A stretch of 59,857 nt of DNA from Alicyclobacillus mali NBRC 102425 (GTDB taxonomy: Bacteria > Bacillota > Bacilli > Alicyclobacillales > Alicyclobacillaceae). The notes beneath the pieces are model-generated. The model was given only the letters and a program-made list of their open reading frames with translations. It was not told the origin of the DNA and ran no database searches. A program made the position numbers and the translations under genes. Below are positions 1-59,857 of the stretch, one piece after another (position 1 is the stretch's first letter; each line of letters begins with the position of its first letter). The stretch covers positions 1 to 59,857 of the forward strand of contig NZ_BCSG01000028.1 of assembly GCF_001570745.1 (NCBI RefSeq), written 5' to 3'.

Positions 1-141
1 AAAAGGCTCGCGTTAAAAAAGCATCATCAACTGCCATTCAACCTGTCACATAACCGATTGTCGTTCTAGACCGTTACACGAGCGTTACTTTCACATCCAC
101 GGCGAGGAGAACTTGCTTGCGAGAAAGGCGGCGAATGTTCG

Positions 142-1452
142 ATGAGCGGCCCTGCAATTCACGAAGCCCGAACCGACAAACGTCCGGTGTTCATACTGAT
201 TCCGGGTTTAGGAATGAACTGTTCGGCCTACAGCGATCTCGCGCCCTTCTTATCGTCACACGGGCATGTCGTCTATTACGATTTTCCAGGACACGGAAGT
301 CGCACACAAGTGGAATTTAAACGAAATGTGGATTGGGGCTCTCTCATTAGCGATGTCATTTCTTATCTGCGCAATCTCAACCAACCTCCCTATCACGTGA
401 TTGGCCACGGGTTCGGCGGTACCACGGCTTTGCGGCTGGCAAAGTTCATCCCGGAGTGGATTGCCACATTGACAATTCTTTCGCCGCACGCTTCTCATGG
501 AGCGAAAATGGGGACTGAATTCGTTGAAATTATCAATCAAATCAACACAACCCAAAGCCTAAAGCCAATGTGGGATATGCTTGCGCACGTCTTAGTGCGC
601 AACCCAACTGCTCCCTATCTTGAACATATTAAGAAAATGAACGCTTCGGTAAATCCGCATTTTTACGTAAAACTTTTGAAACTGGCGTATGAAACCTCAA
701 ACCCAAGGGATTTTGCCGGTGTCGATCGCCCGACTCTCTTTATTCAAGGAGAATTTGATCCCCTAGCAGTCATCCATCTATCTCGGTTGCTAGTAAACCA
801 GCCGAAGGCGAAAGTTTGGACATGCCCAAACGCTTCCAATCTCGTTCACATGGAACAGCCAGAAGCGGTCGCCCGTGAGATTCTCAAATTCGTATTGGGT
901 TCTGAGGCAGATCGTAAATTTTCCGACAATTTATCTACCGTGAATCGATATCTGATTCATAATGATGATGATGTAAAAAAACACATCTACGTCCATTGCC
1001 TCAACGAATTCTATGTCACAGTTAATCACGATACCATTCGACACGGATGGGAAAGGCGCCACGCGCAGATACTCATGCTTTATCTCGCACTCCACAGACG
1101 TGCCTCTCGAGATACACTTTGCGAGGTCATTTGGCCAGACGAAGACCCAGCCAAATCAAGACTCCGGTTGCGGGTTTCACTCCACTACCTGCGCGCGCTT
1201 CTTGGGGAACACGGAGATATTCTTCATACCACGAAGGATTTTGTGGAATTGAGAGGACACGTCGTGTGTGACGTGGCAGATTTACTTGACAGGCTGAAGG
1301 TGCTTCGGGAGATGGATTCCGAAACCCGCGCAATTTCGGCAAAAGAACTTGTACGGCAACTCCCCCTTCGAATCATGCCGAGCATGTACCACCCATTCGC
1401 CATTCGAATTCAGCAAATGTTAGAATTTGAAATCGAACACCTGATCGACTAG
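142..1452 (+). CDS. Alpha/beta-hydrolase-fold protein fused to a SARP/OmpR-type winged-helix domain, probable one-component regulator
   Basis: The protein has 436 residues. Residues ~10-255 read as an alpha/beta-hydrolase: VFILIPGLGMN near the oxyanion region, an elbow at VIGHGFGG, the acid Asp in GEFDPL and the His in NLVHMEQPE. The elbow should be G-x-S-x-G but is G-H-G-F-G, since the codon at the nucleophile position is GGG (Gly), so hydrolysis is unlikely. Residues ~290-385 resemble the winged helix of SARP/AfsR activators (ERRHAQILMLYLALHRR, then IWPDEDPAKSRLRLRVSL). Only a short helical tail follows, not a full BTAD domain. The ATG is preceded by a purine-rich GAAAGGCGG. The gene is clearly more AT-rich than its neighbours, suggesting transfer. 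Inference: the hydrolase fold senses a small ligand and the C-terminus binds DNA. The target is unknown. Confidence 0.85.
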   Translation: MSGPAIHEARTDKRPVFILIPGLGMNCSAYSDLAPFLSSHGHVVYYDFPGHGSRTQVEFKRNVDWGSLISDVISYLRNLNQPPYHVIGHGFGGTTALRLAKFIPEWIATLTILSPHASHGAKMGTEFVEIINQINTTQSLKPMWDMLAHVLVRNPTAPYLEHIKKMNASVNPHFYVKLLKLAYETSNPRDFAGVDRPTLFIQGEFDPLAVIHLSRLLVNQPKAKVWTCPNASNLVHMEQPEAVAREILKFVLGSEADRKFSDNLSTVNRYLIHNDDDVKKHIYVHCLNEFYVTVNHDTIRHGWERRHAQILMLYLALHRRASRDTLCEVIWPDEDPAKSRLRLRVSLHYLRALLGEHGDILHTTKDFVELRGHVVCDVADLLDRLKVLREMDSETRAISAKELVRQLPLRIMPSMYHPFAIRIQQMLEFEIEHLID

Positions 1453-1488
1453 CATACTTTATTCATTCTCACAGGCCGTTCCCACGCC

Positions 1489-2442
1489 TCACCCAACTGA
1501 CGGTACGCGCATCCACCGCCTGACCTCTCCGTCCATCGCCGAGATCACCTCGCCGCGGCTCTCCATCAAATCGAGGTGGCCCTGCACCTCAGACAGCCCG
1601 AGCATGACCACTGGTCCCTCCAGCTTCGGGAAGAGACGGCGGGTAATTTCCGCCACGGTCGTCGCGCCCTCAGCCAGCGCTTGGCGGATCTGCACGCAGC
1701 GCGACTCGTGTTCGGCGAATCGCCTGTCGATGAGGGCCCGATGGTCCGCAAACGGATCTCCGTGACCGGGATACACCCGGACGAGATCCAGGGCGCGGGT
1801 GCGCTCCATCGATGCGCGATAGTCGAGCAGCGGTTTCGGGCGAGCGGCGGACGGATCGACCGGCGGCTCGACAAACGCGTTCGCCGAGATGGTGGGCAGC
1901 AGGTGATCGCCCGCGATGGCGTGACCGTCGGGATCCACCATGAAGATGTCGGTGCGGCTGTGGCCGGGTACGTACATCACTCTCCAGTCGCGCCCGCCCG
2001 CGCGGACCACATCGCCATCGCGAACGTAGACGACGTCGCGCCAATCGTACTTTTGCATCCAGATGCGCGACTCCCAACGGACGTCCGATCCGGCCTCGCG
2101 GGCAAATGCCGCGTAAAACGCGTCGAAGCGACGATGTTCTTCTTCGCCGAGCTCGACGATGCGACGCGCCGCCTCGGAGACGACGACGCGCGCGCCGGAA
2201 GCGCGCTGAACAGCGGAAACGCCTCCGATGTGATCCAGATGCATATGCGTCACGACAATCTGCTCGATGTCTGCGAACCGCACCCCGTGCCGCGCGAGTC
2301 CCTCCTCGAGCTGCACAAGGGACTTGGGAAACGGCAGCCCTGAGTCCACCAGCGTGATCGGATCGCCCAAGATGAGGTACGCGTTCACGTGATCTTCGGG
2401 ATACGGCGTCTCAATCCGCACCCGCTCGATGCCCGTCTGCAT
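1489..2442 (-). CDS. MBL-fold metallo-hydrolase
   Basis: This 317-residue protein has the metallo-beta-lactamase metal-binding motif THMHLDHIGG (HxHxDH), a later GHSRTD and a GDH, so two metal ions are expected. The C-terminal ~80 residues form an extra helical region (GATTVAEITRRLFPK) of the winged-helix type seen in LACTB2/glyoxalase-II-like MBL proteins. Substrate cannot be told from sequence; a thioester, lactone or similar ester is plausible. Two ATGs lie close together, at 2448 and 2442. The GAGGG element abuts the first and is correctly spaced from the second, so 2442 is preferred. The gene stands alone, convergent with the hydrolase/regulator fusion. Confidence 0.85.
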   Translation of the reverse strand: MQTGIERVRIETPYPEDHVNAYLILGDPITLVDSGLPFPKSLVQLEEGLARHGVRFADIEQIVVTHMHLDHIGGVSAVQRASGARVVVSEAARRIVELGEEEHRRFDAFYAAFAREAGSDVRWESRIWMQKYDWRDVVYVRDGDVVRAGGRDWRVMYVPGHSRTDIFMVDPDGHAIAGDHLLPTISANAFVEPPVDPSAARPKPLLDYRASMERTRALDLVRVYPGHGDPFADHRALIDRRFAEHESRCVQIRQALAEGATTVAEITRRLFPKLEGPVVMLGLSEVQGHLDLMESRGEVISAMDGEVRRWMRVPSVG

Positions 2443-2529
2443 GGCCATCCCTCGGTTCTAAGTTGAAGTTCTCTTTCAATCTTACCACGCTTTGCCGGAG
2501 AACGCGCATGAATATTCAAAGATGAAATC

Positions 2530-2557
2530 GCGTTGTGCCCATGCAACCGCATGGGCA
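2530..2557 (-). terminator. Hairpin after the transglutaminase gene
   Basis: TGCCCATG (2536-2543) pairs perfectly with CATGGGCA (2550-2557) around a 6-nt loop, just downstream of the 2576 stop on the minus strand. There is no strong T-run, so its role as a terminator is moderately supported. Confidence 0.45.
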
Positions 2558-2575
2558 GATGGAGAGCCAAAAGCG

Positions 2576-4603
2576 CTAACGGGTTCGCGCCACTCCCTCG
2601 CGAGAAGCCGCCTCAAGCCACTGGACGAGCGTCGCCGAGAGATCTCGCCAGCCTGCGGATTTGGACGCCTCCCATTCGCGACCGTACAGGTTCGCCTCGG
2701 CGGCGCGAAGCCAAGGCCCGAAAGCATCCGCTGCGCCGGCGCGTTCGGCGAGCGGCCGCAAGTCGCGCAGCGTGGCGCTCGGAGGCAGGCCGAGCGCCGC
2801 CCGGGCCTCGCCGACGAGCCGCAGGAACGCGTCGAAGTCGCCCTGCCGCGCTTTGCGGCGCCGCCGGACCCGTCTCACGGCCCAAAGGGCGCCCAGCGCC
2901 GCCGCAACGCCACCGAGCGCGACGGGCGCCACCACGCGCACCTCGCGCCTGACGACCGGCAAAGATGCGGGCGCTTCGCCGTGACGGCTGGATCTCGGCT
3001 GCTTCCCAGTCGCGCTGCGCCCGGGAACCGAGCTCGGCGCGAACGTCATGGCGAAGCCAGGCGTCGCGTCGAAGGGGATCCAGCCGAACCCCGGAAAATA
3101 CACCTCGATCCACGCGTGCGCGTCTGCCTCCGACACCACGTACGTGTCCGGGGCCATCTCGTTGTCCGCGCCGACGGCGAACCCTGTGACGAAGCGCGCA
3201 GGCACGCCGAGCGCGCGCAGCATCACCGCGGCGGCGCTCGCGAAGTTGTCGCAGTACCCGCGGTGCGTGTCAAAGAGAAACTGCGCGACGTAGTCCTCTC
3301 CTGGCTGTGGCACCGGCACGTCCGACACGTCGTACCCCTCGTGAGCAGCGAGATATTGGATGATGGCGTTGACCATCTCGTACTCCGTCACCGCGTGCGC
3401 GTTCGTTACAATGCGCGCTGCCAACTGCCTGACGCTCGCCGGCAACTCGGCGGGCAACTGCGTGTCGACTGCCCGAGTGCTGGCCGGAATGTCGCGCCGC
3501 ACGTCGGCAAAAGGTACGCTCAGTGAGGCGAGGCGTGCGTACGGGTTGTTCGGGACAGCCACCTCCAGCTCGTACGATTCCCCCGGGCCGAGCGGCGCCG
3601 CCTTGATGTTGCCCTGCAAGGTGTCGATGGCGAACTCGTTCCCGTACAGGCCCGGCAGCCGCAGGACGCGATCGACCGCATACGGCGCGAGGAGGTCCGA
3701 CGTGTTGACGGCGCCTTTCACCGACACGGCGACGTCCATCGTGCGATAGGGGAGACGCGCGAACGGCAGACCGCCCGGGAGAGGCTGGCCCACGGCCGCG
3801 GTGGCGACGTCCGATCCGTCGAGTGGGACGGACACCCAGCCCTGCCCCGTGTAGTCGGACAGCACCTGTCCGCGGAGATCGAGCGGGATGGGCGCTCGAA
3901 CTTCGAGGATCGGCTGCGGATCCGTCACGAGCGAGCCGCCGAGATGGCTGTCGTCCAGGCTGTAGCCCGTGCGCGCGGGCGTCTGCGGCACGAGCGACAT
4001 CACGATGCGCGCCACGCTCGGCGCAAGGGCACCTTTCGGCGCGAGGAACGCGCATAATGCGCCGCACAATAGAACCCCCGCGCCCACCCTCGCGACGCGT
4101 CGCCAGTCGGGCTCTCCCGCCTCCCCCTCCCAGCGACCGTATGCAAAAAGGGCCAGCATGACGGCGAGACAGACAAGCTCCAGTCCCACGCCCGCCACCG
4201 GATGTGCCAGGGAGACTGCCACAAGCCCCGTCTGAGCGACGGCGTTGTAGAGGAGCCACGTGAGAGGGCGCCGATACGCGTACCGCACGAGCGCCATCGC
4301 CGCCAGTCCAGCCAGGCTGAAGGCGTACAGCCGCCACACGGTGTCTGCGACACTCCACGGCCATCCGGCAACACGGGCCGCCTCGGCTACAGCGGCAGCT
4401 TGGACAGCCGCGAGGGCCATCCACGCGGCGCCGCGCTGCCAGCGATTCGCCAGCGCGGCGGCAAGACACATGGCAAGCCAAAACGCCCCCACCTCGAGCG
4501 CCGCGCGCCGAGCGAACACCCCTGCCACAGGCGACAGCGCGATCACGACCCACGCGAAACAGAGGAGGTTTCGCACCAGACGCCGAGTAAGCTGATGAGC
4601 CAT
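2576..4603 (-). CDS. Membrane-anchored transglutaminase-like protein (TgpA type)
   Basis: The protein has 675 residues. The N-terminal ~200 form several hydrophobic helices. An extracytoplasmic region follows, containing a transglutaminase core with Cys451 (HRGYCDNFAS), His496 (DAHAWIEVYF) and Asp512 (WIPFDATP). One more membrane segment (VVAPVALGGVAAALGAL) and a cytosolic DUF4129-like tail end the protein. The ATG at 4603 is chosen because GGAGGGAGC lies just upstream and it leaves a 19-nt gap to the DUF58 gene; a longer reading would overlap that gene by 68 nt. It is third in a MoxR-DUF58-transglutaminase operon, a widely conserved trio. Its substrate in Gram-positive bacteria is not established. 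Confidence 0.9.
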   Translation of the reverse strand: MAHQLTRRLVRNLLCFAWVVIALSPVAGVFARRAALEVGAFWLAMCLAAALANRWQRGAAWMALAAVQAAAVAEAARVAGWPWSVADTVWRLYAFSLAGLAAMALVRYAYRRPLTWLLYNAVAQTGLVAVSLAHPVAGVGLELVCLAVMLALFAYGRWEGEAGEPDWRRVARVGAGVLLCGALCAFLAPKGALAPSVARIVMSLVPQTPARTGYSLDDSHLGGSLVTDPQPILEVRAPIPLDLRGQVLSDYTGQGWVSVPLDGSDVATAAVGQPLPGGLPFARLPYRTMDVAVSVKGAVNTSDLLAPYAVDRVLRLPGLYGNEFAIDTLQGNIKAAPLGPGESYELEVAVPNNPYARLASLSVPFADVRRDIPASTRAVDTQLPAELPASVRQLAARIVTNAHAVTEYEMVNAIIQYLAAHEGYDVSDVPVPQPGEDYVAQFLFDTHRGYCDNFASAAAVMLRALGVPARFVTGFAVGADNEMAPDTYVVSEADAHAWIEVYFPGFGWIPFDATPGFAMTFAPSSVPGRSATGKQPRSSRHGEAPASLPVVRREVRVVAPVALGGVAAALGALWAVRRVRRRRKARQGDFDAFLRLVGEARAALGLPPSATLRDLRPLAERAGAADAFGPWLRAAEANLYGREWEASKSAGWRDLSATLVQWLEAASREGVARTR

Positions 4604-4622
4604 CGGTGCTCCCTCCTTTTCC

Positions 4623-5738
4623 TCACGAACTGCGGAAATGGGCCGCTTCGCGCGCACCTTTGCGCCCCGCGTCCACAATGGCCCAGACATCCACCGCTGA
4701 CACCGTCACCGCGCGTGAGTCCACCGTCCGCGCAATGGCGTCGCACGCGCGCGCCGTCACCCATATGGTCGCGCCCCATTCACCTCGCAGCTCTGCCCGG
4801 GGTACGGCGGCAACGGTGGCGGATGCGTTCACCGATGCCAGCGCGCGCCCCACCTCGTCGAACGTCCTGCACCGGCGCCACGTGGCCCGACCGTCGGTAG
4901 AGGCGGGCGCCAGGCACTCGACTGATTGCCCCTGCCGCTGCCAGTGAACCACCAGAGAAAAGGCCACGGATAGTACCTGTTCCGTCACGAAGACGTCGTT
5001 TTGCTCCGCCAGAGGCACCACGAGCCACGGACGCGGCCTATCGAAGGCAAGTTCTCTCGCGTACAAGTTCCCCATCCGAAGTGACGTGGGCCAGTGGATG
5101 AGACTCCGCCGCTCACCGGTTCGAAAGGGTACCAAACCGCCGGTCGGAACCGTCCTCGCATCATCCCGTGCCCGTTCACAAGCCCGCACCTGCCGCTCGA
5201 CCTCGCGCGTCCACTCTCCCGCCGGCAACACCTTGGGGTAAACCACCATCACACCTTCGGCTGGGAGCCGCCATTCGACAAAAAGGAGGCCGAACGCATC
5301 GCTGAGCCGGACGCACACGCCGCGCAGACGGTATTGGCCGCGGCGGAGCGAAGACGCCTCCATCTGAACCTGGTATCCGCCGGCCCGTTTGAACGACGCG
5401 ACGCCGCCAAGGCGATCGTACGGAACGCGGTGTTCCTCCCACTCCAGTGCGATCTCGCCGCGGCGCCTCCACAATCCGAACCCGAACGCGCGGCCCGAGA
5501 TGTCGACCAGCACACGCGCGCTGTCACCCGCGGACGCGCGCGCCGGAAGATCAACCTGCGCGCTCGAGATGGCCATCGCACACACCGCAAAACATAGTTC
5601 GTACAAACTGAGCGCGTCCATGGCGCCTGCAAGCGCACGCACGCCCACCGCGCCTGTTCCGAGCGCGAGCGACGTCACAAACGCACTGGCAAGGATGAGC
5701 GCGGCTACGAGCCATGACCTGCGCAATGCGATGCTCAT
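4623..5738 (-). CDS. DUF58-domain protein
   Basis: The protein has 371 residues. Two N-terminal hydrophobic segments (LVAALILASAFVTSLALG and a second near residues 30-60) anchor it. The conserved DUF58 block follows: a beta-rich part, then FRTGERRSLIHWPTSLRMG, the family's Y/F-x-x-G-D/E-x-x-R-x-I-x-W signature. DUF58 proteins have a von Willebrand A-like fold and occur next to MoxR ATPases. The ATG overlaps the moxR stop (ATGA), indicating translational coupling. Confidence 0.88.
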   Translation of the reverse strand: MSIALRRSWLVAALILASAFVTSLALGTGAVGVRALAGAMDALSLYELCFAVCAMAISSAQVDLPARASAGDSARVLVDISGRAFGFGLWRRRGEIALEWEEHRVPYDRLGGVASFKRAGGYQVQMEASSLRRGQYRLRGVCVRLSDAFGLLFVEWRLPAEGVMVVYPKVLPAGEWTREVERQVRACERARDDARTVPTGGLVPFRTGERRSLIHWPTSLRMGNLYARELAFDRPRPWLVVPLAEQNDVFVTEQVLSVAFSLVVHWQRQGQSVECLAPASTDGRATWRRCRTFDEVGRALASVNASATVAAVPRAELRGEWGATIWVTARACDAIARTVDSRAVTVSAVDVWAIVDAGRKGAREAAHFRSS

Positions 5739-6724
5739 CGCGCGTCACCGAGCTTCGGCGTCGGCACTTGGTGCAAGACCTCCTCCAGGAGCCCATCCGA
5801 CGTCGCTTCCACCCATGGATCCCGAGCGCGGTGAAGCCGATGCCGCCATACGTGTGGGACGAGCTGGCGCAGATCGTCCGGAACCACGTACGGGCGGCCA
5901 CGTGTATAGGCGCGCGCTTTGGCTGCGCGAAGCAGGGCCAGGAGCGCGCGGGGGCTTGGCCCCATCGGCACGTGCGGGTGGTCGCGAAGCGCTTGGGCGA
6001 GGTTTACAGCGTAGCGAAGGATCGCCGGATCCGCGTGAATTTCGTCCGCCTCGCGCTGCCATGTCAGCACGTCCGATGGCGCCGCCAGAGGCTTTAGATC
6101 GTCTAATTGGGCTTGACCGCCTCCCGCCGCGAGCATGCGGATTTCTTCTTCTGCGGAAGGATAGCCAAGTGCGATGCACATCAGGAACCGATCCATCTCC
6201 GACTCGGGCAGTGGATGGGTCCCTTCGAATTCCCGAGGATTTTGCGTGGCAATGACCCAAAAGGGCCGCGGAAGCGAATGCCGCTCGCCGTCCAACGTCA
6301 CGCAGCCCTCCTCCATGGCCTCGAGAAAGGCGCTTTGCGCCCGCGGTGACGCGCGGTTCAGTTCGTCCACCAGCACCATCTCGCTGAAAATGGGCCCTTT
6401 GTGCGTTTCGAACGCGCCCAACTGTTGGTTGTACATGACGTACCCCAGGATGTCCGCAGGGAGAAGATCCGACGTGCACTGCACGCGGCTCAGGTTCAGC
6501 CCCAGGAGGCGTGCAAGGGCCTTGGCAAGCGTCGTCTTGCCCACGCCTGGAACGTCCTCGATCAACACATGACCGCCGGCGACGAGCGCGCAAAGGGCGA
6601 GATCGATGGCCTCTTCGTGGCCGAAGACCACGGACGATATGACATCACGCAGGCGCGCAAACGCGGGGGTCATCGGTTCCAGTTCTCCCTTGAGCTGACG
6701 CGAAGCCAACGTCATATTCCCCAT
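5735..6724 (-). CDS. MoxR-family AAA+ ATPase
   Basis: The protein has about 329 residues. It has Walker A DVPGVGKTTLAK, Walker B VLVDELNRASP, sensor-1 region FWVIATQNP and a C-terminal lid (GPSPRALLALLRAAKARA), all typical of MoxR. These ATPases are thought to act as chaperones assembling or activating partner complexes, here presumably the DUF58 and transglutaminase proteins encoded downstream. The start is uncertain: ATG codons occur at 6784, 6724 and 6715. A GAGGGA element adjoins 6724 and is well spaced from 6715, while the extra 20 residues from 6784 are not conserved-looking. It is first in the operon. Confidence 0.9.
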   Translation of the reverse strand: MGNMTLASRQLKGELEPMTPAFARLRDVISSVVFGHEEAIDLALCALVAGGHVLIEDVPGVGKTTLAKALARLLGLNLSRVQCTSDLLPADILGYVMYNQQLGAFETHKGPIFSEMVLVDELNRASPRAQSAFLEAMEEGCVTLDGERHSLPRPFWVIATQNPREFEGTHPLPESEMDRFLMCIALGYPSAEEEIRMLAAGGGQAQLDDLKPLAAPSDVLTWQREADEIHADPAILRYAVNLAQALRDHPHVPMGPSPRALLALLRAAKARAYTRGRPYVVPDDLRQLVPHVWRHRLHRARDPWVEATSDGLLEEVLHQVPTPKLGDAR

Positions 6725-6784
6725 TCCCTCGTCTTCTCTTCTTCCCGATTCTAACAAATCGACTGCCGTCCGCATAGCTCGCAA

Positions 6785-7094
6785 GAACGGCCATATAGTG
6801 GGTAGAGAAGAGACGCGCTGCTGAATGCGGCCTCCGGGATCATGTTAGGAAGGAGATGGGTACTTGAAGGTCCCCACCGCGCGCTTCCCCATGGCCATCA
6901 GGGGCAAAGCTGCCCGCCTGCGATTCGTGGTTCGTCGCAATCCAAGGAGTCTTGTGCTAGGATCCAAGGAAGAGGCGACACCGCAGGACTTGAGTCGAGT
7001 GCATGAACTTCCACCGCAGCGCATGCGTCTTTTTGCGCGGATGGAGCGGCCTCCGGACAGGCCGAAGCCCTTCGACCAAAGGAGGGATGCGCAC
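6785..7094. other. Intergenic region, 310 bases, divergent promoters expected
   Basis: This gap separates the minus-strand moxR gene from a plus-strand zinc-ribbon gene and should hold both promoters. The only core element I can point to is an extended -10-like TGTGCTAGGAT ending near 6963 on the plus strand, without a convincing -35. An open frame across the region to 6864 lacks a ribosome binding site. Nothing else is seen. Confidence 0.4.
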
Positions 7095-7496
7095 GTGGCC
7101 AAAGACACCGAGGAGATCTCGCTGTCAGCCCTCAACCCGGAACCCGTACCTCTGTACGGCAAGAGGCCCTTCCCCAAGAGTGCGAGCCGATGCAAGCGGT
7201 GCAAAATGCCGTCGAATCTCCAGTTTTGTGTGATGTGTCAGACGGAATTTGTCACGCAAGCTCGGATGTGTTTTCAATCCATTTTGGACGCCGCGGAAAT
7301 TCAGCGCGATCCACACCGGACCTACGAGGAAAAGCGAGCGGCATACAAGTCGGCGAAGCGGCGGCTGAAACAGCTCCAGGAGTTGAAGACCTACGGCGTG
7401 ACCTTCGAACAGACCAAGGCGTTCCGCAAGGCCCTGCGCAGCCTGCGCGAGGCGCTGCGCGAGGAGAAGGCCGAGCGGACCGCGAATCTTTCTTAG
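7095..7496 (+). CDS. Small conserved protein with a CxxC-x8-CxxC zinc ribbon
   Basis: This 133-residue protein starts at GTG, chosen because AAAGGAGGG lies 8 nt upstream; the longer open frame has no comparable site. Residues ~32-48 hold two knuckles (CKRCKMPSNLQFCVMC) spaced as in zinc ribbons. The C-terminal half is highly charged and helical (RTYEEKRAAYKSAKRRLK, then FRKALRSLREALREEK), probably a coiled coil. It has no membrane segment. The function is not recognised; binding of nucleic acid or protein through zinc is possible. It is monocistronic and ends before a hairpin. Confidence 0.7.
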   Translation: MAKDTEEISLSALNPEPVPLYGKRPFPKSASRCKRCKMPSNLQFCVMCQTEFVTQARMCFQSILDAAEIQRDPHRTYEEKRAAYKSAKRRLKQLQELKTYGVTFEQTKAFRKALRSLREALREEKAERTANLS

Positions 7497-7515
7497 CCGG
7501 AGAGATGGCCACGCC

Positions 7516-7554
7516 GAGGGCGGGCCTCGGCGCTTCTGCCGAAGGTCCGCCCTC
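7516..7554. terminator. Stem-loop between convergent genes
   Basis: GAGGGCGG (7516-7523) pairs with CCGCCCTC (7547-7554), with further pairing inside. It lies between the convergent ends of the zinc-ribbon gene and the response regulator. There is no T-run on the plus side, so function as a terminator is tentative. Confidence 0.4.
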
Positions 7555-7640
7555 GAACGCTTCGTTCAGCCCACGTCTCCCGCGACGCGCACGGTCGAAT
7601 GGGGCCCCACGAAAGAGTGCCACTTGGAAGGCCGGCTTGT

Positions 7641-8327
7641 TTAAAAATCCCAAAAATCTGATCCCGTCACCCCTCCCGGCACGGGCGGATCGACGAGCCC
7701 GCTCTCGTAAGCGTAGCGGATGAGTGCAGCGCGGGACGTCGCCCCGAGGCGCCGTGCGATGTGCTGACGGTGGGTTTCGACCGTCTTGACGCTGATATGA
7801 AGCGCATCTGCGATTTCGCGATTCGTATAGCCTCTCGCCACCAGCACCAGCACTTCCGCCTCGCGCGGCGAGAGACGAATATCGTCTCGCCCACGCCCGT
7901 CCACTTCGCCTTTCGCCTCTATGTTCCCGGTCCAGCGGCGCGAGACGTAAGGACACTCTGCCCGCCCCCGCCGGATGGCTTCGACAATCTCCTGCGAGTC
8001 ATCGTGCTTGAATACGATTCCCGCGACTTTGGCATCCAGCATCTTTTCCACATGGGCGCGATCGTCGAACATCGTCAGCATGATGACCCGGACCTCAGGG
8101 GCGATTTGGCGCAGGTGGCGCGCGGTCGTGATCCCGTCCAGCCCTTGAGGCATGTGCACGTCCATCAGCATGACGTCGGGCCGCTCTTTGACCGCGGCCT
8201 TGAGCGCTTCTTCGCCGCACGAGCACTCCCCCACCACCTCAATCCCGGCTACGCCGTGCAGAATCAGGCGCAGGCCCTGCCGAACCAAGGCGTGATCGTC
8301 CACGATGACCACGCGCGTGTGGGCCAT
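7641..8327 (-). CDS. NarL/FixJ-family response regulator
   Basis: The protein has 228 residues. The receiver domain (TRVVIVDDHALVRQG) has acidic residues at 10-11 and the phospho-acceptor Asp56 in LMDVHMP. The C-terminal LuxR-type HTH is SPREAEVLVLVARGYTNREI followed by KTVETHRQHI. The start is the ATG before AHTRVV, with a GAAAGGGG site upstream; a longer frame into the kinase gene is not plausible. It lies 20 nt behind the histidine kinase and is the last gene of the sulfide-oxidation operon, so its signal and targets may concern sulfide or persulfide (inference). Confidence 0.92.
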   Translation of the reverse strand: MAHTRVVIVDDHALVRQGLRLILHGVAGIEVVGECSCGEEALKAAVKERPDVMLMDVHMPQGLDGITTARHLRQIAPEVRVIMLTMFDDRAHVEKMLDAKVAGIVFKHDDSQEIVEAIRRGRAECPYVSRRWTGNIEAKGEVDGRGRDDIRLSPREAEVLVLVARGYTNREIADALHISVKTVETHRQHIARRLGATSRAALIRYAYESGLVDPPVPGGVTGSDFWDF

Positions 8328-8347
8328 AACGATTCGCCCCTTTCTCC

Positions 8348-9376
8348 TCACCCGAGCGGATTGGGAAAGATGACGCGAACACGCGTACCTTGCCCAGGCT
8401 GACTGTCGATCTCGAGCACCCCATTCAGGGCAGACGCGCGCTCGCGCATGTTCTTCAACCCGTAGCCGGGTAGCAGCTTGATTTGCTCCGCGTCGAAGCC
8501 ACACCCGTCGTCGCGGATTTCCACTTCGCACATCTCGGCGCACGTCATGTGAATCTGAATGTGTCGAGCCCGCCCGTGTGAAATCGCGTTGTGCACCGCC
8601 TCTTGCACGATGCGGTACAGGTGGATGGCGATGCCGCCGAGATCGCCGGCCGGCCACTCCTTGTTCATGGTGACGTCGATCCGGCAGCCGCTTGTCGACA
8701 TTTCCTCGCTCAGCATGCGGATGGCCGCGCTAAGGCCGAGATCGTACAGGAGCGACGGATACAAGGTATGCGACAGCGCGCGCACCTCTTGCGAGCAGCG
8801 CTTAATCTGCGCGCGCAGGTCGTCGAGCGCCCTGTGCAGGCGAGACGGGGCCTGGCGCTTGAGGTGTTCCATACCGAGATCGACCGCGTACAGCGACTGG
8901 CTCACCCCGTCATGCAGCTCTTGGGAGATGCGCTTGCGCTCCTGTTCTTGCACCTCCAGCGTCATGCGGTTCAGCCGCGCCCGCATCTCCAACTCTTTCG
9001 CCTGCCGCTCGCGCGTGACGTCGCGGATGACGATTACCATGTCACGGCTCGTCTCGCCGCCAGGCGCTTCGAGGAACGTGCGGCTCATGCCAACCGGGAC
9101 ATAGGCGCCTTGCTTCGTCGGCAATTCAGACTCAAAGTACGAAACTTCGCGCTGCCCGGCGAGGAAACACCGCTCTTCACCGGCGCCCACCTCGCGCGCT
9201 TGGCAATACCGGCAATACGGAATCCAATCGCCCAGTTCCCAGCCCGTCATACGCGTCGCGGATGGATTGATGAACACAATCACGCGGTCTTTGTCCATGA
9301 CGATGATCCCGTCGTTCAGGGCATTGAACAGGTGTCGCAGCCGTTCCGGGCTGTAGCCCATGGTTCTGGTGACCAT
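8348..9376 (-). CDS. PAS-domain sensor histidine kinase (HisKA_3 / NreB-DegS class) with a cysteine cluster
   Basis: The cytoplasmic protein of ~342 residues has no membrane segment. An N-terminal PAS domain (LFNALNDGIIVMDKDR) contains C-x2-C-x11-C within PYCRYCQAREVGAGEERC. The H-box is RKRISQELHDGVSQSL and the HATPase G-box is PGYGLKNMRERASAL. This matches NarL-type partner kinases such as NreB, whose PAS domain binds an Fe-S cluster through four cysteines; here three are visible. The ATG at 9376 has GAGGTTGGTGGGG upstream; a TTG at 9385 is the alternative. It pairs with the response regulator 20 nt downstream and lies 32 nt behind the MBL-rhodanese gene. Confidence 0.9.
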   Translation of the reverse strand: MVTRTMGYSPERLRHLFNALNDGIIVMDKDRVIVFINPSATRMTGWELGDWIPYCRYCQAREVGAGEERCFLAGQREVSYFESELPTKQGAYVPVGMSRTFLEAPGGETSRDMVIVIRDVTRERQAKELEMRARLNRMTLEVQEQERKRISQELHDGVSQSLYAVDLGMEHLKRQAPSRLHRALDDLRAQIKRCSQEVRALSHTLYPSLLYDLGLSAAIRMLSEEMSTSGCRIDVTMNKEWPAGDLGGIAIHLYRIVQEAVHNAISHGRARHIQIHMTCAEMCEVEIRDDGCGFDAEQIKLLPGYGLKNMRERASALNGVLEIDSQPGQGTRVRVIFPNPLG

Positions 9377-9417
9377 CCCCACCAACCTCGCCAGCGCGTT
9401 TCCTCTACCTTACGACA

Positions 9418-10833
9418 TCACGCCTCAACAGGGAAACCCTTGCCGCGCCACGCCTCGTATCCACCCAGCATGTTGCGAACATCCTCCACGCCGTGAGCCC
9501 GAAGTAGGCTCGCGGCGATGGCGGATCGGCCGCCCGTCCGGCAATACACGTAGACCGATGCCTCGCGCGGTACCTCTTGGATGTGAACCGCGAGCTTCGA
9601 GAGCGGAATGTGGTGAGCCTGCGGCAGGTGGCCCCCCGCCCACTCGTCGGCGTTGCGGACGTCCAGAAGCCAGATGTCCTGCTGCGCAAGCGCTCCGCGC
9701 ACGTCGTCGGGTGTCACGTTGACGTAGGACGCGACGTCGTCGGCCGCTGCGCCCTCCACCTCGGCCGGATCGGCCCAATCCGCCACGTCATCAATGCCGA
9801 TGGAGCGAAGCGCGCGGATCACGTCGGGCGCTATTCCGTCCGCAGCCAGCAGATGGATATGCCGATCGGCAGGAAGGAGCCACCCCGCCCACGTGACAAA
9901 CGACTTGTTCCAGGGTATGTTGAGACTTCCGGCCAAGTGGCGTTTTGCAAACGCATCCGCCGGGCGCACATCCAACACGATGCCGCTCGCTCGCCACGCG
10001 CGAAGCGCTTCCGGCGACAGCGCCGCCCGCGCGGGCGCGCTCAGTTCTTTGAGCAGACGCGGCCCGTTCTTATTGACCTGCTTCATGCGGGCGAAGTAGA
10101 CCGGCGCTTCGGGTTGCCCAGCGAGCAGGGCCTGGACGAAAGCGTCCTCGTCCTGGTGCTGAAGGGCCCAGTTCACGAGCTTCTCATAGCCAACTGTGGA
10201 CGACGGGACGGCGCCGAGCGCCTTGCCGCACGCGCTGCCCGCGCCGTGGGCCGGCAGCACCTGGACGTGATCCGGCAGCGCCTCAAATTTGCGCAGGGAG
10301 CGGAACATCTGGCGAGCGAGCGCCTCCGAACTGCCGCTCTCGCCGGCCACGCGCTCGAGCAGGTCCGGCCGCCCGACGTCTCCCACGAAGACGAAGTCAC
10401 CGGAAAAAAGCGCCATGGGCACGTCCGGCGAAGTTTTGCCGTCGTACAGGAGGTACGAGACGTGTTCCGGCGTATGCCCGGGCGTATGCATCACCACAAG
10501 CCTCACATGGCCAAAGCGAAGCTCGTCGCCGTCCCTCAACAGCCGGTGTGGATACGCCTGGACGTACGCGGACTTCCACTCCGGCGGTCCTTCGTCTGAC
10601 ACGCAGATGGCCGCGCCTGCGCCACCCGCCAGTTCCCGGGCCCCGGAGACAAAATCCGCGTGAATGTGTGTCTCGAGCGCAGCGACGATGCGAAGCCCCT
10701 CTCGCTTGGCCGTGTGCAAATACGGCTCGACGTCGCGGGCGGGATCGATCACGCAGGCCTCGCCTGTTTCCTGGCAGCCGACCAAGTAAGAAGCGTGCGC
10801 AAGTGCTTCATCGTAGAAGCGGCGAAGGTACAT
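9418..10833 (-). CDS. MBL-fold / double rhodanese protein, persulfide dioxygenase-like
   Basis: The protein has about 471 residues in three parts. An ETHE1-like MBL domain comes first, with THIHADF near residue 58, then HTPGHTPEHV and GDFVFVGDVGRPDL. Two rhodanese domains follow. The first (IVLDVRPADAFAKRHL) lacks a cysteine at the active-site loop; the second has YCRTGGRS with Cys ~431. Relatives oxidise glutathione or low-molecular-weight persulfide to sulfite, or transfer sulfane sulfur. The ATG at 10833 fits the GAGAGG spacing better than that at 10842. It follows the DUF1641 gene by about 40 nt, and the SQR gene lies before that, so it probably handles persulfide made by SQR. Confidence 0.9.
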   Translation of the reverse strand: MYLRRFYDEALAHASYLVGCQETGEACVIDPARDVEPYLHTAKREGLRIVAALETHIHADFVSGARELAGGAGAAICVSDEGPPEWKSAYVQAYPHRLLRDGDELRFGHVRLVVMHTPGHTPEHVSYLLYDGKTSPDVPMALFSGDFVFVGDVGRPDLLERVAGESGSSEALARQMFRSLRKFEALPDHVQVLPAHGAGSACGKALGAVPSSTVGYEKLVNWALQHQDEDAFVQALLAGQPEAPVYFARMKQVNKNGPRLLKELSAPARAALSPEALRAWRASGIVLDVRPADAFAKRHLAGSLNIPWNKSFVTWAGWLLPADRHIHLLAADGIAPDVIRALRSIGIDDVADWADPAEVEGAAADDVASYVNVTPDDVRGALAQQDIWLLDVRNADEWAGGHLPQAHHIPLSKLAVHIQEVPREASVYVYCRTGGRSAIAASLLRAHGVEDVRNMLGGYEAWRGKGFPVEA

Positions 10834-10871
10834 GTCACCCATCCTCTCGTGAAATCTGTCTCTATCCGCGT

Positions 10872-11459
10872 TTACAGGCTTTTCACAGGCGGCGCTTCGG
10901 TACGTTCCTGAGCCGCCTGGACGAATGCCTTCGCATAACGAAGCCCCTTTTGAACGACCGGCTCCTTCAGCAGGCGAATGAGCGACCAGACGGTCACTGG
11001 TGTGCGATCCTCTGCGGCAATGCGCCCGGCCTCGCGCGAGATCTCGCGAGCTTCTTGGGCCATCCGCTGCACCGCCCCAAACTCGGATGCGAGGCTCGCG
11101 AGCAGATAATCGACTGAAGCCCGGTCCTCAAGCACGGCTTTGGCAAACTCGGCGAACTGCAGTAGGGGACGCATGAGTTGCACGAGCGTCGGCAGGGCAC
11201 TCGCGAGTTCGGCGAGGGCGACGATGGTGTCGCGATCGACCCGCAGCGGAATCTCGTCCGACGCTGACGCCATTAGGTAGCGCATGGATTCCCGATCCTG
11301 CACCAGTTCCCGCCCGAACGCGATGGCGGTGGACACGTCACCGAGCGCCTCGTCCCACTCGGCCAATCGCTCGATGACGCGCACAAACTTCGCCTGAAAA
11401 TCCGGATCGCCAAGGGCCTGTCGGGCCCCGTTGACTTCGACCGCATGGTTGTCAGCCAT
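10872..11459 (-). CDS. DUF1641 protein linked to sulfide:quinone oxidoreductase
   Basis: The 195-residue protein is mostly alpha-helical with no obvious signal peptide. The region LPTLVQLMRPLLQFAEFAKA is typical of DUF1641 proteins, which are commonly encoded next to FAD-dependent sulfide:quinone oxidoreductases; their biochemical role is not established. GGGGGAGGTGGG precedes the ATG. It sits 17 nt after the SQR stop and ~40 nt before the MBL-rhodanese gene. A role as membrane-associated accessory of SQR is an inference from context. Confidence 0.85.
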   Translation of the reverse strand: MADNHAVEVNGARQALGDPDFQAKFVRVIERLAEWDEALGDVSTAIAFGRELVQDRESMRYLMASASDEIPLRVDRDTIVALAELASALPTLVQLMRPLLQFAEFAKAVLEDRASVDYLLASLASEFGAVQRMAQEAREISREAGRIAAEDRTPVTVWSLIRLLKEPVVQKGLRYAKAFVQAAQERTEAPPVKSL

Positions 11460-11476
11460 AATCCCACCTCCCCCGC

Positions 11477-12664
11477 CTACATCAGGCCCTTGAGCATGCC
11501 GTCCCAGTACAATACTGGAAGAAACGACTTCTTGAGCACGTACATGCTGAAGCGCTCCTGGCCCTGATCAAACGGGAAGGTCTCCTCCGGCTCGTGGCTG
11601 TAATCGAACTCGGCGAGGATCAGTCTGCCATAGCCCGTCACCAAGGGGCAGGAGGTGTAGCCATGATATTCGGCCTCGACCGGCCGGTTTGCTAGATAGG
11701 CTGTCAGGTTGTGCACCAGCACCGGAACCTGCTTGCGAATGGCCGCACCTGTCTTGGAGGTAGGAAGGCTCGAGCAGTCGCCGAGGCTGAAGACGTTCGG
11801 ATAGCGCACGTGCTGCAGGGTGAATTTGTCCACGTCGACCCATCCGGCTTCGTTCGCAAGTGGGCTTTGTTTGATGACGTCCGGCGCGCTCATCGGCGGC
11901 ACCACGTGCAGCAGGTCAAAGTCAAGGGCCATGGTCTCGCCCGTGTCCAGGTTCTCGAACACGGCGACCTTGTCGTCCGCCTTCACCTCAATGAGGCGAT
12001 GCTTGAAATGCGTATGAATGTGCTTGCGTTCGACCACCTTCATCAGCGCGTCGGCGTACTTCTTCACGCTGAAGATGGTGGGCGTTCCGGTCACGAAGTG
12101 GATCTGCGCCTTGTGTCGAACGCCCTTTTTCCTCAGGTAGTCGTCTGCGAGATAAGCGATTTTCTGAGGTGCACCCCCGCACTTGATGGGCGTCTCCGGC
12201 ATGGTGAACACGGCATTTCCGCCGCGGAACTTCTGAAGCGCGCTCCACGTCGTCTGGACGTACTCGTACGTATAATTGCTGCAGATCCCGTTGCGCCCGA
12301 TGTTGCCCAGAAGCCCCTTGATCTTGTTCCAATCCATCTGGATGCCCATGGAAACCACGAGCGCATCGTACGAAAGTGCAGCCCCTGACGCCAGTTCGAT
12401 CTCGCCCTGCTCGGGCCGGAAGGCGACGACGGCGTCCCGAATCCACACCGCACCAGGCGGTATGAGCGATGCCTCATCCCGTTCCGTTGCCTCGAGCGGT
12501 GCAGCTCCCGCGCCGACCAACGTCCAAAGCGGTTGATAGTAGTGCTTCTCGGCAGGCTCCACGATAGCCACCTGCCCCCGCCAACTTGGATGTTCCCGAA
12601 GCAATCGCGCAGCTGTCGAAATCCCTGCAGTTCCGCCGCCCACAATCACAATGGGATAACGCAT
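11477..12664 (-). CDS. sqr: Sulfide:quinone oxidoreductase (FAD)
   Basis: The protein has 395 residues. The N-terminal FAD-binding motif is [17 protein letters not shown]. Cys162 ([12 protein letters not shown]) and Cys297 ([16 protein letters not shown]) match the two redox cysteines of the SQRDL-type family, and Cys128 is a third candidate. The C-terminal region ([16 protein letters not shown]) is amphipathic, consistent with monotopic membrane binding. It oxidises sulfide to a polysulfide or persulfide and passes electrons to quinone. The ATG follows GGGGGGAG. As first gene of the operon it is upstream of DUF1641, MBL-rhodanese, kinase and regulator. A TGAAAG-CC-CTTTCA palindrome lies about 20 nt before the start. 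Confidence 0.93.
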
Positions 12665-12683
12665 GCGACTCCCCCCTCGCGAA

Positions 12684-12697
12684 TGAAAGCCCTTTCA
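12684..12697. promoter_or_regulatory. Palindrome before the sqr start codon
   Basis: TGAAAG and CTTTCA form a perfect inverted repeat with a 2-nt centre, about 20 nt upstream of the sqr ATG and next to the ribosome binding site. It could be an operator for the sulfide operon; a single short palindrome is weak evidence. Confidence 0.3.
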
Positions 12698-12828
12698 CCC
12701 ACAAGCCTACTCGCGCGAGAGGCATCCGACCATCCGGGAAAACCCTGATTTCACAAACGCGGCGGGCGATCTCGGCGCCTTCAAGCCAGAAGGCTGCAAA
12801 GGTCCGCCTTGCCGTGCCTCCTGGCAAT

Positions 12829-12864
12829 ATAAAAGGCACCCGAATGGTCGCCCATTCGGATGCC
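12829..12864 (-). terminator. Rho-independent terminator of groEL
   Basis: On the minus strand GGCATCCGAATGG pairs with CCATTCGGGTGCC (one G-T pair) around a 4-nt loop and is followed by TTTTATATT. It starts ~20 nt after the groEL stop. Confidence 0.9.
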
Positions 12865-12883
12865 TTGATTCCTCGGAGAATCC

Positions 12884-14536
<1,653 letters not shown>

Positions 14537-14564
14537 TCATGAAGCGCTGCAGAGCCTTCCGGCA

Positions 14565-14852
14565 TTACTTCTCGACAATCGCCAAGATGTCGCTCTCGCG
14601 CAGAATCAAGAGCTCCTCGTTGTTCACCTTGACCTCGGTGCCCGCGTACTTCGAGTAAATGACGCGATCGCCAACCTTGACCTCCATGGCCACGCGGTTG
14701 CCCTTCTCATCGAGCTTACCGGGGCCGACGGCGATCACTTCGCCCTCCTGCGGCTTCTCCTTCGCGTTGTCCGGCAGGAAAATGCCACTAGCGGTCTTTT
14801 CCTCACGCTCCACCGGACGGATCACCACGCGATCAGCGAGCGGCTTCAACAT
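14565..14852 (-). CDS. groES: Co-chaperonin GroES (Hsp10)
   Basis: The 95-residue protein starts [18 protein letters not shown], with the mobile loop [19 protein letters not shown] and typical C-terminal [12 protein letters not shown]. It forms the heptameric lid of GroEL. A GGAGGT-type site precedes the ATG. A perfect CIRCE operator and a sigma-A promoter lie directly upstream, so control by HrcA is expected. Confidence 0.99.
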
Positions 14853-14892
14853 TGCGAACGACCTCCTTGCGAAATGTTGTTCCGAACCTTTG

Positions 14893-14919
14893 TTAGCACT
14901 CTCGCTCGGTGAGTGCTAA
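14893..14919. promoter_or_regulatory. CIRCE operator (HrcA binding site)
   Basis: TTAGCACTC (14893-14901), nine spacer bases, then GAGTGCTAA (14911-14919). This matches the CIRCE consensus TTAGCACTC-N9-GAGTGCTAA in all 18 positions. It lies between the promoter and the groES start, where HrcA represses. Confidence 0.98.
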
Positions 14920-14930
14920 CACCATGGACT

Positions 14931-14959
14931 ATGATAATCGGTTCGTTGCGAGAGTGCAA
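14931..14959 (-). promoter_or_regulatory. Sigma-A promoter of groES-groEL
   Basis: On the minus strand TTGCAC (14959-14954) and TATCAT (14936-14931) are separated by exactly 17 bp. The expected transcription start falls just before the CIRCE element. Confidence 0.85.
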
Positions 14960-15010
14960 CAGGGAATTCAACTTTTTTGCGCCCACCATGAAAGACTCGT
15001 TTCCGGGCTG

Positions 15011-15568
15011 TCAGTCGGGAACCACGGGCGCGGCGAGCGCGCCCTGGCGCCACCGATCTCGCCACCACGCCAGGAGATCCGCCGCCTGATGAGGCCGAAA
15101 CACGGGTACCGGGATCCCGGTCAGCGCCCCATCGGGCGCGACAGCAGCCGCGATGGCCACGGCGCCCGCGGCGAGCAGCTGTGTCCACTCGCGCTCGCCC
15201 CGCACCACCGCAACTTTCGCGTGCGCCGCCCGCTTGCCTCCCTCTGCGATCACGACGTCGACATCCGCGACGGCGCGGATGGCCGCGAACCACGCGGGAA
15301 ATCCGCCCTCCTGGCGAGATCGCAGAAGAAAGCCGCGGCTGCTCGCGACCATTGTCACCGATGCGCCGGCGGCCGTTGCGCGGGCGGTGTCCGAGCCTGG
15401 TTTCTCCCAGTCGTCTGGCGCCTCGTCCGCGTGGCCATCGTGCTTCAGGTACGCCACACGCAGTCCCTGCGCGGACGCTGCTTCGACGAGCGCCTCCGCG
15501 AGACACGACTTGCCGGAGTCGGAGAAGCCCGCAATGCCGATGATCACAGGTCCCTTCGCGTCACGCAT
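15011..15568 (-). CDS. mobB: Molybdopterin-guanine dinucleotide biosynthesis adaptor MobB
   Basis: The protein has 185 residues. The P-loop is IIGIAGFSDSGKSCLAEALV, followed by the MobB region VAYLKHDGHADEAPDDWEKP in which a His/Asp-containing loop precedes the GSDT motif. Later parts (DVVIAEGGKRAAHAKVAVVR) also match MobB. It binds GTP and assists nucleotide attachment to molybdopterin. The ATG overlaps the stop of the upstream MoeA-like gene by 8 nt, and it ends the PAP2-fthC-mobA-moeA-like-mobB operon. Confidence 0.88.
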   Translation of the reverse strand: MRDAKGPVIIGIAGFSDSGKSCLAEALVEAASAQGLRVAYLKHDGHADEAPDDWEKPGSDTARATAAGASVTMVASSRGFLLRSRQEGGFPAWFAAIRAVADVDVVIAEGGKRAAHAKVAVVRGEREWTQLLAAGAVAIAAAVAPDGALTGIPVPVFRPHQAADLLAWWRDRWRQGALAAPVVPD

Positions 15569-16553
15569 TGAGCCAGCCACCCACGCCCAGGACGGCGATG
15601 TCCCGCTTGCGGACGCGAAGCCCCGTGAGCACGCGCGGAAGGAGGCGATCAAACGACGTGATGGGATCGTAGATGACGGCGCCCGGCAGTCCAAAGATGG
15701 CGGCGTCATTCCGGTACGCGAGCATGAGCATGGACCCGGGCAGCATGGGCGTGCCGTACGTCACCACCTCGGTCGCGGCATCCCGGATGGCGCCCGGCGA
15801 GCGGTCGTCGGGATCCACCGACATCCCGCCCGTGACGAGCACGAGCGTCGCCCCCTTCTCGCACGCCTCGGCGATGGCATCCGCAATCCGATCCCGCTCG
15901 TCGCCGACAAACACCTGGTGCACGTCCTGGATGCCGTAGCGCGCGAGCTTGGCCCTTAGCACGGGACCGAACTTGTCCTCCACGCGCCCGTGCAGGATCT
16001 CGCTGCCCGTCGTCACAATCCGCACCTTCTGGGGCTGATACGGCAACACGTCGATCACGGCGCGCTTCTGCGCCTGCGACGCGATGACCTCCACAGCGCG
16101 GACCTTGTCCTCGGCGATGACCAGCGGAATGGGGCGCACGGCGGCGAGGCTTGTCCCCCGTGTCACGTGCTGGAACGGCCGCTTGGTCGCGATGGAAATC
16201 TCGTCGATGGTGTTCATGGCGGTCACGCGCCTCGCGTCCACCCACAGCATGCCGTCCCGCTTCGCACGGAGGATGACCTTGCCCTCCGCCACCTCGGAGA
16301 GTTCGACGCCCTCGCCCGCGATGGCCCGGGCCATGCGGACGGCCGCATCGTCTTCGTGCAACTCGCCCGGCTCGAGCTCCAGAATGTACAGGTGCCGCTT
16401 CCCCATGTCGAGCAGGACCGGGATGTCCTCCTCCCGCACCACGTGGCCGCGCTTAAACTGGCGCCCCTTAAACTCTCCAGGCACAATGCGCGTCATATCG
16501 TGCGCGAGCGCCAGGCCAATGGCCTCTTCCACAGGCACTTCTCGCCGGATCAC
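15561..16553 (-). CDS. Molybdopterin-binding (MoeA/MogA-like) protein
   Basis: The protein has 330 residues. The C-terminal half is a MoCF-biosynthesis domain with VRIVTTGSEILHGRVED and LVTGGMSVDPDDRSPGAI, then YGTPMLPGSM. The N-terminal ~165 residues only partly resemble MoeA domains, and the protein is shorter than typical MoeA (~400). It probably binds molybdopterin or adenylyl-molybdopterin; whether it inserts molybdate is not clear. The GTG at 16553 overlaps the upstream stop (GTGA) and has GGGAGGGAAAGG before it. Its neighbours MobA and MobB support a cofactor role. Confidence 0.82.
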   Translation of the reverse strand: MIRREVPVEEAIGLALAHDMTRIVPGEFKGRQFKRGHVVREEDIPVLLDMGKRHLYILELEPGELHEDDAAVRMARAIAGEGVELSEVAEGKVILRAKRDGMLWVDARRVTAMNTIDEISIATKRPFQHVTRGTSLAAVRPIPLVIAEDKVRAVEVIASQAQKRAVIDVLPYQPQKVRIVTTGSEILHGRVEDKFGPVLRAKLARYGIQDVHQVFVGDERDRIADAIAEACEKGATLVLVTGGMSVDPDDRSPGAIRDAATEVVTYGTPMLPGSMLMLAYRNDAAIFGLPGAVIYDPITSFDRLLPRVLTGLRVRKRDIAVLGVGGWLNA

Positions 16554-17161
16554 GCCTTTCCCTCCCTCTCCAGCCACGCCTCGTAGTCCTCCGGCCGGTG
16601 CACCGGCCGAACGGCCCAGACATCGTCAAACGTGACGGTGCAAATCGAAAGCCCCTCAAGGGCGTTTAGAATTCGTTTCTCCCCGCGCGCGGCAGCATCC
16701 GCGATGGCTCGCACCGCGCGCTCCGCGTAGACAGCAACGAGCGGCTGCATCCTCCCCTCGCGCTCCGCGGCGGCGACCTCAGCACCGGTGCGCGTGAACG
16801 CGTCCACGAGCGCCCGCACGGCGTGTTCTGAGATCCCGGGCAGGTCCCCCGCCAGCACCAGGAGCGGCGAGAGGTCCGACGGCTCGCGCGCCGCAAAGCG
16901 GCCGAGAGCGGCAAGCGGCCCCTGGTAGCATTCCCCGTCTCTTACCCAGGCGATCTCGCCCGTCATCCACGGCTCGACTGCGCTCCGCACAGACTCGTCC
17001 GCGTAGAGCACGGCGACGCGCGGAGCGACCTTTTCCGCAACGCGCGCGACGTGGCCGGCCATCGGAATCCCGCCCGGTTCCCGCGGAAGCACAAGCTTGT
17101 TCCCCCGCTCTGCCATCCGCCTCGACGCGCCGCCCGCGAGCACGACGGCCCATTTCACCAC
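16550..17161 (-). CDS. mobA: MobA-like nucleotidyltransferase
   Basis: The ~203-residue protein begins VVKWAVVLAGGASRRM, the glycine-rich NTP-binding loop of MobA/MocA-type transferases. LVLAGDLPGIS carries the metal-binding Asp, and a GPLAALGRF loop follows the base-binding region. It would attach GMP or CMP to molybdopterin. Tandem GTG codons at 17161 and 17158 are both possible starts; the second overlaps the fthC stop as GTGA. Neighbouring mobB favours the guanylyltransferase. Confidence 0.8.
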   Translation of the reverse strand: MVKWAVVLAGGASRRMAERGNKLVLPREPGGIPMAGHVARVAEKVAPRVAVLYADESVRSAVEPWMTGEIAWVRDGECYQGPLAALGRFAAREPSDLSPLLVLAGDLPGISEHAVRALVDAFTRTGAEVAAAEREGRMQPLVAVYAERAVRAIADAAARGEKRILNALEGLSICTVTFDDVWAVRPVHRPEDYEAWLEREGKA

Positions 17162-17733
17162 CTGCAGGGCGCAAGCCCCCTCTCCGTCAGGAGCTCGTGC
17201 ATGCGGACGTCGTGCGGGTGGCGAGGCAGCACAGCCACAAGCTGCTCGACGAAACACACGCCAATCCGCCGGACAGATGACGCCTCCGGACGCTTCAAAT
17301 ATCGGTCATAAAAGCCGCCGCCATACCCGAGTCGCGTGCCGTCTTCCGCAAAGGCAAGGCCCGGAACGAGGACGACCGCCACCTCGCCGGGCGGGACGAC
17401 CCGGGCGCGAGGCCCTGGCGCCGGAATGCCGTACGCGCCGGAATGCAGATCCGCGAGGGACTGGACGGCGCAGAACTCCATCTGCGCCGGCCCTTCCACG
17501 CGCGGAAAGGCGATGTTCGCACCTCCCCGAAGCAGCGCCTCGGCCAGTGGGGCGAGATCGACCTCGCCGTGGACAGCCGCATACAGCCCGAGAAATCCGC
17601 TGATGGGAAGCGCGCGGAGCCACGCCTGCGCATGTGCGCAGATGGCTTCCTCCTGACGGCGCCTCGCGTCCGGCAGGATGGCGGCCCGTTTCACGCGATA
17701 TTGTTGGCGCAGCGCCTGCTTATCGGTCTCGAT
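17155..17733 (-). CDS. 5-formyltetrahydrofolate cyclo-ligase, apparently with a non-standard start codon
   Basis: The enzyme converts 5-formyl-THF to 5,10-methenyl-THF using ATP. It shows the N-terminal KQALRQQYRVKRAAIL (K-x-x-L-R substrate/ATP motif) and the C-terminal signature LGYGGGFYDRYL. No ATG, GTG or TTG lies at the expected N-terminus. The upstream GGGAGG is spaced 9 nt from an ATC at 17733 (3 nt from an ATT at 17739). The first GTG, at YR-V-KRAA, would remove the KxxLR motif. The start at 17733 is therefore an inference. It overlaps the PAP2 stop by 14 nt and mobA by 7 nt, so it is in a tightly coupled operon. Confidence 0.85.
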   Translation of the reverse strand: METDKQALRQQYRVKRAAILPDARRRQEEAICAHAQAWLRALPISGFLGLYAAVHGEVDLAPLAEALLRGGANIAFPRVEGPAQMEFCAVQSLADLHSGAYGIPAPGPRARVVPPGEVAVVLVPGLAFAEDGTRLGYGGGFYDRYLKRPEASSVRRIGVCFVEQLVAVLPRHPHDVRMHELLTERGLAPCRW

Positions 17734-18631
17734 GGGAATCTGCCTCCCGCGTGTACAGTCCGAGGAATTGAAACAGCCACGGCGCGAGCACGGTGGCCCA
17801 GGCCGCCACAGCCGCCGCGCGCGCGTACTGCCACAAGGGCTCCTCCAGATGCGCTTGTACCGCCAATTGTACCGCAACCACACCCCCAAGCGCGATCACG
17901 CCCGCCGCCACGCGCTTCCAGAGGACGGGATCGAGGGAAGTGCGGAGAAACCGCTTCTCGAGCGCCGCGCCCACGCCGCCGACGAGCAGAAACACCGCGT
18001 AGACCGCCGAGGTGACGTCGCGCGCGAGGACAAGGAGAATGGCCGGGAAGAGAACGGCGAGCGCGACGGCGGCGCCAAACGGGACGCCTCGGTAGGTCCA
18101 CCAGCGCCCGATCTGCCAGCCGCAAAATCCGATGGCAAGCCCTGCTACCCAGCCGATGACGACATCCATCGGCCAGTGAAGCCCGAGATAGACGCGCGAG
18201 ATGCCGACGGCGATCGACAGGAGGATGGCGAGAAGGAGCCACACCGGGCGGCGCAACCACAGCGCGAACGCGGTGAAGAACGTCATCGTCCCCTGCGCGT
18301 GGCCGCTCGGCATCGAGAGGCCCGTCGCGGAACGAATGTCGCCGGACCGAATCCCAGGCACACCGATGGGCCGAGCGATGTGATAATAGGACTTGAGCCA
18401 CGCGTTCAGGTACATGCTGGTGAAAAACACGTAGGCAAGCCGCATGCCGAGGACGCGATCGACGGCGAGCATCAGGACGGGCAGCGCGGCGAAGTAGAAC
18501 GACTCGTTGCCCAAGTAGGAAAACGCCACGGCCAGCCGATCCAGCATGGCCGAGTGATACGACTGCAACCACACGATGAGGTCATATTGCCAGGTGAAGC
18601 GTTGCGGCAACGGGAACGACGCGCTGGACAT
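17720..18631 (-). CDS. PAP2-family membrane phosphatase
   Basis: The 303-residue protein has about six to eight membrane helices. It carries all three acid-phosphatase motifs: KSYYHIARP (C1), MPSGHAQG (C2) and SRVYLGLHWPMDVVIG (C3). Such enzymes dephosphorylate undecaprenyl pyrophosphate or phosphatidate on the outer face of the membrane. The long C-terminal membrane extension is less usual. The ATG is preceded by GGGGAGG at 8 nt. It is first in the operon with fthC and the molybdenum genes and diverges from the ABC-F gene 63 bp away. Confidence 0.9.
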   Translation of the reverse strand: MSSASFPLPQRFTWQYDLIVWLQSYHSAMLDRLAVAFSYLGNESFYFAALPVLMLAVDRVLGMRLAYVFFTSMYLNAWLKSYYHIARPIGVPGIRSGDIRSATGLSMPSGHAQGTMTFFTAFALWLRRPVWLLLAILLSIAVGISRVYLGLHWPMDVVIGWVAGLAIGFCGWQIGRWWTYRGVPFGAAVALAVLFPAILLVLARDVTSAVYAVFLLVGGVGAALEKRFLRTSLDPVLWKRVAAGVIALGGVVAVQLAVQAHLEEPLWQYARAAAVAAWATVLAPWLFQFLGLYTREADSHRDR

Positions 18632-18694
18632 GAAGGAGCCTCCCCACCTCGTCCGAACTTGGCTGCTAGAGTGTATGGACAAAGGAGCGTACGT

Positions 18695-20668
18695 ATGATC
18701 CTTTTGCAAGCGAATCGGGTGAAAAAGAGTTACGACGGGATGGAGGTGCTGCGCGAGGCTTCCATCACCGTCCGCGCGGGGGACAAGATCGGCCTCGTCG
18801 GCCCAAACGGCGCGGGCAAGTCCACCCTCCTGCGCATTCTCACGGGAGAAGAGGCGCCGGACGAAGGCAGCATGTACGTGAAGAACGGCGTTCGGCTAGG
18901 CTACGTCGCGCAATTCGTAGGCCGTGGGGAAGACATGCGCGTGTACGACTTCGTCGCCGAAGCGAAGCGGCCCATTCAGCAACTGGAGCGCGAGCTGCGC
19001 GAACTCGAGGCACAGATGAGCGACCCGGCGCTGTACGAAGACGAAGCGCGGTTTGCGGAGATCGCGCACCTGTACGAGGAGAAGACGCGTCGCTTCGAGT
19101 CTCTCGGAGGCTACCAGTGGGAGGCAGACGTCCGCCGCGTCCTCGCGGGGCTCAACTTTCCGCGCGATATGCACGACGTCCCCATCGCCACGCTCTCCGG
19201 CGGGCAGCGGACGCGGCTCGCCCTGGCGAGGCTCCTCGCGGCTCGCCCGGACGTCCTCCTGCTCGACGAGCCCACAAACTACCTCGACATGGACACGCTC
19301 GCCTGGCTGGAGGACTTTTTGTCGCACGGAGAGATGTCGCTCGTCGTCATCTCCCACGACCGGTATTTTCTCGATCGCGTCACGCGCCTTACGGTGGCGC
19401 TGGAGGGCGGACGGACGCGGGCCTATCCAGGGCCCTATCGCGTCTACCTGGAGATGCGGGCCGCGGAGCGCGAGGAGATGTGGCGGCGGTATGAGGCGCA
19501 GCAGGACGAGATCGCCCGGATGGAGGCGTTCATCGAGCGGAACATCGCGCGGGCGTCCACGCATCGAAGAGCACAGAGCCGCCGCCGGATGCTCGAGCGC
19601 ATGGAGCGGATGGAGCGCCCGGCCGCCGACGACCCGTCGCTTTGGATGCGGTTTTCCGCGCGGCGCACCTCGGGCGAGGACGTGCTTGACGTGCGCGATC
19701 TCGCCATTGGCCATCGCGGCCAGCCGCTCGCGCGCCACATCAACTTCCGCGTGCAGCGCGGTATGCGACTCGCCATTCTCGGCCCGAACGGCGCCGGCAA
19801 GACGACGCTTCTTCGCACGCTCGTCGGGGAACTCCGGCCCATCGAAGGTTGGTTCCGCTTTGGCCAGGGCGTCGATCTCGGCTATTACGCGCAGGAGGAT
19901 GGGGGGCTTCCGCCGGACGAGCAAGTCATCGACGTCGTGTGGAACACCTTCCCGGACCTCGATCACACGTCCGTGCGAAAGCTCTTAGCGCAGTTCTTGT
20001 TCCGGGGAGAGGACGTGTTGAAGCCCGTGCGCGCGCTCTCCGGTGGCGAGCAGAGCCGACTCCGGCTGTGCCTGCTCATGCAGAGCGGCGCCAACGTGCT
20101 GATCATGGACGAGCCCACCAACCACCTCGACATCCCGAGCAAAGAGGCGCTCGAGGCGGCGCTCGAAGAGTACGACGGCACAGTCATCTTCGTCTCGCAC
20201 GATCGCTACTTCATCGACCAGATTGCGACGCACGTCGCGGTGTTAACGCGGGACGGCGTGGAGTGGTACATCGGCAACTACACGGACTACATGGAGAAGG
20301 TGATGGAAAACGAGCGACTCAGGCGCATCGAAGGTGCGGAGGACGAAACCGAGGCAGGCGGCGGTGGCACGCGGGAGGTCGCGGAAGAGCCGCCGGCACG
20401 GCGGCGCATCCGCTCCAGCGAGGCGCGCAAGCTGGAGGCCGAGATCGCTCGCTGGGAAGAGGCCGCGCACCGAATGGAGCGGGAGATGGAACAGGTGGCG
20501 AAGGATCAGAGCGAAGCCGCGGTGGCGCAGGACATTGAGCGCCTGCGCGATCTCGACGCGCGCTACCGGCGCCTCGAAGCGGAGTATCAGCGCGCGCTCG
20601 AGCAGTGGGAAGCCAAATCGCTGGAACTCGAGGAACTGCGACAAGCGCTTGAGGACTGGCACGGCTAG
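18695..20668 (+). CDS. ABC-F family ATPase (YdiF/Uup type)
   Basis: The protein has 657 residues with two ABC cassettes and no membrane part. Cassette 1 has GPNGAGKSTLLRIL, LSGGQRTRLALARLL and LLLDEPTNYLD. Cassette 2 has GPNGAGKTTLLRTL, LSGGEQSRLRLCLLM and LIMDEPTNHLD. The linker between them (IERNIARASTHRRAQSRRRM) is the P-site tRNA-interacting motif. A C-terminal coiled coil (~570-657) follows. ABC-F proteins act on the ribosome to rescue stalled or ill-positioned complexes. The ATG follows AAAGGAG at 7 nt. In B. subtilis the homologue ydiF also adjoins tsaD. Confidence 0.93.
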   Translation: MILLQANRVKKSYDGMEVLREASITVRAGDKIGLVGPNGAGKSTLLRILTGEEAPDEGSMYVKNGVRLGYVAQFVGRGEDMRVYDFVAEAKRPIQQLERELRELEAQMSDPALYEDEARFAEIAHLYEEKTRRFESLGGYQWEADVRRVLAGLNFPRDMHDVPIATLSGGQRTRLALARLLAARPDVLLLDEPTNYLDMDTLAWLEDFLSHGEMSLVVISHDRYFLDRVTRLTVALEGGRTRAYPGPYRVYLEMRAAEREEMWRRYEAQQDEIARMEAFIERNIARASTHRRAQSRRRMLERMERMERPAADDPSLWMRFSARRTSGEDVLDVRDLAIGHRGQPLARHINFRVQRGMRLAILGPNGAGKTTLLRTLVGELRPIEGWFRFGQGVDLGYYAQEDGGLPPDEQVIDVVWNTFPDLDHTSVRKLLAQFLFRGEDVLKPVRALSGGEQSRLRLCLLMQSGANVLIMDEPTNHLDIPSKEALEAALEEYDGTVIFVSHDRYFIDQIATHVAVLTRDGVEWYIGNYTDYMEKVMENERLRRIEGAEDETEAGGGGTREVAEEPPARRRIRSSEARKLEAEIARWEEAAHRMEREMEQVAKDQSEAAVAQDIERLRDLDARYRRLEAEYQRALEQWEAKSLELEELRQALEDWHG

Positions 20669-20714
20669 AAAGATTTCGCCGGGAAGCGCCCTTTCGAATG
20701 CGGACAATGTTCAG

Positions 20715-20822
20715 TTATCCACATTGTCCACCGACTTATCCACAAGCTCGATCCCGGCCGTTTCGAGCCTTTTCGACACCTTTCCACAACATCCACAGCG
20801 CGATTGGCCGGACTTATGCACA
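20715..20822. promoter_or_regulatory. DnaA-box cluster
   Basis: Three exact matches to TTATNCACA lie in the same direction at 20715-20723 (TTATCCACA), 20736-20744 (TTATCCACA) and 20814-20822 (TTATGCACA). The first two start 21 bp apart, two helical turns. Near-matches with two differences lie at 20780 and 20789. The cluster occupies the gene-free strip between the 3' ends of the ABC-F gene and tsaD, so it is not a promoter region. B. subtilis has a strong DnaA-binding site at the same locus (gcp/tsaD); from memory, not checked. Confidence 0.8.
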
Positions 20823-20887
20823 GGAACGGCCGTTCGCGGTGGACCGTTCCTCGCACATCATCCCTGCTTTGCGGAGCCCCATTGGAC

Positions 20888-20917
20888 AAGCAGGCGAGGC
20901 CGAAGCCTCGCCTGTTT
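20888..20917 (-). terminator. Terminator hairpin after tsaD
   Basis: CAGGCGAGGC (20891-20900) pairs perfectly with GCCTCGCCTG (20905-20914) around a 4-nt loop, which reads TTCG on the minus strand. Short T-runs flank both sides, so it may act for the convergent ABC-F gene too. Confidence 0.75.
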
Positions 20918-20933
20918 CCGTGCCCTATGCTGC

Positions 20934-21977
20934 TCACTCCGCGGGATAACGCCCGCTCTGCCATTCGTCCAGTGTCAGATCGGCGTACGCGCCCAGCTCG
21001 AGCGTGTCGAAGCGGCCCTCCCGCGCGCGCGCGTAGGCCGCCGCCGCGATCATCGCCGCGTTGTCCGTGCACAGGCCAGGCGACGGAAAGTGGACCTGAA
21101 GCCCCTCCTCGTCCGCCATGGCGCGCATGGCCGCGCGCAGGCCCCGGTTCGCCGCCACACCGCCCGCCACCACCACCGTCCTGTGGCCGGTCACCCGGGC
21201 CGCGCGCCGCGTCTTTTCGACCAGCACCTCGATCACCGCCGCCTGAAAGCTCGCGCAGACGTCCTCCACAGGCACGTCCTGCCCCTGGCGCTTGATCTTG
21301 TCGAGCGCCACGAGCACGGCCGTCTTCATGCCGCTGAAGGAAAAATCGAGCGACGGATCGTCCAAGAGTCCTCGCGGAAAGGAAAAGCGCGCCGGATCGC
21401 CCTGACGCGCCAGCCTGTCCACCTCGGGGCCGCCGGGATAGGCGAGGCCGAGCAGCCTCGCCACTTTGTCGTACGCCTCGCCCGCCGCGTCGTCGCGCGT
21501 TCCGCCGAGGCGCTTGAATCGAAACGACGCGTCCACCTCGTACAGTTCCGTGTGGCCGCCGGAGGCCACAAGGCACAAAAAGGGCGGCCGCACGGCCGGC
21601 CGATCCGGCTCTTCCAGCATGGCGGCCGCGACGTGCCCGGCGATGTGATGCACGCCGATCATGGGAAGCCCTGTGGCAAGGCTGTACGCCTTGGCGGCGG
21701 CCACCCCGACGAGGAGCGCGCCGAGCAGTCCCGGCCCCATGGTGACCGCAATGGCGGCGAGATCGGAAAAACCAAGGCCCGCCTGCCCGAGCGCAGTGTC
21801 CACCACGCGCGTGATGGCTTCCACGTGGCGGCGCGAGGCCACCTCGGGAACCACGCCGCCGAACTGGCGGTGAATCTCCATCTGGCTCGCCGTCACCTGG
21901 CCGAGCACGCGCGCCCCGTCCGCGACGACGGCCGCGGATGTCTCGTCGCAGCTCGTCTCGATGGCGAGGATGTTCAT
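20934..21977 (-). CDS. tsaD: tRNA N6-threonylcarbamoyladenosine transferase TsaD
   Basis: The 347-residue protein starts MNILAIETSCDETSAAVV, has the metal-binding IGVHHIAGH motif and the nucleotide-binding LVASGGHTELY. It transfers threonylcarbamoyl to A37 of ANN-decoding tRNAs together with TsaB and TsaE. The ATG overlaps the rimI stop by 4 nt (ATGA) with AGAGGTG upstream. It is the last gene of the thiL-tsaE-tsaB-rimI-tsaD operon and is followed by a terminator hairpin. Confidence 0.98.
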   Translation of the reverse strand: MNILAIETSCDETSAAVVADGARVLGQVTASQMEIHRQFGGVVPEVASRRHVEAITRVVDTALGQAGLGFSDLAAIAVTMGPGLLGALLVGVAAAKAYSLATGLPMIGVHHIAGHVAAAMLEEPDRPAVRPPFLCLVASGGHTELYEVDASFRFKRLGGTRDDAAGEAYDKVARLLGLAYPGGPEVDRLARQGDPARFSFPRGLLDDPSLDFSFSGMKTAVLVALDKIKRQGQDVPVEDVCASFQAAVIEVLVEKTRRAARVTGHRTVVVAGGVAANRGLRAAMRAMADEEGLQVHFPSPGLCTDNAAMIAAAAYARAREGRFDTLELGAYADLTLDEWQSGRYPAE

Positions 21978-22477
21978 GCTTGCACCTCTTTGTCGCGCAT
22001 CACCTTGGGCGGGAGGTCCACCCACATGATGAGCGCGTCCTCGTTGTTGTCCGTGTAGTAGCCCTTCCGCACGCCCACGCGCTCGAAGCCGTACTTCCGG
22101 TACAGATTCTGCGCCACGTGGTTCGTGATCCGCACCTCGAGCGTCATCTTGCGGCCGCCGAGGGCCATGCACATCGACATGATGGCCTCCAGCAGCCGCT
22201 CGCCCAGCTTCAGGCCGCGGAAGTCGGGATCGACCGCGATGTTCGTGATGTGCCCCTCATCCATGATCATCCAGAAGCCGGCGTAGCCCACCACGCGCCC
22301 GTCGTACTCCGCCACCACGTAGCGCGCCAGCCGGTTCTCCACCAATTCGCCCACGAACGCCTGCCGCGACCACGGGGCCGTGAACGATCGCGTCTCCACG
22401 CGCATGACGTCGTCGAGATCCTTCAGCATCATGCGGCGGATGGAGAGCTTCTGCGGATCGAACGGCCCCGGGCTCAC
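21974..22477 (-). CDS. rimI: RimI-like GNAT N-acetyltransferase
   Basis: The 167-residue GNAT protein has acetyl-CoA-binding PDFRGLKLGERLLEAIM and the C-terminal NLYRKYGFERVGVRKGYY. The RimI family acetylates the N-terminal alanine of ribosomal protein S18. The GTG at 22477 overlaps the tsaB stop by 4 nt and GGGAGAGGGCGG lies before it; the first ~12 residues are outside the GNAT core. The location between tsaB and tsaD is conserved in Bacillota. Confidence 0.93.
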   Translation of the reverse strand: MSPGPFDPQKLSIRRMMLKDLDDVMRVETRSFTAPWSRQAFVGELVENRLARYVVAEYDGRVVGYAGFWMIMDEGHITNIAVDPDFRGLKLGERLLEAIMSMCMALGGRKMTLEVRITNHVAQNLYRKYGFERVGVRKGYYTDNNEDALIMWVDLPPKVMRDKEVQA

Positions 22478-23187
22478 TCGCCGCCCTCTCCCTTCGCGCC
22501 GAGCTTGGCCTCGGCCTCCGTGGGCAGCACGTAGAGCGGGGCGAGATCGTGCACGCGCTCGCCCTCGAATCGCTCGTACGATCCCGACAACCCGAGCCGG
22601 ACGAGCGCCGTCGGCATCATGGGGGCAATCTCGTTCCACGACCGCACACGCACGCCCTGCGCCTCCGCCGAATCGCCGAGGCGCCTGCCGCTCGCCACGA
22701 TGGACGCCCGCTCCCTGTCCGCGATGGCGAACCAGTCGGCGAGCGCCTGCACCGTCGGCTCGCACTGCGCCCGCAGCCGCCCGTCCTCCAGCCTGTACCA
22801 GCAGCCGAACGCGCGATCCCGCCTTGCGTCGATGAGCGCCATGAACGCGCCGAACCGTTGGCCCTCCGCGCAGGCCAGCGCCATGGCCATGCCGTCGACC
22901 GTCGGCACGGACACGATGGGGATGCCACACGCGTGCCCGATGGCCTTCGCCGCCGCCACTGCGATGCGGACGCCGGTGTAACTGCCGGGGCCGACGCCGG
23001 TGACGCACAGCTTGACGTCGTGAATGTTCATGCGCGCGCCGGCCAAGAGGTGGCCGAGCGACGGCTGCAACAGGCGCGAATGGGCCCGCGGCAGAAACTC
23101 CACCAGGGAAGACATCAGCCTCCCGTCCTCGTCCGCGACTGCAAGCGCCAACACGTCGGTCGCAGTATCCATGGCGATCACGCTCAT
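22474..23187 (-). CDS. tsaB: tRNA threonylcarbamoyladenosine biosynthesis protein TsaB
   Basis: The 237-residue ASKHA-fold protein starts MSVIAMDTATDVLALAV and has VTGVGPGSYTGVRIAVAAAK, the family signature, followed by a degenerate C-terminal half. It forms the dimerisation platform for TsaD and TsaE. Its ATG overlaps the tsaE stop by 4 nt, and its own stop overlaps rimI. Confidence 0.96.
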   Translation of the reverse strand: MSVIAMDTATDVLALAVADEDGRLMSSLVEFLPRAHSRLLQPSLGHLLAGARMNIHDVKLCVTGVGPGSYTGVRIAVAAAKAIGHACGIPIVSVPTVDGMAMALACAEGQRFGAFMALIDARRDRAFGCWYRLEDGRLRAQCEPTVQALADWFAIADRERASIVASGRRLGDSAEAQGVRVRSWNEIAPMMPTALVRLGLSGSYERFEGERVHDLAPLYVLPTEAEAKLGAKGEGGE

Positions 23188-23669
23188 GAAGCCGTCCACT
23201 CCTTCAGTATCGATTCCGGGCGCTTTCCAAAAGCCTCCGCGCGCACGGTGCGCGCCCTGCCCTCGGGACGGAGGATGATCCGTAGATACGCCTCCATCTC
23301 CTCGGCGAGCGGCCCAGGCCACTCAATGAGGAGGATGGCGCCGCCCGCGAGATCGTCGTCCAGCCCCAGGGCCCAGACGCTCTCAAGGTCAAGCGTCTCC
23401 GGGCGTTCCGGGTCGGCGTACAACCGGTACAAATCGTAGTGCGCCACGCGGAAGCGGCCGCGATGCTCCTGCCGCAGGACGTAAGTGGGGCTCGTCATCG
23501 GCTGCATCACGCCGGCGCCCGCGCCGACGCCCGCCGCGAAGGTGGTCTTGCCCGCGCCCATCGGCCCCTCGAGCAGCACGGCGTCGCCCGGCGCGAGACA
23601 CGCACCGAGGCGCTCGCCCAACCTCTGCAACTCCACTTCGTCGTCCACGTGCCACTCGCGTGCTTCCAT
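23184..23669 (-). CDS. tsaE: tRNA threonylcarbamoyladenosine biosynthesis ATPase TsaE
   Basis: The 161-residue protein has a P-loop LLEGPMGAGKTTFAAGV and family residues TSPTYVLRQEHRGR and VAHYDLYRL, with ILLIEWPGPL near the C-terminus. It is the ATPase that resets the TsaB-TsaD complex. The ATG at 23669 begins MEAREWHVDD and lies 7 nt after the thiL stop with AGAGGTAACGG upstream. Confidence 0.96.
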   Translation of the reverse strand: MEAREWHVDDEVELQRLGERLGACLAPGDAVLLEGPMGAGKTTFAAGVGAGAGVMQPMTSPTYVLRQEHRGRFRVAHYDLYRLYADPERPETLDLESVWALGLDDDLAGGAILLIEWPGPLAEEMEAYLRIILRPEGRARTVRAEAFGKRPESILKEWTAS

Positions 23670-23676
23670 GCGTCCG

Positions 23677-24648
23677 TTACCTCTCAAAATGATTGTATCC
23701 TCTGCGCGCAACCACCGAGAGCTTTCCATCTCGGCGCATCACCACGCCGTCGCCCTCCTCGACGCGCCCAATGGCCGTGATGGGCGTGCCGACGACAGCC
23801 GCGACGGCGAGCAGCCGCGCGAACACGTCTCGCGGCGCCGTGCCCACGAGCTCGTAGTCCTCCCCGCCGAAGAGCGCGTACTCCAGAGGATCCTTGCCTA
23901 CGGCGCGCGCGTACTCCGTGACCTCCGGCTGAATCGGGACGCGATCGCCCTCGAACAAAAGCCGCACGCCGCTCGCCTCAGCGATTTCGTTTAGCTCGCT
24001 CGCCAACCCGTCGCTGATGTCGTCGAGCGCCGTGGCGCCGAGGCGCGCCGCCTCCCGGCCGAAGGCGATGCGCGGGGTGGGACGCCGGTGTCGCTCGACG
24101 AGCACCGCCTGCGAGATGGCCGATCCGGCCCGCCGGCCGAGCAGGATGTCGAGCCCGGCGGCGCTCCCGCCGAGATTGCCGGTGACAAACAACACGTCGC
24201 CGGGCCGGGCGCCGGCGCGCGTGATGGGCCGTTCCACGCGGCCCACGGCCGTGATGGACATCCAGAGCGGACCCTGGGTGGAGACGACGTCCCCGCCGAC
24301 GACGCTCGCGCCGAAAGCCCCTGCCGCCTCAGCGACGCCGTCGTAGATGGCCACCACGTCGTCCTCGGGCCAGGAGGGCGGCACGGCGAGCGCGACGGTG
24401 ATCCAGGCGGGCTGGCCGCCCATGGCCGCGATGTCGCTCACCGCGGCCGCCATCGCTCGATAGCCCACCTGCGGCGGGGACATCGTGTCGCGCCGAAAGT
24501 GCACGCCCTCGACGGCCGCGTCGGTGGTCACCACCAGGCGGGAGCCGCCCTCGACCACCGCGCAATCATCGCCGATGGGAACCAACACGTCCGCGCCCGG
24601 CGGCGGCAGCTTCGCGACAAACGCCCGTATCAGGGCGAACTCGTCCAT
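23677..24648 (-). CDS. thiL: Thiamine-monophosphate kinase
   Basis: The 323-residue protein shows the metal- and ATP-binding IGDDCAVVEGGSRLVVTTD, the TGNLGGSAAGLDILLG loop and LDDISDGLASELNEIA. It phosphorylates thiamine monophosphate to thiamine diphosphate. The ATG before DEFALIRAF is chosen because GGAAGGAGGGG lies upstream. It is first in the t6A operon, as in B. subtilis, and diverges from the DedA gene. Confidence 0.95.
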   Translation of the reverse strand: MDEFALIRAFVAKLPPPGADVLVPIGDDCAVVEGGSRLVVTTDAAVEGVHFRRDTMSPPQVGYRAMAAAVSDIAAMGGQPAWITVALAVPPSWPEDDVVAIYDGVAEAAGAFGASVVGGDVVSTQGPLWMSITAVGRVERPITRAGARPGDVLFVTGNLGGSAAGLDILLGRRAGSAISQAVLVERHRRPTPRIAFGREAARLGATALDDISDGLASELNEIAEASGVRLLFEGDRVPIQPEVTEYARAVGKDPLEYALFGGEDYELVGTAPRDVFARLLAVAAVVGTPITAIGRVEEGDGVVMRRDGKLSVVARRGYNHFER

Positions 24649-24803
24649 CCCGACATCCCCTCCTTCCACCGCGCTGAATCGTCGCCATTGCCAATACCAT
24701 AACAATGACAGCCGCCGAGGTCCGCGTCAATCATGAGCCGTCCCTCTTGTCCATACACATGCTGTAGGGCCTGTCGCGCCCACGATGGAAACGGGGTGGA
24801 CTT

Positions 24804-25424
24804 GTGGACGCCATCCGGGACATGCTGCAGTCGCTGAACGCAGGACTCCTCTTGCTGGGTTACCCGGGCACCTACGCGGCGATGGTGATGGAGGGCCTTG
24901 GCCTCCCCTTCCCAGGCGACGTCTTCCTCGCGTTTTACGGTTACGCCATTGCCCTCGGTACAATGCGCGCACCGGCCGTGTTTAGCCTCAGCGCGCTCGG
25001 GTATTTCACCGGCGTGACCATCGTTTTCCTGCTCACGCGCCGCTTCGAATCGCTGTTGCTCAACCCACTGTACCGGTTGCGCCTGCTCAATGAAACGCGC
25101 CTGCGCCACACCGGCGGCCTGCTGGATCGCTACGCCTGGCTTGTCCTCATCCCTGGGCGCTTTCTGCCCGGCATCCGCTCGCTCAGCACGTACGCCGCAG
25201 CGCTCTCCGACATGCCGTACGCGACGTTCGCGCTCTATTCCATGGTCGGTTCGATGGTATGGTGCGGGGCCTGGCTCGCCTTTGGCTACTGGTTCGGCGA
25301 AAATATGGACGAGATGATGAAGCACGTGCAGTCGGGGCTCAGCTGGATCACGATGGGCATCGTCGCAGCGGCATTGCTGTTCTGGGCCTGGAGACACGCG
25401 CGGGCGAAGCGCGAGGAGCGATAG
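24804..25424 (+). CDS. DedA-family membrane protein
   Basis: The 206-residue protein has about five hydrophobic segments. It keeps the DedA signatures GLGLPFPGDVFLAFYG (first re-entrant region) and GRFLPGIRSLSTYAAAL (the R-x-x-P-G-x-R motif needed in DedA/Tvp38 proteins). Members take part in proton-linked homeostasis, and some flip undecaprenyl phosphate or phosphatidylethanolamine. The start is GTG at 24804. The next gene begins 3 nt after the stop, so the two are one transcript. Confidence 0.9.
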   Translation: MDAIRDMLQSLNAGLLLLGYPGTYAAMVMEGLGLPFPGDVFLAFYGYAIALGTMRAPAVFSLSALGYFTGVTIVFLLTRRFESLLLNPLYRLRLLNETRLRHTGGLLDRYAWLVLIPGRFLPGIRSLSTYAAALSDMPYATFALYSMVGSMVWCGAWLAFGYWFGENMDEMMKHVQSGLSWITMGIVAAALLFWAWRHARAKREER

Positions 25425-25426
25425 GG

Positions 25427-25735
25427 GTGCGCCTGAAACTCGAATGGTGTGTGAAAAATGCCCCCACAGGGGTGCGAGAGGCCATCGAGCGCGTTCGTGC
25501 CGAGCGCCCGGAAGTGGAGGTCAGGAGGTACGCGTGCGTGGAGCGCTGCGATCTCTGCGCTCGTCAACCGTTCGCGTTGGTGGAAGGAACCGTCGTGACA
25601 GCCGATACCGCCGCATGCCTCGCGCAGCGCCTTCTCGGCGCCATCGCGGCGGCGCGCGACCACTCTGGGCCTTCGCGGCTCGGCTCAAACGAAGCCCCTT
25701 CCTCGGCGGCGAATCCGCCGAGGAAGGGGGACTGA
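25427..25735 (+). CDS. DUF1450 (YuzB-like) protein with tail encoded through a terminator
   Basis: The 102-residue protein begins at GTG, 3 nt after the DedA stop, with GCGAGGAGCG upstream. LEWCVKNAPTGVREAIERV and YACVERCDLCARQPFALVEG match the DUF1450 family, which is thioredoxin-like and carries conserved cysteines (C-x3-C-x2-C here). Typical members end near residue 78. The last ~20 residues here are translated from a perfect terminator stem-loop (25695-25729), so the tail is probably not under selection. The biochemical role is unknown. Confidence 0.8.
   Translation: MRLKLEWCVKNAPTGVREAIERVRAERPEVEVRRYACVERCDLCARQPFALVEGTVVTADTAACLAQRLLGAIAAARDHSGPSRLGSNEAPSSAANPPRKGD
25695..25729. terminator. 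Strong bidirectional hairpin
   Basis: CCCCTTCCTCGGCGG (25695-25709) pairs perfectly over 15 bp with CCGCCGAGGAAGGGG (25715-25729), loop CGAAT. It lies between convergent DUF1450 and DUF2922 genes, and inside the 3' end of the former. Flanking T-runs are weak. Confidence 0.75.
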
Positions 25736-25736
25736 T

Positions 25737-25955
25737 TTACGACACGCTCTGGGTGTCCGTCTGCGTCTGCTCCGCCGGGAGCGCCTGCACAATCTTGCCC
25801 TGCGGCAAATCGAAGACGCCCTTTTCGACAATCAGCTGCGTAGCGTTCTGCACAGCGGTCGGATCGACCGGTTGCTTCGGATTGGGAATCGCGATGCGAA
25901 CCTTCTTGTTTCGATCCGTCATGAACATCAGATGAAGTGACACTTTCGCGGCCAT
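25737..25955 (-). CDS. DUF2922 protein
   Basis: This 72-residue protein starts MAAKVSLHLMFMTDRNKK after an ACAGGAGGCG site. Its core (VRIAIPNPKQPVDPTAVQNA) and the following IIV-type helix match DUF2922, a small family found next to DUF1659 in endospore formers. The function is unknown. It lies 62 nt behind a DUF1659 gene, and the pair is probably co-transcribed. Confidence 0.8.
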   Translation of the reverse strand: MAAKVSLHLMFMTDRNKKVRIAIPNPKQPVDPTAVQNATQLIVEKGVFDLPQGKIVQALPAEQTQTDTQSVS

Positions 25956-26017
25956 CGACGCGCCTCCTGTCCATTCAAATCGGAACCCTCGCCCATCTCC
26001 TTCGGGCTTCGCGTTCT

Positions 26018-26332
26018 TCACGCGCTCGGCCCCTGTCCGCTGGTCCCAGTGCCGCCGGCCGAGCCGCTGCCACCGGAACCGCCTGCGCCCGCGCCGCTTC
26101 CCCCACTGGGCGCGTTCGTCAGAAGCGCCACGTCGACCCGCTCCACCTGCACGAGCGGCTCATCGATGAGCTGCGCCAGCGCGAGGCCGACCGCGAGCAG
26201 ATCGCCGTCCGCCGCCTGGGGCGAAACGTGGTTGAATTTGTGCACCTTCAGTTTGGGTTGGCCGTTGGCACGCGTGCCCGACTGCGTCTGCAGCTGCAAC
26301 GTCGTGCCGAGTGCGAGGCTCGATTGTGCCAT
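26018..26332 (-). CDS. DUF1659 protein with Gly/Ser-rich tail
   Basis: The protein has 104 residues. Residues 1-75 (MAQSSLALGTTLQLQTQS, then NHVSPQAADGDLLAVGLALA) fit DUF1659. The last ~28 residues are a low-complexity Gly/Ser/Ala tail (SGGSGAGAGGSGGSGSAGG) not usual for the family. A GGAGGAACG site precedes the ATG. It pairs with the DUF2922 gene downstream. The function is unknown. Confidence 0.78.
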   Translation of the reverse strand: MAQSSLALGTTLQLQTQSGTRANGQPKLKVHKFNHVSPQAADGDLLAVGLALAQLIDEPLVQVERVDVALLTNAPSGGSGAGAGGSGGSGSAGGTGTSGQGPSA

Positions 26333-26585
26333 CGCTCGTTCCTCCTTCCGCAGGTTACCCGCCCGGGCGGGCACCGAAGGACATGCGGCGAAGGGCTTCG
26401 AGTGTGGACACGCCTGGGTGGAAGTCTCGTCCCGGTTGAATCCTCCCGCTCGCTCCCCGCTCAGCACGCAGATTTCCGCTGGCGGCCAAATTTCGACCTC
26501 GCGCGGCCTTCCTGGCAGGAATCCGGGGGAGCAGGTGGAATGTATTTTCGAGAAATCGGCGGTTTCAACGGATGTGGGGTGCGGT

Positions 26586-28142
26586 ATGAGCTGGACGGCG
26601 AACTACGAATTCAAGCGCTTGGTCAAGCGGCTCATTCTGAACTACTTCGCGGGCTCCATCGTCGCCGTCCTCGGCGTGGGTGGCGTGCTCATCTTGACCA
26701 CCCTTCACCTGAATCCAGAGGACCTAGGAATCATCTGCGGCATCCTTGGCGGTTCACTCGTTCTGATGCTCATCGCGGACTCGATTGCATTTCGCGTTCA
26801 AATTCGCCCGATTCGGAAAGCGCTGCTCGCGTCACACCCCACCGAAGACATGCTTGTGAAAGGGTATCATCGAGCGCTTCACCTGCCCGCGCTCGCCGTG
26901 CTTCGGGTCATGGGCCCTCATTGGCTTTCGTTCCTCATCCCAGGGCTCGTGTCGTCGTCCATCCTCGTGCGACGAGGGATTTTGCACCTGCCGCTGGCGT
27001 ACGTATGGCTGGCATCGCTCGGCACGCTCATCGTGGCCTGTATGCATGCCGTGATCGAATTTTTTCTCACCTCGCGCTCTATCGAACCGACGCTCCTCAC
27101 CATTCGGCGCAGGGGAGAGCACATGTACGGCGCGTCCGTGTTGTTGCGTGGCCAGGTGGTGGTGCCGCTCGCGTTCAAGTTCGCGATGAGCGCCGTCGTG
27201 TTTGGCGCCCTCCCGCTGCTCTTGTTCGGCTTGGCGAACGCCGTACGGCTGACCCATGTGGGATTCGGCTCGTCCACATACTGGACGTGGGCGGGCGGCA
27301 TTCTGGCGCTCGGCTCCCTGTTCTCCGCATTCGGCGGATACCTGTTGGCGAGCGACGTACAGAGGCCTATCCGCAGACTCGAGTCACTGATGCGGCGCGT
27401 GGAGCGAGGGGATTTTTCCCTGCGCGCGGACGACACGTACATGGACGAATTCTCGGATCTCATCCAGGGCTTCAACCTGATGCTGAACGGCCTCGCGCAC
27501 CGGGACGCGATGAACCGCCAGCTCATCGACAGCTACTTCGCCACGCTGGCCGCGGCGCTGGACGCGCGCGATCCGTACACGGCGGGCCACTCGCAGCGCG
27601 TCGCGCGCTACGCGGAGGCCATCGGCCGCAAGGTGAACCTGTCGCCGCAGACGGTGCGTGAGCTGAGACAATCGGCGCTCCTGCACGATATCGGGAAAAT
27701 CGGCATCCGCGACGAAATCCTGCTGAAGGAGGGCAAGCTGACGGACGAAGAGTTCGCCATCATCAAGCAGCATCCCGTGATTGGCGAAAAGATCATCCGC
27801 CAGATCCAGCCGGACGACGCCATGAGGCCGCTGTTGCCGGGCATCCGCTCCCACCACGAGCGATACGACGGCAAGGGCTACCCGGATGGACTCGCCGGCG
27901 AGGACATTCCACTGTTTGGCCGCATCCTCGCCGTGGCCGACGCCTTTGACGCCATGACATCAGATCGCCCGTACCGCGCCGGCATGCCCGTCGAGCGGGC
28001 CATCCAGGTGCTTCGCGAAGGGCGCGGGACCCAGTGGGATCCGCACTTCGTGGATGCGTTCATCGACGTCTATCAAGAGGTCTACATTCCGGACGAGGCC
28101 AAGTCGGCCGCACGCGAAGCAGCAGCCTCCACGAGCCAGTGA
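26586..28142 (+). CDS. Membrane HAMP / HD-GYP cyclic-di-GMP phosphodiesterase
   Basis: The protein has 518 residues. Several hydrophobic helices occupy residues ~15-265 with no large extracellular domain. A HAMP segment (LASDVQRPIRRLESLMRRVE) follows, then an HD-GYP domain with HSQRVARYAEAIG, LLHDIGKIGI and HHERYDGKGYPDG, so metal ligands and the GYP triad are present. It is expected to degrade c-di-GMP. The start is the ATG before SWTANYEF with GTGGGG upstream; 253 bp separate it from the DUF1659 gene. The last 61 nt overlap the convergent amidotransferase-type gene. Confidence 0.9.
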   Translation: MSWTANYEFKRLVKRLILNYFAGSIVAVLGVGGVLILTTLHLNPEDLGIICGILGGSLVLMLIADSIAFRVQIRPIRKALLASHPTEDMLVKGYHRALHLPALAVLRVMGPHWLSFLIPGLVSSSILVRRGILHLPLAYVWLASLGTLIVACMHAVIEFFLTSRSIEPTLLTIRRRGEHMYGASVLLRGQVVVPLAFKFAMSAVVFGALPLLLFGLANAVRLTHVGFGSSTYWTWAGGILALGSLFSAFGGYLLASDVQRPIRRLESLMRRVERGDFSLRADDTYMDEFSDLIQGFNLMLNGLAHRDAMNRQLIDSYFATLAAALDARDPYTAGHSQRVARYAEAIGRKVNLSPQTVRELRQSALLHDIGKIGIRDEILLKEGKLTDEEFAIIKQHPVIGEKIIRQIQPDDAMRPLLPGIRSHHERYDGKGYPDGLAGEDIPLFGRILAVADAFDAMTSDRPYRAGMPVERAIQVLREGRGTQWDPHFVDAFIDVYQEVYIPDEAKSAAREAAASTSQ

Positions 28143-28843
28143 AAGAGGGCCAGGGCGCCCTCGTCCTCCCGCCACAGATTCTCCGGATGCCACTGCACCG
28201 CGACGAGGGGCCAGCGCCCCTCCGACTCCACGGCCTCCACCAGCCCCTCGCTGTCCCACCCCACCGGTTTCAGGGAAGACGCCAGGTCCTTCACCGCCTG
28301 GTGGTGAAAGCTGTTGACGCGAATCGCGGTCTTCCCGTAGCACTGCGCCACGCGCGATCCCGGCTTCAGCTTCACCGTGTGCGCGTACGCGTTGCGCGGA
28401 GCCTTCTGGCTGTGCTGGATTTTGCCCTTCCACTGGCGCGGCAGATCCTGATACAGCGTTCCGCCAAGCGCCACGTTCAGCATCTGCATGCCGCGGCAAA
28501 TCCCGAGCACAGGCTTCTGCTCCCGCCGCATCACCTGCACGAGCAACATCTCCAGCCGGTCTCGCTCCGGCTCGAGCGTCCCCAGCCCCTGCAGGGGCTC
28601 CTGCCCGTACAGATTCGGATCCACATCGTTGCCGCCCGTCAGCAGGAGCCCATCGAGCCGCATGCCAAGTTCAATGGCGCTTGCCTCATCCGCGAGATAC
28701 GGCAGCACCACCGGAAGTCCGCCAGCCCGCTCTACGCCGCGCGCGTAGTCGTCCGCAAGCATCACCGCCTGGAGCGGCACACCCGGGACCGCGCTCTGCC
28801 TCAGTTCGTGCGATCCCGTCATTCCAATCAGTGGCCGTGTCAT
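28082..28843 (-). CDS. Class I glutamine-amidotransferase-like hydrolase (gamma-Glu-GABA hydrolase/PuuD family)
   Basis: The 253-residue protein has LLTGGNDVDPNLYGQE, the nucleophile elbow VLGICRGMQMLNVALGG (Cys) and a C-terminal VQWHPENLWR with His and Glu of the triad. The family cleaves gamma-glutamyl amides, such as gamma-glutamyl-GABA in putrescine degradation; the substrate here is not shown by context. It precedes no other gene in its direction and overlaps the 3' end of the HD-GYP gene on the opposite strand. Confidence 0.88.
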   Translation of the reverse strand: MTRPLIGMTGSHELRQSAVPGVPLQAVMLADDYARGVERAGGLPVVLPYLADEASAIELGMRLDGLLLTGGNDVDPNLYGQEPLQGLGTLEPERDRLEMLLVQVMRREQKPVLGICRGMQMLNVALGGTLYQDLPRQWKGKIQHSQKAPRNAYAHTVKLKPGSRVAQCYGKTAIRVNSFHHQAVKDLASSLKPVGWDSEGLVEAVESEGRWPLVAVQWHPENLWREDEGALALFHWLVEAAASRAADLASSGM

Positions 28844-28865
28844 GCCCCCACCTCCGCACCGGCGC

Positions 28866-30119
28866 TCAGGCGTTCCAACTCGCCAGGTACCGCTTCTGCG
28901 ACTCGGTCAACGCGTCGATCTCGACACCCCACGTCGCAAGCCGCATGCGCGCCACCTCTTCATCCATATGCGCCGGGATGGCGTGCAGCCCAGGCGGGTA
29001 CGATTTCGTCATCACCTCGCGCAGGCCGAGCGCCTGAAGTGCGAACGTCATGTCCATCACCTCGACGGGATGGCCGTCTCCAGCCGCGAGATTGACGAGC
29101 CTGCCTTCGGCGATAAGATACAACCTGCGCCCGTCGGCCAGTCGATACTCGTCCACGTTGGGACGGGCGGTGCGCACCTCCACGGCGAGAGCGGAAAGTG
29201 CCTCCTTGTCCACTTCAACGTCGAAGTGGCCCGCGTTGCCGAGGATGGCCCCATCCTTCATCCGCTCCATCGCGTCCCGCGAGATGACTGCCTTGTTGCC
29301 CGTGACCGCAATGAAAATGTCGCCGATCTCGGCCGCCTCCCGAATCGGCATGACCCGGAACCCTTCCATCACCGCCTCCACCGCGCGGATCGGATCCACC
29401 TCGCACACCACCACTTGCGCGCCGAGCCCCCGCGCGCGCATGGCCACGCCCTTGCCGCACCAGCCGTAGCCCACCACGACCACGGTCTTCCCAGCGATCA
29501 TGAGATTCGTCGTCCGCATGAACCCATCCCACACGCTCTGTCCGGTGCCGTACCGATTGTCGAACAGGTGCTTGCACTGCGCGTCGTTGACGGCGAGCAT
29601 CGGATAGCGCAAGACGCCTTCCCGCGCCATGGCCCGAAGCCGCAGGATACCCGTGGTCGTCTCCTCGCAGCCGCCGCGGATCCGCGCCGCTTGCTCCGGC
29701 CGCTCGCGGTGCAGAATCGTGGCGAGATCGGCGCCGTCGTCGATCACGCCCTCGGGCTCCCAGTCGAGCACAGCCTCGAGGTGGCTGCGATACTCCTCCG
29801 GCGTAGCCCCGTGCCACGCGTACACGCGGACGCCTCGGTCCGCCAGGGCCGCCGCGACGTCATCCTGGGTGGACAGCGGATTCGACCCAGCGATGGCCAC
29901 CTCGGCGCCCCCGGCCTGAATGGCGAGCGCAAGCCGGGCCGTCTTGGCCTCCAGGTGCAGGCACATGGAAATGCGCTTGCCCAAAAACGGCTTTTCCTCG
30001 GCGAAACGGCGCTCGATCTCGCCCACGAGCGGCATGTGCGCCCTCGCCCATTCGATCTTCTGATGGCCCGAAGGATGAGACTCCGGATTGCGGATCATGG
30101 ATGGCTTTGTCTGTGGCAT
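28866..30119 (-). CDS. ahcY: S-adenosylhomocysteine hydrolase
   Basis: The 417-residue protein shows [33 protein letters not shown], and the NAD-binding [19 protein letters not shown]. The C-terminal [18 protein letters not shown] is also characteristic. It splits S-adenosylhomocysteine to adenosine and homocysteine with bound NAD. The short length is that of the archaeal/thermophilic type. The ATG begins [10 protein letters not shown]; a GGGAGTGTGGAG site precedes it. The ndoA terminator lies just upstream, so the gene needs its own promoter or readthrough. Confidence 0.96.
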
Positions 30120-30148
30120 GTCGATACTCCACACTCCCTCTGCACATG

Positions 30149-30173
30149 AAAAAAGACGGATGAAGCATCCGTC
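30149..30173 (-). terminator. Rho-independent terminator of ndoA
   Basis: On the minus strand GACGGATG and CATCCGTC (30155-30162 and 30166-30173) form a perfect 8-bp stem with a 3-nt loop, followed by TTTTTT. It ends the acpS-to-ndoA gene block. Confidence 0.9.
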
Positions 30174-30207
30174 CTCGCGTTCCCATCGCATCTCCAAAAA
30201 ATAATCT

Positions 30208-30558
30208 TCAGAAATCCACCAGCCCTAGGCTGATCAACAGTCCCTCGTTGACCAGCTTCATGGCCTCCTCATCCAGATGCGTGATTTTGTCGGTCAGGCG
30301 CTGCTTGTCGATGGTGCGCAGCTGCTCGAGCAGAATGACGGAATCGCGCTCCAGACCGTACTTTTCCGCCTTGATCTCCACGTGCGTCGGCAACTTTGCC
30401 TTCTGGATCTGCGCGGTGATGGCCGCCACAATCACCGTCGGGCTGAAGCGATTGCCGATGTCGTTTTGCACCACGAGTACGGGGCGAAATCCTCCTTGCT
30501 CCGAGCCGACCACAGGCGACAGATCCGCAAAGAAGATGTCCCCACGCCTGACATTCAA
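30208..30558 (-). CDS. ndoA: mRNA endoribonuclease toxin EndoA (MazF/PemK family)
   Basis: The 116-residue protein begins [20 protein letters not shown] and has [20 protein letters not shown] and [15 protein letters not shown], nearly identical in layout to B. subtilis EndoA, which cuts RNA at UACAU. It is 4 nt behind its antitoxin gene, in the alr-ndoAI-ndoA order seen across Bacilli, and is followed by a strong terminator. Confidence 0.97.
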
Positions 30559-30562
30559 TCGT

Positions 30563-30865
30563 TCACACCCCGCTCACCAAGCGCTCCACGGTGTTGCCGG
30601 CCTCCTGCTCGACCAGAAACGCCTCACAGGCGATGCGCAGGTTGAGAGGCGCCATCTCCTGATACCCGCGCTGCATAGTCTCGCGCAGATCACCGGGCTC
30701 TCTCCTCGATACATACATACGCAGCGCCTCGCGCACGATGTCACGCGCGCGTCTGTCTCCCATCTCGCGACCCGCGGCCTGATTCCAGGCGTTGAATTTC
30801 GAACTCGACAAGCGCGGCACCTCCACGGTTTGCGGCGACGTCCCTGATGGCTTCCATGCCGCCAT
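30563..30865 (-). CDS. ndoAI: EndoAI-like ribbon-helix-helix antitoxin
   Basis: The 100-residue protein has an RHH region ([19 protein letters not shown]) and the conserved C-terminal toxin-binding segment [20 protein letters not shown], ending TVERLVSGV. It should bind and neutralise EndoA and may repress its own operon. The ATG starts MAAWKPSG. It lies 53 nt after alr and 4 nt before ndoA. Confidence 0.92.
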
Positions 30866-30918
30866 TATAGCCGCCCGGTCCCCTCGGCGCAAAAGGCGTC
30901 GAAGCGCGTCGGACGCTC

Positions 30919-32124
30919 CTAGCCATCGCACACGACGCGCGGCACGCGCCGGTGCACGCGACACAAGATTTCATATGGAATGGTCTGCGCCAGCGCCGCC
31001 AGCCAGTCAAGCGACAAAACGCGCCGCTCTTCCCTATTCGACGCCATTCGATACGTTTCCTGCACGCGGGCTGCACGTTCTTCCGGGTGCAGCCGATTCC
31101 ACCATCCCTCGCGCCACAGCGCGGGAGGTTCGTACCCAAAGAGCGCCGCGAAGTCGCCCGTCGCCACGTCGAGCCCAGTCACGTCCACCATCAACTGATC
31201 CATGCACACGCGGCCGATGACAGGCCGCAGATCGCCTCCCACCAGCACGTCGCCTTGATTCGACAGATGTCGCGGATAACCGTCGGCGTATCCGCCTGCA
31301 ACGGTCGCAATGCTCGTAGGCCGTTGGACCGCGAACGTCGCGCCATACCCCACGGTTTCCCCAGGCTGTGCCCGAGCCACGCGCAGGACGCCCGCGTAGA
31401 GGCTCATCACCGGGCGCAGGGAGGGTGCAGGAAGAACCGCCGGATCCGGCGAATAGCCGTACGCGGCTATGCCCACGCGCACCATATCGAGGTGCCAGTC
31501 GGGATTGCGCAGGAGCGCCGCGCTGTTGCCCGCGTGAATGCGCGCCGGGCGAACCCCCGCCTCCTCGAGCGCGCGCGCGAACACCTTCAGGCGCTCCATC
31601 TGCCCAGAGGCGTGCGCGGGATCATCCGCGTCGGCGGCGGCCAGGTGCGTGCCCGCACCCACCAGTTCCAGATCTTCTCGCGCCGCAATGGCCCGAGCGA
31701 GCGCCACCGCCTCGTCCGTTCGCTTGACCCCCAGCCGATTCATGCCCGTGTCGAGCGGCAGGTGGACTCGAAGCCGCTTCGGCATGCGCGGGATCTCGTC
31801 GATGGGACTCAGATCGGTCAGGGCGATCTCGACCTCTGCCTCCGCAGCCTTCGCGCAAGCGTCCGGCGTCACCGCGCCCAAAACCAGGATGTTCACGTCG
31901 CGTTGAAACGCGCGGATCTCGAGCGCCTCCTCGAGCGAAGCGACGGCGACGTCGCGCACGCCCTCACGAGCAAGCCGACTCACCACCGCGCGCACGCCGT
32001 GGCCATAAGCGTCCGCCTTCACCGCCACCATCAGGCTCGCGTCCGGGCGCAACCTGCTCTTCAGATACCGGATGTTATGGGAAAGATGGGCGAGATCGAT
32101 CACGGCAAACAAGGGTCGGTACAT
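30919..32124 (-). CDS. alr: Alanine racemase
   Basis: The 401-residue PLP enzyme has Lys36 in LMVAVKADAYGHG, the catalytic-tyrosine region TVGYGATFAVQRPT and GRVCMDQLMVDVTGLD. It interconverts L- and D-alanine for peptidoglycan. It is preceded by the YdcC-like gene and followed by ndoAI-ndoA, as in B. subtilis. Confidence 0.97.
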   Translation of the reverse strand: MYRPLFAVIDLAHLSHNIRYLKSRLRPDASLMVAVKADAYGHGVRAVVSRLAREGVRDVAVASLEEALEIRAFQRDVNILVLGAVTPDACAKAAEAEVEIALTDLSPIDEIPRMPKRLRVHLPLDTGMNRLGVKRTDEAVALARAIAAREDLELVGAGTHLAAADADDPAHASGQMERLKVFARALEEAGVRPARIHAGNSAALLRNPDWHLDMVRVGIAAYGYSPDPAVLPAPSLRPVMSLYAGVLRVARAQPGETVGYGATFAVQRPTSIATVAGGYADGYPRHLSNQGDVLVGGDLRPVIGRVCMDQLMVDVTGLDVATGDFAALFGYEPPALWREGWWNRLHPEERAARVQETYRMASNREERRVLSLDWLAALAQTIPYEILCRVHRRVPRVVCDG

Positions 32125-32153
32125 TTGGGGTCACCTCATGTGCCGAGTGTAAC

Positions 32154-32198
32154 ACAAACGCGCCATCCAGAGGCCTCGGGCTCCTCTGAGATGGCGCG
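32154..32198 (-). terminator. Terminator between the ydcC-like gene and alr
   Basis: On the minus strand CGCGCCATC pairs with GATGGCGCG, with GAGG/CCTC pairing inside, followed by TTTGTGTT. It lies just after the 32217 stop and before the alr start, so it may attenuate rather than fully separate the two. Confidence 0.75.
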
Positions 32199-32216
32199 GC
32201 GGAAAGATCCATGGCG

Positions 32217-33224
32217 TCACTTTCCGACCTCGGCGAACGTGGAGATGGCGATGTTTTCGAGCTCGGGCAGTGAGAGATCGTTGGATGTGAGGTCGAACTC
32301 GATACCGTTTTGCATCCAGGTCAGATTGGCGACTTGGGTGCCGGGCGCTTCGTCGTAAATGGCTGGTATCCCGTACAAATCCACCAGTTCGGCGCTCGGC
32401 AGCCCTGCGGCGCCCGGGGTCAGCGCCGACTCCGTGAGAACGTAGTGATGATCGCCGCCCTGATAGCGCATGATGATACTGGACTCGTCGGGCTGTGCAA
32501 GATCGGTGAGCTTCGTGCCGTACATGGCCGGTGGTTCGATGTAGTCGAAGGCGTGATCGGATGCGAGGGTGGGTTTGGCGGCCTGCCCGGCTTGTGCAAT
32601 GGTCTGCGGATCGAAGGCGTTCTTGGGAAATTCGACGCCGGTCTCGAACGACTGGTACGTGATGACCACGGCGGCCTTGCCGTTCTTGTCGAGCAGCGTG
32701 ACCGACTGTGGCTTCAGGTCTTTGGAGAGCACGATTTGCTCTCGGCTGACCACATCGCTCGCGGGGACCACGGGCACCTCGAACGCGTAGGTGTCCTTCT
32801 CCCGGCTCACCTTGACGGATTTGTCGGACGCGATTCGCTGCAGGAGCTGATCATACAGGTAGATCTGCCCCTGGTTCTGCGCCCAGTTGCCGTTGAAGCG
32901 AAACACCTTCCCGAGCGACGGGCTGACGATGAACATGCCGTTTGGCGTGCGGACAATGACCTGATTGATCTGTTTGTCTGCGTTGCCGAGCTCAATCTTG
33001 TACATGTCCTTCGACTCGTAGGAGACGCGCACAAAGTACTTCTGGACGTTGTTGTCCATCTGCACCGTCATGATGGCCTCGCTCTGGTAGTTCTTGTTCT
33101 CGAAAGCCTGCGCCTCCGACTGGATCTTGTGATTCACAGAACTGGTGGTGCCGGGGATGCCGCAGCCAGCGACGACGCCCCCCGCGAGGGCGAGCGACAA
33201 CAGGACTGCCGTTAGCTTTCGCAT
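32217..33224 (-). CDS. Lipoprotein with LolA-like fold (YdcC homologue)
   Basis: The 335-residue protein has a lipoprotein signal peptide (MRKLTAVLLSLALAGGVVAG, then Cys21 in VAGC), so it is expected on the outer face of the membrane. The rest (YQSEAIMTVQMDNNVQKYFV and PNGMFIVSPSLGKVFRFNG) resembles LolA/LppX-type lipid-binding proteins and B. subtilis YdcC. Position between the NAD(P)HX repair gene and alr supports that assignment. The ATG follows GAAAGGCGAGG. The function is unknown. Confidence 0.85.
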   Translation of the reverse strand: MRKLTAVLLSLALAGGVVAGCGIPGTTSSVNHKIQSEAQAFENKNYQSEAIMTVQMDNNVQKYFVRVSYESKDMYKIELGNADKQINQVIVRTPNGMFIVSPSLGKVFRFNGNWAQNQGQIYLYDQLLQRIASDKSVKVSREKDTYAFEVPVVPASDVVSREQIVLSKDLKPQSVTLLDKNGKAAVVITYQSFETGVEFPKNAFDPQTIAQAGQAAKPTLASDHAFDYIEPPAMYGTKLTDLAQPDESSIIMRYQGGDHHYVLTESALTPGAAGLPSAELVDLYGIPAIYDEAPGTQVANLTWMQNGIEFDLTSNDLSLPELENIAISTFAEVGK

Positions 33225-33257
33225 AGCCACCTCGCCTTTCTCCACCACGCACCATCC

Positions 33258-34760
33258 TCACTCCGAAGCGCCCACCTCCGCGCGGTACGCGCGCACCGCG
33301 TCCGGCAGCCGCGCAATGACGTCCGAAGCCGTGACGGCGACCTCCGTCAGCTCTTCTCCCGCGCGCTCGCCGGCCCGACCGTGCAGCCAAGCGCCGAGGG
33401 AAGCGGCGTCAAACGCGTCCAGCCCCTGCGCGATGAGTGCGCCGATGACGCCAGCCAACACGTCGCCCGTCCCCGCCACCGCAAGCGCGCTCGATCCCGT
33501 GGGATTCACCCGCACCCGTCCATCGGGGTGGGCGATGACGGTCCGGTGTCCCTTGAGGAGCGTGACCGCCTGACTCCTTGCGGCGATGGTCCTCGCGGCT
33601 TCCAGCCGCCGCGCCTGCACCTGACGCGCGTCCCAGCCGAGCATGCGCGCGGCCTCCTTGGGATGCGGCGTCAGCACAAATTCGCCCGCCACCGGATCGA
33701 ACTGGCCCGCGTGCGCCACGGCCGCGAGCGCCTCCGCGTCGATGACGCCGCGCGCCACGCCCGCCCGGACGAGATCGAACAGCCACGTGCGCGCTTCGCG
33801 CCCGAGCAGCCCAAGCCCGGGCCCGACGATCACGGCGTCCACATCTTGCAGCAGCTGGGCGGGATCGCCGCCCTCCCGCACGACGACATCGGGCGCGAAG
33901 AGCGACGCCTCCGCGCGAGCGCCCGCGACGACCACCAGTCCGGCCCCTGCGCGAAGCGCGGCCAGGGACGCGAGTCGGCTCGCGCCCGGCATCTGACCGA
34001 GCGCGATGCCCACCCGGCCGAAGGTGCCCTTGTGACTCATGGCGCTGCGGAAGCCGAACCGTTGGCCAAAGGCCGCGGGCGACACGTAGGACGCCCGGAC
34101 GCGCGCCGGATCGACCGGGATGCCCACGTCTGCCACGCGCACGAGGCCGGCGTGGATGGCGCCGGGCGTCACCGCCGTGCCGAGCTTCTCGGCCGCCATG
34201 GCGATGGTCTCGTGCGCCTTGACGGCGGGTCCAGGGACCTCGCCGGTGGACGCGTCGACGCCGGACGGAAGATCGGCGCTCACGATGTACGCAGAGGACG
34301 CGTTGGCCTCCTCAATCATCTGTGCCATCAAGCCCTCGGCCGCCCGTGAGACTCCGGTGCCAAGCAGCGCGTCGATGAGCACGGCGCGGCCATGCCTGCC
34401 CTGGCCGAAGCCCGAGAGCGCCTGGTGGAGGCTTCCGGGCTCGTAGACCTTCCACGGTACGCCAAACCGCTCAGCCATCTGCTGTGCGGTGTGCGCGTCG
34501 CCCTGAAGATCGGCTGGATGGCACGACGTGAGCACTTCGACCTCGATGCCCGCGTGGCGCAGCCATCGCGCCGCCACCCAGCCGTCGCCGCCGTTCATGC
34601 CCTTGCCGCACAGAACCACCACTTTGTCCGGGCGAAGTTCCCGGACGCGATCGGCGATGGCGCGGCCCGCGTGATCCATCAGGACGATGGCTGGGACGCC
34701 CAGGCGATGGATGGTGTCGTGATCGAAACAACGCATTTCATCACTCGTGACGAGATACAC
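33258..34760 (-). CDS. nnr: Bifunctional NAD(P)HX epimerase/dehydratase
   Basis: The protein has 500 residues. The N-terminal NnrE epimerase (~1-215) has VVVLCGKGMNGGDGWVAARW. The C-terminal NnrD dehydratase (~230-500) has MSHKGTFGRVGIALGQMPGA and the ribokinase-like VAGTGDVLAGVIGALIAQG. Together they repair hydrated NADH and NADPH. The GTG at 34760 is chosen because GGGGAGGG lies 8 nt before it and it restores the family N-terminus (VYLVTSDEMRCFDHDTI); an ATG at 34736 would cut 8 residues. It lies between acpS and the ydcC-like gene. Confidence 0.95.
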   Translation of the reverse strand: MYLVTSDEMRCFDHDTIHRLGVPAIVLMDHAGRAIADRVRELRPDKVVVLCGKGMNGGDGWVAARWLRHAGIEVEVLTSCHPADLQGDAHTAQQMAERFGVPWKVYEPGSLHQALSGFGQGRHGRAVLIDALLGTGVSRAAEGLMAQMIEEANASSAYIVSADLPSGVDASTGEVPGPAVKAHETIAMAAEKLGTAVTPGAIHAGLVRVADVGIPVDPARVRASYVSPAAFGQRFGFRSAMSHKGTFGRVGIALGQMPGASRLASLAALRAGAGLVVVAGARAEASLFAPDVVVREGGDPAQLLQDVDAVIVGPGLGLLGREARTWLFDLVRAGVARGVIDAEALAAVAHAGQFDPVAGEFVLTPHPKEAARMLGWDARQVQARRLEAARTIAARSQAVTLLKGHRTVIAHPDGRVRVNPTGSSALAVAGTGDVLAGVIGALIAQGLDAFDAASLGAWLHGRAGERAGEELTEVAVTASDVIARLPDAVRAYRAEVGASE

Positions 34761-34842
34761 AGAGAGTGCCCTCCCCGAGGATTGGTATATGGATATGAGC
34801 CGTGTCCACGAAGTATGTACAACGCTGACAAGCGTGCGGCGG

Positions 34843-35250
34843 TCACAACTGCTCCAGGACGGCAACGGCGAACGCGAGGCCACCGCTGTGGGTGAGGGCG
34901 AGGTGCAGGCGAACGCGCGCGGCATCCGGCGGGCCGAATTGCGCCCAGAGCGCCGACGACGGCTGCCAGACGACCTGCAAACCCGCGTCTCCCAGCGACA
35001 CGGCCACGTTCGGCATCGAGAGCCGGGCGAGGCCGCAACCAGCAGCCTTCGCGATGGCCTCCTTCGCCGCAAACCGACCCGCCACAAACTCCGCGAGCCT
35101 GGCCGCGTCGGAGATGGCTCGCGCGCGGCGCCGTTCTTCGGGAGCAAGCACGCGCTCCAAAAACGCGTCGCCGCGCCGCGCGAGCGCCGCGCGAATGCGG
35201 CGGATCTCGATCACGTCGTTCCCAATTCCGAGAATCAAACGCGCCACCAC
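34843..35250 (-). CDS. acpS: Holo-[acyl-carrier-protein] synthase
   Basis: The protein has up to 135 residues, with LILGIGNDVIEIRRIRAAL (first metal-binding Asp) and EFVAGRFAAKEAIAKAAGCG (catalytic Glu/Lys). It transfers phosphopantetheine from CoA to ACP. Tandem GTG codons at 35250 and 35247 are possible starts, but a TTG at 35238, 8 nt after GAGGTGG, gives the standard N-terminus LILGIGNDVIEI and may be the true start. It is first in the acpS-nnr-ydcC-alr-ndoAI-ndoA block. Confidence 0.94.
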   Translation of the reverse strand: MVARLILGIGNDVIEIRRIRAALARRGDAFLERVLAPEERRRARAISDAARLAEFVAGRFAAKEAIAKAAGCGLARLSMPNVAVSLGDAGLQVVWQPSSALWAQFGPPDAARVRLHLALTHSGGLAFAVAVLEQL

Positions 35251-35396
35251 CTCTTTGCCTCGATTGTACTACGCTCGAGGCGGTTACCATCTGGCTGCGG
35301 GAAAAGTTTCATCACCGGTACCGTAATTCTGTGGATGACTCGGAATCCCTTTCCGAACGCGGACATGTGCGGTAAACTGGAACAGGGGGGATGACC

Positions 35397-35744
35397 ATGC
35401 ATATCATTGGTCACATTGTCCGCTTCATCGTCTCTGCACTGGTCCTGTTGCTCGTCAGCCATATCGTCCACGGCTTTTACATCTACGGATTCTGGCGCGC
35501 CATCATTGCCGCGATTGTCATCACGCTGTTGGGACTGGCCATGGAAGCTCTGTTCGGGCGGAGGATTTCGCCGTACGGGCGCGGCATCATCGGCTTCATC
35601 AGCGGCGCCATCGTCATCTATGTCGCACAAATCTTTGTGCACGGCATGCACGTGAGCATCATCGGCGCCCTGCTGGCGTCGCTGGTCATTGGCATCATCG
35701 ACCTGTTTGTGCCGACGAGCTTCCGCCGGCCGAGAAACGAGTAA
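35397..35744 (+). CDS. Small membrane protein, phage-holin-4/YvlD-like
   Basis: The 115-residue protein has four hydrophobic helices (FIVSALVLLLVSHIVHGFYI, AIIAAIVITLLGLAMEAL, GIIGFISGAIVIYVAQIF and IIGALLASLVIGIIDLF). The pattern resembles the Phage_holin_4_2 (YvlD) family, although no lysis role is implied. ATG codons occur at 35391 and 35397; GGGGGG abuts the first and is 6 nt from the second, which is preferred. A terminator follows. Confidence 0.75.
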   Translation: MHIIGHIVRFIVSALVLLLVSHIVHGFYIYGFWRAIIAAIVITLLGLAMEALFGRRISPYGRGIIGFISGAIVIYVAQIFVHGMHVSIIGALLASLVIGIIDLFVPTSFRRPRNE

Positions 35745-35763
35745 GGCTGGAATGGACGACAGA

Positions 35764-35806
35764 GGCTGGCCCGCCCGCCGTGGCGGGACCGGCCCTTTTT
35801 GTTTTC
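35764..35806 (+). terminator. Rho-independent terminator after the YvlD-like gene
   Basis: GGCTGGCCCGCC pairs with GGCGGGACCGGCC with small interruptions, followed by TTTTTGTTTT. Confidence 0.88.
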
Positions 35807-35895
35807 CACGCTTTCAAACGCCTAAGCTCGCCGTGCATTTCACCTTCGTTTATGGCACAATGATCGCGATATGTCCACGGAAAGGACGGACGGAC

Positions 35896-36084
35896 GTGCA
35901 TCACGTGCTCGAAGCCATCTTCATTCTGTTCGTCGGCGTCGCCTTCACGTATCTCATGAAGATACGCCCAGGCGCGCAACCGATGTCGCGGGCGAAGATG
36001 ATCGCCTATTTTGTGCTTGGCGTCGTGATCGGCGTCATTTTTATCACCACCGACCACATCTACGCGCCCACCACGGGGCTGTGA
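35896..36084 (+). CDS. 62-residue membrane protein
   Basis: The start GTG follows AAAGGACGG at 6-7 nt; an upstream ATG frame lacks a site. Two predicted helices (LEAIFILFVGVAFTYLM and MIAYFVLGVVIGVIFITT) are joined by a basic loop. A possible extended -10 (TATGGCACAAT) lies 35 nt before. No family is recognised. It is 47 nt upstream of map and may be co-transcribed with it. Confidence 0.65.
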   Translation: MHHVLEAIFILFVGVAFTYLMKIRPGAQPMSRAKMIAYFVLGVVIGVIFITTDHIYAPTTGL

Positions 36085-36131
36085 GCCACTAGCCCCGCGC
36101 GGGCGCGACAGCGAACGGAGCGATACATACG

Positions 36132-36896
36132 ATGCAAGGTTTGATCACGCTGAAGAGCCGGCACGAACAAAACTTGATGCGCGAAGCGGGAAAGGTGGTC
36201 GCAGGTTGCCACGAGGCGCTGCGCAGCTTCATCCGGCCCGGCATTCGGACCATTGACATTGACCAGTTCGTCGAGGACTTCATTCGCCGGCACCGCATGG
36301 AGCCTGCACAGAAGGGCTATCGAGGGTATCCGTATGCCTCCTGCACGTCGGTCAACGACGTCATCTGCCACGGCTTCCCTGGCGAGTACGTCCTGCAGGA
36401 CGGCGACATTGTGACAGTGGACATGGTCGCCGTTCACAAGGGACTTCACGCCGACTCGGCCTGGAGCTACGCCGTCGGCGAGATCAGCGAGACCGCGCGC
36501 CGGTTGCTCGATGTGACGCGCCGCGCGCTGTACGTCGGCATTGAACAGGCGGTTCCCGGCAACCACATTTCCGATATCGGTCACGCCATTCAGACCTATG
36601 TCGAGGCGCAGGGGTTCTCCGTCGTGCGGGATTACATCGGGCACGGCATTGGCCGCCAGATGCACGAGAGCCCCGAGGTTCTCCACTTCGGCCCTCCTCA
36701 CCGCGGGCCGAAGATCAGAAAGGCCATGGCGTTCACCGTGGAGCCCATGGTCAACGTCGGTACGTACGAGACCAAGCTCGATCCCGACGGCTGGACGGCG
36801 CGCACGGCCGATGGCAGCCTGAGCGCGCAGTACGAGCACACGCTCATCATCACGGACGAAGGCCCCGAGATCATCACCAAACAGGACGGCGAATGA
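36132..36896 (+). CDS. map: Type I methionine aminopeptidase
   Basis: The 254-residue enzyme shows CTSVNDVICHGFPG and all five metal ligands: Asp in VTVDMVAVH, Asp in LHADSAW, His in DYIGHGIG, Glu in FTVEPMVN and Glu in AQYEHTLII. It removes the initiator methionine. It is a stand-alone map rather than the one usually found in ribosomal protein operons with secY and infA; many Bacilli have two. A bidirectional hairpin separates it from the convergent Toprim gene. Confidence 0.96.
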   Translation: MQGLITLKSRHEQNLMREAGKVVAGCHEALRSFIRPGIRTIDIDQFVEDFIRRHRMEPAQKGYRGYPYASCTSVNDVICHGFPGEYVLQDGDIVTVDMVAVHKGLHADSAWSYAVGEISETARRLLDVTRRALYVGIEQAVPGNHISDIGHAIQTYVEAQGFSVVRDYIGHGIGRQMHESPEVLHFGPPHRGPKIRKAMAFTVEPMVNVGTYETKLDPDGWTARTADGSLSAQYEHTLIITDEGPEIITKQDGE

Positions 36897-36905
36897 AAGC
36901 GAAAA

Positions 36906-36939
36906 GGCCGCCCAGCGCGCAGTGTGCGCGTGAGCGGCC
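36906..36939. terminator. Convergent terminator hairpin
   Basis: GGCCGC (36906-36911) pairs with GCGGCC (36934-36939), with GCGC-rich pairing inside. AAAA precedes and GTTTT follows, so it can serve both map and the Toprim gene. Confidence 0.75.
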
Positions 36940-36945
36940 AACGTT

Positions 36946-37344
36946 TTACCCGTGAACGGTCTTCGGCACCCGCTCTCGTCGGGGCGGTCGGACCTGCAAC
37001 CACTGCTCGTCAATCTCAAAGTGAGCGTCCGCGAGAATCTTCGCCAGGTGTTCAAGCGGCGTGCGGGCAACCTCGCGATACGACTTGCGCGTGTAGAGGT
37101 CGATGGCGTTCGGCAGTTCTCGCTTCAACTGCTTGCGCAACCGATTCCCGGCCGCATCCGCGTCCACCAGAATATACACCTCGTCGTGCTGCAACGGGAC
37201 GATGTCGTTTTCCACCTGTTCGTAACTCAGCGTGCCCTGCGTGCACACCACATCCACCTCTTCGCGCAGCACCTTCAAAATCCTCGACTTGTCCGTCTTG
37301 CCTTCGACGATGATGACTTTTCGCGAAGTCGCGTGCGTCCGCAT
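36946..37344 (-). CDS. Toprim-domain protein (YusF-like)
   Basis: The 132-residue protein is a single Toprim domain: RKVIIVEGKTDKSRILKVL carries the catalytic Glu and YILVDADAAGNRLRKQLKRE the D-x-D pair. It is smaller than ribonuclease M5 and lacks its C-terminal part; B. subtilis YusF seems closest. A nuclease or nucleotidyl-transfer reaction on RNA or DNA is expected from the family, not shown. GGAAGGAAG precedes the ATG. Confidence 0.8.
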   Translation of the reverse strand: MRTHATSRKVIIVEGKTDKSRILKVLREEVDVVCTQGTLSYEQVENDIVPLQHDEVYILVDADAAGNRLRKQLKRELPNAIDLYTRKSYREVARTPLEHLAKILADAHFEIDEQWLQVRPPRRERVPKTVHG

Positions 37345-37582
37345 GTCGCTCAACTTCCTTCCGTCATCGCGCGCGGCCCGTGCCGCGCCGCGAAGGTGAC
37401 TTCGTCGGCTCACGTTCATCATAGCACGAGTCGCGCCCCACCGGCAGAGGTCGTCCCTGGCAGCTGCGGCGCCACGGCGCGCCGGATGGAACATGCGTGC
37501 CAAGATGCCATCTCGCCCCCTTTTTCGCAGTGTATGCAGGGCTCACTCGTCCCCATACGGACGGGACTCCGCCCGGTATGTA

Positions 37583-37612
37583 GAAAAAGGCCGCCTCCGC
37601 GATGGGGGCGGC
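37583..37612 (-). terminator. Terminator of the YjcZ-like gene
   Basis: On the minus strand GCCGCC and GGCGGC form a stem (37612-37607 with 37595-37590) around an 11-nt loop and are followed by CTTTTTC. It lies 20 nt after the 37633 stop. The rest of the gap 37345-37632 shows nothing further. Confidence 0.8.
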
Positions 37613-37632
37613 GGTGCGGACGCGTCCCGGCC

Positions 37633-37758
37633 TCACGCCACGGGCGTGCAGGTCGTGGTCGTCGAGCACGTGTACGCGGGAACGAGCAGGAAGAACAGCA
37701 CAAAGATAATCAGAAACACCACTGCCCAACGCGTGTAGCCACCAAACACTCCGTACAT
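37633..37758 (-). CDS. 41-residue YjcZ-like small membrane peptide
   Basis: The peptide begins MYGVFGGYTRWAVVFLIIF, has one hydrophobic helix and ends in a Cys/Thr-rich tail (STTTTCTPVA). The aromatic/glycine N-terminus before a single Leu/Ile/Val/Phe helix is the pattern of YjcZ-family sporulation peptides. GGAGGAGGG precedes the ATG and a terminator follows the stop, so it is very likely a real gene. It probably locates to spore or forespore membrane (inference). Confidence 0.75.
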   Translation of the reverse strand: MYGVFGGYTRWAVVFLIIFVLFFLLVPAYTCSTTTTCTPVA

Positions 37759-37884
37759 CTGCGTTCCCTCCTCCGACAGGTTTGTGCCGGCCGGCACATT
37801 GCCATAGAATGCGGGAAGAACGCGATGGTGCGGGCGAATGGCCAGGGCCCATGCCAAGTCCACGCCGAAGGGAGATGGATCCCC

Positions 37885-38214
37885 ATGTTCACCCCGTTGC
37901 CGCTCAAAGGCCCCGAGGCACTCGACACGCTGCCCACCGTGGCCCTCGTCTTCGTCCATACGCCGCTTTGCGGCACATGCCAACTCGCGCGGCGCATGCT
38001 GGAGATCGTCGACGCTGCCCATCCTCACAACCTCCCGCTCTACGATCTCGACGCCAATCTCGCGCCCGAGGCCATGCAGTCGTGGAGGATCGAGAGCGTG
38101 CCGGCGCTTTTGTACGTGAAAAACGGCGAGATCGCCCACGTCCAATACCGGTTTGGCGACGTGGTCGACCTCGCCGACGCGATTCGACGGTTTCTCGCGC
38201 TGGAACAGACTTAA
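37885..38214 (+). CDS. Thioredoxin-like protein
   Basis: The 109-residue protein has a C-x2-C active site in HTPLCGTCQLARRML and the cis-proline region IESVPALLYVKNG, so it is a thioredoxin fold without signal peptide. The CGTC centre differs from the CGPC of housekeeping thioredoxin. GGGAGATGG lies before the ATG. Its stop overlaps the convergent manC-like gene by 4 nt. A specific partner is not evident. Confidence 0.88.
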   Translation: MFTPLPLKGPEALDTLPTVALVFVHTPLCGTCQLARRMLEIVDAAHPHNLPLYDLDANLAPEAMQSWRIESVPALLYVKNGEIAHVQYRFGDVVDLADAIRRFLALEQT

Positions 38215-39587
38215 CGCGACATGCCGGGCAGGACGGCCGCGAGCTCTTCCCAGGTGAGGTATTTGCGCTCGATGTCCTCTTCCACGAGCCCTCGCCCGCG
38301 CTGAACCTCGATGAACTGCATGCCGGCCTCGGTGCGAATGGCGTGCCACACCCCCTGCGGCGCACGCACGATGTCGCCTGCCGCGACCTTCTGCCACCGG
38401 TCATCGACGACGATCTCGCCTTCGCCCTCGATGATGGTCCAAATCTCTTCGCGCCACTTGTGCCGGTGATAGCTGAGGTTGCGGCCGGGCAGGAGCTCGA
38501 CGCACTTGGTCAGGACTTCCGTCTCGTCGTCGAGCAACTGATAGTCAATCACCCGGTAACGCCCCCAGCGGCGCTCCTCGTACATCGGCCGGTTGTCGAG
38601 GGGCGCGACCACATCCTTCAGCCCCGCCGCCATGTCCTTGTCCGCCGCGAGAATGCCGTCCGGCGTGGCCACCACAATGGCTCTCTTCAGGCCAAGCGCC
38701 ACGACCGGCAGCCCCAATTCGTTCACCACGTGCGTGTCCTCGCACTGCGACAGAATCGCACGGCCAACCGCCTCGCTCTCCATCTGCTCGGCGAGGGACG
38801 ACCAGGTGCCGAGATCGGACCACGCGCCCCGATACGGATGCGCCACGATGGAGGAGAGCTTCTCGACCACCTCGTAGTCAAAACTGCGCTTGGGGAACTG
38901 GTCGAAACCGCGGCGCGCCTCCGCGTACACCGATGGAAGGCCGCGATCGCGCAGAATGCGGACGATGGTTCGCGGCTGGAAGCAGAACACGCCGCAGTTC
39001 CACAGCGCCCCTTGGCGAATGAGTTCCTCGGCCACGCCGCGCTCCGGTTTCTCGACGAATCGCTTCACGCGGAAGCAGTCCCCGTCGGCCGGCGCCTCTG
39101 GGACGATGTAGCCGAATTTGCTCGTTGGCTCCGTCGGCCACACGCCCATGAGCGCCATTTCGGCGCCTTCGCGCACGAGAATCGGGCCAAGCTTTTGGAT
39201 TTCCTGGAAGTAGTGATCGTCCACAAAGTGGTCGACGGGGCAGACGACCACAGGCTCGTCGGGATCCATGCCCCGCTCGTCGACCAGGTACAAGGTCGAT
39301 AAAGCGATGGCCGCGAAGGTGTCCCGCCGCGCGGGCTCTTCAATCACGTCGATCTCGCCGATCTGCGCGTGAATGACCTCCACCTGCGGCTTGGACGCGC
39401 ACACAAACACATCGTCCGAGACAAGGCCCGCCTGGCCAATCTGGCGCCAGACGCGCTGAAGCATGGACTCGAGCCCTGCGCCATCGGGACGAGGCAAAAT
39501 GCGCAAAAATTGCTTGGAACGAACGTCATTTGACATGGGCCACAGGCGCTTGCCAGATCCGCCGCTCAAAAGAATCAGTTTCACCAT
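38211..39587 (-). CDS. manC: Mannose-1-phosphate guanylyltransferase / mannose-6-phosphate isomerase
   Basis: The protein has 458 residues. The N-terminal nucleotidyltransferase has KLILLSGGSGKRLWPMS and FVEKPERGVAEEL. The C-terminal cupin-type isomerase (~350-455) has EERRWGRYRVID, LSYHRHKWREEIWTIIEGEG and IVRAPQGVWHAI. This two-domain type II layout makes GDP-mannose from fructose-6-phosphate with a phosphomannomutase, for glycans or surface polysaccharide. No other sugar-nucleotide genes lie nearby. Confidence 0.93.
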   Translation of the reverse strand: MVKLILLSGGSGKRLWPMSNDVRSKQFLRILPRPDGAGLESMLQRVWRQIGQAGLVSDDVFVCASKPQVEVIHAQIGEIDVIEEPARRDTFAAIALSTLYLVDERGMDPDEPVVVCPVDHFVDDHYFQEIQKLGPILVREGAEMALMGVWPTEPTSKFGYIVPEAPADGDCFRVKRFVEKPERGVAEELIRQGALWNCGVFCFQPRTIVRILRDRGLPSVYAEARRGFDQFPKRSFDYEVVEKLSSIVAHPYRGAWSDLGTWSSLAEQMESEAVGRAILSQCEDTHVVNELGLPVVALGLKRAIVVATPDGILAADKDMAAGLKDVVAPLDNRPMYEERRWGRYRVIDYQLLDDETEVLTKCVELLPGRNLSYHRHKWREEIWTIIEGEGEIVVDDRWQKVAAGDIVRAPQGVWHAIRTEAGMQFIEVQRGRGLVEEDIERKYLTWEELAAVLPGMSR

Positions 39588-39709
39588 GCACCACTCCTTT
39601 CCGTGGAGATGTGGCCGTGGCGGCGTGGCGGATGGATAGGCCCTCCATCACTCACAGTTCCCACTATAAATCATCTGCGCGCATTTCGTCCATGGGTCCG
39701 AGGCTGATG

Positions 39710-39752
39710 AAAACGGGGCCGCCCCCAGACACATGGCTGGAAGCAGCCCCCG
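39710..39752 (-). terminator. Putative terminator of the class A PBP gene
   Basis: On the minus strand CGGGG pairs with CCCCG, with CCAG/CTGG inside, followed by TTTTC. It lies 5 nt after the PBP stop. Confidence 0.5.
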
Positions 39753-39757
39753 ATTGA

Positions 39758-42376
39758 TCACGGTGTATTCGCGATGTTGGCCTGGGCGCCGTTGCCGCCC
39801 GAACCGTTGTTATTTCCATTTCCGTTGCCAGTGCCGCCCTTGCCGGACGAAACAACCTGCGACCTGGGATTCGGATTGGCGGCCTCGGGAGGCGTCGACG
39901 TCACCGTCGTGTTGGCCGGTGTCGTGTTCGCCGTGTTTCCGGGCTCGCTGCCGGGCCCGCTACCAGCGCCCGTGGTGGTGTTGCCGGTCGTCGCGTTTCC
40001 CAAACTCTGGTTCCCGAGACCGCCCGTCCCGTTTCCCGGGAGCGTGTTGTTCAGGCCGTTTCCAGGCGATGCGCTGTTTGTCTGGTTGTTGACGCTCGGC
40101 GGAGCCTGACCGGTAGTCACCGTCACCGATACCGGCTTGCCCACAGCCTGGCCCGTCGCCTGACTCGTGGCCTGAACGGTGTAGATGTACGTCTCATTCG
40201 GCTGCACGGAAGTGTCCGTGATGGTCTGCGCCGTCGTCTGGCCAACCGGCACCGTTTCGTCCGCGCCATTGGTGGACACGCGCGTCACCACGTAGGTCAC
40301 CGGCTCCGAAAAGCTACCCGACCAAGACAGCGTCACCGTGTTGGCGTTCGGATTGTACGTCGCGGACAGGTTGGCGATGGCGTTCGTCGGATTCTGGTTG
40401 TTCTGCCCGCCGTTCATCTGATTCACGTAATCGACACCTTGCGCGGTCCCCGTGATGTAGGGATACGGGCCCACGGAGAACTGCTGCGGCGCCTCGTTCG
40501 CCAGCGCCAGCGCGATGATGTCGTGGAAAATCTGCGCCGCGTTCGCGGACGGATCGACCGGCGACATTGTCATGTGGTATTCCGGCGTCGACACGTCGTA
40601 GCCGATGTGAATGCTGCCGACGAGGTTCGGCGTGTAGCCGTCGAACCAGCCGTCGCGCACCCAGTTCGGGTGATTGCTCACCAGGCCGGCGCTGTACTGC
40701 ACCGTTCCCGTCTTGCCCGCGACGCCCCATCCCGGAAGCTTGGCGTTCTGGCCCGTGCCGTAATCCACGACGTCCTGCATGAGGCGCGTCATGTCGAGTG
40801 CCACCTGCGGCGTCATCACCTGCGTCTGCTGTGGCCCTTCGTGATAGATGATCCCGCCCTGGCTGTTCACGATCTTCGTGACCAGATACGGCTGAGATCG
40901 GATGCCGTTGTTGTCAAACGGCGTGTAGGCCGCCACCATTTCCATCGGCGTCACGCCGTTCTCCAACCCGCCGATGGCAATTCCCAGATGTTCGTAGTCC
41001 TTCGGGGTGAGCGGAATGCCGTCGGCCTTGGCAAAATTCGCCCCGGTGTCAATCCCGATCTGCGACAGCAGCCACACCGACGCCACATTCTGCGACCACT
41101 CCAGGCCGTACTGAAGAGTGACCTTGGGCGGCGCGTTCGGATCCCAGTTCTGCGGGATGTAACCGCCGCCGAAATCCTGCGGCGTGTTGTCCAGGATGGA
41201 CGTGTACGTCCATTTACCCGTGGCCAGGGCCGGCGCATAGTCCATGATGGGCTTGATGGACGATCCCGGCGAGCTCGCCTGATAGACGCGATCGAGCCCG
41301 AGCGGGACGTACCCCTGCCGTCGCGATCCGGCCGCGCCCAGAATGGCCCCCGTCTTCGGATCCACGAAGATGGCCGCGCCTTCCACGACGGTCCCCGTCG
41401 TCGGCCCCGGGAAGTCCGAGTCGTACTTGCCGCTCCAGAACACCTCCTCGATGGCGTTCTGCACGTTCGGAGCGATGGTCGTGTAGATCTTCAAGCCGCC
41501 CTGCATGACTTCCTGCGGCGGGATGCCGTGCCGATTCAGATAGTCGAGCAGGAAATTCGTGAACAGAGGCTGGGTGTTCCACCCATCCCCCGGGAATGAG
41601 TGAAATGATACCCCAAGCGGCTGCTTCTCGGCGGCGTCAGCCTGCGCCTGCGTGATATAACCGTAGTGAACCATGTTCTGCAGCACCTGATTGCGCCGCT
41701 CGAGCGCCGCCTGCGGATGCACGAGCGGATCGTACGCCGAGGGCGCCTGCGGCAGACCCGCCAAGAGCGCCGCGTCCGCCAGCGTCAGCTTGTCCGGCTC
41801 CGTCTTGATATCGATGCCGAAATACCGCAGAGCCCCCTGCTCGATCCCGACCGCACTCTCACCCATGGGAATGCGGTTCAGGTACATCGCGAGGATCTCT
41901 TGCTTCGTGAAGTTGCGCTCGATCTGCAGGCCCAGGATGATCTGCTTGAACTTGCGCCCAAACGTCTTCTGGTCCGTCAGGTAGACCATCTTCGCCAGCT
42001 GTTCGGGGATGGTACTCGCGCCCTGGGCAAGGCTGCCCGAGGAGACATCCACGAAAAGTGCGCGAAAGATGGACTTGATGTCGATGCCTGTTTGATTGGT
42101 CCAGAAGGTGTGATCTTCTGTCGCGACAATCGCATCTTGTATGTTTTTCGGAATCTGGCTATACGTCAAATCCGTGTTCGGCGAGCCGAGCGTCAGGAGC
42201 TTCGTCCCGTCGGCGGCGTACACGACCGTCGGCTGATGCGATTCTTCCAATACACTCGCGTTGAAAGGCGTCATCCGTACCGCGAGGTAAAAACCGACCG
42301 CAATCACCACGACCAGCGCGACGACCGTCCCCAGGGCGATGGCAATCCATCGTCGGACCAAACGGCCCACCTCCAT
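39758..42376 (-). CDS. Class A penicillin-binding protein with FN3 domain and low-complexity tail
   Basis: The protein has 872 residues. One N-terminal membrane helix precedes a GT51 glycosyltransferase (VATEDHTFWTNQTGID, QGASTIPEQLAKMVYL). The transpeptidase has SSPGSSIKPIMDYAP (SxxK), EWSQNVASVW (SxN) and VAGKTGTVQYS (KTG). A fibronectin-III domain (~650-745) and ~120 residues rich in Asn, Gly and Thr end the protein. It polymerises and crosslinks peptidoglycan. The ATG lacks a ribosome binding site; a TTG at 42361 is 6 nt after GGAGGTGGG and may be the true start. The D,D-carboxypeptidase gene lies 13 nt upstream. Confidence 0.93.
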   Translation of the reverse strand: MEVGRLVRRWIAIALGTVVALVVVIAVGFYLAVRMTPFNASVLEESHQPTVVYAADGTKLLTLGSPNTDLTYSQIPKNIQDAIVATEDHTFWTNQTGIDIKSIFRALFVDVSSGSLAQGASTIPEQLAKMVYLTDQKTFGRKFKQIILGLQIERNFTKQEILAMYLNRIPMGESAVGIEQGALRYFGIDIKTEPDKLTLADAALLAGLPQAPSAYDPLVHPQAALERRNQVLQNMVHYGYITQAQADAAEKQPLGVSFHSFPGDGWNTQPLFTNFLLDYLNRHGIPPQEVMQGGLKIYTTIAPNVQNAIEEVFWSGKYDSDFPGPTTGTVVEGAAIFVDPKTGAILGAAGSRRQGYVPLGLDRVYQASSPGSSIKPIMDYAPALATGKWTYTSILDNTPQDFGGGYIPQNWDPNAPPKVTLQYGLEWSQNVASVWLLSQIGIDTGANFAKADGIPLTPKDYEHLGIAIGGLENGVTPMEMVAAYTPFDNNGIRSQPYLVTKIVNSQGGIIYHEGPQQTQVMTPQVALDMTRLMQDVVDYGTGQNAKLPGWGVAGKTGTVQYSAGLVSNHPNWVRDGWFDGYTPNLVGSIHIGYDVSTPEYHMTMSPVDPSANAAQIFHDIIALALANEAPQQFSVGPYPYITGTAQGVDYVNQMNGGQNNQNPTNAIANLSATYNPNANTVTLSWSGSFSEPVTYVVTRVSTNGADETVPVGQTTAQTITDTSVQPNETYIYTVQATSQATGQAVGKPVSVTVTTGQAPPSVNNQTNSASPGNGLNNTLPGNGTGGLGNQSLGNATTGNTTTGAGSGPGSEPGNTANTTPANTTVTSTPPEAANPNPRSQVVSSGKGGTGNGNGNNNGSGGNGAQANIANTP

Positions 42377-42389
42377 CGATATGGACTTT

Positions 42390-43604
42390 TCAGAGTCGCT
42401 TCATGCGCCAACTGAGCGTTGGTGCCGGAACGGACGATGCGGCCGCCACCGGCACGCGCACCGCCTGTGTTCCCACCTGAATCTGGAGTTGGCCCACCAC
42501 TTGGTTGGCCGCAATCGGCTTCTTCGAATTTATCACATCCGCCCGATACGACTGCTGCACGGGCAGTCCGCCCCATCCAATCACCTGCACAGGCTGCGTG
42601 GACACGAGCGAGACCGGTTTGGCCCAGGGCGCAGACAGCGTCCCCACCGTCTGCCCTGCGGCGACAAGCTGGACGGATCGCAGCGCCTTCTGGGCATCCT
42701 GAGACATGACGACAGCCGCGTTCAGTGCCTCTGCGAGAGGCTGCGCGCCCTTTTGCCCGAGCACTGCACCAATGATGAGCACCTCGCGGCTGCCGACGAC
42801 CTTGCGCGCCGCGAATACGAAGCAGCCCCCCGCTTCGAGCGTCGATCCCGTCTTGCCTCCGATAATGGTCCCATGCCCCACCACGGAGTCGACGTTGTAC
42901 ACGAGCCCCGCGACTGGAAGCTCTGCCTGCGCTTCACCCACGATGTGGCGGAAAACCGGGTTTTCCATCGCCAGCGCAAACAACTTCATTTGATCCACCG
43001 CGTCGCTCTGGCTCGCGGGCGAATACCCCGTGGGATCCGCATAGTGCGTCTGGGTCATGCCGAGCTTCTTCGCCGTCGCGTTCATCTCTTGCACGAACGC
43101 CTGCACGGAACCGTCGCACCACTTGGCGAGAAGCGTCCCCATGTTGTTGCCCGACGGCAGAAGCAGCCCTTGAAGCGCCTGATACTCCGTGATTTGCTCT
43201 CCCGCAGCCACCTTGACCACGGATTCTCCGAGCGCCTTGTCCTTCTCGTACACCTTCACATCATCCTGCGTGATGGTGATGGAAGGCCCCTGTTGCCCCA
43301 ACTGCAATGGATGCTTCTGAAGCACCAGGTACGCCGTCATGACCTTGGTCACACTTGCAATAGGCACAGCCACCTGAGGCCCATACGTCCCGAAACTCCC
43401 CACCCCGTCGGCCATGAGGGCGGCCTCGCCCTGAGAAGGCCACTGGATGACGGGCTTCGGACCCTGAATGGCGCGCGGCAGTGGCGCGGCCACATCGGCG
43501 GCCGCCTGCGGGATGGGGCGCACCAACTGGACAATGGGCACGCCGATGACGATGATGGCAATCACGATAGCAATCACAAAACCGCGCAAACTACGCACAA
43601 CCAT
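42390..43604 (-). CDS. Serine-type D-Ala-D-Ala carboxypeptidase (PBP5/DacF-like)
   Basis: The protein has 404 residues. An N-terminal uncleaved or cleaved signal helix (GFVIAIVIAIIVIGVPIV) precedes the S11 peptidase motifs S84-V-T-K (ASVTKVMTAYLVL), S151-G-N (LLPSGNNMGTLL) and K251-T-G (GGKTGSTLEAGG). A C-terminal beta domain follows. It trims the terminal D-Ala of peptidoglycan stem peptides. It lies 13 nt upstream of the class A PBP gene and 27 nt after ccdC, so wall synthesis and trimming are co-transcribed. Confidence 0.93.
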   Translation of the reverse strand: MVVRSLRGFVIAIVIAIIVIGVPIVQLVRPIPQAAADVAAPLPRAIQGPKPVIQWPSQGEAALMADGVGSFGTYGPQVAVPIASVTKVMTAYLVLQKHPLQLGQQGPSITITQDDVKVYEKDKALGESVVKVAAGEQITEYQALQGLLLPSGNNMGTLLAKWCDGSVQAFVQEMNATAKKLGMTQTHYADPTGYSPASQSDAVDQMKLFALAMENPVFRHIVGEAQAELPVAGLVYNVDSVVGHGTIIGGKTGSTLEAGGCFVFAARKVVGSREVLIIGAVLGQKGAQPLAEALNAAVVMSQDAQKALRSVQLVAAGQTVGTLSAPWAKPVSLVSTQPVQVIGWGGLPVQQSYRADVINSKKPIAANQVVGQLQIQVGTQAVRVPVAAASSVPAPTLSWRMKRL

Positions 43605-43631
43605 CCTCCTATGCTGCTCGTCCCACGCCCA

Positions 43632-44147
43632 TCAGGTCGCAGGCTGTTCTGTCTTGGCGCCCGACTTCGACGCCTCCATCTCGCGTTCCAAGCGCTTGTA
43701 CCGAACAAACATCGCGATGCGCCACGGCACAAGCATGCCAAACGCCAGGCAGAAGAAGAGCGATCCCGTCTGGTAAACGTCCACATATCGCTCGACGACG
43801 CTGTGGAGCACAATGCGCACTACCAACAGTCCGAGCAGGATATAAATGAACGCCCTCGACCGCTTGAGATAGACGCCATCTTCTCCTACGTAAAAATGGC
43901 TCGTCGCGATCAGCGGGTAGCTGAAGATGCATCCCACCAGGAACGCGGCGACGGCATACGGAATGGGCTCCCGCGTAAACGGAAACACATACATCAGGAA
44001 TCCCGTGCTCATCGCGAGCGGCGGGATGAGGATTTTACGCGCGTTTGTCGGACGCTTGGACGCCCGCAGCCGCACAAAGATCACCGTGATTGCAAAGACG
44101 ACAGCGACAACGGTTGCAATCAGCGTGGTGACTTCGCTGTGATTCAC
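43632..44147 (-). CDS. ccdC: CcdC-family membrane protein
   Basis: The 171-residue protein has about five membrane helices. KRPTNARKILIPPLAMSTGF, FSYPLIATSHFYVGEDGVYL and LFFCLAFGMLVPWRIAMF match CcdC of B. subtilis, which is encoded with the CcdA/CcdB cytochrome c maturation genes but is not essential for maturation. No ccdA or resA lies in this window, so it is an orphan member. It is probably first in an operon with the carboxypeptidase and PBP genes. Confidence 0.82.
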   Translation of the reverse strand: MNHSEVTTLIATVVAVVFAITVIFVRLRASKRPTNARKILIPPLAMSTGFLMYVFPFTREPIPYAVAAFLVGCIFSYPLIATSHFYVGEDGVYLKRSRAFIYILLGLLVVRIVLHSVVERYVDVYQTGSLFFCLAFGMLVPWRIAMFVRYKRLEREMEASKSGAKTEQPAT

Positions 44148-44316
44148 GCTCTCCCCTCGCCTTCGTGCGAGATCCGACGAGCTGACATGGCGACAATCGC
44201 TTCCCCCATGCGGACTACGTGTGAGTATACCACCATTGACTCAACGCTTTCTTGAACAGCGTTCTACAAAACTGCGAACTTTGCACGCGAACCGCTACAG
44301 GCCGGCGCAAATCGTC

Positions 44317-44345
44317 TGGAAAACTTGACAGCTCCCTGGTAGAAT
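44317..44345 (+). promoter_or_regulatory. Putative promoter of the MMPL gene
   Basis: TGGAAA (44317-44322), 17 bp, then TAGAAT (44340-44345) with an extended TGG just before it. A TTGACA occurs at 44325 but at the wrong distance. The start codon is 55 bp downstream. Confidence 0.5.
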
Positions 44346-44399
44346 TCTTTCGGTCACTAAATCAGTTGTCAAGCCCGTCTTGCGGAAGGAGGCGAGTCC

Positions 44400-47300
44400 G
44401 TGGCAGAGCGTTACGCACATTTCGTCGCGCGCTTCAAATACGCCATCATCGGCATCTGGATCCTCGCCGTGGCGCTGGCGCACGTGTTCTTGCCGCAGCT
44501 GAACGCGATTGTCGCCCACAAGAACACGGAATTTTTGCCGAACTCGTCGAGCGTCGTGATCGCGAGCAATTGGCTGAAGCGGGTCGATCCGGCGCGGCAG
44601 GCGGGGTCCAGCGCCGTCGTCGCGCTCTACAACCCGCACGGATTGACGGCGGCGGACAAGGCGTGGTTCACGCAGAAGCTGCAGCAGGTGGCCGACCACA
44701 AGGCGGCCTATGGCGTGAAGACCGTCACGGCCGCCTACAATCAGTCGAAGTCCGTACAGAATCAGTTTTTCAGCGCGGATCGGACCGTCGAAATCGCGAC
44801 CATCGGCTTTCCAGGTAACGACGTGTCCAAAGCGACCGACGCGTCGCTGAACCAGCTTCACCAAGTGTTTCAGCAGCCGCCCAAGGACGCGCAGGTGCTG
44901 TTTACGGGCGACACGCCCATCGAGAACGACAACATCAACATTTCAATGGATGGCGCATCGAAGACGGCGGGCGTGACCATCGCCCTCGTTCTTGTCATTC
45001 TGCTCGTCGTCTTTCGATCTATCGTGGCCCCATTCCTGACCCTGCTCAGCATCGGGCTTTCCTATCTCCTGACGACGAATCTGGTGGCGGTGCTGGCCAA
45101 CGTCGGCCTGCCGGTCTCGACCTTCACGGACACATTTCTCATCGCCATCATCTTTGGAGCGGGAACCGATTACAGCATTATCGTGCTCAACCGGTTCCGC
45201 GAAGAGGCGAGCCGAGGGCTCGCGCCAGTCGACGCCCTCGCGCGGGCTATGTCGGGGATTGCCAAGACGGTGGTCTACAGCGCGCTCACGGTCTTTCTCT
45301 CATTCGCCACGCTGTACTTCGCTCGGTTCGGCCTCTTTCGATCCGGCGTCGGTGTGGCGGTCGGCGTTGGCGTGACGCTGTTTGCGTGCCTCACGTTCCT
45401 TCCGGCGCTCATGATGGCGCTTGGACGCTACGTGTTCTGGCCGCGGCGCGATCTCCACGGCGCGAGCCACAAGCCTTCGCGCATCTGGGATTTGACAGGC
45501 AGAACGGCCCTTCGGCATCCCTGGTGGACCCTGGCAGGCGTGCTCGCGGTATTGACGCCCGTCGCGCTTTCCTTCACGGACCAGCGCACGTTCGATCCGA
45601 CCTCCGACATCCCGACGGCACCTTCGGTCGTGGGCTTTCGCGTCGTGTCCAAGGCGTTCGGCCCCGGCAAGGTCCTGCCGATGGACGTCGTGATCGACAC
45701 GCCGGACAATCTGCGCACGCCGGAAGGTCTGGCGACTATCGAACAGGTGTCGGAGGCCATCGCGAAGCTGCCGTTCGTGCAAGAGGTGCAGAGCGCAACC
45801 CGGCCCACAGGCAAGGTCATCAGCGAGTTTGAGTTGGCAAAGCAGAACCAATTGGCTGCAGGCGGCCTCGGGAAGGTGCAGACGGGTCTGAACCAGGTGG
45901 CGAGCCACGTCGGCCCTGAGGGTGCACACCAGGCGGCCAACGCAGCGATGCAGCTTTCAAGCGGGGCGTCGGCGCTCGCGCAAGCGGGTGGAAAACTCAG
46001 CCAAGGCGCGGTACAGGTGGAGGAAGGCGCTTCGAAGCTGGCCGGCGGCGCCCAGGCGGTATCAAGCGGCGCGGCGCGTCTGTCGCAGGCGAATGAGCAG
46101 TTGGCGAACGGTGCCGCGCAGGTAGCGGCCGGATCGCAACAAACGGCACAGGGCGCAAACAAGCTCGCGACTTCCGCACGGAGCATCGCGTCAGGACAGA
46201 CGGCGCTGGCGAATGGCGCGGCCCGTGAAGCGCAAGCGGCGCAGCAGCTCGCAAACGCCATCGCGGCATGGACGAAGGCACACCCGACGGAAGCGTCGGA
46301 CCCCAACTGGCAGCAGATTGTCGCGCTGGCGCAGGGAACCGCCGCGGGCGCGCAGCAGACCGCGAAGGCGGCCGAGGGGCTCGCGACCGGCACGGATCAG
46401 TGGGCGAATGGCGCCACCTCGCTGGCGGAAGGCGCGGGCAAAGTCGTTGCGGGCGCGAGTCAACTCGCGACCGGAAGCCGCGGCGCGGCATCTGGCGCCA
46501 AGGGGTTGAGCGATGGCGCTGCCCAGGTGGGCCAAGGTGCTTCGTCGCTGGCCCAGGGACTGAATCAGCTGAGCGGCGGCGCTCGCCAACTTCAGGCGGG
46601 GCTTGGCAAGTGGGCGAGCGGAGCTTCCCAATTTGGGACCGGCCTCGCCAACGTGGGCACTGGCGAAAATCAGCTTCACAGCGCCCTCGTCAAGCTTTCG
46701 AACGGCGTGGGCACGGTCAAATCCGCGCTGGACGAGAGCGCCAAGGCGCAGACGGCGGGCGATCCCGGCTTCTACGTGCCCGCCTCCGCCATCTCGTCCA
46801 ACAGCAGCCTGCGGCAGGCCCTAAACAGCTACATCTCGCCGGATGGTCACGTGGCTGACATTCGCGTGACCCTCAAATCGGACCCGTATTCCATGACGGC
46901 AATTCATGAGATGCCAAGGCTTGAGACCGTGGCCCAGGCTGCCTTCACGGCCGCGCCCATTCACTCAGGGCAGGTCGGCTTCGCGGGCACCACGCCGACG
47001 CAGTTCGCGCTGAATCAACTGTCCAATCAGGATTTCGTCCGCATGATGGCGCTCATCCTGGGTTCGATCTTCATCCTGCTCGTGGTGATGCTGCGCTCCC
47101 TCATCGCGCCCTTGTACGTCATCGCGTCGCTCACGGGTACGTACTTCGTGACGATGGGGTGCCTGCAGTTTGTCGCCGTGGATGTGATGCACAAGGCGGG
47201 CATCAGTTGGACGGTTCCGTTCTTCTCGCTTCTGCTGTTGGTGGCGCTCGGCGTCGACTACTCGATTTTCTTGATGTCGCGCTTCGACGAGGAACTACGG

Positions 47301-47606
47301 CGCCATCCAGAGTTGAACCTGCGCAGCGCGATGCTTTACGCGATGCGGCAGATGGGCAACGTCGTGTTCTCGGCCGCCGCCATTATGGCGGGCACGTTTG
47401 GCTCCTTGTCCGTCTCCGGCGTGACGACGCTTGTGGAAATTGGGTTGTCGGTCATCATCGGCCTTGCGCTGTACGCGCTCATCGTGCTGGCGCTGTTCGT
47501 GCCGGCCTGCACCTCGATTGTCGGAGCGGCGCACTTTTGGCCGTTTCGCAGAGTGCCCCGGGAGGAGCAGGAGCTCAGGCTGCCAGAAGAACTGGCTGCG
47601 GAGTGA
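44400..47606 (+). CDS. MMPL/RND-family exporter with long tape-measure-like loop
   Basis: The protein has 1068 residues. Two halves of ~6 helices each have RND/MMPL features (IFGAGTDYSIIVLNRFREEA and LGVDYSIFLMSRFDEELRRH, the proton-relay segments). Between them residues ~480-780 form a long Ala/Gly/Gln-rich extracytoplasmic repeat of units such as LSSGASALAQAGGKL and ANGAAQVAAGSQQ, similar to the coiled YhgE/Pip loops. It resembles B. subtilis YdfJ and mycobacterial MmpL lipid exporters; the substrate is unknown. The GTG follows AAGGAGGCG. It is monocistronic, with a strong terminator. Confidence 0.92.
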   Translation: MAERYAHFVARFKYAIIGIWILAVALAHVFLPQLNAIVAHKNTEFLPNSSSVVIASNWLKRVDPARQAGSSAVVALYNPHGLTAADKAWFTQKLQQVADHKAAYGVKTVTAAYNQSKSVQNQFFSADRTVEIATIGFPGNDVSKATDASLNQLHQVFQQPPKDAQVLFTGDTPIENDNINISMDGASKTAGVTIALVLVILLVVFRSIVAPFLTLLSIGLSYLLTTNLVAVLANVGLPVSTFTDTFLIAIIFGAGTDYSIIVLNRFREEASRGLAPVDALARAMSGIAKTVVYSALTVFLSFATLYFARFGLFRSGVGVAVGVGVTLFACLTFLPALMMALGRYVFWPRRDLHGASHKPSRIWDLTGRTALRHPWWTLAGVLAVLTPVALSFTDQRTFDPTSDIPTAPSVVGFRVVSKAFGPGKVLPMDVVIDTPDNLRTPEGLATIEQVSEAIAKLPFVQEVQSATRPTGKVISEFELAKQNQLAAGGLGKVQTGLNQVASHVGPEGAHQAANAAMQLSSGASALAQAGGKLSQGAVQVEEGASKLAGGAQAVSSGAARLSQANEQLANGAAQVAAGSQQTAQGANKLATSARSIASGQTALANGAAREAQAAQQLANAIAAWTKAHPTEASDPNWQQIVALAQGTAAGAQQTAKAAEGLATGTDQWANGATSLAEGAGKVVAGASQLATGSRGAASGAKGLSDGAAQVGQGASSLAQGLNQLSGGARQLQAGLGKWASGASQFGTGLANVGTGENQLHSALVKLSNGVGTVKSALDESAKAQTAGDPGFYVPASAISSNSSLRQALNSYISPDGHVADIRVTLKSDPYSMTAIHEMPRLETVAQAAFTAAPIHSGQVGFAGTTPTQFALNQLSNQDFVRMMALILGSIFILLVVMLRSLIAPLYVIASLTGTYFVTMGCLQFVAVDVMHKAGISWTVPFFSLLLLVALGVDYSIFLMSRFDEELRRHPELNLRSAMLYAMRQMGNVVFSAAAIMAGTFGSLSVSGVTTLVEIGLSVIIGLALYALIVLALFVPACTSIVGAAHFWPFRRVPREEQELRLPEELAAE

Positions 47607-47642
47607 ACGGGAAAGCGTTCTGGGTTGAAGAAGACGAAAGTC

Positions 47643-47684
47643 AAACGCCACCTGCTCGCTAGGGTGCAGCAGGTGGCGTTTTGC
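47643..47684 (+). terminator. Strong terminator of the MMPL gene
   Basis: AAACGCCACCTGCT (47643-47656) pairs perfectly over 14 bp with AGCAGGTGGCGTTT (47668-47681), followed by TG. Its symmetric A/T ends allow function in both directions. Confidence 0.88.
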
Positions 47685-47837
47685 CTGTCTCCGGCGCTTC
47701 GAGCCAAGTGGCTGTCTTAAGCGAGCCCGGTCCGACCCGCACCATGGCGGATCGGCGCTCAGTCCGGCGCGAACCTCGCCCGGAGGGTGTCAGAAGGGCT
47801 CAGGAAAGCTTGACGCTCGAGTATGCGCACACGCGAA

Positions 47838-47870
47838 GGGGCGCCAGTCCGGCTCACCGGACAGGCGCCC
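47838..47870 (-). terminator. Hairpin after the 48-aa zinc-finger gene
   Basis: GGGCGCCAGTCCGG (47839-47852) pairs with CCGGACAGGCGCCC (47857-47870), with one A-A mismatch, loop CTCA. On the minus strand it follows the 47914 stop. The gap 47607-47913 contains this and the MMPL terminator and no convincing gene. Confidence 0.7.
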
Positions 47871-47913
47871 TCTTCCGCGACCTCCGGATGCGCGTTTCAC
47901 GCACCGGCACGAG

Positions 47914-48060
47914 TCACCACTCCGACTGCGTATCGCGCACCCAGCGGTCGACGCAGTCGTCACACAGCCGATCCCATTCGCGCTCTTCCCAAGGGCGGCA
48001 AGGTTCCGGGATCTCTGTTCCACACAGCACGCACGTTGTGGTCTCCGCCGTCTTCTGCAT
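47914..48060 (-). CDS. 48-residue zinc-finger-type peptide
   Basis: The peptide starts MQKTAETTTCVLCGTEIPEP and carries C-x2-C, then RLCDDCVDRWV (C-x2-C) 20 residues on, so four cysteines could bind zinc. It is acidic and Trp-rich at the C-terminus. GGGAGTGGTGAG precedes the ATG and a hairpin follows the stop, supporting a real gene. Its function is not recognised. Confidence 0.65.
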   Translation of the reverse strand: MQKTAETTTCVLCGTEIPEPCRPWEEREWDRLCDDCVDRWVRDTQSEW

Positions 48061-48185
48061 GATTCTCACCACTCCCGTCGGAATCACGTGTCTTTTCGAT
48101 TGAGACTCATCATAACACGGGAGCGGCCGAATTTCAACCGAATGTTCAGAATATGCAGTTCGAATGCTGAGGATCATCACTCGCC

Positions 48186-48208
48186 CAGGGCGCCTTTACG
48201 GCGCCCTG
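48186..48208 (-). terminator. Hairpin after the dapA-like gene
   Basis: CAGGGCGCC (48186-48194) pairs perfectly with GGCGCCCTG (48200-48208) around a 5-nt loop, 20 nt after the 48229 stop. No T-run follows. Confidence 0.5.
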
Positions 48209-48228
48209 CAGCGCCAATCGAAGTGATC

Positions 48229-49134
48229 TCAGATCAGCCCATACGAAGTCAGCACGCCTCGCAACCTTGCCGTCAATCCTTCTCCTGGTAGCGCGAGCGG
48301 CGGCCTCACCACAGGCTTTATTTTCCCCATCATCGCAAGACACGCCTTCACCGGACCCGGGTTCGTCTCCCAGAACAAAGCCTCATTGATATCGGCGAGT
48401 TGAAAGTGAAGATCGATCGCTTCATGCCACTTCCCGGCGTGCACCAAGTCGTACAAGTGGGCGACTTCTCTCGGCATGAGATTGGCAGTCGCGCTGAGAT
48501 GACCTGCCCCTCCCAACGCGAGCATGGGGTAACACAGGAGCTCGATACCGGAATAGACGAGGAAATCTCGTCCGCACGCCTGGAACACCCGAGTGACCTG
48601 CTCAAAGTCCTTGTTCGACTCCTTGACACCAATGATGTTGGGACAATCGCGCTTTAGGCGGGCCATCGTGGCGGGCTCCAGGTTCACCCCGGTGCGCCCC
48701 GGAATGTTGTACAAGATGATGGGAATGTCGACGCTGTTCGCAATGGCGCAGAAGTGCCGGTAAAGTCCTTCCTGCGACGGGCGGTTGTAATAGGGAACAA
48801 TCACAAGCGCGGCATCAGCACCGAGACGTTCAGCCGTCTTCGTGAGGCGAAGCGCCTCCGCGTGATTCGTCGATCCCGTTCCTAACACCACGGGCACCCG
48901 ACCGCGCACAGCATTCATGGTGACCTCGAATAAGTATTCTCGTTCCTCCATCGTCAGGGAACTCGGTTCTCCGGTGGTTCCGGCGCAGGAGATGCCGTGA
49001 GAGCCGCTCTCGATCTGCCACTCAATGAGATCGCGATACGACTTCTCGTCAAACGATCCGTCCTCCAAAAACGGCGTGACCATTGGAACGATGGATCCGC
49101 GAAGGCGCGAATGCACGTCCTTTTCGCTACTCAT
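48229..49134 (-). CDS. DapA/NAL-family aldolase in the 4-hydroxyphenylacetate cluster
   Basis: The 301-residue class I aldolase has the carboxylate loop AGTTGEPSSL (Thr53-Thr54), PYYNRP, Tyr142 and Arg147 in LYNIPGRTG, and the Schiff-base Lys171 in IIGVKESNKD. Those residues also fit genuine dihydrodipicolinate synthase. However, it is the last gene of the hpa operon, 18 nt after hpaD, in a pathway that needs a pyruvate-releasing aldolase and lacks HpaI here. It may therefore act on the C7 hydroxy-oxo diacid (inference). A GCGAGGGG site precedes the ATG. Confidence 0.85.
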   Translation of the reverse strand: MSSEKDVHSRLRGSIVPMVTPFLEDGSFDEKSYRDLIEWQIESGSHGISCAGTTGEPSSLTMEEREYLFEVTMNAVRGRVPVVLGTGSTNHAEALRLTKTAERLGADAALVIVPYYNRPSQEGLYRHFCAIANSVDIPIILYNIPGRTGVNLEPATMARLKRDCPNIIGVKESNKDFEQVTRVFQACGRDFLVYSGIELLCYPMLALGGAGHLSATANLMPREVAHLYDLVHAGKWHEAIDLHFQLADINEALFWETNPGPVKACLAMMGKIKPVVRPPLALPGEGLTARLRGVLTSYGLI

Positions 49135-49152
49135 GGCCGTCCCCTCGCAGTC

Positions 49153-50151
49153 TCATTTGATATACCCAGCTGCACGTACGTCCGTAACTCCACGCAGCTC
49201 AACAGGAACGCAGCGTTCCCAATCCATGACCGTCGTCCCGTCTCGCCACCAGCTTTCGGGTGTCTGATGGCCCCAAAGCGTCTGCCTCCTGGGGTCCGTC
49301 GCGCTCCAGCGGATAGGCTGATGATCGGGATCAACGGTCAGGTAGTCGGAGGTATAGAGCTCAATGCGATGACCGTCCGGATCGCGCAGATAGAGGAAAA
49401 ATGCGTTCGATATCCCGTGCCGCCCTGGCCCCCGCTCAATGTGGGCATGCATCTCTGCCCCGCCCAAGATGTCACAGGCTCGTATGATGCTCCCCATGTC
49501 GTCCATCCAAAAACCGATGTGATGCAAGCGCGGTCCCTTGCCTTCCATTAGTGCGATATCATGCACGTTCCCCTTGCGTTGAAGCCAGACGGCCTTCTTC
49601 ACACGAGGATCTTCATCCGTCTCCACGTACTCGGTCACGCGAAAGCCGAAGCCCTCACTCCACATGGCCTCGCAGCTGGCGAGATCGGAGACAAAGCAGT
49701 TGAAATGGTCCAACCTCCGCACGCCGGCACCCTTGTGCAAGTGGTATTTCTGGAGCATGCACTCGGCAGGCAACATCTCCGCGTAAAACTCGAGCGGGAA
49801 GCCAAACGGATCTTGTACACGTAGCGCCCGACCCTGGCCTGGTTCTTCGCCTTCTTCGACGAAATGGACGTCGCATCCCAACGCCTGAAAATAGGTCGCA
49901 ATGGCGTCGAGATCGTCGTTCTCCGCTACTAAAAACGCCAGGTGGCCGAGCATCGGCACCTCCGACTCCGTCAACACGAGACTGTGATGGTGGCGTTCCT
50001 CCACCCCTCGGAGAAATAGCCGCCCTTCGCGCTCCTCCGTGACGACAAAGCCGAGGACGCCCTCATAGAATCGACGAGAAACGGCGAGATCGCGCACGAG
50101 GAGTTCCGCGTGCCCCGCGCGCACAACCGAATACGGCAACGTCAACCTCAC
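49153..50151 (-). CDS. hpaD: 3,4-dihydroxyphenylacetate (homoprotocatechuate) 2,3-dioxygenase
   Basis: The 332-residue protein is a two-module VOC extradiol dioxygenase. His149 (RRLDHFN), His210/211 (PRLHHIGFW) and Glu264 (DGHRIELY) match the metal triad of homoprotocatechuate dioxygenase, and His197 (GNVHDIAL) and Tyr254 (FFLYLRD) match its second-sphere residues. It cleaves the catechol ring next to the side chain to give 5-carboxymethyl-2-hydroxymuconic semialdehyde. The GTG start overlaps the hpaB stop by 4 nt. The metal, Fe or Mn, cannot be told. Confidence 0.95.
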   Translation of the reverse strand: MRLTLPYSVVRAGHAELLVRDLAVSRRFYEGVLGFVVTEEREGRLFLRGVEERHHHSLVLTESEVPMLGHLAFLVAENDDLDAIATYFQALGCDVHFVEEGEEPGQGRALRVQDPFGFPLEFYAEMLPAECMLQKYHLHKGAGVRRLDHFNCFVSDLASCEAMWSEGFGFRVTEYVETDEDPRVKKAVWLQRKGNVHDIALMEGKGPRLHHIGFWMDDMGSIIRACDILGGAEMHAHIERGPGRHGISNAFFLYLRDPDGHRIELYTSDYLTVDPDHQPIRWSATDPRRQTLWGHQTPESWWRDGTTVMDWERCVPVELRGVTDVRAAGYIK

Positions 50152-51599
50152 TGCGCCTCACCGCCCAAGAAAGCCTTGACACGCGAGACATAGGGAGTTT
50201 TGTCGTAGGTGTCATAGAGCACACCGTACATGCGGACGGGATCGCCGAAGAAGAACCGCTCGTAAAGCACCTGGCGCGATCCAAAACTCGAGAGCGCAGC
50301 GTCCCAGGCGAGGCGAAACAGCTTGAGGCGATCGAACGCTTCAATATTGCGCCCTTGGAGGAAGCGCTCGAGGTCTCCGCGAATCTCAGAATTCCAGTCG
50401 GCCTCGGTGGGAATGGCCATCAGTCCGCTCGCGCCGAGTTGCTGGATGATTTCGACAAGTCGGGGATACGTCTTTGGAAACAGGTTCCTCGCCGCGTTCA
50501 ACGGACCCCATGCCGGTGTCATCACGCCGTATTCGTCGAGCTCCGCATCCGCTTCGGAGGCCCGCAAAAACGCTTTCATCGTCTCGAGCGCAAGAATGAT
50601 CTCAGCCACCTTCTCCTTGACGTGCTGGAACTGTGCAATCCCGATGGCGTCGACCATGGCCTCCGCTAGCCCAAGCAAAAACTCACACTTCGCGACGTTC
50701 TTGTGCATCACCTGGTACGTCATGTGAATGACGGCGCGTGTGGCCTGATGCAACTGATTGCAGCGCTCAGCGTCCTCAAGGAGAAAGACGCGGTCCCAGG
50801 GAACCAGAACGTCGTTGAACACGACGATGGCGTCCATTTCCTCGAACCTCGAACCCAGCGGATGGTCGAAGTGGGACCGCCCGTAGTCGAAACTCTCTCG
50901 GCAGATGTAGCGCAAGCCCGGGGTCGAGCTTGGGATGGCAAACGCGAACGAATACGGCGCGTCCTCCTCGGTGTTTCTCAGCACGGTGGAGGGAAAGACC
51001 AAGATTTCGTCGGCGATAGGCCCTTGAGTGGCCAACAGCCGAGCGCCACGAATGACGACACCACGACGGTTCTTCTCCACTACGCGGGCGGCGATATAAG
51101 GGTCCTGAAGTTTGCCGACACTCACGGACCGGTTGACCTGGGGCGCAATCAACGTGTGTGTCAACGTCAGATCCCGCTCGCGCGCGTATTGGTAGTACGC
51201 CTGGATGTTTTCGGCGTACGATGGATGATTGCTCGCAAAGTAAGCGCTTGCTTGAGACATGGCCATAATCGCCACGTTGAGATAATCCGAAGTCCTGCCC
51301 ATCATCCCGAAGCTTGCTCGCGCCCAGCGTTGCATCATTCGTCCCCTGCGGGCGAGATCGTCGTGCGTTTTCGGGACTAACCAAGACAGGCCGTAGCGCT
51401 GTCCCCCCTCCTCATACGTCATCTCGTCACGCGTGGCGGGATTGAGTTGCATGTCATACAGGCTCGCCATGCTTCGGACGACATTGCGAAACGCTGGGTG
51501 CTCCGAGATTTTTCCTTCCACCTTCTGTCCCTGAATCCACACTTCACGGAGCTCTGCATTCAAACGCTCCACGTATTCCGCGCCACTCTTTGCGCCCAT
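50148..51599 (-). CDS. hpaB: 4-hydroxyphenylacetate 3-monooxygenase, oxygenase component
   Basis: The 483-residue flavin monooxygenase has the HpaB features THDDLARRGRMMQRWARASF, YNVAIMAMSQ-type segment LNVAIMAMSQASAYFASNHP and HTLIAPQVNRSVS, and HFDHPLGSRFEEMDAIVVFN. It uses FADH2 supplied by HpaC to hydroxylate 4-hydroxyphenylacetate to homoprotocatechuate. GTG and ATG adjoin at 51602/51599; the ATG is better spaced from GGTGGGTG. It lies 24 nt after hpaE and overlaps hpaD by 4 nt. Confidence 0.95.
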   Translation of the reverse strand: MGAKSGAEYVERLNAELREVWIQGQKVEGKISEHPAFRNVVRSMASLYDMQLNPATRDEMTYEEGGQRYGLSWLVPKTHDDLARRGRMMQRWARASFGMMGRTSDYLNVAIMAMSQASAYFASNHPSYAENIQAYYQYARERDLTLTHTLIAPQVNRSVSVGKLQDPYIAARVVEKNRRGVVIRGARLLATQGPIADEILVFPSTVLRNTEEDAPYSFAFAIPSSTPGLRYICRESFDYGRSHFDHPLGSRFEEMDAIVVFNDVLVPWDRVFLLEDAERCNQLHQATRAVIHMTYQVMHKNVAKCEFLLGLAEAMVDAIGIAQFQHVKEKVAEIILALETMKAFLRASEADAELDEYGVMTPAWGPLNAARNLFPKTYPRLVEIIQQLGASGLMAIPTEADWNSEIRGDLERFLQGRNIEAFDRLKLFRLAWDAALSSFGSRQVLYERFFFGDPVRMYGVLYDTYDKTPYVSRVKAFLGGEAQ

Positions 51600-51623
51600 C
51601 ACTCATCACCCACCCTGTGTTAG

Positions 51624-53165
51624 TCAACTTTTTGCGTCCACGTCCGACACGCCAAAGCGGGGAATGGGATGCTGCTCGAGCGCCACATGCACGGTCTTCC
51701 ACTCTGTGTAAAACTCGAAGCTGTAGTGACCCCCTTCTCTGCCGACGCCGCTCTGCTTCATCCCGCCGAACGGCGTACGTAAATCGCGGACATTCTGCGA
51801 GTTGATCCAGGCCATTCCTGATTCAATCCGCCTTGCCACGCGGTGAGCGCGCTCGAGGTCCCGTGTCCAAATGTATGCGGCAAGGCCATATTGCACGCCA
51901 TTGGCAAGCTGGATGGCCTCCTCCTCTGTCGCGAACGGGATGGACACGAGCACAGGCCCGAAAATTTCTTCTTGCGCGATGCGCATGTCGTTTCGCACGT
52001 TTACGAACAGCGTCGGCCTGACGAAGTTTCCGCGCGCGAGTTCCTTCGGGACTTCGCCACCCACGGCCATGGTTGCACCCTCGCGTCTCCCGAATTCGAG
52101 ATAGTGCTCCACGCGCTTCTTGTGCTCCGAATGAATCAGCGGGCCTACCTCGGTGGTGGGATCCAGCGGATGTCCAAGGCGAATCCTTCGGACGCGCTCC
52201 GTCAAGCGCTCTTCGAACTCCTCGCGGATAGAATGCTGAATGAGCAAGCGAGAGCCGGCCGTGCAACGCTCTCCGTTCAGCGAGTACACGCCAAAGATGA
52301 CGGCGTCCAAGGCTCGGTCGAGATCGGCGTCCGCAAACACTACAACAGGAGACTTCCCGCCGAGCTCCATCGAGAACCTCTTCAGCCCGTCCGCCCCATT
52401 TTTCATGATGATGCGGCCGGTGTTGGTTTCACCAGTGAATGAAATCAGAGGAACCTTGGGATGCTTCACCAGTGCGTCTCCCGCCACTTCTCCGAAACCA
52501 TGAACGACGTTGAACACACCGGGTGGGAGATCGACTTCCTGAACGATCTCTGCCAGCTTGGTTGCCGTGAGCGGGGACCATTCGGCAGGCTTCAGAACCG
52601 CCGTATTGCCTGCCGCAAGACAAGGAGCAATCTTCCATGTCGCAAGCATCAAGGGCGTGTTCCAGGGTGTGATGAGTCCTGCCACTCCAACCGGAAGACG
52701 GATGGCGTAGTTGAGAAACTGATCGCCCACTGGAAACGTCTCACCGGTCATACGCGTGGCCATCTCGGCGAAGAATCGGAAATTTTCCGCGGCTCGCGCA
52801 GCCTGCCCGCGGGCCTGGGAGATGGGCAACCCTGTGTCTGCGACTTCCAGACGAGCCAACTCCTCGCCGTGTCGTTCGATGGCATCAGCAATGCGAACGA
52901 GATATTTAGCCCGCTCTTTCGCGCTCATTCTGCCCCAGGGCCCTTCGTGAAAGGCCCGATATGCCGCTTCCACCGCGCGATCCACATCGCTCGCGGTTCC
53001 CTCGGCGACCTGCGTCAATACCTCATTCGTCGTCGGATTCAAAGTGTCAAACCATCCTCCCTCCGCGCTCTCCACGAACCCACCATCGATAAAATGAAGC
53101 GCTGGGCGCGATAACGACTCGAACGCGAACTGTTCACTGGCTCCTTTCAGATTCACACCGCTCAT
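51624..53165 (-). CDS. hpaE: 5-carboxymethyl-2-hydroxymuconic semialdehyde dehydrogenase
   Basis: The 513-residue aldehyde dehydrogenase has Asn169 (ITPWNTPLML), Glu267 (SMELGGKSP) and the catalytic Cys301 (GERCTAGSRLL). It oxidises the ring-cleavage semialdehyde with NAD. Assignment to HpaE within the large ALDH family rests on sequence style and on the neighbours hpaG, hpaB and hpaD. The ATG overlaps the hpaG stop by 4 nt. Confidence 0.92.
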   Translation of the reverse strand: MSGVNLKGASEQFAFESLSRPALHFIDGGFVESAEGGWFDTLNPTTNEVLTQVAEGTASDVDRAVEAAYRAFHEGPWGRMSAKERAKYLVRIADAIERHGEELARLEVADTGLPISQARGQAARAAENFRFFAEMATRMTGETFPVGDQFLNYAIRLPVGVAGLITPWNTPLMLATWKIAPCLAAGNTAVLKPAEWSPLTATKLAEIVQEVDLPPGVFNVVHGFGEVAGDALVKHPKVPLISFTGETNTGRIIMKNGADGLKRFSMELGGKSPVVVFADADLDRALDAVIFGVYSLNGERCTAGSRLLIQHSIREEFEERLTERVRRIRLGHPLDPTTEVGPLIHSEHKKRVEHYLEFGRREGATMAVGGEVPKELARGNFVRPTLFVNVRNDMRIAQEEIFGPVLVSIPFATEEEAIQLANGVQYGLAAYIWTRDLERAHRVARRIESGMAWINSQNVRDLRTPFGGMKQSGVGREGGHYSFEFYTEWKTVHVALEQHPIPRFGVSDVDAKS

Positions 53166-53935
53166 GCCCGCACCTCCTTCTCTCGCTCCCGATTCCCCTC
53201 GTTCACAACCGGATTTTTGAGCCGGCCTATCCCGTCAATTTCGATTTCAATCACGTCCCCCGGCTTCACCGGTGAGATGCCCGGCGGCGTGCCCGTGAGA
53301 ATGACGTCGCCTGGACGGAGCGTCACAAACGAACTGATAAACGAAATCACTTCGTCGATTCGAAAGATCAAGTCTCGCGTGTTCCCGCGCTGACGGACCT
53401 CGCCGTTCACGTAGGTCTGAATCTCAAGCTCGTGCGGATTGGACACGTCTGCGGCATCGATCCACCATGGGCCGAGTGGTCCAAAGGTGTCAAAGCCCTT
53501 CGCGCGGATGGGCGGGCGGAACATGTTCCCCACAAAGTCCCGCACTGTGACATCATTTGCAATGGTGTAACCGAGGACGTGCTCGAAGGCCTCCTCTGGC
53601 TGAATTCGTCTCCCTGCTCGCCCTATGACCACGGCCAGTTCGGCCTCATAGTGCATGTACTCCACGCCCCTCGGGTAGACAATGGGAGCCAGATGCCCAA
53701 TGAGCGACGCGTTCGGCTTGATGAACAGCACAGGTTCCTTGGGCTTTTCTAAACTCAACTCCGCCGCGTGGTCCGCGTAGTTCAGGGCAAGACCGTACAC
53801 GGTCTTCGGTTCAATCGGTGGCAGCCAGATCACCTGCTCCTCCGAAACCACTCGGCCCTCCTCGTCGACGAGAATCCCGTTTTCCCAAACGCCCTCATGG
53901 ATCCGCCCCCGGTCGATGTATCTCGCGTGGCGCAC
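53162..53935 (-). CDS. hpaG: FAH-family isomerase/decarboxylase of the homoprotocatechuate pathway
   Basis: The 257-residue fumarylacetoacetate-hydrolase-fold protein has NYADHAAELSLEKPKEPVLF, MHYEAELAVVIGRAGR (metal-binding Glu-x-Glu) and LTGTPPGISPVKPGD. It would decarboxylate 5-oxopent-3-ene-tricarboxylate and isomerise the product; a single FAH domain here contrasts with the fused two-domain HpaG of E. coli. The GTG at 53935 follows GGAAGGAGGGG and restores the N-terminus VRHARYIDRGRIHEGV; this start overlaps the regulator gene by 41 nt. Confidence 0.9.
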   Translation of the reverse strand: MRHARYIDRGRIHEGVWENGILVDEEGRVVSEEQVIWLPPIEPKTVYGLALNYADHAAELSLEKPKEPVLFIKPNASLIGHLAPIVYPRGVEYMHYEAELAVVIGRAGRRIQPEEAFEHVLGYTIANDVTVRDFVGNMFRPPIRAKGFDTFGPLGPWWIDAADVSNPHELEIQTYVNGEVRQRGNTRDLIFRIDEVISFISSFVTLRPGDVILTGTPPGISPVKPGDVIEIEIDGIGRLKNPVVNEGNREREKEVRA

Positions 53936-54623
53936 GATACCCCTCCTTCCGCTCTGCCACCAAACGAGTATGTTGCTCATTCCAACGCCTGAACGCTTCC
54001 AACGTGGCCAATCGGTGTTGGCGAGCAAACCGTTCCACCGCGTCTTCTCCGACGTCCACCGCCATCAGCTGAATGAGCTTATCGTGTTCCGCGATAGAAT
54101 CACTGGCACGATGCGGGATGAGATTGAAGACCGACACCCGCATGGCATCCATTCGTTCCCGGAATGCGTGGATTTCGTCCACGAGGTAGCGGTTGCTGCA
54201 GCAGCGAAGAATAATCTCGTGAAACTGTTGGTTGAGCCTGCTGTACAGCGTGAGATCAAAATCGGAACGGGCCTGGCGCATCGCTTCGTTCGTTTGTCGA
54301 AGCGCATCGAAGTCCTCATCCGTGAGATTGCGATAGGCCTGAGCGGTGGCGTAGCCTTCGAGAACTGCGAGGGCTGAGAGGATATCCTCATACATTTTCG
54401 CGTCAATGCGAGTCACCTTGGCTCCGCTGAATCGCTCGACCTCCACTAATCCTTCCGCTTCCAGGCGGCGAATGGCCTCACGAATGGGAATCGCACTCAC
54501 CCCCAACTCTTTGGCGACGCGATCGATCACGATGCGATACCCGGGCCCATAGGTTCCTTCGAGAATGCGCTGCTTCAACGTGTGATATGCCAACTGTTGT
54601 TTGCTCGGCGTGTGTTTTGTCAT
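53895..54623 (-). CDS. GntR-family (FCD) transcriptional regulator
   Basis: The 242-residue protein has an N-terminal winged helix (VAKELGVSAIPIREAIRRLE) and a C-terminal FCD ligand domain with LNQQFHEIILRCCSNRYL and ASDSIAEHDKLIQLM, whose His/Asp residues bind metal and ligand. It is first in the operon before hpaG-hpaE-hpaB-hpaD-dapA and probably responds to an aromatic acid of the pathway. ATCGTATACGAT lies 7 nt before its start codon, so autoregulation is likely. Confidence 0.93.
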   Translation of the reverse strand: MTKHTPSKQQLAYHTLKQRILEGTYGPGYRIVIDRVAKELGVSAIPIREAIRRLEAEGLVEVERFSGAKVTRIDAKMYEDILSALAVLEGYATAQAYRNLTDEDFDALRQTNEAMRQARSDFDLTLYSRLNQQFHEIILRCCSNRYLVDEIHAFRERMDAMRVSVFNLIPHRASDSIAEHDKLIQLMAVDVGEDAVERFARQHRLATLEAFRRWNEQHTRLVAERKEGYRAPREIHRPGADP

Positions 54624-54629
54624 GACGTT

Positions 54630-54641
54630 ATCGTATACGAT
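54630..54641. promoter_or_regulatory. Candidate FCD-regulator operator, site 1
   Basis: ATCGTATACGAT is a perfect 12-bp palindrome, preceded by AGGAA on the minus strand, directly upstream of the regulator's start. It has the form of FCD-type GntR operators (TnGTnnnACnA variants). Confidence 0.65.
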
Positions 54642-54683
54642 TTCCTATGCGCGCGAAAGCGTCATTTTTCGTTCGGGAACGGT

Positions 54684-56114
54684 CTAAGGCGAAATCTCTT
54701 CCAGAATCTTGCCCCGAGACGCAATTCCTCCAAGGGCGATGAACGCCGCGACCAGAAGGAAGCCCGACATGGCCACAAAACCCGCAGTCACACCCAGAGA
54801 GGGGATGAACGGCGCGATGGCCCACAGGCCCACTCCAGCGCCGATGTGCCCCGCTCCATCCACCAGGGCGAAACCGCTGGTCCTCGCGCGAGATGGGAAG
54901 TTTTCAGCCGTCCACGCGTAGAACACCGGCACCCACACATTTTGGCCGAAGAAGAGCAGAATTGCACCGAGATAGGACAACCAAAGATGGTGCCCTGCGA
55001 GACCCACCACGAGTCCTCCCAGGATGGTCAGGACCGCCGAGACTACCAGATAGGTCTTGCGTTCCATGACTTCCCCCGCGAGATACGCCACGACGCCGGC
55101 CAGCAGCATACCGAAGACGCCGACGGCTACGATGAGCCCCGCCTCACTCGGCGCATAGCCTGCGCCCACGAGCAACGTGGTCATCCCTGCGGAAAATCCG
55201 TATACAGTCACATAGCTAAAGAGCCATACGAAAAACAGGAGAAAGACTCGCTTGCGATACACCGGACTGCCAAACAGTTCACCATACGGCGCGCGCCGGT
55301 CGGAGACGAGCGAGAACGATGCAGCAGTTCCATCGGGTTGAAACGCACCTAAGCCCAGGCGCTCCTCCATAGCAGCTACGACAGCGGCGGCTTCTTCGAC
55401 TCGCCCCTTCGCGGCCAGCCAACGAGGAGACTCCGGGAGCTCCAACCGCAGCAGGATTGCGATGAGCGCGAGCACCGCCCCAATGTAGTACATCAACCGC
55501 CAGCCCCAATGGAACGACGGAGTTGCAAGTGCAAACGGGAGTCCCTCCGGGAACGGCGCACTAGGCGTCGTCAGCCACAAGCCGAGCCAGATACCGATAA
55601 GGGCTCCGACACCTGAGAAAATGAACAACCCTGAGGTGTACTTCGCCCTCCGCGTTCTCGGCGCGACCTCGCTCATGTAAGTGTTCACCACGGCCAGATC
55701 CGCGGCCACGCCCACGCCCGTGATCCCTCGAGCCAGAATAAACCACCAGTCATGCATCGCAAGAGCCGTCAACAATGAACCTATTCCCGTGATGAACATG
55801 GTGGTCATCAGCATGCGCCTTCGCCCCACGCGATCCGCGAGCGGACTCAACACAAGCGTGCCAACCACATATCCGAGCAAATTGGCGAAGACGGGCAACC
55901 CAATGTATCGACTGGCGTCCGCCGGTGTCGCACCCGGAATGATGGATGTGGCTGTCTGGACAAAAGATACGTTGACATCAAAAATGTCGTAGAACGTGCA
56001 GAGATACCCAAGACCGATGACAAGGAACAATCGCCGCGGAAGGGCCCATTTGGTCAACCGCTCCATCCGCGCCAAGATGCCCGCCGCGCTCGAAACAGGC
56101 ACACCCGTGCCCAT
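54684..56114 (-). CDS. MFS transporter, probably for 4-hydroxyphenylacetate or related acid
   Basis: The 476-residue protein has 12 predicted helices. The family motif VLSPLADRVGRRRMLMTTMF lies between helices 2 and 3, and the cytosolic loop after helix 6 is long (RLELPESPRWLAAKGRVEEA), as in sugar-porter/aromatic-acid:H+ symporter subgroups. It sits between hpaC and the regulator, so uptake of the pathway substrate is likely. The ATG at 56114 follows GGGGAGGGGAG. The regulator gene begins 60 nt after the stop and has its own operator. Confidence 0.88.
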   Translation of the reverse strand: MGTGVPVSSAAGILARMERLTKWALPRRLFLVIGLGYLCTFYDIFDVNVSFVQTATSIIPGATPADASRYIGLPVFANLLGYVVGTLVLSPLADRVGRRRMLMTTMFITGIGSLLTALAMHDWWFILARGITGVGVAADLAVVNTYMSEVAPRTRRAKYTSGLFIFSGVGALIGIWLGLWLTTPSAPFPEGLPFALATPSFHWGWRLMYYIGAVLALIAILLRLELPESPRWLAAKGRVEEAAAVVAAMEERLGLGAFQPDGTAASFSLVSDRRAPYGELFGSPVYRKRVFLLFFVWLFSYVTVYGFSAGMTTLLVGAGYAPSEAGLIVAVGVFGMLLAGVVAYLAGEVMERKTYLVVSAVLTILGGLVVGLAGHHLWLSYLGAILLFFGQNVWVPVFYAWTAENFPSRARTSGFALVDGAGHIGAGVGLWAIAPFIPSLGVTAGFVAMSGFLLVAAFIALGGIASRGKILEEISP

Positions 56115-56174
56115 GGTGTCTCCCCTCCCCCGAACGTCCAAAGAGCGCGATGTCCGCGAGCTATTGAATCTGAT

Positions 56175-56186
56175 TTCCTATATGAT
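56175..56186. promoter_or_regulatory. Candidate FCD-regulator operator, site 2 (partial match)
   Basis: On the minus strand ATCATATAGGAA matches 10 of 12 positions of site 3. It overlaps the hpaC stop codon and lies 60 bp before the MFS start. It may be fortuitous. Confidence 0.35.
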
Positions 56187-56684
56187 TCTGCCCAGACAGG
56201 TGCGCACCGATGGATCCCCGACCAGGGACGTATAGGTTCCTCGCCAGAAAACAAGCGGAATTCCCTCGTCCTGTTGATAGAGGTCCTTCACAAGACCGAG
56301 CACGATGACATGATCCCCCGCTGGAAATTGACCGTATACCTCACACAGCAGCGCAGCGAGACAGTCATCGAGACGAACAGATTCGCCGAAAGGCATAAAC
56401 GTGCCCCGCCAATCTCCGCTCGATCCGGCAAAGTGGCGCGATACCTCCTCTTGATGGCGACCGAGGACATTCACTGTAAACGCTTTCGAAGAGGACAAAA
56501 GTTGTGCCATTTTGCTGCGCAGATCGACACAGACCAGAATCAGAGGAGGGTCGAGCGAAACCGATGTGAACGAATTGGCCGTCATGCCATGCACCTGACC
56601 GTTGATGGATGTCGTGATGACGGTCACGCCTGTCGTGAACATTCCGCATGTGCGCCGGAACGCTTTCGCGTCCACCTCGGGCAT
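56178..56684 (-). CDS. hpaC: Flavin reductase component HpaC
   Basis: The 168-residue protein has the flavin_reduct domain: FRRTCGMFTTGVTVITTSIN, HGMTANSFTSVSLDPPLIL and FTVNVLGRHQEEVSRHFAG. It reduces free FAD or FMN with NAD(P)H for HpaB. The ATG before PEVDAKAF follows AAAGGGGGGAC. It is transcribed from its own promoter, 63 nt upstream of the MFS gene, so reductase and transporter can be expressed together and apart from hpaB. Confidence 0.92.
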   Translation of the reverse strand: MPEVDAKAFRRTCGMFTTGVTVITTSINGQVHGMTANSFTSVSLDPPLILVCVDLRSKMAQLLSSSKAFTVNVLGRHQEEVSRHFAGSSGDWRGTFMPFGESVRLDDCLAALLCEVYGQFPAGDHVIVLGLVKDLYQQDEGIPLVFWRGTYTSLVGDPSVRTCLGRII

Positions 56685-56747
56685 GAGGCGTCCCCCCTTT
56701 CCCTTTCGTCTTCCCACAAGCCTGTGTGGGCAATGTGGGTTGTATAG

Positions 56748-56759
56748 ATCATATATGAT
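56748..56759. promoter_or_regulatory. Candidate FCD-regulator operator, site 3
   Basis: ATCATATATGAT is a perfect 12-bp palindrome overlapping the -10 of the hpaC promoter. It differs from site 1 only at the positions C/A and G/T that keep the symmetry. Confidence 0.65.
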
Positions 56760-56776
56760 TTCATACACCCGGTCAA
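56748..56776 (-). promoter_or_regulatory. Promoter of hpaC
   Basis: On the minus strand TTGACC (56776-56771) and TATGAT (56753-56748) are separated by exactly 17 bp. The -10 lies inside the palindrome of site 3, a layout that fits repression. Confidence 0.8.
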
Positions 56777-56807
56777 TGCCAAATTCGCGGTTTACCTCGA
56801 AGATTTT

Positions 56808-56861
56808 CGGTGTGCGAAAAGGCGTTGAAGCAGGGACGACCTGCTTCCTCTTCGCACACCG
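56808..56861 (-). terminator. Nested hairpin after the GH3 gene
   Basis: CGGTGTGCGAA (56808-56818) pairs with TTCGCACACCG (56851-56861). Inside, GAAGCAGG (56827-56834) pairs with CCTGCTTC (56840-56847). On the minus strand the inner stem is followed by AACGCCTTTT, so it may terminate the GH3 transcript before the hpaC promoter. Confidence 0.65.
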
Positions 56862-56897
56862 GCGCCGTTCTATCAAGTCACACGAGTGGACCACCAC

Positions 56898-59171
56898 TCA
56901 CCCCTGCCCGTTCTCCGCTTGCCACCTTTCCTGCGCAGCCCGCAGCTTCGCAAGCACTCGCTCGATCTCGTCCCGCGGCACCCCAAACAGCGTCGTGGTA
57001 CGGCCGATGGGCGTGAACCGCATGAACGCTTCGAACATGGGATTGGCGTCTATCTCGCTGCCAAGCGACGATGCGGCGAGCTTCTCTTTCAACTGTTCGC
57101 GGAGGACCGGGCCTGTGGCCGGATCGTCCAAAAGGTCGCCGAGCGTCGCATTGGCGTGCACCGGCACCGGCCTGCGCGGGGCGGTGGATGTCACCTCCAC
57201 GGAGGCGGTGAGACGCAAATCGCGCGAGGACGATCCGACGCGGATCTCGTACCAGCCGCTCTCCACGGTGAGATCACCGGCATTGACGTCGTAATAGGCA
57301 AACGCGCGCTTGCCCAGTTGAAACTCGACCGTACGCGTCTCGCCGGGAGCCAGCGCCACCTTGGCAAATGCACGCAGCTCGCGCCGCGGCCGTATCACTC
57401 GCGAGGCCCTCGGCTCGACATAGACCTGGACCACCTCTTTGCCCGCGCGCTGCCCAGTGTTGCGAACGTCCACCTGCACCGTGAGCACTTCGTCATCCCG
57501 CACCTGCTGGCGAGACACGCGGATAGCCTCGTACTCGAACGTGGTGTACGACAGCCCGTGGCCGAAGGGAAACAGCACGTCCATCTCCTTGGTGTCGTAG
57601 TGGCGATAGCCGATAAAGACGCCTTCTCGGTATTCGGATCTGTCGCCTTCGCCAGGAAAGAATGGATGCGACGGATTGTGCTCGAGGCGAAGTGGAAACG
57701 TCTCGCCCAGCTTGCCGGAGGGGTTCACGGCGCCTGACAGTACGTCCGCGATGGCGCCGCCGAAGGCCTGCCCCGCGAGATACGCCTCGATCACGGCCGG
57801 CACGCAGTGGATCCACGGCATCTCGATGGGTGCGCCGTTCGACAGCACGACGACGGTGTGAGGCTGAGCCGAGGCCACCGCTTCGATGAGCGCCACGTGC
57901 GCGTCCGGCATGCGCATGTGGGGGCGATCATACCCTTCAGACTCCCAGCTCTCCGGCAACCCTGCAAAAATGACGGCGATGTCCGCCTGCTCCGCAGCGC
58001 GCACTGCCTCGTCGATGAGATCCGGGCGAAGCGCGTCGTCGTCGAGCGCGTACCCCGGCGCGTATAGGACAAGCTGATCCCCAAACGCGCGGCGCAGTTC
58101 CGCGAGCGGCTCGTCGAGGCGCGCGGGGTTGACGTGCGAGCTTCCCCCTCCCTGGTAGCGCGGCGACACGGCGAACGCGCCAATCACCGCCACCCGCCGT
58201 CCTGGCGCGATGGGCAACACGGCCTCGTCGTTCTTCAGAAGCACCATCGACTCCGCCGCGGCCTGGCGGGCCAGGCGGTGATGCGTGTCGAGATCGGCGG
58301 GTTGACCCTGCGACTGGTAGGCCCGGTCGACGAGCGCGAGCAGACGCTCCACGGCCGCATCGAGCACGGCTTCGTCCAGGCGGCCGTCTCTCACAGCCTG
58401 CACGATCTCGGCGTCCTGCGCGTACGGCCCGCCGGGCATTTCGAGATCCAGCCCCGCAGCAAGCCCTTGGACGCGATGGTTCACTGCCCCCCAGTCCGAC
58501 ACCACGACGCCATCAAATCCCCATTCCCGGCGCAGCACCTGCGTCAAAAGCCACGGGTGCTCCGAGCAGTAGGTGCCGTTTAAGCGGTTGTAGGCGCACA
58601 TGACCGTCCACGGGCGTCCGCCCTTGACCGCGCCTTCGAAGCTCGCGAGGTAAATCTCGCGAAGGGTGCGTTCGTCCACCTCGGCGCTCGTCGTCATGCG
58701 CCGATACTCCTGGTTGTTGGCTGCAAAGTGCTTGAGCGACGCGCCCACGCCGCGCGATTGGACGCCGCGGATGTGCGCCGCAGCCATTTCGCCCGAGAGA
58801 AGCGGATCCTCTGAGAAGTACTCGAAGTTGCGCCCGCACAAGGGCGATCGCTTGATGTTGGCGCCTGGCCCGAGCAACACGTGAACGCCGAGCGCGCGGC
58901 ACTCGTCGCCGAGCGCCTGGCCGACTCGCTCCACGAGCGCGGGATCCCAGGAGCTCGCGAGTGCGGCGGCGGTCGGGAAGCACGTGGCGGGCTCCGAATC
59001 GGTGAACGATCCGTCTGACCGCTGCAGCCGAACGCCGTGCGGGCCGTCCGTCATGCAGAGAGACGGGATACCGAGGCGCTCGATGGGCTTCGTTTGCCAG
59101 AAGTTGAGACCGGAACAGAGGGATGCTTTTTCTTCGAGGGTGAGATGTGGGACGAACTTCACGTACGTCAT
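56898..59171 (-). CDS. Glycoside hydrolase family 3 (beta-glucosidase type)
   Basis: The 757-residue protein shows SLCMTDGPHGVRL, GVGASLKHFAANNQE (His/Lys substrate contacts) and the nucleophile Asp in GFDGVVVSDWGAVNHR. The second domain has AVIGAFAVSPRYQGGGSSHV. A C-terminal fibronectin-III-like domain (EVLTVQVDVRNTGQRAGKEV) completes the beta-glucosidase layout. No signal peptide is seen, so it acts in the cytosol on imported oligosaccharides or glycosides. The ATG overlaps the upstream esterase stop by 4 nt (ATGA), with GGAGGAACAG before it. Confidence 0.93.
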   Translation of the reverse strand: MTYVKFVPHLTLEEKASLCSGLNFWQTKPIERLGIPSLCMTDGPHGVRLQRSDGSFTDSEPATCFPTAAALASSWDPALVERVGQALGDECRALGVHVLLGPGANIKRSPLCGRNFEYFSEDPLLSGEMAAAHIRGVQSRGVGASLKHFAANNQEYRRMTTSAEVDERTLREIYLASFEGAVKGGRPWTVMCAYNRLNGTYCSEHPWLLTQVLRREWGFDGVVVSDWGAVNHRVQGLAAGLDLEMPGGPYAQDAEIVQAVRDGRLDEAVLDAAVERLLALVDRAYQSQGQPADLDTHHRLARQAAAESMVLLKNDEAVLPIAPGRRVAVIGAFAVSPRYQGGGSSHVNPARLDEPLAELRRAFGDQLVLYAPGYALDDDALRPDLIDEAVRAAEQADIAVIFAGLPESWESEGYDRPHMRMPDAHVALIEAVASAQPHTVVVLSNGAPIEMPWIHCVPAVIEAYLAGQAFGGAIADVLSGAVNPSGKLGETFPLRLEHNPSHPFFPGEGDRSEYREGVFIGYRHYDTKEMDVLFPFGHGLSYTTFEYEAIRVSRQQVRDDEVLTVQVDVRNTGQRAGKEVVQVYVEPRASRVIRPRRELRAFAKVALAPGETRTVEFQLGKRAFAYYDVNAGDLTVESGWYEIRVGSSSRDLRLTASVEVTSTAPRRPVPVHANATLGDLLDDPATGPVLREQLKEKLAASSLGSEIDANPMFEAFMRFTPIGRTTTLFGVPRDEIERVLAKLRAAQERWQAENGQG

Positions 59172-59857
59172 GCTGTTCCTCCATTGTCGGTGTTCTCATC
59201 TAAAAGTCCGGCGACGCTCGCCAGATCACGCTCAAATTCATATGCCAAATCGTCGTAACGAATGGGCGGTTGCAGTCGGATGGCACCAGACACGTTGTGA
59301 CTCGCCGGCGGATATGGTACCGAGTGATAGGTCACAAAGTGACAGATGAGTTGATGCATCCTCTCAGCTAAGTGCAAGGACAAGTCGCTTCCGAGCTGTT
59401 GTTCTACGTTTGGTGCGCTCAGCAAATTGAAGAAATAAGGGATATCGTGACAGTGGAACGACCCCCGAGCTCGGCTGGACATAGCTGCGAAGTCGTAGGT
59501 CCATGTGATGTCTCCTGCGCCCACACGGCGCCTGCCATGAGTGAAGCGGACCAGTCCCACCCGAAACATCAGGCTGGTCATCAGCTGTGACCAAGCCCGT
59601 TCTCGACCAATTCGATCGATTTCATCCACGAAGCGCTGGATCGAAACATGACGAAGACCCATCGCGGCGAACTCATCAACCAACGCTTCGCTCGACGGCG
59701 TGTCATTCTGGGCCGCGAACGAGAACTCATTGCGAGTCGTCCCTATCAACACAGGGATGGTGCGAGCGTTTGTCAAAGCGTCCGGGCCAAACATTTGATA
59801 CGGAAGAATGTCGCCATCAACAACAGGACGAAAGGCAAGATTCGTTATTCTACCTTT
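59168..59857 (-). CDS. Type-B carboxylesterase, C-terminal part, cut by window edge
   Basis: Only the last ~229 codons are in the window; the frame stays open to the right edge. FRPVVDGDILPYQMFGPDAL and IPVLIGTTRNEFSF are typical of the COesterase family, and HCHDIPYFFNLL carries the catalytic His. The Ser elbow (GESAG) would lie outside. The stop overlaps the GH3 start by 4 nt, so ester and glycoside cleavage appear coupled, for example on acylated or aryl glycosides (inference). Confidence 0.85.
   Translation of the reverse strand, partial: KGRITNLAFRPVVDGDILPYQMFGPDALTNARTIPVLIGTTRNEFSFAAQNDTPSSEALVDEFAAMGLRHVSIQRFVDEIDRIGRERAWSQLMTSLMFRVGLVRFTHGRRRVGAGDITWTYDFAAMSSRARGSFHCHDIPYFFNLLSAPNVEQQLGSDLSLHLAERMHQLICHFVTYHSVPYPPASHNVSGAIRLQPPIRYDDLAYEFERDLASVAGLLDENTDNGGTA

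Follow-up and report, generated by a model that had tools for sequence, protein, structure and literature searches.

Introduction

Activators of the SARP type, such as AfsR (8hvr/8k60), EmbR (2fez/2ff4) and PimR, are the closest described relatives of the DNA-binding half of the protein considered here. Both share a winged-helix fold of the OmpR type, and both are associated with direct repeats of 11-bp period, formed by heptamers with 4-nt spacers, at a near-fixed distance from the -10 hexamer. In published SARP promoters, the direct repeats are spaced 11 or 22 bp, the 3' repeat stands 8 bp from the -10, and AfsR is bound as a side-by-side dimer (PMC10936776). PimR needs two heptamers, has 4-nt spacers in its operators and has pimM as its unique target (PMC5930380). 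The family described below differs from these activators in the C-terminal rather than N-terminal position of its SARP part, in the shortness of its helical BTA part, in a gap to the -10 of 9-10 bp instead of 8 bp, in its occurrence in Bacillota and in its neighbours, which are not antibiotic genes.

The other half belongs to the alpha/beta-hydrolases, a fold that serves as signal receptor in the plant proteins D14, KAI2 and GID1; the likeness to these is one of fold only. D14 and KAI2 keep the catalytic triad and GID1 loses its His; to our knowledge, none of the three is fused to a DNA-binding domain. RsbQ of Bacillus subtilis is a bacterial signalling protein of hydrolase fold, and one that our searches match in structure, but it is a separate protein with an intact triad that acts through a phosphatase. 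One-component regulators in which an enzyme-derived sensor gates a DNA-binding domain are familiar from MocR/GabR, ROK and BirA, whose sensors have folds other than that of the hydrolase family.

We describe the fusion as a one-component regulator in which an enzyme-derived sensor is joined to a SARP-like effector. Among the literature titles and abstract openings surveyed, which covered part of the matches, there was no description of a hydrolase-SARP arrangement. If our reading is true, the alpha/beta-hydrolase joins the enzyme folds that bacteria have reused as transcriptional sensors, and a SARP-type promoter exists in Bacillota, with a testable operator of defined spacing.

The fusion gene and its predicted fold

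The window, meaning the whole stretch of 59,857 nucleotides analysed, is one entire contig of Alicyclobacillus mali NBRC 102425. An open reading frame on its forward strand at 142-1452 (P0001, 436 amino acids) encodes a pseudo alpha/beta-hydrolase domain (178-897, about residues 13-252), a SARP-type winged helix-turn-helix (982-1251, about residues 281-370) and C-terminal helices that the models present as a short remnant of a BTA-like domain (1270-1446, about residues 377-435). The Pfam family Abhydrolase_6 covers residues 18-245 with an E-value of 3.3e-21, and Trans_reg_C covers residues 312-364 with a weak match under the Pfam cut-off. The fusion of the two domains is real, and its SARP part lies behind the hydrolase, at the C-terminus and not at the N-terminus.

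Structure prediction of both halves returned a hydrolase fold and a SARP-type winged helix, and no unrelated C-terminal fold was seen. In the full-length model (10 sequences, pLDDT 79.6, pTM 0.57), a loose linker (261-278) joins the hydrolase fold to the winged helix. The best PDB matches of this model in Foldseek are hydrolases, including 3om8, D14/KAI2, RsbQ and an enol-lactonase; strigolactone/karrikin receptors and RsbQ are prominent among them, in a structure library rich in such entries. The AF2 model of residues 278-436 reaches a pLDDT of 93.5 and a pTM of 0.87, and its Foldseek ranks 1-6 are all EmbR/AfsR chains with probability 1.00, in alignments spanning 162-170 columns, followed by a next match with an E-value of 0.19. 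A sequence profile of this part also ranks AfsR (8hvr, E 0.0027) and EmbR (E 0.012) at the top, though weakly. These predictions bear out the proposal, made from the sequence of the window in the original prediction, that the C-terminal 150 or so residues resemble the winged helix of SARP/AfsR activators. Of 10 C-terminal pieces from family members, 7 match Trans_reg_C and none matches the Pfam BTAD family. The helical part past the winged helix is short across the family and shortest in the window protein, where helices are few, most relatives being some 45 residues or more longer in this region.

Metallo-beta-lactamase fold, transglutaminase-like, DUF58-like and MoxR-like ATPase genes, recognised by eye, occupy high-GC sequence beyond the regulator at 1489-6784, all directed leftward.

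Catalytic residues across the family

The nucleophile elbow of the window protein reads G88-H89-G90-F91-G92, with G90 encoded by GGG at 409-411, precisely as the original prediction had it. That prediction had also taken the acid and His positions to be retained, which is correct for the acid, Asp206 (757-759), but not for the His. The residue it had in mind is H236, whereas alignment to the solved relative 7dq9 and the family alignments both place Asn233 (838-840) in the catalytic-His column; a retained catalytic His is thereby ruled out. Position 236, three residues further on, is variable (F 21, H 5, Q 4, and V, A and Y once each; n = 33).

Is the altered elbow peculiar to this strain? Among 33 full-length family members, the window protein included, the nucleophile column holds Gly in 31, Ser in one and Pro in one; the His column holds Asn in 29 and Q, Y, H and F once each; and the acid column holds Asp in 32 and Asn in one. 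The sole Ser-bearing member (L061) has Gln in its His column and adjoins a Gly member in a midpoint-rooted tree with several long branches, whose root serves for drawing only. The sole member to keep His (L008) is the one with Pro in the nucleophile column, where its motif, GPGMG, is shifted by one residue. Control hydrolases were taken from 48 loci outside the fused family that came from the same searches, 45 of which had a distinct hydrolase reading frame; they carry Ser in 45/45, His in 44/45 and Asp in 42/45. The same states recurring across 33 proteins, against controls that keep Ser, indicate that residue loss is a property of the family and not a mutation of the strain. The family alignment thus shows the Ser-to-Gly change to be conserved, with Ser kept in just one member, and rules out a sporadic mutation, while the controls rule out a Gly elbow as a general trait of hydrolases in these bacteria. 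Four of the loci (L082, L084, L085 and L086) came from a scan with patterns containing HGFG; leaving them out gives Gly in 27/29 and Asn in 26/29, the search profiles other than that scan having been derived from Gly-bearing members. The same biased scan yielded a lone Myxococcales hydrolase frame (L087, 7785-8699) with a Gly elbow, a kept His and no DNA-binding part.

A complete triad is found in none of the 33 full-length members, a loss shared with the NDRG family, eukaryotic proteins in which we know of no DNA-binding domain. In NDRG, every triad residue has been replaced, helices block the pocket and the hydrolase fold is non-enzymatic; the same source describes non-enzymatic hydrolase folds acting through protein contacts (PMC7022630). 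The hydrolase domain of the fusion might similarly be ligand-free, a structural or protein-protein module as in NDRG or neuroligin, with activity set by expression or by a partner. The faster evolution of the hydrolase half would suit such a role, with a dN/dS of 0.29 against 0.18 for the DNA-binding half in the one pair compared. It fits less well with the retention of Asp206 in 32/33 members and of Asn233 in 29/33, which suggests that the pseudo-active site is in use, and we consider a ligand-free module unlikely.

Distribution of the family

The fusion was found in 7 of 59 genomes of the order of the window, in at least 13 of 398 in a sample of the class (best four candidates per genome scored; G265 has it only as a broken copy) and, at full length, in at least 2 of 398 in a sample of the phylum (G000 and G116; best three candidates per genome scored). 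Members also occur in 20 of 100 genomes of genus g28, which we infer to be Paenibacillus-like, some of them with broken copies only. Within the class of the window, the distribution is patchy. Named members include Alicyclobacillus sendaiensis, A. ferrooxydans (two copies), Alicyclobacillus sp. SP_1, Ornithinibacillus caprae, Gracilibacillus kekensis, Paenibacillus sp. PL91 and Tuberibacillus calidus; at locus L076, the regulator gene lies at 8536-9981 on the reverse strand.

The full-length orthologue of A. sendaiensis is 71% identical to the window protein, and comparison of the two whole genes gives a dN/dS of 0.25. The corresponding value for the next gene is 0.115, and the regulator gene has a GC content of 48% in a contig of 63%. 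Together with the broken copies in some g28 genomes, these figures might be read as the marks of a sporadic or decaying gene, horizontally acquired by this strain and drifting. However, the frame is open and under purifying selection, the same residue states recur across 33 proteins, and the operator described below is conserved at the A. sendaiensis orthologue, so that decay is largely refuted and we regard it as very improbable.

Some genomes carry the regulator in unusual arrangements: G884 has tandem copies (L115 and L120), and G265, G868 and G832 have split or truncated ones, that of G868 being adjoined by transposase-like reading frames recognised by eye.

A paired repeat beside the regulator gene

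Upstream of the regulator gene, at 72-89, the window contains CGTTACACGAGCGTTACT, two heptamers 11 bp apart. Read leftward, on the reverse strand, it becomes AGTAACGCTCGTGTAACG, a putative paired operator that fits the type TGTAACG-N4-TGTAACG. It is the sole exact copy of CGTTACN5CGTTAC in the 2.79-Mb genome and the sole match in the window at up to one mismatch, and A. sendaiensis has the same paired repeat at the same position. Of 18 genomes searched, 8 (G000, G009, G035, G222, G407, G375, G870 and G885) carry a single exact copy, located at the regulator gene. In G116, one copy is at the regulator and another elsewhere; G016, G048 and G856 contain the pattern solely away from the regulator, and the remaining six (G031, G018, G077, G140, G139 and G859) lack it in exact form. 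The pattern written backwards, used as a control, is itself present in 8 of the 18 genomes, with 16 copies in G031 and nine in G016; copy number therefore proves nothing, and it is position that counts. A looser pattern, which misses the window box because the last base of that box is T, has 0-8 copies per genome in 22 genomes, and its backward control is usually commoner, so that loose matches away from the regulator are best taken as background.

The loci were also scanned with a matrix that we set manually on the basis of sites known beforehand. The top-scoring site adjoins the regulator, or a gene next to it, in 18 of 20 loci; L075 (G016) and L116 (G859) have no convincing operator by this matrix. 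Judged by plain consensus against 100 resamplings per locus, with the window represented by its first 10 kb, p is at most 0.02 in 6 of 17 loci, 0.05-0.14 in five and above 0.2 in six. The sites of L023, L072, L084 and L085 do not exceed resampled sequence on this measure and rest on the -10 test below.

Could the repeats belong to another regulator of the OmpR/PhoB type? PhoP boxes are direct repeats of TTHACA, which GTTACA repeats at an 11-bp period resemble. A PhoP regulon would be expected to give many sites, whereas the exact site is found once per genome, at this patchy regulator gene, in the eight genomes listed above; at L071, L072, L082 and L023, moreover, the box adjoins another adjacent gene, outside the promoter of the regulator. 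It is thus highly improbable that the operator serves such a protein rather than the fusion.

Promoter geometry

The -10 test comprised 14 sites, one per clade, and the -10 played no part in their choice. Near-copies and extra sites (A. sendaiensis, L021, L069, L070, the other g28 copies and Tuberibacillus boxes 2 and 3) were left out, as were L075 and L116 for want of a convincing box. A hexamer with A at position 2 and T at position 6 stands at an offset of 9-10 bp in all 14, with a mean match to TATAAT of 4.43/6; in 2000 shuffles, which preserve base composition only, the best of 36 offsets did not exceed 3.71. In all 21 sites inspected, a hexamer resembling the -10 begins 9 or 10 bp past TGTAACG-N4-TGTAACG, although it is weak in a few, such as CACTGT in L024 and GACAAT in the window (57-62, reverse strand), which lies 9 bp past the operator and points left off the contig. 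The same 14 sites give no -10 peak in the opposite (CGTTACA) direction. With an 11-bp period and a gap of 9-10 bp from heptamer end to -10 in 14/14, the family comes near the 8 bp of published SARP promoters. The suggestion that the regulator acts on its own promoter or on neighbouring genes gains support from this putative SARP-type promoter, which stands beside the gene and appears to be aimed at the neighbour.

Alternatively, the fusion protein might repress its own gene, or purely autoregulate it, instead of activating the neighbour. In many loci (the window, A. sendaiensis, genus g28, L073, L076, L085, L117 and L077), the box also stands 36-152 bp ahead of the regulator start. Yet the fixed -10 spacing is found only in the TGTAACG direction, which leads away from the regulator in those loci, and the boxes of L071, L072, L023, L082 and L084 are outside the promoter region upstream of the regulator start. 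We hold repression or pure autoregulation to be improbable. Activation toward the regulator itself, in the CGTTACA direction, where g28 has TACAAT-like hexamers, was dropped because no family-wide -10 position exists that way.

Proposed mechanism

We favour the reading, with a probability of roughly 0.7, that the window protein acts as a one-component activator of transcription that senses through a pseudo-hydrolase. What speaks for it in the sequences is the family-wide loss of catalytic residues, the SARP-like fold model, the recurrent putative operator, its fixed spacing to the predicted -10 and the direction of that promoter; binding, activation, a ligand and a role in sessile lifestyle are inferred. 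The N-terminal hydrolase, stripped of nucleophile and His, would have been kept as a sensor, a small molecule binding its pseudo-active site around Gly90, Asp206 and Asn233. The signal would then travel via the linker and alter the pairing or the DNA affinity of the SARP-like part. By analogy with AfsR and PimR, the C-terminal winged helix would bind two TGTAACG heptamers 11 bp apart, recruiting RNA polymerase to a promoter whose -10 starts 9-10 bp past them, and the neighbour would be switched on.

Genes in the direction of the promoter

What could be the target of such a promoter? In the window, the contig stops 71 bp past the operator, which is why the target gene is absent; positions 1-56 would hold the start of a leftward transcript, on the reverse strand, whose target lies beyond the contig end. 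The first 130 bases of the window have no other match in the genome, and a search for the lost neighbour via matches to contig ends found nothing. Past the operator of A. sendaiensis, a 31-aa frame preceded by an ideal ribosome-binding site (L002, 141-236, reverse strand) is a candidate target.

Elsewhere in the family, the first gene is diverse. A diguanylate cyclase of the GGDEF type comes first at both A. ferrooxydans copies and in G048; in Alicyclobacillus sp. SP_1, a small reading frame comes first and a GGDEF diguanylate cyclase follows. The antirepressor SinI is first in a Bacillaceae MAG, ahead of a SinR-like gene, and in Gracilibacillus (32.0 bits against a cut-off of 31.4). G018 has a PilZ reading frame whose start is not fixed. 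In Tuberibacillus, a Wzz gene lies about 225 bp off and is followed by an AAA_31 gene and CpsB. Paenibacillus sp. PL91 has a gene for an S-layer-homology protein in this place, G139 one for an M6 peptidase, G856 one for a protoglobin and G140 one for a secreted protein with an Ig domain; in Ornithinibacillus, a transposase-like HTH reading frame comes first.

Among 13 clade representatives whose target could be read, seven have one connected with c-di-GMP or matrix control, counting SP_1 by its second gene and Tuberibacillus by its Wzz operon. GGDEF genes number 7 to 25 in each of the eight genomes checked, which makes chance adjacency to such a gene look unlikely. A biofilm or c-di-GMP theme among these diverse neighbours is a post hoc observation. 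Tentatively, and with somewhat less than even odds, the family could consist of receptors in which a pseudo-hydrolase gates a SARP-like activator, wired in Bacilli to differing entry points of one sessile decision and answering a small molecule. The entry points would be c-di-GMP synthesis or reading, SinI/SinR, exopolysaccharide and the S-layer, and such receptors might be a counterpart of the plant hydrolase-fold hormone receptors. With an orphan receptor tied to a cyclase gene, a PilZ gene or sinI, ligand screening could find the signal that lies behind biofilm-like behaviour in these lineages.

In genus g28, a reading frame of 24-26 amino acids (MKMFFICVKKSKLEMVYLRMYIRRK type) begins 52-56 bp past the operator. 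It is clear in 11 of 15 loci scanned (L062-L065, L102, L104, L105 and L108-L111), present also in L112, extended to a 30-aa variant in L113 and diverged in L114 and L115. A purine-rich stretch resembling a ribosome-binding site precedes it in most of the loci with the peptide, and the frame is probably translated, since its substitutions look conservative. The beta-ketoacyl synthase gene that stands beside g28 copies was dropped as a target, being convergent with the regulator while the promoter points the opposite way. This convergent gene occurs in several g28 loci (L067, 9930-11120, reverse strand, and equivalents), and beyond it lies an old-yellow-enzyme-like gene, recognised by eye.

Tuberibacillus has a third strong box (L086, 6968-6985, reverse strand), with a -10 at 10 bp and no clear gene in that place; the stretch could possibly specify an RNA or a small protein.
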